Of a stretch of DNA of 34,708 bases, positions 1 through 34,708 are shown one piece after another. Each line of letters begins with the position of its first letter. Positions within the stretch are counted from its first letter, which is position 1. The notes under the pieces are model-generated. The model had not been told where the DNA came from. It ran no database searches and saw only the letters and a list, made by a program, of their open reading frames with translations. A program made the position numbers and the translations under genes. The stretch comes from a virus: positions 1 through 34,708 of IMG/VR virus record IMGVR_UViG_3300036045_000518. The stretch is one strand, 5' to 3'.

Positions 1-354
1 ATGAACCTGATTGTCTCCTCTTTCCGCGACGGTACCTTTCACAACGCCAACTACACGATTACGCTGCGCGTTGTGATGAATGATGCGGAGCGCGCGAACT
101 TCGAGCAGTACGGGGTTGCACCAGTGACCAGCGCCCTTGCACAGCATGTCAAGCTCGATGCCTTTGATCTAAAACAGCTCTACGGTGACGGTTTCGCACT
201 CAGCCATTGCAACCTGCGTGCGCTCGCTGAGACGGTGCAGGACGTAGAAACAGCCTTGAACGACCTGGTTGCCTATTGGCGAGAGGCCGAGGCGTTTCAA
301 GGTGAGCGCGTTATTCCGATAGAAGGTCGCTCGGCGAGCGTGGATTTCGCTTGA
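1..354 (+). CDS. Hypothetical protein, 117 aa (possibly 5'-partial)
   Basis: I do not recognise a family. The reading frame is open from the first base of the window and an ATG occupies bases 1-3, so the true start may lie upstream and no ribosome binding site can be judged. The product is soluble, with no membrane segment. It has a beta-rich first half (motifs such as SSFRDGTF and YTITLRVV) and a helical, acidic second half (LRALAETVQDVETALNDL). It ends at 354, and its last 44 bases overlap the end of the opposite-strand gene at 311-532. It is probably an accessory gene at the phage edge; function unknown. Confidence 0.6.
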   Translation: MNLIVSSFRDGTFHNANYTITLRVVMNDAERANFEQYGVAPVTSALAQHVKLDAFDLKQLYGDGFALSHCNLRALAETVQDVETALNDLVAYWREAEAFQGERVIPIEGRSASVDFA

Positions 355-532
355 CAGTCATGAAGAAGGGGGATCGTCTCGCTTCCTCCCAGTCACTGTG
401 TACGAGCTTCGCTGCGAGCAGCGCGGCCGGTAGCTCTGGGGCGTTCGCTGCGAGCAACTGCTCGTAGTAATAGCCAAGGCGCTCGGCGAGCGCCGTTAGT
501 TCGGCTGGATGCTGCCCAGGTTGCAGTTCCAT
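311..532 (-). CDS. Small hypothetical helical protein, 73 aa
   Basis: Not recognised. The ATG at 532 is preceded on the minus strand by a clean AAAGGAG seven bases upstream, which is the main reason for accepting so short a gene. The protein is predominantly helical (motifs ALAERLGYYYEQLL and ALLAAKLVHSDW) with a basic, serine-rich tail and no cysteine motif. It converges on the gene at 1-354 and overlaps its 3' end by 44 bases. It is transcribed away from the DUF2511-like gene starting at 577, so the 44 bases between the two starts would hold both leaders. No promoter consensus is visible there. Confidence 0.6.
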   Translation of the reverse strand: MELQPGQHPAELTALAERLGYYYEQLLAANAPELPAALLAAKLVHSDWEEARRSPFFMTVKRNPRSPSDLLSE

Positions 533-576
533 TCGTTCTCCTTTCGTTGATGCTTCATTGTAGCCCGGAGCGCGCG

Positions 577-963
577 ATGAAACTCACGCCCATTCGTGTT
601 TTCGCTGGTCTCTTCATCCTGATAGGACTGTTTTTGATGGTGCGGCTTGGGAGTGGCGTGCCGGGAGTCGATCCCAGAGTTCCGACTGCTGCACCAGGTT
701 CGACCGCTGCGCCCGTCGGCTATGTGAGCCGGGCCGAGCTGGGCGACGCCTGGCCACTCACGGTTGACGATGGTGTGCTGGCGTGCCGCGATGGCTCTGT
801 CACCTTCACAGCGGGTGGAAACAGCTACGCTGTGAACGGAACAGCGAAAACGGCAACCAGCTTGCCGGATATTGATGCAATCTGGGCTGATGACCCGTCA
901 ACGCCAGGATTGAAGATCAATATCGCGCCACTGATTGAGCGTGGCCTGGCGCTCTGTAGATAA
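577..963 (+). CDS. Membrane-anchored DUF2511-like protein, 128 aa
   Basis: The N-terminus has a short basic start and a hydrophobic segment at about residues 8-25, followed by a Pro/Ala/Gly-rich linker to about residue 50. It is therefore an exported protein held by a signal anchor. The C-terminal 75 residues match what I know of the DUF2511 (YebY-like) domain: an SRAELGDAWPLTVDDG opening, a C-R-D-G-S turn, a YAVNGTA strand, a D-D-P motif and a closing PLIERGLALC. Two cysteines bracket the domain and may form a disulfide outside the cytoplasm. The start at 577 is chosen because GGAG lies seven bases upstream; an ATG at 547 would prepend ten unlikely residues. Molecular function is unknown. 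As a cell-surface protein in a lysogen it could be a cargo gene. Confidence 0.75.
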   Translation: MKLTPIRVFAGLFILIGLFLMVRLGSGVPGVDPRVPTAAPGSTAAPVGYVSRAELGDAWPLTVDDGVLACRDGSVTFTAGGNSYAVNGTAKTATSLPDIDAIWADDPSTPGLKINIAPLIERGLALCR

Positions 964-970
964 TCCCATA

Positions 971-999
971 GCGCGGCTCGAGCCCGAACGAGGCCGCGC
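971..999 (+). terminator. Hairpin after the DUF2511-like gene
   Basis: Arms GCGCGGC (971-977) and GCCGCGC (993-999) are perfectly complementary. An inner CTCG/CGAG pairing extends the stem with one bulged base. Only three T residues follow (1001-1003), so it is a plausible but weak intrinsic terminator, placed eight bases after the stop codon at 963. Confidence 0.5.
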
Positions 1000-1126
1000 G
1001 TTTACAAGAACACATCTTATGCACTTGGTAAGGTTCTAAGCAGCAGCGAGGGACTACCAGTGCGCTTCGGCTTGTAGTGCCACTCTTGGCGGGGCAGACA
1101 CTACGAGCACCAACGCCCAGCTTCGG
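1000..1126. other. Structured intergenic stretch, no gene found
   Basis: No credible reading frame is visible between the DUF2511-like gene and the repressor. The stretch holds a dyad GTAGTG...CACTAC around 1074-1104. I looked for tRNA features and found no acceptor stem pairing or TPsiC motif. A small RNA is possible but nothing identifies one. Confidence 0.3.
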
Positions 1127-1162
1127 CTATCCCCCAACGGGGAGCGCTCCGAAGCTGGGCGT
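1113..1162 (-). terminator. Long stem-loop at the 3' end of the repressor gene
   Basis: A perfect 14-bp stem pairs 1113-1126 with 1149-1162, and an inner CCCC/GGGG pairing extends it. The stop codon of the repressor gene (1127-1129) lies in the loop region, so one arm is coding sequence. No T-run follows on the minus strand, so it may act as an RNA 3' end stabiliser or a Rho-assisted terminator rather than a classical intrinsic one. Confidence 0.5.
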
Positions 1163-1396
1163 CTTTATGCCGTTCGGATCATACTCCAGCAACTCCCCTA
1201 CGCCCACCCCATAGAACTTGCAGAGAGCGGCGAGGATCGCAAAGTCGATCGCACTCGTCTTGCCGTTCTCGATCTTGTTCATGGTGTTGTAGTGGACGCC
1301 AATGGCGTCCGCTACCTCTTTGGCTGTCACCGGCCGCCCCTGCTTTGCCGCGTAATCGAGGCGTAGCTTCCGGGCCTTGGTCACAATCTTCGCCAT
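1127..1396 (-). CDS. XRE/Cro-family HTH repressor, 89 aa
   Basis: This is a small single-domain regulator. Residues about 20-75 form the five-helix XRE/Cro fold: the recognition-helix region reads VTAKEVADAIGVHYNTMNKIENGK, followed by the typical LAALCKFYGVGVGELL dimerisation/turn segment. There is no peptidase domain, so it would not respond to RecA by self-cleavage the way CI does. The ATG at 1396 has GGGAGG upstream on the minus strand. The gene diverges from the early operon, and its promoter shares a 21-bp inverted repeat with the opposing early promoter (1427-1501). It is probably the lysogeny repressor, or a Cro-like partner, and represses both directions including itself. The family is clear; the role is inferred from position. 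Confidence 0.9.
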   Translation of the reverse strand: MAKIVTKARKLRLDYAAKQGRPVTAKEVADAIGVHYNTMNKIENGKTSAIDFAILAALCKFYGVGVGELLEYDPNGIKTPSFGALPVGG

Positions 1397-1426
1397 ACAA
1401 AACCTCCCTGCGTCTGCCTGTAAGCG

Positions 1427-1501
1427 ATCCTAGCATGTGATCGACACACTGTCAAGAGATCAAAAATCACTCTTGACAGTGTGTCGATCATCCTGTACAA
1501 T
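1427..1501. promoter_or_regulatory. Divergent sigma70 promoters with twin operators
   Basis: The rightward promoter has TTGACA at 1473-1478, a 17-bp spacer and TACAAT at 1496-1501. The leftward promoter has TTGACA on the minus strand at 1455-1450, a 17-bp spacer and TAGGAT at 1432-1427. A perfect inverted repeat with 21-bp arms (1438-1458 and 1470-1490) and an AT-rich 11-bp centre covers both -35 boxes. Each arm contains its own smaller dyad of the form GACA-N3-TGTC (1443-1453 and 1475-1485). The simplest reading is two dimer-binding operators for the adjacent XRE repressor, each sitting on one -35 element, with possible looping or cooperative contact across the 32-bp centre-to-centre spacing (about three helical turns). 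Confidence 0.88.
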
Positions 1502-1551
1502 CACTCTTGAGAATTAGGAATACACATTCGAGCATCGCAGGAGCCACCGCC

Positions 1552-2187
1552 ATGACCCGTCGTACCACCGCTGACAGCATCGACACCGACCTCGCGGAGC
1601 GCCTCCGCCACGCGCATATCGACCTCGACATCTTCCTGGCGTGCGACGGGCCGGAGCGGGCACGGCGCTGGCGTGAGGACTACTCGACCGCAGACCGCGA
1701 GAATCTGGTGCGCCAGCAGCTCACGCGCCGGCTTGGTGATTGGCAGCCGGAGGAAGTCACCCACTGGGTTGAGCACTATAACCAACGCTACGGCGCAACC
1801 GACCGATGCGTGCCCGACGCCGCCGCGATTCTCGACGCGGCCAAGGAGCGCTTCGATGCGGATCAGCGCGCCGGCAACCTCGTCGGTGCTGCCCAGATCG
1901 TCCGCGTGCGGCAGAACATCGGCAACGGCGCGCGCCTCGCCTGGCAGCTTGGTGATCTGCTGGTTGCCTCGCTCAACAACCCCGGCCAGGTCTACGCGGT
2001 CAACCGGCGCGGCTGCACCTGCCCGAATGGCGCGGCGGGTAAGTCGCAGTGCTGGCATGTGGCGCTCTATGACCTGCTCCTTGATATGCAGCAGGACGCG
2101 GCGGATGCGGCAGACGCACGCGCCGCGCGGGCTGACCTGGTGAACCGGCTGGCCAGCGCTCGGGCGCGGGTGATGGAGGCCGCGTGA
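1552..2187 (+). CDS. SWIM zinc-finger protein, 211 aa
   Basis: This is the first gene of the early operon. The last third carries a SWIM motif, CxC(x9)CxH: Cys155, Cys157, Cys167 and His169, within GCTCPNGAAGKSQCWHVALY. That family binds zinc and contacts DNA or protein partners. The first 150 residues are helical and unassigned. The start is the ATG at 1552, with GCAGGAG about eight bases upstream and roughly 45 bases after the predicted transcription start. A TTG at 1507 would almost coincide with that transcription start and is rejected. The stop overlaps the next start. Being first behind the repressed promoter suggests an early regulatory or DNA-handling role, but SWIM alone does not define one. 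Confidence 0.8.
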   Translation: MTRRTTADSIDTDLAERLRHAHIDLDIFLACDGPERARRWREDYSTADRENLVRQQLTRRLGDWQPEEVTHWVEHYNQRYGATDRCVPDAAAILDAAKERFDADQRAGNLVGAAQIVRVRQNIGNGARLAWQLGDLLVASLNNPGQVYAVNRRGCTCPNGAAGKSQCWHVALYDLLLDMQQDAADAADARAARADLVNRLASARARVMEAA

Positions 2188-2687
2188 TGCTGCCGATTAC
2201 GCGCGCCACATGGGGAGAACTGTACCTCTTCCACTTCAGCCGGCCGCTTGGCAACCCGGCCAACCGGCGCGCACAGGCCAGCCACTATCTCGGCTGGGCG
2301 CTTGATGCCAGGGAGCGGATCGATCTGCATCTCGCTGGTCGCGGTGCAGCCATTACCCGCGCGGCGATTGCCGCAGGGATCGACCTCACGCCGCACATTC
2401 TCGGGCCGGCTGTGAAGGACGTGGAATACATCGTCAAGCGCAGCCTGAAGAAGACGCACTGCCTGTGCCCGGACTGCTGCCGGGCGCATGGCCGCCGGCC
2501 GCTGGCCCTCCCGATCGGCATTGTCCAACTGGAACTGCCGCTCTGGTGCGAGCCCGCCCCGTGGGAGCTACCCGGGTACGCCGTGCCGCGCGTGAGCACC
2601 GACTGGTACGAGGCGCGGCACTACCGGAGCCAGGGCGTGGTAGTGCGCGCACCGCTCGCTGACACCTGGGATGAGGGACTGTTATGA
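2187..2687 (+). CDS. GIY-YIG-like nuclease-family protein, 166 aa
   Basis: The N-terminal 65 residues look like the divergent GIY-YIG/URI group found in actinobacterial and phage proteins. They show a YLFHF strand (13-17), an HYLGW motif (33-37), a downstream arginine and His48, then GRGA (51-54). After a helix with Glu80 comes KK-x-H-C-L-C-P-D-C-C, a Cys cluster (92-98) that may bind zinc. The C-terminal 65 residues are Pro/Trp-rich and unassigned. If active, it would cut DNA using the tyrosines and a metal held by the glutamate. The start is ATG 2187, sharing one base with the previous stop; GTG 2184 would add one residue. The stop overlaps the SprT gene. The family call is moderately secure; activity is not shown. 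Confidence 0.65.
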   Translation: MLPITRATWGELYLFHFSRPLGNPANRRAQASHYLGWALDARERIDLHLAGRGAAITRAAIAAGIDLTPHILGPAVKDVEYIVKRSLKKTHCLCPDCCRAHGRRPLALPIGIVQLELPLWCEPAPWELPGYAVPRVSTDWYEARHYRSQGVVVRAPLADTWDEGLL

Positions 2688-3328
2688 CTGCTGCATCGTA
2701 CGATACAACACCCACTGCCGAGCTGATGAACTCCCTCCAGCAGGCCTTCGACGTGTTCAACGCGGCACTGTTCGGCGACGCACTCCCGCCGTGCCTGATC
2801 ACCCTCCAGCGCAAGAACGGCGCGTACGGCTATTTCTCGCCGGCGCGCTTCGAGCGCCGGGGTGCGGCCGACGCAACTACGGATGAGATCGCCATGAACC
2901 CGGCACACTTCGCGCGTGACGACCGGGCCATTCTCGGCACGCTCGCGCACGAGATGGCGCATCTCTGGCAAGAGCACTACGGCGAGCCTGGCCGTGGTGG
3001 CTATCACAACGCCGAGTGGGGAACGATGATGGATCAGATCGGCCTCACACCTACCAGCACAGGCAAGCCGGGCGGCGCACGCACCGGGCAGCGCGTGACG
3101 CACCTGATCGTACCGGGCGGCCGCTTTGATCGCGCCTGTGCCGAGCTGCTCACCACGGGCCTCTCGCTGCGCTGGCATTCGCGCGAACTGTCGGTTGCCG
3201 GCCAGCGCTCGACGAAGAGCAAGACCAAGTTCGTATGCTCGGGTTGCGGTCAGAACGCATGGGCGAAACCCACGGCGCGGCTGATGTGCGCTGACTGCGC
3301 CCTCGTGATGGAGGCAGACGACGACTAA
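2684..3328 (+). CDS. SprT-like zinc metalloprotease, 214 aa
   Basis: The SprT-like domain spans about residues 10-150. The metzincin-type motif HEMAHLWQEH places zinc ligands at His89 and His93 with Glu90 as the catalytic base, and GYHNAEW supplies the third histidine at 108. A C-terminal zinc ribbon follows with Cys185, Cys188, Cys202 and Cys205. Homologues (SPRTN/Wss1 relatives, bacterial SprT) are DNA-associated proteases that in eukaryotes degrade DNA-protein crosslinks. ATG 2684 overlaps the preceding stop by four bases (ATGA). Placement next to a nuclease-like gene and a Rad52-type gene suggests clearing proteins from phage DNA or counteracting host DNA-bound proteins. That role is inference; the family assignment is strong. 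Confidence 0.9.
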   Translation: MTAASYDTTPTAELMNSLQQAFDVFNAALFGDALPPCLITLQRKNGAYGYFSPARFERRGAADATTDEIAMNPAHFARDDRAILGTLAHEMAHLWQEHYGEPGRGGYHNAEWGTMMDQIGLTPTSTGKPGGARTGQRVTHLIVPGGRFDRACAELLTTGLSLRWHSRELSVAGQRSTKSKTKFVCSGCGQNAWAKPTARLMCADCALVMEADDD

Positions 3329-3370
3329 CTTCTCGCCGTGGGGAAAGCACCGCGCCCCATATCCAAACCA

Positions 3371-3410
3371 ACGAAGCCACGAAGCCACGAAGCCACAAAA
3401 CCACGAAGAC
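3371..3410 (+). repeat. 8-bp tandem repeat, five units
   Basis: Units of ACGAAGCC occur three times exactly, then twice in degenerate form (ACAAAACC, ACGAAGAC). They fill most of the 103-bp gap between the SprT-like gene and the gene at 3432. The short unit and lack of dyad symmetry argue against a terminator. It could be an iteron-like protein-binding array or a simple slippage repeat. Confidence 0.7.
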
Positions 3411-3431
3411 ACCCCGCTGAAAGGAAACGCC

Positions 3432-3728
3432 ATGACCATCCACCTGGAACGCCCGCGCGCCACTCCGCCGATCTGCCCGGTCGCTCCCGGCCTGGTTCGG
3501 TTCGGCGGCGTGATTATGCTGAGTGACGCCGCACACCGCACCGCCGATCTGCTGCTGCTGGCCTGCGGCGTCGCCGATGACACACCCGCCGCGCCGTGCG
3601 CACGGCGCATCCTGCCGGATCGCATCGCGGTCTCGCTGTACGGCCGTTCGGAGCCGCTCACGCTCGATGAGGCGATGCTGCTGCTTGGCGAGCTACACCA
3701 GGCGATCGAGGCGCACGATGCTCGCTGA
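3432..3728 (+). CDS. Hypothetical protein, 98 aa
   Basis: Not recognised. It starts at ATG 3432 with AAAGGAAA about seven bases upstream. The product has a proline-rich first 25 residues, then two helical stretches (AAHRTADLLLLACGV and LDEAMLLLGELHQAIEAH) joined by a short beta strand (IAVSLYG). It lies between the tandem repeat and a 77-aa gene, whose start lies 11 bases inside this one. Its place in the early operon suggests a small accessory early protein. Confidence 0.65.
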   Translation: MTIHLERPRATPPICPVAPGLVRFGGVIMLSDAAHRTADLLLLACGVADDTPAAPCARRILPDRIAVSLYGRSEPLTLDEAMLLLGELHQAIEAHDAR

Positions 3729-3951
3729 GACCTTTGAGGAGTACGAGATCACCGGGCGTATTGAGCGTAGCGGCTACGTGCTCACCATCACCGCGCCAGG
3801 CGGTGCCACGGCCCGCGCCGTGTACCCTGGCCTCGGCTGCGACCGCGATGCCCGACTGTTCGCAAGACGGCTCATTACCCAGATCGTGACTGGCCGCGTT
3901 ACACTCTCATCAGCACAGGAGGTACCAGATGGCAGCATTTCCCAGTCGTAA
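3718..3951 (+). CDS. Hypothetical early protein, 77 aa
   Basis: Not recognised. The ATG at 3718 overlaps the preceding gene by 11 bases. The sequence is compact and folds plausibly as beta strands followed by one helix (EITGRIERSGYVLTITAP, then RDARLFARRLITQIV). Its 3' end carries the AGGAGGT ribosome binding site of the Rad52-like gene, which begins 23 bases inside this gene. The two are therefore translationally linked, and a recombination-related accessory role is possible but unsupported by any motif. Confidence 0.65.
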   Translation: MLAETFEEYEITGRIERSGYVLTITAPGGATARAVYPGLGCDRDARLFARRLITQIVTGRVTLSSAQEVPDGSISQS

Positions 3952-4555
3952 CACATCTCCCACTCGCCAGGTCGCAGCACCCGCCCGCGTGCCCGAGGAC
4001 GCCCGGCGCGCGCCTGCAGCTGCGCCGCTGTTCGATGAGTCGCAGCAGCCCGAGCCGCCCGCAGCGACCGAATCGGCCCGCGTGCCTGGCCCGGCCAGCA
4101 CCCTCACCGAGGCGTACACGCGGCTTTCCCGGCCCTTTGCACAGCGGGTGATCGAGGTGAAGCCGGGCGCGCTGACCAAAGACAAGGCGCGCGCCTTGGC
4201 GATGCCCTACGCCGATCTACGGGTGTACCAGCACCGGCTGGACTCGGTCGTTGGCCCCGAGGGCTGGAGTCCCTCGTACCAGATGAGCGCGCGCGGCGTG
4301 GTGTGCGCGCTCACGATCCTGGGCGTCACAAAGTCGGCGATCGGCGACTACCCTGCTGATGCGAGCGATGAGAACGCGGCCACGTCGGCCGAGGCGCAGA
4401 GCTTCAAGCGCGCCTGTTCCGCGTTCGGTCTTGGGCGCTACCTCTACCGCCTGCCGCAAGTGTGGGGCGATTACGACGACCAGAAGAGGCAGTTCAAAGA
4501 CCCGGCCGCCCTCGTGTGGCAGATGTACCAGGCATTACCGAAGGAGGAAGAGTAG
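3929..4555 (+). CDS. Rad52/DdrA-type single-strand annealing protein, 208 aa
   Basis: After a Pro/Ala-rich disordered N-terminus (about residues 1-45), the rest matches the Rad52/22 annealing domain as seen in DdrA-like and phage proteins. Recognisable parts are an LSRPFAQRVIEVKPG opening, YADLRVYQHRLDSVVGPEGWSPSYQ, and the family-typical ATSAEAQSFKRACSAFGLGRYLYRLP helix with basic DNA-binding residues. Such proteins form rings and anneal complementary single strands for recombination-dependent replication and genome end repair. The start is ATG 3929 with a near-perfect AGGAGGT. No partner exonuclease or dedicated SSB is recognisable nearby, so those would be host-supplied or encoded elsewhere. 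Confidence 0.88.
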   Translation: MAAFPSRNTSPTRQVAAPARVPEDARRAPAAAPLFDESQQPEPPAATESARVPGPASTLTEAYTRLSRPFAQRVIEVKPGALTKDKARALAMPYADLRVYQHRLDSVVGPEGWSPSYQMSARGVVCALTILGVTKSAIGDYPADASDENAATSAEAQSFKRACSAFGLGRYLYRLPQVWGDYDDQKRQFKDPAALVWQMYQALPKEEE

Positions 4556-4741
4556 GTGGCGAAGCTGATTATCGAACTCGACGACGGCACGCGCTCGGAG
4601 ACCGTGATCTCACCGGAGGTACTGACGCTGATCCTCAAGGAAGATGATCGCCTCGTCGCCGAGACTGGCGAGGAGTCATGGCCAGCGGTTACGGCGCATG
4701 TGCTGCTCGACATGTTTCGGGCTCGCACCGAGCGCTTGTAA
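4556..4741 (+). CDS. Small acidic hypothetical protein, 61 aa
   Basis: The start is GTG 4556, directly after the stop of the Rad52-like gene, with AAGGAGG nine bases upstream. The protein opens with a beta hairpin (AKLIIELDDGTRSETV) and continues as acidic helices (SPEVLTLILKEDD, AVTAHVLLDMFRARTERL). No family is recognised. Tight coupling to the Rad52-like gene suggests co-expression and perhaps a partner role. It is the last gene of the early operon before the palindrome and integrase. Confidence 0.65.
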   Translation: MAKLIIELDDGTRSETVISPEVLTLILKEDDRLVAETGEESWPAVTAHVLLDMFRARTERL

Positions 4742-4821
4742 ACAGCGCGGCGCGGGGTGCTCAGACATCCCGCGCCGCCCCGTTCCCCGCTGAAGAGGAA
4801 GCACCACTATACACCACGATG

Positions 4822-4861
4822 CACCACACAGCCGCGATCCCGGGATCGCGGCTGTGTGGTG
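4822..4861. repeat. 40-bp perfect palindrome upstream of the integrase
   Basis: The left half 4822-4841 and the right half 4842-4861 are exact reverse complements with no spacer and a CCCGGG centre. No T-run follows on either side. It sits 80 bases after the early operon and 120 bases before the integrase start. Possible roles are a terminator for the early operon, an integrase or excision-factor site within attP, or an extruded cruciform. The rest of the 4742-4980 gap shows no gene. Confidence 0.85.
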
Positions 4862-4980
4862 AAGCGAAAGCCGACTGCGCCACACGGCGCGCCACTATGA
4901 TAGCCCATCAGGCCACCTGGTGCGCGCCACCTGCCGAGCGCACGCCGTACCGCCTGGCCTATTCCGAAACGAGGCATGGT

Positions 4981-6060
4981 ATGGGAGAATTGGATCACAC
5001 CCCCATGTCTGATTATTTAAGCAAATCGGACATGCCCCCACTCACGCGCTCCCCACGCGCGGCGTTCGACCTGGTAGATCCTGATATGGCAGACCTTCCC
5101 GCGCTTCGTGCGCCCCTCGCACAACAGCCGCTCGGCCTGGCCGTGGCGGCCGACGCCGCTGATGCCGCCGCCGCGCGCCGCACGTTTGAACGCTACCGCG
5201 AGCGCCAGGCACCGCACACCTTGCGCCGACAGGATGGCGATCTGGCGCTGTTTGTCCAGTTTCTTGTGACAAGTGGCGCAAGCGATGTCGTCAGAAACTT
5301 GACAGCCGATCCCGCTGCCTGGCGTGGCATCAGCTGGGGCCTCGTCGAGGGCTTTGTTGCGTGGCAGCTCCGCGAGGGCTACGCGATGGGCAGTGTCAAC
5401 GTGCGCCTCTCGACCGTCAAGACCTACGCCAAACTGGCCGCGAAGGCCGGCGCGCTGTCTGCTGAAGCCTACGCCCTGATCAAGGCGGTGGCCGGCTACC
5501 GACGTGCCGAGGGGCTCAGAGTCGACGCCAAGCGCGATACGACCCGCAAGGGCGCGAAGAAAGCGGAACCCGTAAGCATCAGCCGATCACAGGCGCGGAA
5601 GCTCAAGACGCAGGACGCGCCGCGTGAACAACTGCTGATGTGCCTGCTGCTCGACCACGGCCTTCGCGTTGGGGAAGTCGAGATCCTGGAGGCGAAGCAC
5701 TTCGACCTGGAGCGCGGCATGCTGCGCTTCTTTCGCCCCAAGGTTGCGATCGAACAGACACACCGCCTCACCGCCGATACGCAGGCCGCCGCAGAGGACG
5801 CCCTGCCGCACCTAGGCCCCGATGGGCGGCTGTTCCCCACCACGCGCCATCTGGGCCGCCTGGTGGCCGCTGCGGGCCGCCTGGCGGGCCTGGAAGGTCT
5901 TAGCCCACACGACTGCCGCCATTACTGGGCAACGGCCGCCACGCGCGCCGGGACGCCGCTTAAGGCGCTCCAGGACGCTGGTGGCTGGAGTTCGCCGGCG
6001 ATGCCGCTCCGCTATGCCGAGTCGGACGAGGTGGCCAACGACCGGGTGCGACTCGACTAA
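4981..6060 (+). CDS. int: Tyrosine recombinase (phage integrase), 359 aa
   Basis: It catalyses site-specific integration between phage attP and host attB. Residues about 65-170 form the helical core-binding domain (RTFERYRERQAPHTLRRQ...). The catalytic domain follows with Arg229 (LDHGLRVGEVE), Lys254, His310 and Arg313 (LSPHDCRHYWAT), Trp336 in the usual His/Trp position (GGWSS) and the nucleophile Tyr345 (LRYAE), so the active-site set is complete. I chose ATG 4981 because GAGG lies six bases upstream and the length is then typical. Upstream in-frame ATGs (4897, 4678) would add residues translated across the palindrome. Its stop overlaps a leftward gene by four bases. Confidence 0.92.
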   Translation: MGELDHTPMSDYLSKSDMPPLTRSPRAAFDLVDPDMADLPALRAPLAQQPLGLAVAADAADAAAARRTFERYRERQAPHTLRRQDGDLALFVQFLVTSGASDVVRNLTADPAAWRGISWGLVEGFVAWQLREGYAMGSVNVRLSTVKTYAKLAAKAGALSAEAYALIKAVAGYRRAEGLRVDAKRDTTRKGAKKAEPVSISRSQARKLKTQDAPREQLLMCLLLDHGLRVGEVEILEAKHFDLERGMLRFFRPKVAIEQTHRLTADTQAAAEDALPHLGPDGRLFPTTRHLGRLVAAAGRLAGLEGLSPHDCRHYWATAATRAGTPLKALQDAGGWSSPAMPLRYAESDEVANDRVRLD

Positions 6061-6281
6061 CGCCCCACCTCACGCGCCTCCAGCTCGACGGGCTCGGGCA
6101 GTCGCAGCACGGGCAACGGCGCGGCAGGCACCGTGTAGCCCTGCTGGCAGCACCAGCGCCACACAGGGTACCAGAGCCGGCGCGGCAACCGCGTGCGGCG
6201 TGCGATCTGGTAGATCGTATCAGCGCGCCCGTACCAGCGGCGCTCGTGCGCCGTGCGGGCGAACAGCTTCATGGGCCACAT
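6057..6281 (-). CDS. Hypothetical basic Trp/Arg-rich protein, 74 aa
   Basis: Not recognised. It starts at ATG 6281, with GAGGAAC upstream on the minus strand. A TTGACA-like -35 at 6338-6333 lies at a suitable distance, but no good -10 follows. The central stretch YQIARRTRLPRRLWYPVWRWCCQQGY looks like a short helix-turn-helix of the excisionase/MerR-like kind, in which an aromatic-rich wing follows. A small basic leftward gene abutting the 3' end of an integrase could be a recombination directionality factor, but this is only a positional suggestion. Confidence 0.6.
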   Translation of the reverse strand: MWPMKLFARTAHERRWYGRADTIYQIARRTRLPRRLWYPVWRWCCQQGYTVPAAPLPVLRLPEPVELEAREVGR

Positions 6282-6457
6282 CACATGTTCCTCATCTTGA
6301 TTGCGTGCCCTTTTGAGACATGCAAACGTTATTGTCAATACAGCACACGGTTAGCACTCCTGTGCGGCTTCTGGTGGTCCTAGCAGGAAATGGTCTATCG
6401 GCCTATTCCAAAACTCGCCCTGATGGCGTATACTACCCCCGACGCAGCAGCGATAAC

Positions 6458-6489
6458 GCGCGCGGCCCCTCGGGGTCAGCGCGCTTTTT
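6458..6489 (+). terminator. Intrinsic terminator
   Basis: GCGCGC (6458-6463) pairs with GCGCGC (6479-6484) around an inner CCCC/GGGG stem, and TTTTT follows at 6485-6489. It points rightward, upstream of the gene at 6514. The preceding gap (6282-6457) contains no gene that I can support. Confidence 0.75.
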
Positions 6490-6513
6490 GATCCTCGTGA
6501 AACGGGAACATCG

Positions 6514-6834
6514 ATGCCATCGTCCAACTCACCCGAGGATTTCGGCCGCGACATCTGGCGCACCCTCCGGGGCGGCCAGCGCGTGCTGCTCGGCACGGTT
6601 CGCACCGTGCGCCCGTACCCTGCCGAAGAGGGCAACCAGAAAGCCTTCGAGGCGCGGATGAATTTGATGGCCGATCGCCTGCTCGAAGACCCGGTGGTCG
6701 ACTCGGTCGATACCGATTACGAGCGTAAGCACGGCCGCGTGGTGCTCTGCACGATCACCGTGCGCTACGTCGCCGAGAGTGCGCCTGAGACGGCGCGCGC
6801 GGCATTCGGCGCGTTCGGCCTGGCTGCTGCCTAG
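6514..6834 (+). CDS. Hypothetical protein, 106 aa, between two terminators
   Basis: Not recognised. The ATG at 6514 follows a modest CGGGAA. The sequence is soluble with an amphipathic N-terminal helix (DFGRDIWRTLRGGQRVLLGTV), a central helix (AFEARMNLMADRLLEDPVV) and a beta strand (RVVLCTITVRYVAE). It shows no HTH or zinc motif. It lies alone between two rightward intrinsic terminators (6458-6489 and 6894-6935), immediately upstream of the lysis and structural operon. That placement would suit a gene tied to the late switch, but nothing in the sequence identifies an antiterminator. Confidence 0.7.
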   Translation: MPSSNSPEDFGRDIWRTLRGGQRVLLGTVRTVRPYPAEEGNQKAFEARMNLMADRLLEDPVVDSVDTDYERKHGRVVLCTITVRYVAESAPETARAAFGAFGLAAA

Positions 6835-6893
6835 TTTCGCGTTCTGAGTTCCAACCTGGCGCTCGTGTGCGCCGCCCAGCAGTGATGACACGC

Positions 6894-6935
6894 GGGCGGT
6901 TCTGGTCTCCTCGTGAGGCCGGAGCCGCCCTTTTT
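6894..6935 (+). terminator. Intrinsic terminator before the late operon
   Basis: GGGCGG (6894-6899) pairs with CCGCCC (6925-6930), with further pairing inside, and TTTTT follows at 6931-6935. It ends transcription of the 6514-6834 gene or regulates read-through into the late operon. From 6936 to 7015 I see a small CCTGGT/ACCAGG dyad but no convincing promoter. Confidence 0.78.
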
Positions 6936-7015
6936 GTTTGCCCACGCGGCCGGCGCCGGCGACCTGGTTCTCCACCAGGGAACACTTCCGCCGGCGCTGC
7001 GCCCGCATTACGCCT

Positions 7016-7228
7016 ATGACGCTCAACACGGACACTGCTGCAACCGTCGCTGCCCTCATGGCTCGTGTGGGCGAGTTCAACGTCCGCCTCGCCGACAACG
7101 AGGACGCCGTGACGCTCGTGACCCGCAAGCTCGATCGCGTGGCTATTGCGCTGGTGCTGAGTGGCGTCAACTTTCTGCTCTTGCTGATCTTCGTCGGTGC
7201 CGTCGCCGTCGCTGCGCTGGTGAACTGA
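7016..7228 (+). CDS. XhlA/holin-like membrane protein, 70 aa
   Basis: The architecture is that of the XhlA (hemolysin) group of lysis proteins: an N-terminal amphipathic heptad-like helix (about residues 5-42; VAALMARVGEFNVRLADNEDAVTLVTRKL in pieces) and one hydrophobic C-terminal segment (about 45-69). It ends in a stop that shares one base with the endolysin ATG, so lysis genes are coupled. It probably inserts in the cytoplasmic membrane and helps release or activate the endolysin. The ATG at 7016 lacks a strong ribosome binding site. The call rests on architecture and neighbourhood rather than sequence identity. Confidence 0.65.
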   Translation: MTLNTDTAATVAALMARVGEFNVRLADNEDAVTLVTRKLDRVAIALVLSGVNFLLLLIFVGAVAVAALVN

Positions 7229-7872
7229 TGCGCCTCTCCGGCCTCCAGATCGATGAGTTCCGCGACGTGCTGGCTGAAGCAACCAAGCAACAGCGCCGGC
7301 GCGATGCGACGACCCCGCCACTCCGCGATGGCCTGCCACGCTACGCCACCCTGCACTACTCGGGCGTCCCGGCTGGCACGTACGCCGATCGGCGCGAAAG
7401 TCTGGAGCGGGCGCGCGTGATTGCCGAGGCGCGGCATCACCTCACGAAAAACTGGGGAACGCTGGCCAGGCCGATCTACGCCGATCGCTACATGTACGAC
7501 TTCTGCGTGCTGGCCTCGGGCACCATTCTCCGCACCGGTGCAGATCACGAACTCTGGCACTGCCGCAACACCTACGGCAACGCGGTGAGCTGGAGTGTGC
7601 ATGTGCTCTGTGACGAAGGCCAGGATCTGACCGGCCCGCAGCGCGTGAGCTTGTTCGCACTCTTCGATGCGCTGCGCCACGAGTCTGGCTTTGGACGCGA
7701 CGCCGTGGTTGGCCACTGTGAGTGGCCACGCTATACCGGCGAGGCCGAACCAGTACGCCGCGCCCTCCCCGTACCGCTACCCACCTACCGCCCGCAGCTC
7801 GGGCAGTCCGCCTGTCCCGGCAAGCGGCTGCACGCGCACCTGGCGGCCTATCGCGCGCTGAGGGATCTGTGA
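7228..7872 (+). CDS. N-acetylmuramoyl-L-alanine amidase endolysin, 214 aa
   Basis: The sequence fits the zinc-dependent Amidase_2/PGRP fold. His43 (TLHYSG) and His163 (VVGHCEWP), with Cys196 in the SACPGKRL segment, are the expected zinc ligands. A central NTYGNAVSWSVHVLCDEG stretch corresponds to the conserved strand and loop after the first ligand. The enzyme would cut the bond between N-acetylmuramic acid and the stem peptide, opening the wall for release. There is no signal peptide, so it needs a holin, consistent with the membrane protein just upstream. No separate wall-binding domain is visible. Junctions are one-base (start) and four-base (GTGA, stop) overlaps. Confidence 0.88.
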   Translation: MRLSGLQIDEFRDVLAEATKQQRRRDATTPPLRDGLPRYATLHYSGVPAGTYADRRESLERARVIAEARHHLTKNWGTLARPIYADRYMYDFCVLASGTILRTGADHELWHCRNTYGNAVSWSVHVLCDEGQDLTGPQRVSLFALFDALRHESGFGRDAVVGHCEWPRYTGEAEPVRRALPVPLPTYRPQLGQSACPGKRLHAHLAAYRALRDL

Positions 7873-8069
7873 CCCCTGAGTACCTCCAGGAGGCGGTGCA
7901 GCAAGCCCACAAGCGCTTGACGATTCAGAGCGAGACGATGGGCACGCTGCTCGTGCTGTACGAAGCGCAGCGCAGCGAACTGGCGCAGGTTCGGGCGAAA
8001 CTCGCCGCGCTCGAAGCGCGCATCGTCCTGAACGAGCAGCCGCTCATGACCCGGTTGCGACTCAAGTGA
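7869..8069 (+). CDS. Small coiled-coil protein, 66 aa
   Basis: It starts at GTG 7869, overlapping the endolysin stop by four bases (GTGA). The whole protein is one long heptad-patterned helix (LLVLYEAQRSELAQVRAKLAALEARIVL), with no membrane segment or cysteine. Its position inside the lysis cassette suggests a lysis accessory, such as a spanin-like or holin-regulating factor. It lacks a signal sequence, so it would act from the cytoplasm. No family is recognised. Confidence 0.7.
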   Translation: MTPEYLQEAVQQAHKRLTIQSETMGTLLVLYEAQRSELAQVRAKLAALEARIVLNEQPLMTRLRLK

Positions 8070-8257
8070 GTCACACGCCAACACCGGAAACGCCGCAGGA
8101 GGTGCAGGTTGCGCCGGCGCGGTGCCCGTGCTGCGGCTGGTGGTTCGTGGCGCGCCTGGAGCGCTGGGATGACCGCTGGTATCTCGACTGCCCGCTCGAC
8201 GGCCAGCAGCGCTGGAAGGCGCACGCGCCGGGCGGGCATACGCAGGAGCGAAGCTGA
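8066..8257 (+). CDS. Small zinc-ribbon protein, 63 aa
   Basis: It starts at GTG 8066, overlapping the preceding stop by four bases. A C-P-C-C motif near residue 20 followed by a single cysteine (LDCPLDG) about 20 residues later suggests a zinc knuckle or a one-sided ribbon with aromatic surroundings (GWWFVARLERWDDRWYL). Function is unknown. It lies between the coiled-coil gene and a tiny membrane gene and is joined to both by overlaps, so it is co-translated with the lysis cassette. Confidence 0.65.
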   Translation: MSHTPTPETPQEVQVAPARCPCCGWWFVARLERWDDRWYLDCPLDGQQRWKAHAPGGHTQERS

Positions 8258-8379
8258 TGGACGAGCAACCCACGCTTGAGCTTCCTGACGACGGCAGCGG
8301 CTGTGTCATCGGCACGCTCGTTGGGCTGGCGCTGATGCTGCTCGGGTTCGCCCTGCTCTGGTTCTTTGTGCTGCGTTAG
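8257..8379 (+). CDS. Tiny single-pass membrane protein, 40 aa
   Basis: The ATG at 8257 shares a base with the previous stop (TGATG), and a TAG closes the frame at 8377-8379. The first 15 residues are acidic and polar. Residues 16-39 form one hydrophobic helix (CVIGTLVGLALMLLGFALLWFFVL) ending in Arg40. A short acidic N-terminus with a single helix in a lysis cassette fits a small holin or antiholin. Too little sequence exists to decide. A gap of only nine bases separates it from the fibre gene. Confidence 0.65.
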   Translation: MDEQPTLELPDDGSGCVIGTLVGLALMLLGFALLWFFVLR

Positions 8380-8388
8380 GAGCCTCTC

Positions 8389-8793
8389 ATGGCCGCACTC
8401 TCGGACTATCTCGAAAACGCCCTCATCAACCACCTTTTCCGGAACACCGACTACGCCCGCCCGGCGAACATCTATGTCGCTCTGTACACCGCCGCCCCGT
8501 CTGATTCGGGTGGTGGCACCGAGGTCAGTGGCGGCAGCTACGCCCGCCAGGCGATCGCGACCGGCGCATCAAGCGGCTGGACTGCGGCCTCGGGCGGCGC
8601 GACCGAGAACAGCGCCACACTGACGTTCCCGACCGCGACGGCTTCGTGGGGCACGATTACCCACATCGGCCTGTTCGATGCGTCGAGCGGCGGCAACCTA
8701 CTTTTCCACGGCGCACTGACCGCGTCCAAGACGATTGGCTCGGGCGATATCTTCCGCTTCAACGCCGGAGACCTGGACGTCAGCCTGACCTAG
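8389..8793 (+). CDS. Phage tail-fibre family protein, 134 aa
   Basis: This matches a common small phage family usually annotated as tail fibre protein: an LSDYLENALINHLFRNT opening, the NIYVALYTAAPSDSGGGTEVSGGSYARQ signature, then Gly/Ser/Thr-rich beta strands (THIGLFDASSGGNLLFHGAL) and a closing FRFNAGDLDVSLT. Members are virion proteins near host-recognition genes. TAGGAG lies eight bases before ATG 8389. It precedes the long repeat fibre by 17 bases and is probably part of the same receptor-binding module. Confidence 0.8.
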   Translation: MAALSDYLENALINHLFRNTDYARPANIYVALYTAAPSDSGGGTEVSGGSYARQAIATGASSGWTAASGGATENSATLTFPTATASWGTITHIGLFDASSGGNLLFHGALTASKTIGSGDIFRFNAGDLDVSLT

Positions 8794-8810
8794 CCTGAGA
8801 GGCAGCCAGG

Positions 8811-10508
8811 ATGGCCGTTGCATACCGATCGTCGAGCACATACCAGTCGTTTGGGAACACGGGCCAGAGCATGGCTCCGCCCTCCGGCCTGGCAGACGGC
8901 GATATTCTCCTGTATATCATTTACAAGGAGAACACCAACGCCGTCAGCTGGCCAAGTGGCTTTACCCAGATCCTGAACGCAACCTCCGGAAGTAACGCCT
9001 GGACACTCTCCGTCGCCTGGAAACGCGCGGCATCCGAAAGCGGGAACTACGCCCCGTCTTGGACGGGATCGACGTACACGGACGGCATTCTGGCGGCCTA
9101 CTCTGGCTGTGTCACGAGTGGTAGTCCGATCGATGCGTCAGGGATTGCCGCGAACGGCAGCCAGAACGGCATCGTCGACTGCCCCTCGATCACGACGCTT
9201 TCGGCGAACGCGATGGTCGTCGCCGTTGCTGCCTGTTTCATGCCACTCGACACGGGAGTTGTGGCCCCGAGCGGCATGACCAAGCGCACGCAGCGCGAAA
9301 CGCTCGGACTAGCAGATGTGATCCAGGCGAGCGCCGGATCGAGCGGATCGAAACAGTGGACTTCGACCGGTCAGAACGACCAGACGATCGGTGCGACGAT
9401 CGCGCTAACCGAGGCCAGTAGCGGCACAACCCACGACGGCGCGGCGGCGCTGAGTGGCGCAGGCAGCCTTACCGCTGCCGGTACCGCACTCCGGCCCGCT
9501 GCGGCGGCGCTCTCTGGCGCAGGCAGCCTTACCGCTGCTGGCCAGACCGTTGCACAGGGCCAGGCCGCACTCACAGGCACAGGAAGCCTCTCGGGTGCTG
9601 GCCAATCGATTGCACAGGCGCAAGCCGCGCTCGCTGGCGCAGGCAGCCTCTCCGCAAGCGCGACGGTCATTCGCGCCGGCGCAGCGGCACTCAGTGCTGC
9701 AGGAAGCCTTGCTGGCGCTGGCCAGGCCATTCGGCCCGCTGCGGCTGCCCTCACGGGTGCCGGAAGCATCGCGGGTGCTGGCCAGGTCGTCGCAGCCGGT
9801 ACCGCCTCGCTCGGTGGCGCTGGGAGCCTTACAGCGGCTGGAGAGGCCGTTCGCACGGGCGCAGCGTCCCTCACGGGCGCTGGGAGCGTTGCAGGGGCCG
9901 GCCAGGCGGTTGCACAGGGTCAGGCAGCCCTCCAGGGCGCTGGAAGTCTCACCGCGAGCGGTGAAGTTGTTCGCACTGGCGCAGTCTCCCTCCAAGGTGT
10001 TGGAAGCCTTGCAGCGGCCGGAGCGGCCATTAGACAGGGCCAGGCAGCCCTCCAGGGCGCTGGGAGCCTGTCAGGCGCTGCGACTGTCACGGGCCTGGTC
10101 GACGGCGCTTCGGCGCTCGCTGGTGCAGGAAGCCTTTCGGCGAGTGCGACGGTTATTCGCGCCGCTTCTGCTGCCCTCACTGGCCAGGCTGACCTGGTCG
10201 CTGCGGGCACGCGGATTGCCGAGGGCGCAGCTGCCCTTGTCGGAAGCGGCGGTGTTGCAGCTACCGCAACAGGGATTCGCCATGGTGCTGCAGCACTCGC
10301 CGGTGCCGCCCAGTTCGCAGCAAGCGGCTCGCTCGTCGCTGCTGGCACGGCAGCCCTTGCCGGAAGTAGCGCGCTCACCGGAAGCGCCGAGGTTGCGGCA
10401 CTCACGAGCGATCCCGATCTGGTGGTTGTGGCTCGGCGCGCACTGACTCTCACACCCGAGCGCCCGTATTCGATTGCTGCCTCCCGCGCCTACACGGTCA
10501 CACGATGA
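8811..10508 (+). CDS. Long repeat-containing tail fibre protein, 565 aa
   Basis: Residues 1-205 form a beta-rich domain with the look of a virion jelly-roll or tail-surface domain (GLADGDILLYIIYKE, SGFTQILNATSG, ILAAYSGCVTSGSPID). Residues 211 to about 532 are about sixteen tandem units of roughly 20 residues with consensus AALxGAGSLxAxGxxIxxG. Only one unit is longer. Such Ala/Gly-rich repeats with regularly spaced hydrophobics suggest a beta-solenoid or a trimeric fibre shaft. The last 30 residues are a short capping segment. It overlaps the downstream adaptor gene by four bases (ATGA). It probably projects from the virion to bind the host or span a distance, and repeat number could vary by recombination. 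Confidence 0.8.
   Translation: MAVAYRSSSTYQSFGNTGQSMAPPSGLADGDILLYIIYKENTNAVSWPSGFTQILNATSGSNAWTLSVAWKRAASESGNYAPSWTGSTYTDGILAAYSGCVTSGSPIDASGIAANGSQNGIVDCPSITTLSANAMVVAVAACFMPLDTGVVAPSGMTKRTQRETLGLADVIQASAGSSGSKQWTSTGQNDQTIGATIALTEASSGTTHDGAAALSGAGSLTAAGTALRPAAAALSGAGSLTAAGQTVAQGQAALTGTGSLSGAGQSIAQAQAALAGAGSLSASATVIRAGAAALSAAGSLAGAGQAIRPAAAALTGAGSIAGAGQVVAAGTASLGGAGSLTAAGEAVRTGAASLTGAGSVAGAGQAVAQGQAALQGAGSLTASGEVVRTGAVSLQGVGSLAAAGAAIRQGQAALQGAGSLSGAATVTGLVDGASALAGAGSLSASATVIRAASAALTGQADLVAAGTRIAEGAAALVGSGGVAATATGIRHGAAALAGAAQFAASGSLVAAGTAALAGSSALTGSAEVAALTSDPDLVVVARRALTLTPERPYSIAASRAYTVTR
9441..10407 (+). repeat. 60-bp tandem repeat array inside the fibre gene
   Basis: About sixteen in-frame 60-bp units. 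Many share DNA strings such as GGCGCAGGCAGCCT and GCTGGCCAGGC at matching offsets, so similarity exists at the DNA level as well as in protein. Neighbouring units differ enough to suggest old duplications, with a few near-identical pairs at the start. Because the unit length is a multiple of three and lacks stops, several other frames are also open. Confidence 0.88.
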
Positions 10509-10768
10509 GCGAGCGGTTCCGTTTCTACAAACATCGCCGCGCCAAGCGCGTGTTCACCGTCAAGTGGGGTGCATCGCCGGCGCTCTCCAGCGCGACCTGG
10601 GCGAGTTCGCCCGACGGTCTCACGATCGCGGCCACGTCGATCAACGCCGGCGACGCACTGGCCCGACTTGAGGGCGGCACAGAGGGCACGCGCTATACCG
10701 TCGAGTGTGATGCGACCTTCGCCGATGGACAGACCGACGTGGAAACCTTCGACGTGGTGGTCACTTGA
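10505..10768 (+). CDS. Phage fibre-tail adaptor-like Ig-fold protein, 87 aa
   Basis: The short sequence has the layout of the small 'fibre-tail adaptor' group: an N-terminal basic strand (FYKHRRAKRVFTVKWG), LSSATWASSPDGLTIAATSI, then a paired strand ending RYTVECDATFADGQTDVETFDVVV. This is an immunoglobulin-like beta sandwich lacking cysteine bridges. It would bridge the fibre to the tail. It overlaps the fibre stop by four bases, and the terminase genes begin 38 bases further on. Confidence 0.7.
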   Translation: MSERFRFYKHRRAKRVFTVKWGASPALSSATWASSPDGLTIAATSINAGDALARLEGGTEGTRYTVECDATFADGQTDVETFDVVVT

Positions 10769-10806
10769 AAACTTGAATTCGCTCGCATTTTCTGTGAGTT
10801 CCCACG

Positions 10807-11217
10807 ATGGCCAACAGTCACGGCGGCGCGCGGCCCGGCGCTGGGCGCCCGCGTACCAGCGAGGTGTTCGAGAGCGAGATCGCGGCCGCTAAGAAGCGCA
10901 TCGCGGATCGTCTTCCCGAACTCATCGACGCCCAAGTGGACCTGGCGCTCGGCGTCACGGTTCACGAGGTGGACGAGGAAACGGGCGGCGTCCGGGTGTA
11001 CACGCGGCCGCCCTGCTGGCGGAGCGCGCAGTACCTCACGAACCGCATCATGGGCACGCCGACGCAGCATACCGAGATTACGGGCGCCGACGGCGCACCC
11101 CTGACGGAGTCCCTCAGTGACGACGAGCGCGCTGCGCGCATCCTGGCCATCCTTGAGCGCGCGCGACCGAGCGGAGCTGGACTACCTGCTGACGAGCAGT
11201 CCGGGAACACTCCGTGA
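10807..11217 (+). CDS. terS: Terminase small subunit-like protein, 136 aa
   Basis: The N-terminus carries the GGARPGAGRP signature seen in many small terminase subunits and related phage DNA-binding proteins. It is followed by a helical region (EIAAAKKRIADRLPELIDAQVDLALG) suited to oligomerisation, and an acidic C-terminus. It would recognise the packaging site and feed DNA to the large subunit directly downstream. The large-subunit start lies 101 bases inside this gene in another frame, an unusually long overlap. The start ATG 10807 has no good ribosome binding site. Confidence 0.72.
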   Translation: MANSHGGARPGAGRPRTSEVFESEIAAAKKRIADRLPELIDAQVDLALGVTVHEVDEETGGVRVYTRPPCWRSAQYLTNRIMGTPTQHTEITGADGAPLTESLSDDERAARILAILERARPSGAGLPADEQSGNTP

Positions 11218-12625
11218 CCACCCCGATCTCTATGCCGACCTAGTCCTCGGTGTGCGCTGGTGGCACAAACAGCAGGAGATCGCCCGCAGCCTTACCACTC
11301 CACCGTACCGCACGCTCGTCAAAGCGTGCCACAACGTCGGCAAAACCTACCTCGGCGGCGGGCTCGTCAACTGGTGGTTCGACACGCACCCGGAGAGCAT
11401 CGCGCTCACGACGGCACCGACCGATCGGCAGGTACGGGATCTCCTCTGGAAGGAAGTGCGGGTGCAGCGCGGCGGGCGTGGCGGCTTCGTCGGCCCGAAG
11501 ATCCCGAGGCTTGAGGCGGCACCGAATCACTTCGCGCACGGCTTTACCGCCGCCGATGGCGATAGTTTCCAGGGCCACCATGCCCGGCACCTGATGCTGC
11601 TGTTCGATGAGGCGGTGGGCGTCGATCCGGTGTTCTGGGAAACCGGCGAGTCCATGTTCACCGGCGAGGGCCACGCCTGGCTCGCGATCTTCAACCCGAC
11701 CGATACGAGCAGCCAGGCCTACCAGGAAGAGCTGCTCGGCGGCTGGCACGTCATCAGCCTCTCGGTACTCGAACACCCGAACATCGCCGCTGAGCTTGCC
11801 GGGCTGCCTCCGCCGTTCCCATCGGCGATCCGCCTGGCCCGCGTCGATACGCTCATCCGCAAATGGTGTCGTCCGCTCGACGCCGTGGCACCAAAGCTGG
11901 CCACCGATATTGAATGGCCACCGAAATCCGGCGCGTGGTTTCGCCCCGGCCCGATCGCCGAAGCGCGCCTGCTCGGGCGCTGGCCCTCACAGGCCACCAA
12001 CAACGTCTGGAGTGATGGTGCCTGGCAGGAAGCGGAACTCCGGCTTCTGCCCGAGCCTGACGAGCCGATCGAGATCGGCTGTGATGTCGCCCGCTTCGGG
12101 GACGACTTCACCGCGATCCACGTCCGGCGTGGCCCGGTCTCACTCCATCACGAGAGCGCAAACGGCTGGAGCACAACCGAAACCGCCGGGCGGCTGAAGC
12201 AGCTTGCACAGCACTGGGGGCCACTCACGAAGCAAGAGCCCACCCAGGTGCTGATCAAGGTCGATGACGACGGTGTGGGCGGCGGCGTGACCGACCAGGC
12301 AGGCGACTACCGCTTTGTCGGCTGCTCTGGCAACGCGAGAGCCTACGACAGCGAAGGCTACCCAAACCGGCGCAGCGAAGTCTGGTTCGCGGTCGCCGAG
12401 CGCGCGCTCGATGGCCGCCTCTCCCTCGCCCGGCTCGACGAGGCGACGCGGCGGGATCTGCGACGGCAGGCGATGGCACCGACGTGGAAATTAGACAGCG
12501 ACGGCCGGCGCGTGGTGGAGCCCAAGGACGCCACCAAGAAGCGCATCAAGCGCAGCCCGGACGATATGGACGCCCTGAATCTGGCCTACGCCCCCGCGAT
12601 GAGCGGCCTCCTGGATTTCGCATGA
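11117..12625 (+). CDS. terL: Terminase large subunit, 502 aa
   Basis: This is the DNA-packaging motor and nuclease. The Walker A-type P-loop is CHNVGKT (residues 71-77) with Walker B LMLLFDEA (159-166), whose Glu is the catalytic base. The C-terminal RNase H-like nuclease shows EIGCDVARFGDD near residue 320, an Asp cluster (VDDDGVGGG) near 383 and the late acidic motif SPDDMDALNLAYA near 480. The start is GTG 11117, supported by GGAG seven bases upstream. This overlaps the small subunit by 101 bases. A TTG further in would shorten the overlap but lacks a site. The stop overlaps the portal ATG by four bases. Confidence 0.93.
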   Translation: MTTSALRASWPSLSARDRAELDYLLTSSPGTLRDHPDLYADLVLGVRWWHKQQEIARSLTTPPYRTLVKACHNVGKTYLGGGLVNWWFDTHPESIALTTAPTDRQVRDLLWKEVRVQRGGRGGFVGPKIPRLEAAPNHFAHGFTAADGDSFQGHHARHLMLLFDEAVGVDPVFWETGESMFTGEGHAWLAIFNPTDTSSQAYQEELLGGWHVISLSVLEHPNIAAELAGLPPPFPSAIRLARVDTLIRKWCRPLDAVAPKLATDIEWPPKSGAWFRPGPIAEARLLGRWPSQATNNVWSDGAWQEAELRLLPEPDEPIEIGCDVARFGDDFTAIHVRRGPVSLHHESANGWSTTETAGRLKQLAQHWGPLTKQEPTQVLIKVDDDGVGGGVTDQAGDYRFVGCSGNARAYDSEGYPNRRSEVWFAVAERALDGRLSLARLDEATRRDLRRQAMAPTWKLDSDGRRVVEPKDATKKRIKRSPDDMDALNLAYAPAMSGLLDFA

Positions 12626-15585
12626 GCTTTCTCGACCGGGCGCTCGCCCGCCTCGGCTACATCAAAGCGCAGACAGCCCAGGCACCAGCCTGGGCGCGCG
12701 CCGGGCTGGCCGGCGAAGTCGAGCAGATCCCGGACGGCGAAGACGTGGCACGGCAGGGCGAGCTCTACAAGAAGCTTTCCTGGCTCCAGATCGCCATCAG
12801 TTTGTATGCCCAGTCAGCCGCCTCGACGCCGCTCAATGTGCTCCAGCTCGTCGGCGAAGAGACGAAGGCGATCACGAATCACCCGTTCGAGCAGCGGATG
12901 CGGGCACCAAACCCGATGCAGAGCCAGTTCGAGTTCCTGGAGGCGCATTTCGCCTTCCGGCGCCTGATGGGCAATAGCTACTGGTGGCTCAACCGCTCAG
13001 GCCCAGACGAGGAACCTGCCGAAATCTGGCTTATTCCGCCGCACCAGGTGCGGCCGGTGCCCGACGGGCGAATGTTTTTGCGCGGCTATCTCTACGACGC
13101 CGGCGACAGCACCAAGATCCCGCTTGAGCCGTGGGAGGTGATGCATTTCAAGCAGTGGCATCCGCTTTCCAAATATGTCGGCCTGAGCATCATTGAGGCG
13201 CTGGCGATCGGCGCGCACGGCGATCTCGCCGCCCAGAAATACGACGCCAATTTCTACGCGGCCGACAACGCCAAGATGCCGGGCGCGCTCGCGTTCGCCG
13301 ACCCGATCAACGACTCCGACTGGAGCCGGATGAAGCGGGAAGCGCGTGAGCAGCACGGCGGCACCAAGCGTGGTCTGATGATGCTGCGGAACGTCGGCAA
13401 GGGCGGCGTCGAGTGGGTCCAGATGGCGATGAGCCACGCGGACCAGCAGTATCTGGAAAAGCGCGAGTTCACCAAGAACGAAATCTTCGCGCTGGTTGCG
13501 CCGGGCCTGGCCTCCTCGATCGCCATCAACGCGAACGAAGCCTCGGGCCGCACCGGCGACGCGGTCTTCAATGCCCGCGCGCTGTACCCGGCACACATCG
13601 CTACCGCCGAGAAGATCACGGCCACAGTCCTGCCGGCCTACGGCCCGAACCTGGTAGCCCAGTTCGACGACGTGCGCCACAAGGACCGCCAACTGGAACT
13701 GGCCGAACAGGCAGCCGCCGAAAAGGTGATGACGCTGGACGAGTTGCGGAAGCAGTTCTGGAAGCTCGCCCCGATCGGCGATGCGCGCGGCGAGTTGCTC
13801 GTTGCCGAGATCGGCAAGGGCCAGACCGATACCCGATCGGTCGAAGAGAAAGAAGCTGCGGCCGCACCCGAAGACGAGGAGCTGCTCGACGAGGAACCGC
13901 CCGAAGAAGACCTCGACGCCGTGGACTGGGATACGGCCGTCGCCGGCGAAGCTCCCGATGAAGCACTCAAGGCGATGACGCGCTCCGAGGCAGCCCGTGT
14001 CGCCGCCCTGGCCCGCTGGGGCAAGTACAAGCCGCAAGGCCAGCAGAAGCCCGCAGGGCGAACCAGAAAGCCCAAGAAGCCCGCGCAGAGCAAAGAAGAG
14101 CGCGCGGCCGAGAAGGCGAAGACACAGGCCGACAACCGCGCGAAGGTGTTCGATCAGCTGCAGGTCGCTGGCGGTCGTGACGCGCTCGCTGCACTCATGA
14201 GCGGCGACGCCCCAGACGGCGCGGAAGCTGAGAAACTCCAGGCGATCGGCCTGGCCGAGCGAGCCGACGACGGCACGTTCCGTCTCTCAGCCGCCGGCCG
14301 CATGGTCTGGAACGCCGCCACGCGCGGTGACGCGGCGAGAGCCGGCGAAGTGATCAGCCGAGCGCGCGATGCTGCGAACCGCAGAAACGACAAGCAGAAG
14401 GCAAAAGAAGAGAAAACCGGCGGCGGGAAGGGCGCGAAACCCAAGCCCGATCCGGCGAAAGAGAAAGCTGAGAAAGCGGCTGCGACGGCGGAGCAGGTTG
14501 GGCTGAAGCCGCAGGAAGTCGCTGGACTGCGCTCGGCGGCCGAGGGCAAGGGTGCCGCCGAAGCCGACATCGACGGCCTGGCTGAAGACGGACTCATTGT
14601 CTACAACGCCAGTGAGGATCGCTTCGAAGCCACGGACCAGGGACGGCGAGCGCTCTCGGCACTCGAACGCGGCGACGTGCGCCAGTACGAAGCGGCCCTG
14701 CAGGACGGTCGCGCAGCCGCAGCACGCGAAACCGAACGAAGGAGGCGCGCTGCGGCCAAGGCCGACCTCGACAAGTACGAACGCAAGGCGCTCAAGCGGC
14801 TCGACGCCGGGAAATCCCCAGCCTGCCAATTCGAAAGCGATGTACTCGACGAGGACACCCTCGAAGAGCTTACACACGCCCTGAACCATTGTGCGAACGC
14901 TGACGACGTTCGGAGCGCCTTCAAACGCGCGCCGGGCGACGGGCTGACGCCAGAAGAGCAGGCACTGTTCGAGCGGCTTGTGAGCATGCTTGGTGCCAGC
15001 CAGGCCGAGATCGCACGCAACATCGTGCGCGGCGCTGCCAACGTTGACGGCATGCTCAAAACGCTCGGCGAGATGATCGCCGCTGCGCTCTCGCCGGCGT
15101 TGGCCTCGGTTGTCGAAGCGCGCATCGCCGAGCTGACGATGCAGATCGGGATGGCCTTCGACGTGGCCGACCTCGGTGCCGACGTGGCGGGCCGCTACGT
15201 TTCGAACTACCTCACCGGCATCGACGCGACGACCAAGCGCGCCGTCGAGCGGGCCGTCGATCTGTACCGTGCCCGGCCCGGCATGACCGTCGGCGACCTG
15301 ACCACGGTACTGGAGGGCGCATTCTCGCCGCGCCGTGCGGATCTGATCGCCGTGACCAGCATCACGGAGGCAGCCAGTCACGCGACCGAAGCCTACCAGG
15401 CGCAACTCAAAGCGGCCGGCATCGAGAGCGAGCGCGTCTGGCGCACGAACAACGACGAGCGTGTGTGTCCGATCTGCGGGCCGCTGAACGGGCAATCGGA
15501 AGAGCAGTGGCGCGATCGGTTCCCGCGCGGTGCGCCGGCGCACCTGCGGTGCCGCTGTATGACGACGCTGAAGGTGAAGGCGTGA
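12622..15585 (+). CDS. Portal-MuF head morphogenesis fusion, 987 aa
   Basis: Residues 1 to about 400 are an HK97-type portal (SWLQIAISLYAQSAASTPLNV, FGFRRLMGNSYWW-like helix, EIWLIPPHQVRPVPDG, EVMHFKQWHPLSKYVGLSIIEA). It forms the dodecameric ring at the head vertex. About 412-450 is a strongly acidic linker. About 452-505 is Lys/Ala-rich, and about 509-706 holds two copies of a small winged-helix-like unit separated by a charged linker. From about 731 comes a region common in portal C-termini. The last 75 residues are a MuF/SPP1-gp7 domain with CPICGPLNG and HLRCRC, a probable zinc site. The start ATG 12622 overlaps the terminase stop (ATGA). An ordinary portal is 400-500 aa, so this is a fusion plus insertion. 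Confidence 0.88.
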   Translation: MSFLDRALARLGYIKAQTAQAPAWARAGLAGEVEQIPDGEDVARQGELYKKLSWLQIAISLYAQSAASTPLNVLQLVGEETKAITNHPFEQRMRAPNPMQSQFEFLEAHFAFRRLMGNSYWWLNRSGPDEEPAEIWLIPPHQVRPVPDGRMFLRGYLYDAGDSTKIPLEPWEVMHFKQWHPLSKYVGLSIIEALAIGAHGDLAAQKYDANFYAADNAKMPGALAFADPINDSDWSRMKREAREQHGGTKRGLMMLRNVGKGGVEWVQMAMSHADQQYLEKREFTKNEIFALVAPGLASSIAINANEASGRTGDAVFNARALYPAHIATAEKITATVLPAYGPNLVAQFDDVRHKDRQLELAEQAAAEKVMTLDELRKQFWKLAPIGDARGELLVAEIGKGQTDTRSVEEKEAAAAPEDEELLDEEPPEEDLDAVDWDTAVAGEAPDEALKAMTRSEAARVAALARWGKYKPQGQQKPAGRTRKPKKPAQSKEERAAEKAKTQADNRAKVFDQLQVAGGRDALAALMSGDAPDGAEAEKLQAIGLAERADDGTFRLSAAGRMVWNAATRGDAARAGEVISRARDAANRRNDKQKAKEEKTGGGKGAKPKPDPAKEKAEKAAATAEQVGLKPQEVAGLRSAAEGKGAAEADIDGLAEDGLIVYNASEDRFEATDQGRRALSALERGDVRQYEAALQDGRAAAARETERRRRAAAKADLDKYERKALKRLDAGKSPACQFESDVLDEDTLEELTHALNHCANADDVRSAFKRAPGDGLTPEEQALFERLVSMLGASQAEIARNIVRGAANVDGMLKTLGEMIAAALSPALASVVEARIAELTMQIGMAFDVADLGADVAGRYVSNYLTGIDATTKRAVERAVDLYRARPGMTVGDLTTVLEGAFSPRRADLIAVTSITEAASHATEAYQAQLKAAGIESERVWRTNNDERVCPICGPLNGQSEEQWRDRFPRGAPAHLRCRCMTTLKVKA

Positions 15586-15788
15586 AGGTTTTTACCTGCA
15601 ACGACCACGTAGGTGTCTGGCTCTTCGGCGTGTCGGTGATTGTGGCCACTGATGAGGCGGAGGCGCAGAGCCTTCTATGTAACGCCCTCATAGCCGCAGG
15701 CCTAATGCTAGAACAAACGCCCTTCGCGCTTACGGAGCTTGATACGGGCACGGCGCGGGCGGTCATTCTCTGGGACGGTGACTACTGA
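15582..15788 (+). CDS. Hypothetical protein, 68 aa
   Basis: Not recognised. It starts at GTG 15582, overlapping the portal-MuF stop by four bases (GTGA), and ends one base into the next ATG. It is a compact beta-alpha-beta pattern (VGVWLFGVSVIVATDEAEAQSLL, then ALIAAGLMLE, then ARAVILWDGDY), suggesting a small ferredoxin-like fold. Between portal-MuF and the capsid cluster it could be a head-assembly accessory, but nothing specific supports that. Confidence 0.7.
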   Translation: MKVFTCNDHVGVWLFGVSVIVATDEAEAQSLLCNALIAAGLMLEQTPFALTELDTGTARAVILWDGDY

Positions 15789-16255
15789 TGAGCAGTGGCA
15801 TCGAAGCCGAAGGGCTCGAAGCAATCCTCGTTACCTTCCGCCAGGATCTCGACCGCGTGCTCGAGCCGGTGACGCAGGCGATCGGCGAAATCGGGCGCGA
15901 CCGCCTCAGTCAGTACCCCGCGCCCCGACGCGCGCCCCAGGCGTTCCGCAGCGCACAGCAGCGCCGTGGCTTCTTCGCAAAACTCCGCAGCGGTCAGATC
16001 CAGGTGCCGTACCAGCGCGGTGGGCGCGGCAGTCAGTCGCTCGGACGCAAGTGGCAGATCGTGCAGCAGCCTGGCCCGAACCGCGTACTCCGCAACACGG
16101 CGCGCTACGCCGGCCTGGTGCAGGGCGAACGAAACGCCGCCTACCACCGCGGCCACTGGCCTGATGTGCAGCAGGTGGCCAATGAAATCGACAGCGACGG
16201 CACCGCCGAGCGCCTTACGGTGAATGCGCTGCAGAACGCCTACGGAGCCGAGTAA
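15788..16255 (+). CDS. Putative HK97 gp10-like neck protein, 155 aa
   Basis: It resembles the head-tail joining (HK97 gp10-like) group. It has an N-terminal helix (LEAILVTFRQDLDRVLEPVTQAIGEIGRDRLSQYP), a basic middle with arginines (RRGFFAKLRSG), a beta segment (GRKWQIVQQPG) and the RYAGLVQGERN motif followed by a helix. Such proteins sit between connector and tail terminator. Here the gene lies before the capsid gene rather than after it, which is less usual and lowers confidence. It shares one base with each neighbour. Confidence 0.6.
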   Translation: MSSGIEAEGLEAILVTFRQDLDRVLEPVTQAIGEIGRDRLSQYPAPRRAPQAFRSAQQRRGFFAKLRSGQIQVPYQRGGRGSQSLGRKWQIVQQPGPNRVLRNTARYAGLVQGERNAAYHRGHWPDVQQVANEIDSDGTAERLTVNALQNAYGAE

Positions 16256-18348
16256 TGGATCCTGATGAGCAAGAGCCCGTCTTCGCTATCAAAGCCCTCG
16301 GCGATCGCCACCTCGAAGTGCGGGTCGCCTTCGGGAACGTCCTCAAGCGCGACGGCCATGGCGAATACTTCCACGCCGGCACTGATTTCGACGAAGAGCA
16401 TTTTCCCACGCCGCCGGCGACGTACTACCACGGCTTCGACGAGCACGGCAGGCCCGCCGGCAAGCCGATCTACATCGGCAAGACGGTGGGCCGCGAGACG
16501 AGAAGCGATGGCCACTACCTCACCATCAAGCTCAACAGCAGTCGCTATGCCGATCGGGCCTACAAAGCCGCCGAAGCCGGCCAATGCGTGGCCAGTCCGG
16601 CGACTGTGGCGCACCTACGCCGGCGCGACCGGGACGGTGGCCTCTCCTACTGGCCAATCGCCGAAATCGCGGCCTGGGACGACGCGCCGAACCGCCGTCC
16701 GGCCAACCGGGAAAGCATCGCGGTTCCGGTGCTCAAGGCCCTCTACGCCGACGCAGGCCTCAATCTGCCGGCGAGTGTGGATACCCTCCCCGCCACAGGC
16801 AGCGCCACAGGACCCGGCGAGGGTCAGCGCGCGGCGACGGCGGATCTGCCCCCCGAACACCCCCCCAAGGAGTACCCCCGTATGACCCCCGAAGAAATCC
16901 AGGCCGCAATCCAGGCGGCTATCGAAGCCGACCGCAAGGCGCAGGCCGACGCGGCCGCAGCGGCCAAGGCCGAGCAGGAGCGCACGGACGCCGCCGTCAA
17001 GGCAGCGAAGATCGAGTGGGAGAAAGAGCAGGCCGCCGGGCGCCGGCTGCCCGACTTCGGCGCGGGCGGGAACGCCTTCCCGCTGCCCGGCGTGACGCGC
17101 TTTTCGGACGTGAAAGCGTACGACCATCTCGACCTGGCTGACCAGGCCTTCTTGGTCGGCATCGTGGGTTCCGTGCGCGGCCAGCGCGCGAGCGAGGCGG
17201 CCTACAAGGCACTCGCCATCAAGGCGGCTGAAGGCAAGGACAGCGACGCAAGCGACGTGCAGCGCGCGATGAAAGCGGCGGGTATCGACCCGGCCGATTT
17301 CACCAACGCCGCGAAGGCCAACGAGCTGAACTACACGACCCAGGCCGGCTACGGCGATGAGTGGGCCGGCGTGGTCTACTCCAACCGCGTGTGGGAGGCC
17401 GTGCGCGCGCCAACCTCGATCGTCGGCATGCTGCCGGAGATCATCATCCCGCAGGGGAGCGAGAGCGTGATCGACCCGCTCGAGGATGCCGATCCGACCT
17501 GGTACAAGGTTGGGCAGACAACCGACCTGAACAGCACGACCGGCCGTCCGGACGCAACCGTACCGGCGAGCAAGATCGGCAGTGCCAACAAGACCCACAC
17601 CGCGACCAAGATCGGCGCGCGTGTCGTGTGGACTGGTGAGGTTGATGAGGATCTGGTGCTGCCGTATGTGACGGAGCTGCGGCGCAAGATCGAGGTGTCG
17701 GGTGCCGAAATCATGGAGCACCTGGCGATCGACGCCGACTCGGACTTGTCGGCGACGACCAACATCAACCTGATCTCGGGCACGCCGGGCGCAACTGCGG
17801 TGTATACGTCGTTCGACGGCTTCCGTAAGCTGGCGCTGGTGACTAACACCGCGAACAGTTACGACGCCGGCGGCACGCTGTACGACACGCTGTTCCTGGA
17901 GATTGCCAAGCTCATGGGTACGGCCGGCCTGCTCGGCGCGGACAAGAACAAGGCACTCTTCATCATCGACCCGAACGTGATGTGGAAGGCGCTCCAGCTC
18001 GCGAGTCTGAAGACCCGCGACGTGTTCGAGAACGCGACGATCGAGAACGGCGTGTTCGAGGCGATCTTTGGCTACAAGGTCAAGACCTCGTTCCATATGC
18101 ACAAGCAGAGTGCGAAGCGCATGGCGAACACCGCTGGCAAGATCCACGGCACCGACTCGAACAATACGCGCGGCGCGATCCTGTGTGTGCGCCCGGATCA
18201 GTGGAAGCTGGCGCGCAAGCGCAAGACCACACTGGAAACGAGTCGCTACCCCGAGTCGGACGCCAACCAGATCGTGGTCACGCTGCGCGCGGGCCTGAAA
18301 CCGCGTGACAACGAGGCGGCCGCAATCGCCTACAACGTCGGCGTGTAA
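16255..18348 (+). CDS. Prohead protease-scaffold-major capsid fusion, 697 aa
   Basis: Residues 1 to about 165 look like an HK97-type (S78) prohead protease: candidate His59 (TYYHG), a GKTVGR strand, DRAYKAAEAGQCVASPA with candidate nucleophile Ser114, and AEIAAWDDAPNRRPAN with candidate Glu137. About 170-209 is a Pro/Gly linker. About 210-262 is an Ala/Glu/Lys coiled coil like a delta scaffold. From about 265 comes the HK97-fold capsid (YSNRVWEAVRAPTSIVGMLPEIIIPQG, WTGEVDEDLVLPYV, GYKVKTSFHMHKQSAKRM). An internal ATG at 16882 with AAGGAG would yield a 488-aa scaffold-capsid alone. A C7 tract just before it may decide between fusion and separate products. Confidence 0.85.
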   Translation: MDPDEQEPVFAIKALGDRHLEVRVAFGNVLKRDGHGEYFHAGTDFDEEHFPTPPATYYHGFDEHGRPAGKPIYIGKTVGRETRSDGHYLTIKLNSSRYADRAYKAAEAGQCVASPATVAHLRRRDRDGGLSYWPIAEIAAWDDAPNRRPANRESIAVPVLKALYADAGLNLPASVDTLPATGSATGPGEGQRAATADLPPEHPPKEYPRMTPEEIQAAIQAAIEADRKAQADAAAAAKAEQERTDAAVKAAKIEWEKEQAAGRRLPDFGAGGNAFPLPGVTRFSDVKAYDHLDLADQAFLVGIVGSVRGQRASEAAYKALAIKAAEGKDSDASDVQRAMKAAGIDPADFTNAAKANELNYTTQAGYGDEWAGVVYSNRVWEAVRAPTSIVGMLPEIIIPQGSESVIDPLEDADPTWYKVGQTTDLNSTTGRPDATVPASKIGSANKTHTATKIGARVVWTGEVDEDLVLPYVTELRRKIEVSGAEIMEHLAIDADSDLSATTNINLISGTPGATAVYTSFDGFRKLALVTNTANSYDAGGTLYDTLFLEIAKLMGTAGLLGADKNKALFIIDPNVMWKALQLASLKTRDVFENATIENGVFEAIFGYKVKTSFHMHKQSAKRMANTAGKIHGTDSNNTRGAILCVRPDQWKLARKRKTTLETSRYPESDANQIVVTLRAGLKPRDNEAAAIAYNVGV
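16849..16885 (+). promoter_or_regulatory. C6/C7 tracts, internal RBS and ATG in the protease-capsid gene
   Basis: A C6 run (16849-16854) and a C7 run (16860-16866) are followed at once by AAGGAG (16867-16872) and an in-frame ATG at 16882-16884, nine bases later. In the +1 frame a TGA at 16883-16885 overlaps that ATG. Loss or skipping of one C would therefore end the protease at about 209 residues on the ATGA junction that this genome uses everywhere. The site may be a programmed +1 slip, an internal initiation site, or a sequencing indel. Confidence 0.7.
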
Positions 18349-18384
18349 CGTCTTCCGTCTTCCGTCCCCTGACCCGCAGCAACC

Positions 18385-18408
18385 AGAGCGGGCGCCCCGG
18401 CCCGCTCT
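18385..18408 (+). terminator. Hairpin after the capsid gene
   Basis: A perfect 9-bp stem AGAGCGGGC (18385-18393) and GCCCGCTCT (18400-18408) has a six-base loop. No T-run follows. It lies in the 78-bp gap after the capsid stop, where phages often keep an RNA-stabilising or partial-termination hairpin. Confidence 0.6.
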
Positions 18409-18426
18409 CACTCCCCGGAGCACTCC

Positions 18427-18828
18427 ATGAGCGATCTGCTCATCCCTCGCGGAGCCGCACGCCGCCAGGTCGCACGCTCGAAAGCGTTCAACCTCGACAA
18501 CGGCGCTGCAGCCACACTCGACGATGTAATTCTTCGGCACAGCCAGGCAATCCGGATCGAAGCGGCGCGCATTGTCTACTCGGACGCGACGAGCGGCACC
18601 GTTGCAGCCGGCTCGGTTGCTGTCGGCTCGGCCGCCGGCGGCGCGCAGTACGTTGCGGCGACCAACTACCAGGATGCCAAAGCCGTCGGCACTCAGACCG
18701 CACTCACGCTCACCAGCGCGGCCGAGCGCATCGCCGCCGGCACGCCGATCTGTGTGCGCCACACCGGCGTGGCCGCGACGCAGGCCGGCGAGGCCTACGT
18801 CGAGATCGAGTACGTGGTACTCGGCTAA
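18427..18828 (+). CDS. Putative capsid decoration protein, 133 aa
   Basis: This is the first gene after the capsid gene. It has a basic N-terminus (RGAARRQVARSKAF), then Ala/Gly/Thr/Val-rich beta strands (IRIEAARIVYSDATSGTVAAGSVAVG, GEAYVEIEYVVLG). Size, composition and position fit a capsid decoration or head-stabilising protein, but no conserved family motif is evident. CCGGAG lies seven bases before ATG 18427. Confidence 0.6.
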   Translation: MSDLLIPRGAARRQVARSKAFNLDNGAAATLDDVILRHSQAIRIEAARIVYSDATSGTVAAGSVAVGSAAGGAQYVAATNYQDAKAVGTQTALTLTSAAERIAAGTPICVRHTGVAATQAGEAYVEIEYVVLG

Positions 18829-18839
18829 GGAGGCCTCCC

Positions 18840-19175
18840 ATGGGCGGACGCGCCTTCAGCAGCCGACAGGTTCTTCAGAGCGCCGCAGGAGCCACCGGCG
18901 ACGGCTCGCCGATGGACGTGCGCGGCCTCGCTGCCTCGGTGGTGCAGCTCATCGGCACCTTCACCGCCACGATCACGTGGGAAGCCTCGCTCGACGGGGC
19001 GGCCTGGGTGGCGGTGCAAGCCGTTCCACTCGCCACCGGCACCGCCGCCACGACCGCCACAGCCGCCGGGCTCTACCGTGTCGATACACGTGGCCTGGTT
19101 GCGCTTCGGGCGCGCGTGAGCGCGTTCACCAGCGGCACGATCGACGCGGTCGGCTACGGAAGCGCAGAGGGCTAA
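18840..19175 (+). CDS. Beta-sandwich virion protein, 111 aa
   Basis: AAGGAGG precedes ATG 18840. The body follows a pattern frequent in phage head or spike proteins: VVQLIGTFTATITWEASLDGAAWVAVQAVPLATG, then AAGLYRVDTRGLVALRARVSAFTSGTIDAVGYG. These are paired strands like a carbohydrate-binding-type jelly roll. It may decorate the capsid together with the preceding protein. The gene contains the only two CACGTG sites I found outside the array at 31399-31603 (18974-18979 and 19087-19092). Function is otherwise unassigned. Confidence 0.6.
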   Translation: MGGRAFSSRQVLQSAAGATGDGSPMDVRGLAASVVQLIGTFTATITWEASLDGAAWVAVQAVPLATGTAATTATAAGLYRVDTRGLVALRARVSAFTSGTIDAVGYGSAEG

Positions 19176-19769
19176 GTGGCGTACTGCACCACCGACGACA
19201 TCAAGGACTATCTGCGCCCAAACACTGCCCAGGCGATGGGCGTGGGCGACGACGCACTGATTGCCCGCTTGATTACGGCGGCGCAGAAGCGCATCGATCG
19301 CGAGTGCGGTCGCACGTTCGAGGCGGTCACGGCCACGCGCCGCTACCACGCGCTGCGCGATGTGTGCGGCCGCGTACTCACGCTCGACGCCGACCTGCTC
19401 ACCGTGACCGCCCTCACGAACGGCGATGGGCAGGTCATTCCGGGCTCGGCCTATGTGCTGGAGCCAACCAATAGTCCACCGTATAGCCAGATCGTCCTCA
19501 AGGCGGGCCAGGGCTACGTGTGGCAGTACACGCAGGATCCGGAGGAGGCGATCGGACTCCTGGGCACCTGGGGCTACACGGCGACGCCTGAACCCGACAT
19601 CGTGGAAGCGTGCGTGCGCCTGGCGAGCTTTCTCTACAAGCGCGCGACGAACACCGGCACCGACGCCGACCGCGCAACGGTCGCGCCGGACGGGCAAATC
19701 CTGATGCCGGCCCGCCTCCCCTCTGATGTGCGCGAGTTTCTGGCCCCCCACAAGCGGAAATCGTTCTGA
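19176..19769 (+). CDS. Head-tail connector protein, 197 aa
   Basis: The sequence matches the gp6/gp15 phage head-tail connector group: an N-terminal DDIKDYLRPN segment, a helix ALIARLITAAQKRIDRECGR that is the hallmark of these ring-forming proteins, a variable beta region (TLDADLLTVTALTNGDG), and a C-terminal helix (DIVEACVRLASFLYKRA). It would form the ring under the portal. The start is GTG 19176 directly after the preceding stop, with AGAGGG upstream. The stop shares a base with the next ATG. Confidence 0.82.
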   Translation: MAYCTTDDIKDYLRPNTAQAMGVGDDALIARLITAAQKRIDRECGRTFEAVTATRRYHALRDVCGRVLTLDADLLTVTALTNGDGQVIPGSAYVLEPTNSPPYSQIVLKAGQGYVWQYTQDPEEAIGLLGTWGYTATPEPDIVEACVRLASFLYKRATNTGTDADRATVAPDGQILMPARLPSDVREFLAPHKRKSF

Positions 19770-20239
19770 TGGCGAGTGTCATCCGCAGCATCTACAGCAC
19801 GCTCGCTACAAAAGCCGTCACGGTCGGCGGCATTACGCCGCGCGTGTTCGACCTGGATAAACTGCCGAACCAGGTGCAGCGCACGGAACTCCCCTGTCGG
19901 CTCTTGCTCCCGCTCGGACCGCGTGGCGAGGCCAGGGAGTTCGACTTCGTGGCGATGGGCAAGACCGCCACAATGACGTGGCAGGTCACCGATCTGATGC
20001 TGTGGCGTGCGGCAGGAAGCGGGATCGGCCTCGAAGACATCGCCGAAACCCTGGTGCTGTATGCCGCAGCGTACCTCGAAATGCTGCGACAGAACCGCAG
20101 CATGGGCCAGACGCAGGTGCATATCACCGGTGCCAAAACCACCTATGGCACGTTCGCCTATCCCGACGCAGACACCGGGCCCCAGTTCCACGGCGTTGCG
20201 TGCGAGATCACCTTCCAGGAGTACCTCAGTGGCGCGTAA
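19769..20239 (+). CDS. Putative tail-terminator/completion protein, 156 aa
   Basis: Position (between connector and tail tube) and size fit the tail-terminator family. The sequence has an opening helix (VIRSIYSTLATKAVTV), strands (RTELPCRLLLPLG; TATMTWQVTDLML), a long central helix (LEDIAETLVLYAAAYLEMLRQNRSMG) and a closing strand FHGVACEITFQEYLS. This resembles the alpha/beta layout of lambda gpU-like proteins. Sequence identity to a named family is not obvious to me. ATG 19769 overlaps the preceding stop, and the next start lies 11 bases inside its end. Confidence 0.6.
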   Translation: MASVIRSIYSTLATKAVTVGGITPRVFDLDKLPNQVQRTELPCRLLLPLGPRGEAREFDFVAMGKTATMTWQVTDLMLWRAAGSGIGLEDIAETLVLYAAAYLEMLRQNRSMGQTQVHITGAKTTYGTFAYPDADTGPQFHGVACEITFQEYLSGA

Positions 20240-20429
20240 ACCGCTTCCCCCCGCCCAGGCCGCCCCCGCGATGCGCTACGTCGGCGACGGTGCGTTCGTG
20301 CTTGGCGTGCCGATGCGCGATCTGTCGGCTGCGGAGTGGCTGGCACTCTCCGACAACGAGCGCCAGGCCGCCCAAGCTCTGTACGAGCCGGACGTGCCGG
20401 CACTGCCGGACGTGCCGGCCGAGGAGTAA
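20229..20429 (+). CDS. Small tail-region protein, 66 aa
   Basis: It starts at GTG 20229, 11 bases inside the preceding gene. It contains MRYVGDGAFVLGVPMRDLSAAEWLAL, a pattern that I associate with short phage proteins of unknown function encoded next to the tail tube gene, then an acidic tail with two PDVPA repeats. It may be a small beta-barrel plus helix. No function is assigned. Confidence 0.65.
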   Translation: MARKPLPPAQAAPAMRYVGDGAFVLGVPMRDLSAAEWLALSDNERQAAQALYEPDVPALPDVPAEE

Positions 20430-20435
20430 TTCCCT

Positions 20436-21413
20436 ATGTCCTTACTCGACCTCCTTTCGATCCAGGCCGGCACCCAGTCGAGCTGGGCGACCGGCGTGAC
20501 GCCCACCGTGAAACTCATGGGCGTCGAAGACCTCGTGATCGACCCCGGCATCACGGCTGAGGCCTATCACGACCGACGCGGCAGCGCGGCACCCGCGCAC
20601 CTGGCTGCGCTCACGGCGATTATGCCGACCGCCAAAATGGACGTGCTGGCCACCTACGAGGATCACAGCTACTACCTGGACAATCTTTGTGGCCAGGCCT
20701 CGCCGAGCGGCTCCGGCCCGTACACCCGCAACCACGCGGCAACCGGCACCGCCATCACCGCGCCGCGCCTGCTTGGCCTCTCCTACGGCGACGCGACCGA
20801 CTACCGGCGCTTCGTCGGCGGCCTGATCTCTAAACTCACCGCCAAGGGCGAGAACGGCGCGCCGCTGCGCCACTCCACCGAGTGGATCGGCAACACGATC
20901 TCGACCACCGCACTCGCCGCACTCAGCGACCGCACTGTGAACCTGGCGATGGGCGACCACGCGGCGATCTACGTCGACGCCTGGGGCGGCACAATCGGTG
21001 CGACCGCACTCACCGTGAACGCCTTCGCGTTCGAGTTGACGGTCGATGCCAAGCGCAAGGGCGATCAGTTCTTCGGCGCGCTCGCGGCTGGCAACTACCA
21101 CGAAGACGACGGCGCGGAAGGGTGGGAAGGCGAGCTGAAGTTGTCGCTCGAACTCAACGGCAATACGCGCTCGGAGCTGACCGCTGCAACCCACCTCTCG
21201 ACGCTCTACCAGCGCCAGGTGCGGATCGCCTATACCAGCGGTACAAACGTGATCCAGTACGACTTCGCTGGTTTTCAGGAAGGCGCGCCGGAGCTGTTCA
21301 AGGATCGCAACGGCGTGCTGATGTTCGAGATCGTCCTCAAGGGTCTCTATAACCCGACGCTCGGCAACTGGTTCAAGAGCCAGAACGTCAACTCGGTCGC
21401 CACGCTGGCCTAA
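20436..21413 (+). CDS. Major tail tube protein, 325 aa
   Basis: GAGGAG precedes ATG 20436. Size, position between connector genes and tail chaperones, and beta-rich content all fit the tail tube subunit: KLMGVEDLVIDPGI, LTAIMPTAKMDVLATYEDHSYYL, SDRTVNLAMGDHAAIYVD, LTVNAFAFELTVDAKRKGDQFFGA and VRIAYTSGTNVIQYDFAGF. It would polymerise as hexamer rings around the tape measure. A weak dyad lies between its stop and the chaperone gene. Confidence 0.8.
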   Translation: MSLLDLLSIQAGTQSSWATGVTPTVKLMGVEDLVIDPGITAEAYHDRRGSAAPAHLAALTAIMPTAKMDVLATYEDHSYYLDNLCGQASPSGSGPYTRNHAATGTAITAPRLLGLSYGDATDYRRFVGGLISKLTAKGENGAPLRHSTEWIGNTISTTALAALSDRTVNLAMGDHAAIYVDAWGGTIGATALTVNAFAFELTVDAKRKGDQFFGALAAGNYHEDDGAEGWEGELKLSLELNGNTRSELTAATHLSTLYQRQVRIAYTSGTNVIQYDFAGFQEGAPELFKDRNGVLMFEIVLKGLYNPTLGNWFKSQNVNSVATLA

Positions 21414-21448
21414 CCTCCGACCTTTCCCCGCCGATCCGTCCTCATATG

Positions 21449-21462
21449 CCGCACCGGTGCGG
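21449..21462 (+). terminator. Short GC palindrome after the tail tube gene
   Basis: CCGCACCGGTGCGG is a perfect 14-bp palindrome followed by ATTTTCC. This gives a five-base-pair stem with a CCGG loop and a short T-run. It is a weak terminator or attenuator that could set the ratio of tube protein to downstream tail genes. Confidence 0.4.
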
Positions 21463-21490
21463 ATTTTCCGGATTTTCCAAGGAGCACCCC

Positions 21491-21832
21491 GTGAACGACG
21501 ATACACCCCAGATCGATGGTGCCGTGCCCGAGGTGGTGCCGGCGGAACTCGTGTTCGACATCCCACCCCCCGACGTTCCCGGCTTTCTGCGTCGTCAGCG
21601 CACCGCAGCCGCCCACCTGGCCGTCTTCCGTGGCCAGCAGCGTGACAGTCGCGGCCGCCCGGTGCTGCCCACGCCCCAGGACTACGACGACCTGGTGACG
21701 TTCCTGCTTGGCTTCGTCGCCGAACCACAGAACCGCGACGAAGCCCGCGAGTTGCTCCTCGACATGGACCGCGACCAGTACAACAAGCTGCTCACGGCGG
21801 TTCTGGCGGAGAACGACAGTTTTTTGCGGTAA
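21491..21832 (+). CDS. Tail assembly chaperone (gpG-like), 113 aa
   Basis: It starts at GTG 21491 with AAGGAG seven bases upstream. A Pro-rich acidic N-terminus leads to helices (FLRRQRTAAAHLAVFRG, YDDLVTFLLGFVAE, EARELLLDMDRDQYNKLLTAVL). Position between tail tube and tape measure, plus the slippery heptamer at its very end, identify it as the short chaperone that coats the tape measure protein during tail assembly, like lambda gpG. Ribosomes that slip make the longer product described separately. Confidence 0.85.
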   Translation: MNDDTPQIDGAVPEVVPAELVFDIPPPDVPGFLRRQRTAAAHLAVFRGQQRDSRGRPVLPTPQDYDDLVTFLLGFVAEPQNRDEARELLLDMDRDQYNKLLTAVLAENDSFLR

Positions 21833-22173
21833 GCCCGGCTGACCAGGACGCGCTCAAGGCCTGGTATGCCGGCAGAACAAGTGACGCCCCCACCCGTGGT
21901 CTCATCCTCGAAGCCGCAGGCTATGACCCGCTGCGCGCGCAGCAGCTCGAAGCCGAGCTTTCCCAGGAATGGTGGGAAACCTGGCTGATCGCGCGTACCC
22001 ACCGCCCGCAGCCGGCCACGCCCACCGCTGCCCCGAACTCCCCTGTATGGCCCACTCCCCGCAGCGCGCGCGGGAAGCGCCAGCCGATCCGTTACCAGGT
22101 GCCGCCGCACCAGGCGACGGTGCGCGAGCGCATGCAGATCACCCCCGACGGCCACATCGTCCCCGCGGAGTAA
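21491..22173 (+). CDS. Frameshifted tail assembly chaperone (gpGT-like), about 227 aa
   Basis: The second reading frame, from the heptamer to the TAA at 22171-22173, is open in the -1 frame with no start codon near its 5' end. It codes for a sensible protein: DQDALKAWYAGRTSD, ILEAAGYDPLRAQQLEAELSQEWWETWLIA, then a Pro/Arg-rich tail. A -1 slip at 21820-21826 joins 112 residues of the gpG-like part to 115 new residues. As in lambda, the minor fusion would bridge the tape measure to the tube protein. Coordinates span the joined product, which reads base 21826 in both frames. Confidence 0.82.
21820..21826 (+). promoter_or_regulatory. -1 ribosomal slippery heptamer TTTTTTG
   Basis: Zero-frame codons are AGT TTT TTG CGG TAA, so T-TTT-TTG is a canonical X-XXY-YYZ heptamer. 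It sits two codons before the stop at 21830-21832. The -1 frame continues to 22173. I did not find a strong downstream stem by eye. Confidence 0.85.
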
Positions 22174-22176
22174 TGC

Positions 22177-24945
22177 GTGAGCGCCAAAGTCGAAATCATT
22201 ATCCGCGTCAAGAACTCCGAGGCCAAAGGTCTCTTGAAGGACACTGCCGAGGGGTTTGAGGAGGTTGGCGAAAAAGCCAGCCGCGCCGGCGCAAAAGTCA
22301 AGAGCTTCGGGGAAATTGCCACCGGAGCGCTTCGGCGTGTCGGCGAGATGGGCGTCGACGCGCTCATGGACGCTGGCCAGGCCGTCGTGTCGTTCGTCGG
22401 CGACTCGATCGCCGCCGCCGGCGACTACGAGCAGTCCATGAACCTCATGGCCGAGGTGAGTGGCGCAACCGACGAGCAGATGGCTGCCGTCAAGGAGACC
22501 GCGAAAGCACTCGGCGCCGATCTGACCCTGCCGGCCACCAGCGCGGCCGATGCTGGTACGGCGATGCTCGAGCTGTCCAAGGCCGGCTTTACCGTCGAGC
22601 AAGCCATGGCGGCTGCCAAGGGCACCCTGCAGCTCGCCGCCGCCGCCCAGATTTCGGAGGCGGAAGCCGCCGAGATTGCCTCGAACGCGCTCAACTCGTT
22701 CCAGCTTGCCGCTGAGGAGGCCGGCTTCGTCTCCGACCTGCTCGCGGCTTCCGCCTCCGCAAGCTCGATCGAAGTAACCGACGCCGCCGCCTCCTTCAAG
22801 ATGGCGAGTGCGGTCTATTCGAGTTTCCAAGGTCCCGTCGTCGGTGCGAAAGACGCGATCATCGACATGACGACGGCGATCGGCATCCTTGGGAACGCCG
22901 GCATCAAGGGAAGTGACGCCGGTACCTCGCTCAAGCAAGCGCTCCTCCAGTTGGCCGCGCCCTCCGACAAGGCCAAGGGGTTGATGCGCGATCTCGCCGA
23001 TCGCGTGGGGGAAGCGGGCGATATTGCCTACACCGCTGGCGGGCAGATGCGGAGCCTGCCCGAGATCCTGGACATCACGGCGCGTGCGACCGCCGGCATG
23101 ACCCAAGAACAGCGCGACTACTACGTCGCCACTATTTTCGGTGCCGACGCCACCCGCTCGATTATCACGCTGCTGAATGCGGGCGCTGAGGGCTGGGACA
23201 AGATGCGAACGGCGGTCACGCGGCAGAACGCTGCGGCAGATCTCGCCAAGGCGCAAATGCAGGGACTCAACGGTGCCACTCAGGGACTCGTCAGCCAGTT
23301 AGAGACGCTGATGCTCAACGGCCTGGAGCCGCTCCTGCCGATTATGGCGGCCAACATCACGAAGGCTGCCGAGTTCGCAGGGAGTTTCGCCGACGATGTG
23401 GGACCTGCGGTCGAGGGGGTGATCGGCTTCGTGTCGGCCGCAGCCGACATCATCCAGACCGCGTTCCTCCCGGCCGTGTCAGCCGCCGGCGCGGCACTTA
23501 TCGCCTATGCCATCACGCAGATCCCGGCCGTGCTCGCGGCTCTCCCTGGCCTGATTGTGCAGGTGGCAGCCGCGACGGTCGCGTTCCAAGCGCAGGCCGC
23601 CGCCGTGCTGCTTGCCGCTGCGCCGTTCGCCGTGATTGCCGCAGCAGTCGGCGGCGCGGTGCTTATCTATCAGCAGCTCGACAAAGCGACCAAAGACTCG
23701 ACACAAGCGCTGCTCGAAAGCCGGCCGTGGTGGAACGAGTCGACCGCCGCGATCCAGAGCTACGGCGCAGCCGTGGGCGAAGCAAAGGAACGCCTGGCGC
23801 CCTACGCGACCGAGATCCAGAACATTCGGACGCAGCTCGAATTCGAGATCCAGGATTTAGCCAAGCGCGATGCGGCCGGGCTCGTCAGTGATACACAGCG
23901 CACGGCCGAGATGGCGCATATCAATGCGCTGGCCGAGGCGTTGCAGCGCTCAACGAACAACTATAACGCGGAAGAGCAGGCGATCCTCCGCACCGCCGCC
24001 GCGTCCCAGACCGGCACCGCGCGCCTGGCCGAGATGGACGCCCAGCAGGCGACGACGCAAGAAGTCACGCAACTCACCGCCGAAGAGTTCAACAAGCTGC
24101 TGAAGCAGATCGAGGAAACCTACCAAAAAGGAGCTGAGGCGCTCGGCTCCTACGTCGAAACCGAGCTTGGCTTCATCGATTCGATGAATACCGCGCGTGA
24201 GGACGGCTTCAACGAGCAGTTCGAGCAGCAGGCGTTAGCCTACGCGAAACAACAGGCTGCCCAGGCTGCCCATTTGGGCCAGCAGCTCGCCGACTACACG
24301 GCTACCCAGGTAGCCATGGGTAATATCACGCGCGAGCAGGGCGGCGTGATATTGCAGGCGATCGAGCAGCAGTACGGCCTGGCGCAGGACGCCTCGGGCC
24401 GGGCGTTTCTGGAGATGACCGCGCACATCGATCGTTTTGCCGCCTCGGGCTCCTCCGATATCAATTCGCTGGCCTCAGATCTCGGCGCGATGACTGACGA
24501 CGCCGTGACCGCCGGCGCACGGATGCGTGAGCTGGAGCGGACGTACACCGCCGAGCTGGTGCAGAACTTCCGCGACGGGAAGATCGATGCCGACGAGTTG
24601 GCACGGTCGCTGCGGTCCATTCCGTCGAAGGTCTACTCCGAGGTCACCGTCAAGACCGTGCGGGTCGACGAGAACCGCAGCGGCCCGTCACAGTCGCGCC
24701 CAGGGCAGGGGCCGGAGATGCGCGCCACCGGTGGCCCGGTCACGAAAGGCGTGCCCTACATCGTCGGCGAGCGCGGCCCCGAGGTGATCGTACCGAACAC
24801 CAGCGGCACGGTCATCCCGAACGGCCAGGCGGCGGCCGCACCCCAAGTCACGAACGTCCTCAACTACTACGCCAGCAGTGGCACGTCGAGTGAAGCCGAC
24901 GTCGCCCAGGCGCTTCGCATGCAGTCAATCCTGATGGGAGCGTAG
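22177..24945 (+). CDS. Tail tape measure protein, 922 aa
   Basis: It sets tail length and is ejected with the DNA. It has the TP901-type core: AGDYEQSMNLMAEVSGATDEQMAAVKETAKALG, then the SAADAGTAMLELSKAGFT and ALNSFQLAAEEAG repeats, GSDAGTSLKQALLQLAAPS and FGADATRSIITLLNAG. A hydrophobic Ala-rich zone (about residues 430-500) likely spans membrane at infection, and coiled-coil helices follow. The C-terminus has the familiar GGPVTKGVPYIVGERGPEVIVP. The start is GTG 22177, three bases after the chaperone stop. At about 1.5 angstrom per residue the tail would be near 140 nm, an inference from length only. Confidence 0.93.
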   Translation: MSAKVEIIIRVKNSEAKGLLKDTAEGFEEVGEKASRAGAKVKSFGEIATGALRRVGEMGVDALMDAGQAVVSFVGDSIAAAGDYEQSMNLMAEVSGATDEQMAAVKETAKALGADLTLPATSAADAGTAMLELSKAGFTVEQAMAAAKGTLQLAAAAQISEAEAAEIASNALNSFQLAAEEAGFVSDLLAASASASSIEVTDAAASFKMASAVYSSFQGPVVGAKDAIIDMTTAIGILGNAGIKGSDAGTSLKQALLQLAAPSDKAKGLMRDLADRVGEAGDIAYTAGGQMRSLPEILDITARATAGMTQEQRDYYVATIFGADATRSIITLLNAGAEGWDKMRTAVTRQNAAADLAKAQMQGLNGATQGLVSQLETLMLNGLEPLLPIMAANITKAAEFAGSFADDVGPAVEGVIGFVSAAADIIQTAFLPAVSAAGAALIAYAITQIPAVLAALPGLIVQVAAATVAFQAQAAAVLLAAAPFAVIAAAVGGAVLIYQQLDKATKDSTQALLESRPWWNESTAAIQSYGAAVGEAKERLAPYATEIQNIRTQLEFEIQDLAKRDAAGLVSDTQRTAEMAHINALAEALQRSTNNYNAEEQAILRTAAASQTGTARLAEMDAQQATTQEVTQLTAEEFNKLLKQIEETYQKGAEALGSYVETELGFIDSMNTAREDGFNEQFEQQALAYAKQQAAQAAHLGQQLADYTATQVAMGNITREQGGVILQAIEQQYGLAQDASGRAFLEMTAHIDRFAASGSSDINSLASDLGAMTDDAVTAGARMRELERTYTAELVQNFRDGKIDADELARSLRSIPSKVYSEVTVKTVRVDENRSGPSQSRPGQGPEMRATGGPVTKGVPYIVGERGPEVIVPNTSGTVIPNGQAAAAPQVTNVLNYYASSGTSSEADVAQALRMQSILMGA

Positions 24946-24948
24946 CCG

Positions 24949-25830
24949 ATGCCGATCCTTGATGTCACGGTTGGCGGCGTCACGACGATCCTCTCCGATG
25001 GCGCTCCGTTCGCCGTACTGTCAGCTGATGGTGGCATGGCCGATGTCGCGCGCATTACGGAGCGTGGCCCGCTCCAGCAAGGCGACTCGGATATCGACTT
25101 CCGCCTGCAACCAACGCTCTCCACGCTCGGCCTGATTGCCTACGCGAGCGACATCGGCGCGCATTTCGATGTGCGCGCTCGCCTGCTTGAGATCTTCCGG
25201 CCGAGCCGCACGCCGCTGGTGCTGCGCTGGACATTGGAGAACGGCGCGGTGCGCCAGCTCGATTGCCACGTCGCCGGCCGCCTGGCCTTCAATTCGATCG
25301 ACATGCGCGGCTTTACGCAGCGCTGCGCCGTACCGCTGCGGGCGGCCGACCCGACGCTGTACGACCCGGCACAGGTCGCAGTGACCTATGGAGTCGGCGG
25401 CGGGGGAGACTCCTGGACGATCCCATGGGCAGTGCCGTGGGGCATTGGAGCGGCGACGGTCGACCAGACACGGACGATCGTCTACGCGGGCTCCTGGCGC
25501 ACATTTCCCGTGATCACGATCACCGGGCCAATCACCAACCCCGTCATCACCAACCTCACCACCGGCGACAAACTTGACTTCACCGGCATCACGATCGCGG
25601 CCGCCAACACCTACACGATCGACCTGGCCTATGGCCGCAAAACAATTACAAACCAGCTTGGTGCGAACAAGATCGCCGATCTCACGAACGACTCGGATCT
25701 GGCCACGTTCGCGCTGGAGGCCAACCCCGAGGCACCGGGCGGCGTCAACTCGATCCGCGTGACCGGCACCGGTGCGACCAGCGCCACCGAGATCTACCTC
25801 CAGTATTACCCCCGCTACGTCGGTTTCTAG
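24949..25830 (+). CDS. Distal tail protein (Dit-like), 293 aa
   Basis: Its place directly after the tape measure and its layout fit the siphovirus Dit (Sipho_tail) family. The N-terminal half forms the ring (ARITERGPLQQGDSDIDFRLQPTLSTLGLIAYA, RPSRTPLVLRWTLENGAVRQLDCHVAGRLAFNS, FTQRCAVPLRAADPTLYDP). The C-terminal half is a galectin-like beta sandwich (RTFPVITITGPITNPVITNLTTGDKLDFTGITI ... TYTIDLAYGRKTI). It joins tube to baseplate. GGAGCG lies upstream of ATG 24949. Confidence 0.88.
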   Translation: MPILDVTVGGVTTILSDGAPFAVLSADGGMADVARITERGPLQQGDSDIDFRLQPTLSTLGLIAYASDIGAHFDVRARLLEIFRPSRTPLVLRWTLENGAVRQLDCHVAGRLAFNSIDMRGFTQRCAVPLRAADPTLYDPAQVAVTYGVGGGGDSWTIPWAVPWGIGAATVDQTRTIVYAGSWRTFPVITITGPITNPVITNLTTGDKLDFTGITIAAANTYTIDLAYGRKTITNQLGANKIADLTNDSDLATFALEANPEAPGGVNSIRVTGTGATSATEIYLQYYPRYVGF

Positions 25831-25839
25831 GAGCAACCC

Positions 25840-26913
25840 ATGGCCGAGCGTTCCCAATTTTGGACCACCGGCACCACAGGCGATGGCGCAACGACCATCA
25901 CCGAGGCGCAAACGATCGAGTTCTTTCGGAAGCTGTTTGTTACCGACCAGCATGCAACCGAGGGTATCCTCGCCGGCGTCGATAACGAGCTCGCCGTGAC
26001 GGGCAGCGCCTCGCCGGTCGCGGTCGCCACCGGTGCCGCAATCACCTACGGATTTTTCTACCAGAACGACGCCAGCCTGAACGTGACCATCCCGACGCCA
26101 GCTGGAGCCACTCGGATCGACCGGATCGTGCTGCGCGTCTCCCACGGGACGACCCGCACAGTGCGGGTGACCAGGATTGCGGGCACTGAGGGCAGCGGCA
26201 GCGCGCCAGCGATTACGCAGTCGGCTGGAACGACCTGGGACATCAAGCTGGCCCAGGCCAGTATCACCACCGGCGGTGTGATCACCCTCACCGACGAGCG
26301 GTCGTTCGCTCATTTCGCCACGCGCGTGAATACTGCCATGTTCGACGCAAACGCGGTCGACAACGCGGCGCTGCGCGACAGCGCCGCACTGTCTGTGATG
26401 GGACGGGCAAGCAACAGCAGTGGCGATCCGGCCGATATTGCTGCTGCAAGTGACGGCGAGGTGCTCAGGCGCAGCGGCACCGCACTCGGGTTCGGCCAGG
26501 TGGCCACTGCCGGGCTGGCGGACAGTGCCGTGACCAACGCCAAGATCGCCAACGACGCCGTCGACGACACGAAGGTCGGCAACCGCGTTCCGCAGTTCTA
26601 CCGCAGACAGGGCGGCAGTGCCAGTGTGTGGTCGACCTCCGGGACAACCACGCAGACGCCGGGGGCTGTCCGGATGCAGGGCGGGGTGGCCGACTCGGGT
26701 GCCCTGTCCGGCGACACATTCGGCAGCTTCACCATCACCTTCCCGGTCGCCTTCAGCGCTGCGCCGCTCCTGTACCTGACCGCACAGCAAGGTCATGTGT
26801 CCGTCAGCGTCTCCGCAGTTTCCTCAACCGGTGCCACGCTCACCTGGCGCGCACACGACGGCGTGAGCCGATTCAGTATGGAAATTGCCTGGCTCGCGAT
26901 CGGGCCGGAGTAG
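25840..26913 (+). CDS. Tail fibre/receptor-binding protein, 357 aa
   Basis: TAGGAG precedes ATG 25840. The N-terminal 160 residues form a baseplate-attachment domain of the BppU-like kind (ITEAQTIEFFRKLFVTDQHATEGIL, GATRIDRIVLRVSHGTTRTVRVTRIAGTEG). The middle is a fibre-shaft segment with the usual ASDGEVLRRSGTALGFGQV and LADSAVTNAKIANDAV repeats. The last 85 residues resemble an H-type lectin domain (FGSFTITFPVAFSAAPLLYLTAQQ ... FSMEIAWLAIGPE), which binds sugars in other proteins. It is the probable host-recognition tip. Its stop directly abuts the stop of a gene on the other strand. Confidence 0.8.
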   Translation: MAERSQFWTTGTTGDGATTITEAQTIEFFRKLFVTDQHATEGILAGVDNELAVTGSASPVAVATGAAITYGFFYQNDASLNVTIPTPAGATRIDRIVLRVSHGTTRTVRVTRIAGTEGSGSAPAITQSAGTTWDIKLAQASITTGGVITLTDERSFAHFATRVNTAMFDANAVDNAALRDSAALSVMGRASNSSGDPADIAAASDGEVLRRSGTALGFGQVATAGLADSAVTNAKIANDAVDDTKVGNRVPQFYRRQGGSASVWSTSGTTTQTPGAVRMQGGVADSGALSGDTFGSFTITFPVAFSAAPLLYLTAQQGHVSVSVSAVSSTGATLTWRAHDGVSRFSMEIAWLAIGPE

Positions 26914-27402
26914 TCAGGCTGTCACGAGCGGCAGCGCCATACACGGCGGGCTCGGCGCGTAGGAAATCGGAAGCACCTCACGCAGCCGCTCCTGTCGGCC
27001 ATTCATCACGACGGTGACAAGCACGCCGACCGTCAGCATGTCGAGACAGCCGACAGGCGGTTGCCAGGCCAGGAGCGGGAGATCCACCACGATTGTCGCC
27101 GCCTCGCCTGGTGCGAGATTGGCGCGACAAATGAGCGCGCCATCATTCGGGCTCTCGGGGGCGACCAGCACTGTGCACGCATCGCCCCCTGTGGCACCGT
27201 CGATATGAAACAGCACCGAGGTGCGGAGCGCCTCATGTGCGGCGATGGTAATGGTGATCGGTGCCGGGGCGAGCGGGGTGAGGGGAGCGGCACCGGTGTA
27301 CTGCACGGTCACGATCCCGGCGGGCGTGGTGGTAACAAGCGCCGGTGCGAGTTGGGCAGAGACCTGGGCCGACAGGAGCACCAGGATGAGCAGCAGAGAC
27401 AT
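26914..27402 (-). CDS. Inverted exported protein within the tail module, 162 aa
   Basis: This is the only leftward gene inside the 22-kb late operon. On the minus strand AGGAGGT stands five bases before ATG 27402, an excellent start. Residues 1-17 form a signal peptide (MSLLLILVLLSAQVSA then QLAP), with probable cleavage after Ala. The mature part is beta-rich with four cysteines (GDACTVLV, ALICRANL, PVGCLDML, SPPCMALP), which could pair as two disulfides in an oxidising compartment. It looks like an Ig-like secreted domain; no family is recognised. It is placed tail to tail with the fibre gene and needs its own promoter, so lysogenic expression as a cargo ('moron') gene is plausible. Confidence 0.75.
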   Translation of the reverse strand: MSLLLILVLLSAQVSAQLAPALVTTTPAGIVTVQYTGAAPLTPLAPAPITITIAAHEALRTSVLFHIDGATGGDACTVLVAPESPNDGALICRANLAPGEAATIVVDLPLLAWQPPVGCLDMLTVGVLVTVVMNGRQERLREVLPISYAPSPPCMALPLVTA

Positions 27403-27416
27403 AGATACCTCCTGAA

Positions 27417-28514
27417 ATGGCACCAGAGTACCGAATCGACATCAAGGACACGACGGGGGCCAGGCAGGCTGTCATCACCGATTTCCTGTGGCTCGACTAC
27501 CGCAAGGCACGCCGAAGCGCAGGCCTGGCGCGTTTCGGGCTTGGCGGAAGCCACGCAGCGCTCGGCCTGCTTCTAGACAAGTACCAGGTGGAGATCTGGC
27601 GACGCGACGCCGAAGCGGAGATCGACTGGTACTGCGATTTCTACGGACTGTTTCGGGATGACGAAGCGCAGGACGATGACAACGGCCGTACCGAAGTCGC
27701 CCTGTCCTGCCCCGAGCAGAAGAGTATGCTCGGCTGGCGGATGAATGCCTTTCCTGCTGGCACTGCGAGCCGCACAGCATTCTCAAGCGTGGCGGCCGAG
27801 ACGATCATGAAAACGCTCGTCTCATACAATTGTACGAGTTTGGCCACAACTGGCAATGGCCGTGACCGCAATGGGCAGATCAGCGGTATCAGCGTGCAGA
27901 CTGACGCAGCTGGCGGGAATATTCTGAGTTGGGAGAGTGCGCGCGGCAATCTCCTGAACGAACTGGCCGAGCTTGCCCAGATCGGGGGGCTGGATTTCGA
28001 CCTGATCAAGACCGGCGGTGCGACCTGGGAATTTCGTACCTACGTGGGCCAGCGCGGCATCGATCGGAGTGGCACAGTGACCTTCGCCCAGGAATACGGC
28101 AATATGCGCCGGCCAAAGCTGACCCGCACCCGCTCGACCGAGCGCACGGTTGCGATCATCGCCGGGCAGGGCCAGAGCAGCGACCGCCGCATCCGCACCC
28201 GGACGGGCGCGAACTACAACAGCACGAACGACATCGAGATGCTGGTTGATGCCCGGCAGGGCACGACCGACGCGGCGCTCGATGCCGCCGGCGACCGCGC
28301 GCTTGAGGACAAGGAGTCACGCGCCCGGCTGGAGTTCCAGGTGATCCAAACGCCGGCGACGTTGTACGGCAAGCACTACTGTGTCAGCGGCGACATCGGC
28401 GACTTGGTGCGCGGCCGCTACCGGGGCGTGGAGGCTACGAAGGTTGTTGAGTCAGGGACGGTGCAATTCAAGGACGGCAAGGAGATAATTGCCGTGGAGA
28501 CGAGCGACCCATGA
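27417..28514 (+). CDS. Gp37-like baseplate hub protein, 365 aa
   Basis: It resembles the siphovirus ReqiPepy6 Gp37-like family, a tail-associated hub related to the N-terminal domain of Tal proteins. Features are an opening strand pair (YRIDIKDTTGARQAVITDFLWLDYRKARRS), LLLDKYQVEIWRRD, a central helix (SARGNLLNELAELAQIGGLDFDLIKTG) followed by WEFRTYVGQRGIDRSG, and a closing ALEDKESRARLEFQVIQTP and GDIGDLVRGRYRG. It would close the tail tip and contact Dit. ATG 27417 has no good ribosome binding site because the preceding bases serve the opposite-strand gene. The stop overlaps the next ATG by four bases. Confidence 0.82.
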   Translation: MAPEYRIDIKDTTGARQAVITDFLWLDYRKARRSAGLARFGLGGSHAALGLLLDKYQVEIWRRDAEAEIDWYCDFYGLFRDDEAQDDDNGRTEVALSCPEQKSMLGWRMNAFPAGTASRTAFSSVAAETIMKTLVSYNCTSLATTGNGRDRNGQISGISVQTDAAGGNILSWESARGNLLNELAELAQIGGLDFDLIKTGGATWEFRTYVGQRGIDRSGTVTFAQEYGNMRRPKLTRTRSTERTVAIIAGQGQSSDRRIRTRTGANYNSTNDIEMLVDARQGTTDAALDAAGDRALEDKESRARLEFQVIQTPATLYGKHYCVSGDIGDLVRGRYRGVEATKVVESGTVQFKDGKEIIAVETSDP

Positions 28515-28948
28515 CGATGCTCGACCTGGTCGCCGATCTTGCGCGTCGCGTGGGAGTGCTGGAACGGGTGGAAACACCCGCCGATCTCCTCCCGTTTAGT
28601 CAGCGGGTTCTCAATCCATTTCCACTGGCGTCAAGCGGCGCACAGTGGGGAAACACACCGCAGCCGTGGGCAGTCGCGATCCGGAACGTGGCTGCGACTG
28701 TGTTCGTGAGCACAACCAACAACGGTACGAATTATTGGACGCTCACGCTACAAGACAGCACCGGCGTCACGTTGGCGACACTCTCGACGGCAGCGATCGC
28801 TGTTAATACGTCAACGCGCCTGAGTGCGACCAGTATCACTCAGCCCTCTGCCAGCAACCCGATCCTGATCTTGATTGCCACGGCGACTGGCTCGCCAGGA
28901 TCGATTGTGATTCTGCCTGCCGTCTCCTATCTACGAACAGGAATCTAA
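28511..28948 (+). CDS. Putative tail tip/fibre protein, 145 aa
   Basis: ATG 28511 overlaps the hub stop (ATGA). A short N-terminal coiled coil (MLDLVADLARRVGVLERVE), typical of trimeric tip proteins, is followed by a beta-rich domain (AVAIRNVAATVFVSTTNNGTNYWTLTLQDSTGVTLATLST) with no cysteine. This suggests a small trimeric receptor-binding or tip protein attached to the hub. Its stop shares a base with the next start. No family is recognised. Confidence 0.65.
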   Translation: MTMLDLVADLARRVGVLERVETPADLLPFSQRVLNPFPLASSGAQWGNTPQPWAVAIRNVAATVFVSTTNNGTNYWTLTLQDSTGVTLATLSTAAIAVNTSTRLSATSITQPSASNPILILIATATGSPGSIVILPAVSYLRTGI

Positions 28949-29289
28949 TGCGCTCACTTTTCTGTTGTCTGTTCGTGCTGCTCCTGACGCTGGCCACAGC
29001 AGCGGCTGACCCACCGCTTGCTGCGATCGACGCCGCGGCTGACCCGTCGCCCACCGCACACCCGGACGCCTATCAGGAGCCGACGCTCGCGCCCTATCCG
29101 GCACCGGGCACACCGAAAGCCGCGTGCGCCGATGGCTCGGCCGCGTTCCCGCTGATCTGGATCGAGGTCGCGCCCGATCTGGTGACCTGGTGGTGGGACT
29201 GGGATAACCCACAGTGCCCGTGGGAGAGTGCGCCGCCTCTCCCTGTATCGTACGATACACACCTTGCGCTACCGCTGATTAGCCGGTAG
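28948..29289 (+). CDS. Small exported protein, 113 aa
   Basis: ATG 28948 shares a base with the preceding stop. It has a clear signal peptide (MRSLFCCLFVLLLTLATAAA, cleavage before ADP). The mature part is Pro/Ala-rich, then has two cysteines (KAACADG and NPQCPWE) bracketing a Trp-rich loop (LIWIEVAPDLVTWWWDWD). It is the last gene of the late operon and is followed by a strong terminator. It is the second exported protein in the tail module, after the inverted gene at 26914-27402. A periplasmic or surface role in lysis or superinfection exclusion is possible; function unknown. Confidence 0.7.
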   Translation: MRSLFCCLFVLLLTLATAAADPPLAAIDAAADPSPTAHPDAYQEPTLAPYPAPGTPKAACADGSAAFPLIWIEVAPDLVTWWWDWDNPQCPWESAPPLPVSYDTHLALPLISR

Positions 29290-29296
29290 GTGAACA

Positions 29297-29339
29297 CAAA
29301 GCGCCCCTGGTTCTCGCTCAGAGAACCAGGGGCGCTTTG
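29297..29339. terminator. Strong bidirectional terminator
   Basis: A 19-bp perfect stem (29297-29315 with 29321-29339) has a five-base loop. Its outer end reads CAAAG on one side and CTTTG on the other, giving short A/T tracts both ways. Weaker pairing extends it outward. It separates the rightward late operon from the convergent leftward cluster. Confidence 0.9.
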
Positions 29340-29354
29340 GTGTGTTCGTAGAGA

Positions 29355-30191
29355 CTACGCCGCGTCAGCGCCCTTGCACGCCTTGCAGCCTTTCCAGCGG
29401 CCGCCACGGGCAATAATGCTGCGATACGCCCCGAACTCCTGCGGCGAAAGCGGTGCCTGGCAGCTCGGGCAGCGCCGATCCTCCGATGCCGCCGGTGCAG
29501 CGCGGCTTGCCGGTGCCCGAGGCGCGCCCCGCGTCCGTGCGCGAACGACCTGTGCCTGTTCCCAGATCGCTAGTTCACTGCGCTTGCGCTGGTCTTCCAG
29601 CTCGAGATCCAGCCGCCGCCGTCGCTCCTCAATCTGGAGCTGTGCGTCCGCCTCGGCAAGTTGCGCGGCCAGTGCTCGCTGGCGATCGCCTTCCTCGCGT
29701 GCAATGCGCTCTTTCTCTCGCTGCTCACCCTCCCGGCGCTCGGCTTCTTCGGCCTCGATCGTGCGGTGGATCATCGCCGAGCAGAACGCCGTGAATCCGA
29801 GCGGGCCGACGTGGATCACCGCCAGCAGCACGGCGAGCCACGGCTCGGGCTCGGCTGGAAGCACATCAAACTTGAGCAGACAGGCCATCAGGCCATAGAA
29901 GACCACGGCCACGAGTGCGCCGGCGTTGAGGCGGTTCACCCACGGTGAGCGCGTGCGCTTCGCCGAGGCGAGCCCGCGTAGCCACGTCCACTCAAACCCG
30001 ATCGCCTGCGCCCATGCAAACGTCGGGTCGAGGATCTCTTGGGCGAACGTCGCGTTGAGGAACACGCTTGCTGAGGTGATCAGCACCTGCGGTGCGTACA
30101 CCCACGCGACGCGCAGCGGCTCGACGAGTCCCCATTCCAGCGCATTTGCGGCCGTCTCACCCCACGAACGATTGACAGTAGCTGTGGTCAT
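29355..30191 (-). CDS. Membrane protein with coiled coil and C-terminal zinc ribbon, 278 aa
   Basis: GGGAG lies seven bases before ATG 30191. Hydrophobic segments occur at about residues 28-48, 90-110 and 118-140. A long charged coiled coil follows (about 143-215, rich in Glu/Arg, e.g. RREGEQREKERIAREEGDRQ), then a basic linker and a zinc ribbon (CPSC near 242, CKAC near 271). The soluble half is probably cytoplasmic. It is the last gene of the leftward cluster. A membrane-anchored coil ending in a zinc ribbon could tether DNA or a partner to the membrane. No family is recognised. Confidence 0.75.
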   Translation of the reverse strand: MTTATVNRSWGETAANALEWGLVEPLRVAWVYAPQVLITSASVFLNATFAQEILDPTFAWAQAIGFEWTWLRGLASAKRTRSPWVNRLNAGALVAVVFYGLMACLLKFDVLPAEPEPWLAVLLAVIHVGPLGFTAFCSAMIHRTIEAEEAERREGEQREKERIAREEGDRQRALAAQLAEADAQLQIEERRRRLDLELEDQRKRSELAIWEQAQVVRARTRGAPRAPASRAAPAASEDRRCPSCQAPLSPQEFGAYRSIIARGGRWKGCKACKGADAA

Positions 30192-30206
30192 TGGTACTCC
30201 CTGATC

Positions 30207-30247
30207 AGCAGCTCTGGAGCTTGGCTAGAGCGAGTTCCAGAGCTGCT
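30207..30247 (-). terminator. Hairpin between two leftward membrane-protein genes
   Basis: A perfect 12-bp stem pairs AGCAGCTCTGGA (30207-30218) with TCCAGAGCTGCT (30236-30247) around a 17-base loop. No T-run is present. It lies in the 153-bp gap between the genes at 30345 and 30191, which shows no other feature. It may be an attenuator or processing site. Confidence 0.55.
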
Positions 30248-30344
30248 TGTGGTTAGCTCACGAATGTGCCAGTTCCTGGAAAGAATTACGGCTTCTGGCC
30301 GTGGCAGCTCCGCCCGTCGTTCGAGCACTGCGCCGGCCCGGCCG

Positions 30345-31187
30345 TCACCGTCCTGCTCGCATTGTTTCAGCCTCTTTCTGTGCGTTCGCCTCGGCCTCGG
30401 CCTGACCACAGCCGCCCGCCACGACATAGCCGAGCTTCAGGCCCGCGCTGTTGTGGACATCGCGCGTGACTTCCACCCACGCGCAGGACGGTGCTGATGC
30501 GGGCGCAGCCGGCACTGCGGGCCGAGCTGCTGGCGCTGCGGGTGGTGCCGGTGGCGGCGTGGCCAGATCTGGTAGTGCTGGATCGACCGTCGCCCCAAGA
30601 TCCTCAGCATAGGCCCAGACGCGCCCGCCGCCATCAAGCTCAACCAGGAGCCAGTGCTGGCCAATGCGCCCAACGGGCGTGTACGGCGTGTCACGCTCGA
30701 TAGCCGTCGCCGTCGCCGGATTGCCGTAGTCAAAATACGCCACGAGTGCGCGCGGGGCCGTGTTCGGCGGCATCGCGGTCAGCGTCGGCCCGCTCGTGGC
30801 GGCTGGCGTGGCCTCAGCTCGGGCGGGCGCAGTCGGTGCTGCGGGCACCACAGGAGCAGCCACGGGGCGTGTTGCGCTCCACAGCCCTACCAGGAGCAGC
30901 CCAAGTACCACGAGCGCCGCCACAACCCCGTAGGCAGGGCGTGGCGGTGCCTTCTCCTCCTGCGCCGCCTCAGCACCCGGTAGCAGGGCTGAGAGTGGCC
31001 GCTGCGCCGTGGGATCGACAACCGCCTTGGGCGACACTACGGGTTCGGCCGCGATGCGCTCCACATCGGGATCGGGCGGCTCGGCCATCAAGTCCAGTGT
31101 TGCCAGTACGTCCTGCTCTGGATCGACGATGATTGCGCCGGCCTGTGGATGGCCGTTCGGGTAGCGCAGCGGAGTCCATGTCGTCAT
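30345..31187 (-). CDS. Single-pass membrane protein with SH3b-like domain, 280 aa
   Basis: ATG 31187 overlaps the upstream stop by four bases. About 80 polar N-terminal residues include DPEQDVLATLDLMAEPPDPDVERI. They precede one membrane helix (about 86-105, YGVVAALVVLGLLLVGLWSA). Outside lies an Ala/Pro/Thr linker, then a small beta domain resembling bacterial SH3 (about 148-200: ALVAYFDYGNPATATA, VGRIGQHWLLVELDGGGRVWAYAEDLG). A second Pro-rich linker follows, and last a Cys-containing strand pair (PSCAWVEVTRDVHNSAGLKLGYVVAGGCG). SH3b domains often bind cell wall. A type II envelope protein is likely; function unknown. Confidence 0.75.
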   Translation of the reverse strand: MTTWTPLRYPNGHPQAGAIIVDPEQDVLATLDLMAEPPDPDVERIAAEPVVSPKAVVDPTAQRPLSALLPGAEAAQEEKAPPRPAYGVVAALVVLGLLLVGLWSATRPVAAPVVPAAPTAPARAEATPAATSGPTLTAMPPNTAPRALVAYFDYGNPATATAIERDTPYTPVGRIGQHWLLVELDGGGRVWAYAEDLGATVDPALPDLATPPPAPPAAPAARPAVPAAPASAPSCAWVEVTRDVHNSAGLKLGYVVAGGCGQAEAEANAQKEAETMRAGR

Positions 31188-32425
31188 AGTCGCACCACCT
31201 GTGTGTCACGGAAGCGATAGCGGCCAAGGCGCGTTTCGTCAAGTAGTTCGGCGCGTTTCCAGTCGGCGATCGTTTCCCGCGCCGTGCTCTCGGCCGTTCG
31301 TAGCACGTCCGCGAGTTGGCGCGCCGTCCATACATTCACGGTTCCTAAGCGCTCGCGGGCCGCATCGTACTCTGCTGGCCGCGGCGGAACCTCGGGATCA
31401 CGTGACTGGGTGCTGTGGCGTGACGCAGCCACGTGCTGCGTACTCCCGTGCTCACGTGGCATTGACGATTGCAATCGTGAATCCACGTGCGCGCGGTCGC
31501 CCTCGATGAACGTCTCACGTGTCGCCGCACGTGAATCCACGATACTGGTGGGATCGAACGGGGTTGAAACCATCGCCAACTCGGGCACGTGCGCCGCCAC
31601 GTGATCCGGTGCGTCCTCGGGCATAGTCACATCCAACACGCGCCGTTCAAGCTGTTTCGCCAGGTCGTTGAAGCGGTTCACGAGTTGATCATCGTCCATC
31701 GTGGGCATGGCGAGTTCGGCCCCGGCGATCGTGCGGAACGTTCCGGCAATCGCCTCAAGTGTGTCGTTCTGGCTGCGCTGCATTGCGGCCAAGATGCCGG
31801 CCACTTCCTGCCGCTCCAGCGCGGTCATGTTGGCAATGCCGACGCGCAATAGGTCAACGGCGCGAAAGTACGCCACCTTCGCAGCCGCAATATCGGCCTG
31901 GTGCGCCAACTCCAGTTTCTTCACCAGATGCGCCTGCTGCACCTCCGCCGCCCAGGCCATCGGCGACGACCACGAGAAGGACAGCGCCGGCACCACGACG
32001 GCGAAGATCAGCGTGGTAATCGTTTGCATCGTCGCAAACTCGGGGTTCGTAAGGCTGGCAGCCCAAAAGGCCGAGACAACGGTGTAGGCGTACCAACCGA
32101 GGAAGCCAGCCGCACCGAGCAGCACCACAAAGCCCCACGTAGTGCGGCGGTAGCGCTGGAGGAGCATGCCGGCGGGACTCGACGGGGCGATCATCGCCAG
32201 GAGCGCTGGCAACACCAGAGCGCAGCAGAGCGCCAGCACGATGGCGACGGCCACACGCAAGAGCGCGATAAGCCACCCGAATGGCGATACTGGCGCGTCG
32301 ATGGTAATGAGTGAGATCTGAGCAAACGCCCAGAGGACGATGCTGAGAAAGAGACCAGCGTCTGAGGCGGAACGCAGGAAGCCGCCTTCGCGGCCCTTCT
32401 GCATGGTGTCGTGGGGTTGATTCAT
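31184..32425 (-). CDS. Polytopic membrane protein with C-terminal winged helix, 413 aa
   Basis: Residues 23-42, about 50-80, 96-121 and 134-152 are hydrophobic, giving about four membrane helices. About 160-265 is helical and coiled-coil-like (AAKVAYFRAVDLLRVGIANMT, LVNRFNDLAKQLERRVL). About 270-350 is a disordered His/Ser/Arg-rich linker, whose DNA carries eight CACGTG palindromes. The last 62 residues form a winged helix-turn-helix (TARQLADVLRTAESTARETIADWKRAELL, then wing GRYRFRD). It is probably a membrane-tethered DNA-binding protein. The start is ATG 32425; an in-frame upstream ATG (32464) would run through a dyad and is less likely. The stop overlaps the next gene (ATGA). Confidence 0.78.
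   Translation of the reverse strand: MNQPHDTMQKGREGGFLRSASDAGLFLSIVLWAFAQISLITIDAPVSPFGWLIALLRVAVAIVLALCCALVLPALLAMIAPSSPAGMLLQRYRRTTWGFVVLLGAAGFLGWYAYTVVSAFWAASLTNPEFATMQTITTLIFAVVVPALSFSWSSPMAWAAEVQQAHLVKKLELAHQADIAAAKVAYFRAVDLLRVGIANMTALERQEVAGILAAMQRSQNDTLEAIAGTFRTIAGAELAMPTMDDDQLVNRFNDLAKQLERRVLDVTMPEDAPDHVAAHVPELAMVSTPFDPTSIVDSRAATRETFIEGDRAHVDSRLQSSMPREHGSTQHVAASRHSTQSRDPEVPPRPAEYDAARERLGTVNVWTARQLADVLRTAESTARETIADWKRAELLDETRLGRYRFRDTQVVRL
31399..31603. repeat. Array of eight CACGTG palindromes
   Basis: Exact CACGTG occurs at 31399, 31430, 31453, 31484, 31516, 31528, 31586 and 31598 (first bases). Flanking bases are not conserved. Start-to-start distances are 31, 23, 31, 32, 12, 58 and 12. 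Four copies read as His-Val codons and four as xCA-CGT-Gxx, so the motif is kept across two reading frames of the host gene. A 12-mer CGTGAATCCACG also occurs twice (31476-31487, 31530-31541). By eye I found only two other CACGTG sites in the window. Confidence 0.85.
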
Positions 32426-32427
32426 CA

Positions 32428-32451
32428 GTCGCACCTTCGTTCTGGTGCGAC
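32428..32451 (-). promoter_or_regulatory. Inverted repeat just upstream of the winged-helix membrane gene
   Basis: GTCGCACC (32428-32435) and GGTGCGAC (32444-32451) form a perfect 8-bp dyad with an 8-base centre. It ends two bases before ATG 32425 on the minus strand. The likely ribosome binding bases (GAAGG) lie in its loop and stem, so an RNA hairpin could block translation. Alternatively it is an operator. Confidence 0.55.
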
Positions 32452-32512
32452 GGAGGCAGTACAATGCGCTCCGTCGCGGTTGCTAGTCCAACTGCGGTCG
32501 GTCTTCGGGCCG

Positions 32513-32546
32513 GGCCGGCGGGGTGGTGAGCTCACTCTCGCCGGCC
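32513..32546. terminator. GC-rich hairpin with nested palindrome
   Basis: GGCCGGCG (32513-32520) pairs with CGCCGGCC (32539-32546). The loop contains a perfect 10-bp palindrome GTGAGCTCAC (32526-32535). It lies in the 126-bp gap between the gene ending at 32552 and the start at 32425. No T-run follows, so it may be a partial terminator or protein-binding site. Confidence 0.5.
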
Positions 32547-32551
32547 GAAAC

Positions 32552-32854
32552 TTACTCCTGTACTCCTCGATCGGTCGGAACGTCGAACTGTGGATCCCAT
32601 CCCATTTCGAGATACTGCCCCGCTTCGGGCTCGATTGCCACGATTGCACGCTGGAGTTGATCGCCAAGTTCACGCATCAGCTTCTGATGTGTTGGCGTGA
32701 GCATTGGGTTGCGGCTCGCGAACTGGATCACGCTCAGGATAATCCAGGCTTCGCGCGGCCGCATACTCCAGCGAATTGGCTTCTTAATTACCCAGAGACG
32801 CCGCATCAGCGCCTCCAGTTCGGGCGGCATGTCGGGTACGAGGTTACTGCTCAC
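32552..32854 (-). CDS. Hypothetical protein, 100 aa
   Basis: Not recognised. It starts at GTG 32854 with a purine-rich GAAGGGAAAGG upstream on the minus strand. The product is helical: DMPPELEALMRRLWVIKKP, REAWIILSVIQFASRN, THQKLMRELGDQLQRAIVAIEPEAGQYLEMGWDP. There is no membrane or cysteine motif. It is a middle gene of the leftward cluster, separated by two hairpins from the membrane-protein genes downstream. The length and helical pattern suggest a small soluble phage protein. Confidence 0.65.
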   Translation of the reverse strand: MSSNLVPDMPPELEALMRRLWVIKKPIRWSMRPREAWIILSVIQFASRNPMLTPTHQKLMRELGDQLQRAIVAIEPEAGQYLEMGWDPQFDVPTDRGVQE

Positions 32855-32869
32855 CTTTCCCTTCCTCTC

Positions 32870-33076
32870 TCAATGCCCACACATCACCCTCGACGCCCCC
32901 CCCCCCGCTTCGAGCCGGCACCACGCTGCCCAGCGCTGCGCGCCGCCGATATGCTGCGTCACGTCGCCGACGTAGCCGACAGCGAGTCGTGCGCCGAAGA
33001 GCTGCTCTAGCTCGCGGAGCGCCCGGTCGCGCTCGCGGCGTGTGGCGGCGGTGATGCGGAGATCGACGTGGGTCAC
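32870..33076 (-). CDS. Hypothetical protein, 68 aa, C-terminus uncertain at a C11 tract
   Basis: It starts at GTG 33076, overlapping the upstream stop (GTGA). The first 55 residues look genuine: DLRITAATRRERDRALRELEQLFGARLAVGYVGDVTQHIGG, an alpha/beta pattern. It then enters a run of eleven Gs on the coding strand (32896-32906), and the assembled frame ends GGGASRVMCGH. With one base more or two fewer, the frame would continue as VEGDVWALREEGKGEQ and stop at 32844, a more natural ending that would overlap the next gene by 11 bases. I suspect a homopolymer error or length variation here. Family unknown. Confidence 0.6.
   Translation of the reverse strand: MTHVDLRITAATRRERDRALRELEQLFGARLAVGYVGDVTQHIGGAQRWAAWCRLEAGGGASRVMCGH
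32896..32906. repeat. C11 homopolymer within a coding region
   Basis: Eleven consecutive Cs on the plus strand near the 3' end of the leftward gene 32870-33076. Runs this long are prone to replication slippage and to sequencing or assembly length errors. The two other frames give different C-termini. Confidence 0.85.
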
Positions 33077-33603
33077 CCGTGTCCCCCTATCCCCCACGCA
33101 GCTCGCCGATCGCGCCTGGCCAGTTGCGCCGCAGCGACACTCCGCAGCACGTAGCCCTCCGAGTCAACCGCGTCCGCCCAGCGCTCGTCGGCATTCGGCA
33201 GCCACTGGACATGGACGCGCTCGCCCTCGATCCGGTCGATGAGGTACTCGGCTTCGCTCTCAGCGACCTGGAAGCGCAGGAAGCGCCCCACAGCCAGGCC
33301 CGTGCCGGCGTCACGGTCGAGCTGCCGAACATCGTCAGCGAGCGCTTCCCAGGCATCGAGGTCGTCCGCCACCTGCCCGCCAGCGATGAGCGTCGCCTGC
33401 TGCACCAGGATAGCGATGCGCGCCGTCATGGCGATGGTGGCCGAGCCGGCGACGGTTGGCCGCGTGGCGTCCTCGATTTGCCGCGCGCCATCCTCGAAAG
33501 CGCCGAGGTAGCGCCGGGCGGCGATCGTCGCCGGCGTTTGCGGCCCGGTGTGATCCCGAAGCAATTCCGCAATAATCCGTTCTGCGTTCCATGGAGTGGT
33601 CAT
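33073..33603 (-). CDS. Hypothetical protein, 176 aa
   Basis: Not recognised. ATG 33603 overlaps the upstream stop (ATGA). The first 115 residues are helical (AERIIAELLRD, TIAARRYLGAFEDGARQIEDA, TIAMTARIAILVQQATLIAGG, DDLDAWEALADDVRQLDRDAG). The remainder has a beta hairpin (RFLRFQVAESEAEYLIDRIEGERVHVQWLPNADERWADAV) and a last helix. No metal or nucleotide motif is visible. It belongs to a five-gene overlapping set (32870-34392), so is co-translated with small neighbours of unknown role. Confidence 0.7.
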   Translation of the reverse strand: MTTPWNAERIIAELLRDHTGPQTPATIAARRYLGAFEDGARQIEDATRPTVAGSATIAMTARIAILVQQATLIAGGQVADDLDAWEALADDVRQLDRDAGTGLAVGRFLRFQVAESEAEYLIDRIEGERVHVQWLPNADERWADAVDSEGYVLRSVAAAQLARRDRRAAWGIGGHG

Positions 33604-34064
33604 GCGCTGGTTGCTCCTTGCGCCTCACGCGCCGCTCGAGTCGCGCGAATCCGCACGATGATGTCCCCGATTGTTGGCAGTGGGAAATCCAATTCCCGCA
33701 GCTCGGCGGTGACTGCCGCTTCACTCTCGGCGTCCGCTGCGGCCGCCAGAATCTGGAGCGCGTAGCCACGCGCCGCGGTCGGCGAGACCTGCATCGTCTG
33801 CTCGCCGATGCTGAGTTGCACGATGCCCGCGCCCGTCGCGGCCGATACGAGGGTCTCAACGGCCAGCTCGACCATGCCGCGCCGATCGTGCTTGGGCTGC
33901 GTACGCCGCGCCATGTCCTCCATGTGACCCGCCGCGAGCTGCATCAAGCGGTACTCCGGGTTGTCTTTGCTCACGCCCCGGAGCGCGCTCACGATGCCCT
34001 TGAGCGTACCTGTGCCGTCTTCTGCGATGCCCGCCGCCGGTGGTACTCGTCTTCCCTTGCTCAT
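33600..34064 (-). CDS. Hypothetical protein, 154 aa
   Basis: Not recognised. ATG 34064 overlaps the upstream zinc-finger gene's stop (ATGA), and GAGGAAGGGG lies just before it. A basic Gly/Lys N-terminus (MSKGRRVPPAAG) precedes helices (TLKGIVSALRGVSKDNPEYRLMQLAAGHMEDMARR) and a central beta segment (IVQLSIGEQTMQVSP). Two more helices follow (RGYALQILAAAADAESEAAVTAELREL and IGDIIVRIRATRAAREAQ). An in-frame start further upstream (34205) would overlap the neighbour extensively and has no ribosome site. A role in DNA or protein binding is possible but unsupported. Confidence 0.68.
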   Translation of the reverse strand: MSKGRRVPPAAGIAEDGTGTLKGIVSALRGVSKDNPEYRLMQLAAGHMEDMARRTQPKHDRRGMVELAVETLVSAATGAGIVQLSIGEQTMQVSPTAARGYALQILAAAADAESEAAVTAELRELDFPLPTIGDIIVRIRATRAAREAQGATSA

Positions 34065-34270
34065 CCCCTTCCTCGCTTCCGCGTGATGGCCGTTGGCCGT
34101 CGCCCAATACACACTCCGTCGATCGTCACCACCAGGTGCCGCCAGAGCCCGCAGCACGGGCACACGATCGGGCTGCCTGGTGCGCCGTAGCGTGTCAGCG
34201 TCCAATCGCCGCAGCGTGGGCAGCGCGGACCAGGCCGCCCGGTGGGGCTCATGCGCGCAACGAGGATCAT
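34061..34270 (-). CDS. Small zinc-finger protein, 69 aa
   Basis: ATG 34270 overlaps the preceding tiny membrane gene (ATGA), and its own stop overlaps the next start (ATGA). Two CxxC pairs, CPRCGDW and CPCCGLW, are separated by 17 residues, forming a classic four-cysteine zinc ribbon. The C-terminus is strongly basic (GRRPTAITRKRGRG), suited to nucleic-acid contact. A DNA- or RNA-binding adaptor is likely. No target is known. Confidence 0.75.
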   Translation of the reverse strand: MILVARMSPTGRPGPRCPRCGDWTLTRYGAPGSPIVCPCCGLWRHLVVTIDGVCIGRRPTAITRKRGRG

Positions 34271-34392
34271 GGCTTCCTCCGCTCTCGCTCGCAGCGCTCG
34301 GCGCGCTGATAGTGATAGACGCCCCAGAGCGTGACCAGGAGCGTCACGATGGCCAGCAGGGCGAAGGCGGCGACCACAATCCAGTCAGCCAT
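34267..34392 (-). CDS. Tiny single-pass membrane protein, 41 aa
   Basis: The ATG is at 34392-34390 and the TGA at 34269-34267, overlapping the next ATG. Residues 4-25 form one hydrophobic helix (WIVVAAFALLAIVTLLVTLWGV). A strongly basic cytoplasmic tail follows (QRAERCERERRKP). Its start lies eight bases inside the upstream repeat-bearing gene. Tight overlaps on both sides support reality despite the size. It may be a small membrane adaptor. No family is assignable. Confidence 0.65.
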   Translation of the reverse strand: MADWIVVAAFALLAIVTLLVTLWGVYHYQRAERCERERRKP

Positions 34393-34708
34393 TGCCAGCC
34401 TCCGCTTCTAGCGCTCGCTTGAGCGCCGCAGCGGCGGCCAGCAGCGCCGGCACCCGCCGCATCGAGAGCGTGATCAACTGGACACCGTAGCCATCCGTGA
34501 TCACGAGGCTGCCATCACGGCCGCCATGCACCGAAAGCGTGATCGTCTCTTCGTGCTCAGTCGCACTCACGCGCAGCGGCCCCGCTTCTAGCGCTCGCTT
34601 GAGCGCCGCAGCGGCGGCCAGCAGCGCCGGCACCCGCCGCATCGAGAGCGTGATCAACTGGACACCGTAGCCATCCGTGATCACGAGGCTGCCATCACGG
34701 CCGCCATG
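34385..34708 (-). CDS. Repeat-containing protein, 5'-partial, 107 residues visible
   Basis: The frame is open to the window edge, so the N-terminus is missing. An internal GTG at 34684 is not a credible start because the repeat continues through it. The visible part is a 60-residue unit seen almost twice: a strand pair HGGRDGSLVITDGYGVQLITLSM, then a helix RRVPALLAAAAALKRALEA, then GPLRVSATEHEETITLSV leading into the next unit. The alternation of beta hairpin and Ala-rich helix suggests a repeated small domain. Copy number is unknown because the assembly stops in the repeat. It lies upstream of all other leftward-cluster genes seen here. Confidence 0.65.
   Translation of the reverse strand, partial: HGGRDGSLVITDGYGVQLITLSMRRVPALLAAAAALKRALEAGPLRVSATEHEETITLSVHGGRDGSLVITDGYGVQLITLSMRRVPALLAAAAALKRALEAEAGNG
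34402..34708. repeat. 180-bp tandem repeat truncated by the contig end (127-base exact match)
   Basis: Bases 34402-34528 are identical to 34582-34708. The match stops on the left by mismatch (T versus C) and on the right only because the sequence ends, giving exactly 127 bases. The period is 180 bp, or 60 codons, in frame with the leftward gene. An exact 127-base terminal match is what an assembler with k = 127 leaves when it exits a repeat loop. Confidence 0.9.

Follow-up and report, generated by a model that had tools for sequence, protein, structure and literature searches.

The window analysed here, the whole 34,708 bp of the virus record IMGVR_UViG_3300036045_000518, carries genes for terminase, portal and tail proteins, the tape measure protein among them; it also encodes an integrase and a recombinase of the Erf type. 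The terminase shares 77% identity with a copy from an uncultured Kouleothrix and 72-73% with Herpetosiphon copies, and a member of the Chloroflexales is therefore the likely host. Within a minus-strand gene of 413 codons lies a 205-bp array of CACGTG palindromes; this gene, its domains, the elements of the array and the two neighbouring genes are listed in Table 1. The array is also present in the contig IMGVR_UViG_3300036046_000149, which is not independent evidence because it is 99.99% identical to the window.

Table 1. Coordinates of the array, its subelements and the surrounding genes in the window.
Feature	Position	Strand	Description
CACGTG array	31399..31603	.	Eight exact palindromes, at 31399, 31430, 31453, 31484, 31516, 31528, 31586 and 31598
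CACGTG-N6-CACGTG pair	31516..31533	.	Imperfect inverted copy of the 31586-31603 pair, arms 89% complementary
CACGTG-N6-CACGTG pair	31586..31603	.	
Conserved 39-bp DNA block	31451..31489	-	CACGTGGATTCACGATTGCAATCGTCAATGCCACGTGAG; 33/39 identical in the G102 homologue
413-aa protein gene	31184..32425	-	N-terminal hydrophobic helices (membrane domain), helical region, linker, C-terminal winged helix
C-terminal winged-helix domain	31187..31378	-	About residues 356-413; kept in six homologues on other elements
Downstream partner gene	30345..31187	-	280 aa, one hydrophobic segment
Gene directly upstream of the 413-aa gene	32552..32854	-	100 aa

All eight exact CACGTG copies reported in the initial annotation were recovered at their positions, with centre-to-centre steps of 31, 23, 31, 32, 12, 58 and 12 bp. 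As had also been described, four of them are read in frame as CAC-GTG (His-Val) and four as xCA-CGT-Gxx, and the sequence around the sites is unconserved. Additionally, CACGTG relics with one mismatch are scarce nearby, no long repeat unit is common to the sites, and GTG-N6-CAC is present within both 12-bp pairs. The annotation had counted two 12-bp steps, which holds, and two 31/32-bp steps, of which there are three; its proposal that many sites occupy a similar helical face is limited by the 58-bp step, which corresponds to 5.5 helical turns and breaks single-face phasing. At a rate of 15.3 sites per genome, about 0.09 CACGTG are expected in 205 bp and the probability of eight or more is around 1e-13, and across 200 genomes simulated with a third-order Markov model the most strongly clustered palindromic hexamer reached no more than seven copies in 205 bp. 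Outside the array the window contains only two sites (18974 and 19087), against 11.5 expected under a third-order, 14.7 under a second-order and 7.6 under a maximal-order model, in agreement with the earlier statement that the motif, expected well below once in 205 bp, is clustered here and scarce elsewhere. Codon-preserving randomisation, which had been suggested as a check, gave mostly two to four sites (mode 3, maximum 7) and never eight in 100,000 synonymous-codon permutations of the gene. The two reading frames together with these shuffles point to selection on DNA.

Structure prediction gave low confidence for about residues 262-348 and a small helix-plus-hairpin domain at the C-terminus, and, together with the homologues described below, it supports the disordered linker and the C-terminal winged helix proposed earlier. 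The array covers codons 274-342, so that all eight sites fall inside this linker. As the full-length AlphaFold model was poor (pLDDT 54), it served for the disorder pattern only. The predicted winged helix is probably DNA-binding; its profile match to HTH_Crp_2 was below the cut-off and Foldseek searches with its model returned only weak DtxR/IdeR matches. The 413-aa protein had no initiator family match in PHROG, Pfam or NCBIfam, and a PDB sequence search returned nothing relevant. We consider this stretch a clear case of dual coding: the peptide of a disordered linker is set by DNA sites that occur in two frames.

Sequence comparisons place the protein in an unnamed Chloroflexales membrane-protein family, in which the versions on mobile elements carry an additional C-terminal winged helix after a disordered linker. 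Homologues of the membrane/helical core were found in 68 of the 82 Chloroflexales genomes, mostly in one copy and mostly with about 27-39% identity, and these chromosomal proteins align over the core and have no winged helix. A wider sample of 400 Chloroflexota genomes yielded 39 with a match to the family, every one of which was also in the order sample. Winged-helix versions were found on six other elements, namely the genomes G038-G040, which are mutual near copies, and the virus records G102, G104 and G107. Exact peptide seeds retrieved only the 99.99% identical contig from the viral contigs and no close homologue from the genome contigs, and tblastn of phage and plasmid collections found no homologues. 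CACGTG triplets in the Chloroflexales genomes included none like the window array, several of them being tandem repeats (e.g. in G060, G096 and G101). Apparent arrays of TCGCGA adjoining the G104 gene and of TCGCACA adjoining the G107 gene were rejected, both being coiled-coil heptad codons.

The homologue of virus G102 (L534) is 31% identical to the 413-aa protein, and its linker contains three of the six CACGTG of the 36,479-bp G102 record, all within 217 bp (P about 5e-5 to 1e-6). Apart from the conserved 39-bp block of Table 1, the two linkers can hardly be aligned; for this block, codon-shuffled linkers reached at most 26 matches against the 33 seen in G102. The block consists of two CACGYG 31 bp apart around a central palindrome; in the window two CACGTG flank the 14-bp palindrome ACGATTGCAATCGT, and in G102 the palindrome is ACGATTGCAGTCGT. 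At nine of the ten identical residues of the block the same codon is used, as compared to 40% elsewhere in this protein pair, and the shared codons include several rare ones, used 6.5-9% of the time in the window virus. These identical rare codons indicate that the DNA has been conserved beyond what the peptide alone would explain. In addition, CACGTG is depleted outside the cluster in both carriers (2 against 11.5 expected in the window and 3 against 11.1 in G102), with no significant depletion in the other related sequences compared. The element GATTCACGATTGCARTCGTC gave two hits with two mismatches in the 82 Chloroflexales genomes, which is the chance level. The conserved block and the linker cluster of G102 thus support selection on DNA rather than protein, as first suggested, and the recommended alignment of homologues had a divided outcome, since sites and block are partly kept in G102 and no CACGTG was found in the genes of the winged-helix homologues L536, L540, L187 and L188 (L186 is a near copy of the last two). 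The family as a whole therefore does not share the array, which is either recent or variable in motif. Both array carriers, the window virus and G102, are known only as uncultivated virus records.

The gene neighbourhoods of several relatives contain partition functions, and in this regard the centromere-like role raised in the initial annotation has gained support from context. In G102 a parA gene (AAA_31, 3.8e-46) and a DUF3102 gene precede the membrane-winged-helix gene, a DUF3102 gene also lies near that of G107, and the membrane homologue of L541 has an actin-like gene nearby. Furthermore, ParA plus ParB and an actin-like protein are found in G002 and G003, which are relatives by terminase, and between parA and parB of G002 there is a weak relative of the 100-aa upstream gene (36.5% over 52 aa, E 0.001). 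Look-alikes of the downstream partner gene stand directly 3' of the membrane-winged-helix gene in G102, G104, G107 and G038, that of G107 being recognised by sequence match (49% over 59 aa) and the others by position and layout. One trait of partition loci, a repeated site in or beside the locus, has a counterpart as far as the presence of repeats goes, namely the array inside the gene and, in G102, three sites plus the block. The predicted winged helix of the array protein is a candidate for the DNA-binding adaptor of such a locus. Neither parA nor parM nor parB was detected in the window; this record is linear, and its right end falls upstream of the array operon. CACGTG is the core of the chromosomal parS 16-mer. 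This 16-mer, TGTTTCACGTGAAACA, was rejected as an identity for the sites, because it had no match with up to three mismatches; the array sites match it at 7-10 of 16 positions and lack its outer bases. Two side observations concern the terminase relatives: eight CACAGC copies within about 200 bp follow parA in G002 (L023:6640-6830) and are possibly its centromere, and iteron-like GTGTCAC repeats lie in G003 (L025:10780-11060) between genes that, read from sequence only, are primase-like (9633-10769) and helicase-like (11055-12650).

All these data make it very probable that the array is a real cis-acting DNA element, and selection on it at the DNA level is supported by the sequence comparisons. 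Our preferred reading, which we hold with somewhat less than even confidence, is that it is a centromere-like attachment or partition site bound by the membrane-tethered winged helix of its own gene. The array would then be a protein-binding site written into linker codons; the winged helix of the same gene's product would bind the CACGTG-containing sites, and its transmembrane domain would tie the viral DNA to the membrane, which could help to hold, position or partition an extrachromosomal genome. Binding by the winged helix could also repress the operon. The array itself, the selection on DNA, the partial conservation, the domain layout and the partition genes near relatives support this proposal. 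Against it count that no parA, parM or parB was found in the window, the absence of the array from the other winged-helix versions, the missing parS outer bases, the weak fold matches and the arrays elsewhere that mark replication initiators. More loosely, we suggest that a single gene may combine a membrane-embedded winged-helix protein with the site to which this protein binds, a centromere or origin held in its linker codons, the core having come from a Chloroflexales membrane protein and the winged helix having been gained. Because such a site overlaps the linker codons of its binder, protein and site would travel as one unit.

Several known systems resemble parts of this arrangement. In the prophage CGP3, the alpS repeats are bound by AlpA, which connects the phage DNA with filaments of AlpC, and the DNA is found mostly at the membrane (PMC4446434). 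A phage DNA-binding adaptor, a repeat array and the bringing of DNA to the membrane are what the proposed system would share with it; in contrast, alpS precedes its operon and the DNA is moved by filaments, whereas the window protein would itself be membrane-embedded. Chromosomal ParB-parS has the CACGTG core in common with the array but differs in the outer bases and in its ParB, for which no counterpart was found in the window. The phi29 protein p16.7 is a membrane-anchored phage DNA-binding protein that acts in a replication context. Compared by description, it resembles the window protein in combining a membrane anchor with a DNA-binding domain (predicted in the window), and it is not known to rely on an array of one specific palindrome within its own gene. 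In phage lambda, ori lies within gene O, an iteron array in the coding sequence of a DNA-binding protein (PMC6022878). As in O, the window array is inside the gene of a (predicted) DNA-binding protein with two domains and a flexible linker; O, however, is not a membrane protein and is unrelated, and lambda has 18-bp iterons and an adjacent 39-bp AT-rich region where the window has bare hexamers.

This lambda precedent bears on the strongest rival, which the initial annotation had not listed, namely a replication origin nested in an initiator gene, with a (possibly membrane-anchored) winged-helix initiator and the eight sites as iterons. It takes this rank because CACGTG arrays often lie in initiator genes: when viral contigs were scanned for three nearby CACGTG and the array-bearing ORFs were annotated by PHROG, at least 19 of 90 matched replication initiation families. 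For 91 further ORFs from these contigs, no such family was among those listed (Fisher p about 6e-7), both counts being drawn from the 25 commonest families. Of 22 array ORFs that form a related cluster, 16 were non-redundant at 70%. In L279, L309 and L247 the sites lie in a mid-protein stretch in two frames, as HV and SRD/SRE, like those of the window gene, and no other replication initiator or helicase loader was detected among the window proteins scanned. We nevertheless regard an origin as less likely than an attachment site. The array gene, a membrane protein of a chromosomal family, has no initiator family match, and no strong A+T-rich block adjoins the array (GC 0.57-0.70 in 100-bp windows, lowest 0.57). 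The initiators of viral contigs (L279, L289, L309; PHROG 2447) share with the window gene CACGTG, HV/SRD coding (in two frames in L279 and L309) and a mid-protein position, but they have an initiator N-terminal domain, steps of 11-12 or 21-24 bp, no membrane domain noted, and mostly TCACGTGA flanks where those of the window array are free. Moreover, arrays of the control hexamer GTGCAC, mostly tail-fibre repeats, included at least 7 initiators in 60, which does not differ significantly from at least 19 in 90, so the association is with palindrome arrays and not with CACGTG specifically.

A second alternative, which we consider doubtful, is an operator array through which the operon or the gene at 31187 would be controlled, either by the winged helix acting as a one-component regulator in the membrane or by some other factor of phage or host. 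The array begins about 210 bp before the downstream gene, which fits this reading, as do the weak Crp-type likeness of the winged helix and the GTG-N6-CAC pairs, but eight sites over 205 bp in a gene exceed a usual operator, and no other promoter in the window has clustered CACGTG. Restriction targets are often depleted in genomes, and CACGTG is palindromic and scarce elsewhere in this one; still, clustering related to methylation or restriction, or a decoy for a host protein, is very improbable, since restriction avoidance would not create an eight-site cluster and no convincing methyltransferase adjoins the array (33600-34205 has a weak phrog_2060 match, E 0.0012). Chance or repetition at the protein level seems hardly credible: the peptide does contain several HV and SR/TR/PR pairs and synonymous shuffles already give about three sites, but the use of two frames, the lack of a long shared repeat unit, the codon identity with G102 and the failure of any shuffle to reach eight speak against it.

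The array connects a dual-coding linker with a protein family of Chloroflexales mobile elements that is membrane-anchored, probably binds DNA and has partition genes among its neighbours. Should the protein bind the array, phages may use one self-contained gene to anchor their DNA straight to the membrane. In addition, CACGTG arrays occur often within replication-initiator genes and can serve as a simple signature by which to recognise origins in the sequences of uncultivated phages. Such arrays (mostly TCACGTGA), with steps of 11-12 and 22-23 bp, lie in the middle part of the replication initiator-like phage genes L289:3198-4151, L279:8422-9654, L309:7963-8979 and L296:10123-11013, and are likely origins recognisable from sequence alone. 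A different setting was seen in L300:6133-6341, where a stretch of 209 bp immediately ahead of terminase genes (small subunit at 6470) contains ten CACGTG, several as GTCCACGTGG, and may be a packaging or regulatory site. Lastly, the window contains two further repeats. A 60-bp coding tandem repeat at 9516-10069, rich in alanine, glycine and serine, lies in the structural gene 8811-10508. At the contig end (34398-34708), a near-identical direct repeat of about 130 bp, with copies about 180 bp apart, sits in a 99-aa ORF (34385-34684) as two copies of one peptide, and this end may therefore reflect either a break in the assembly or a genuine tandem repeat.
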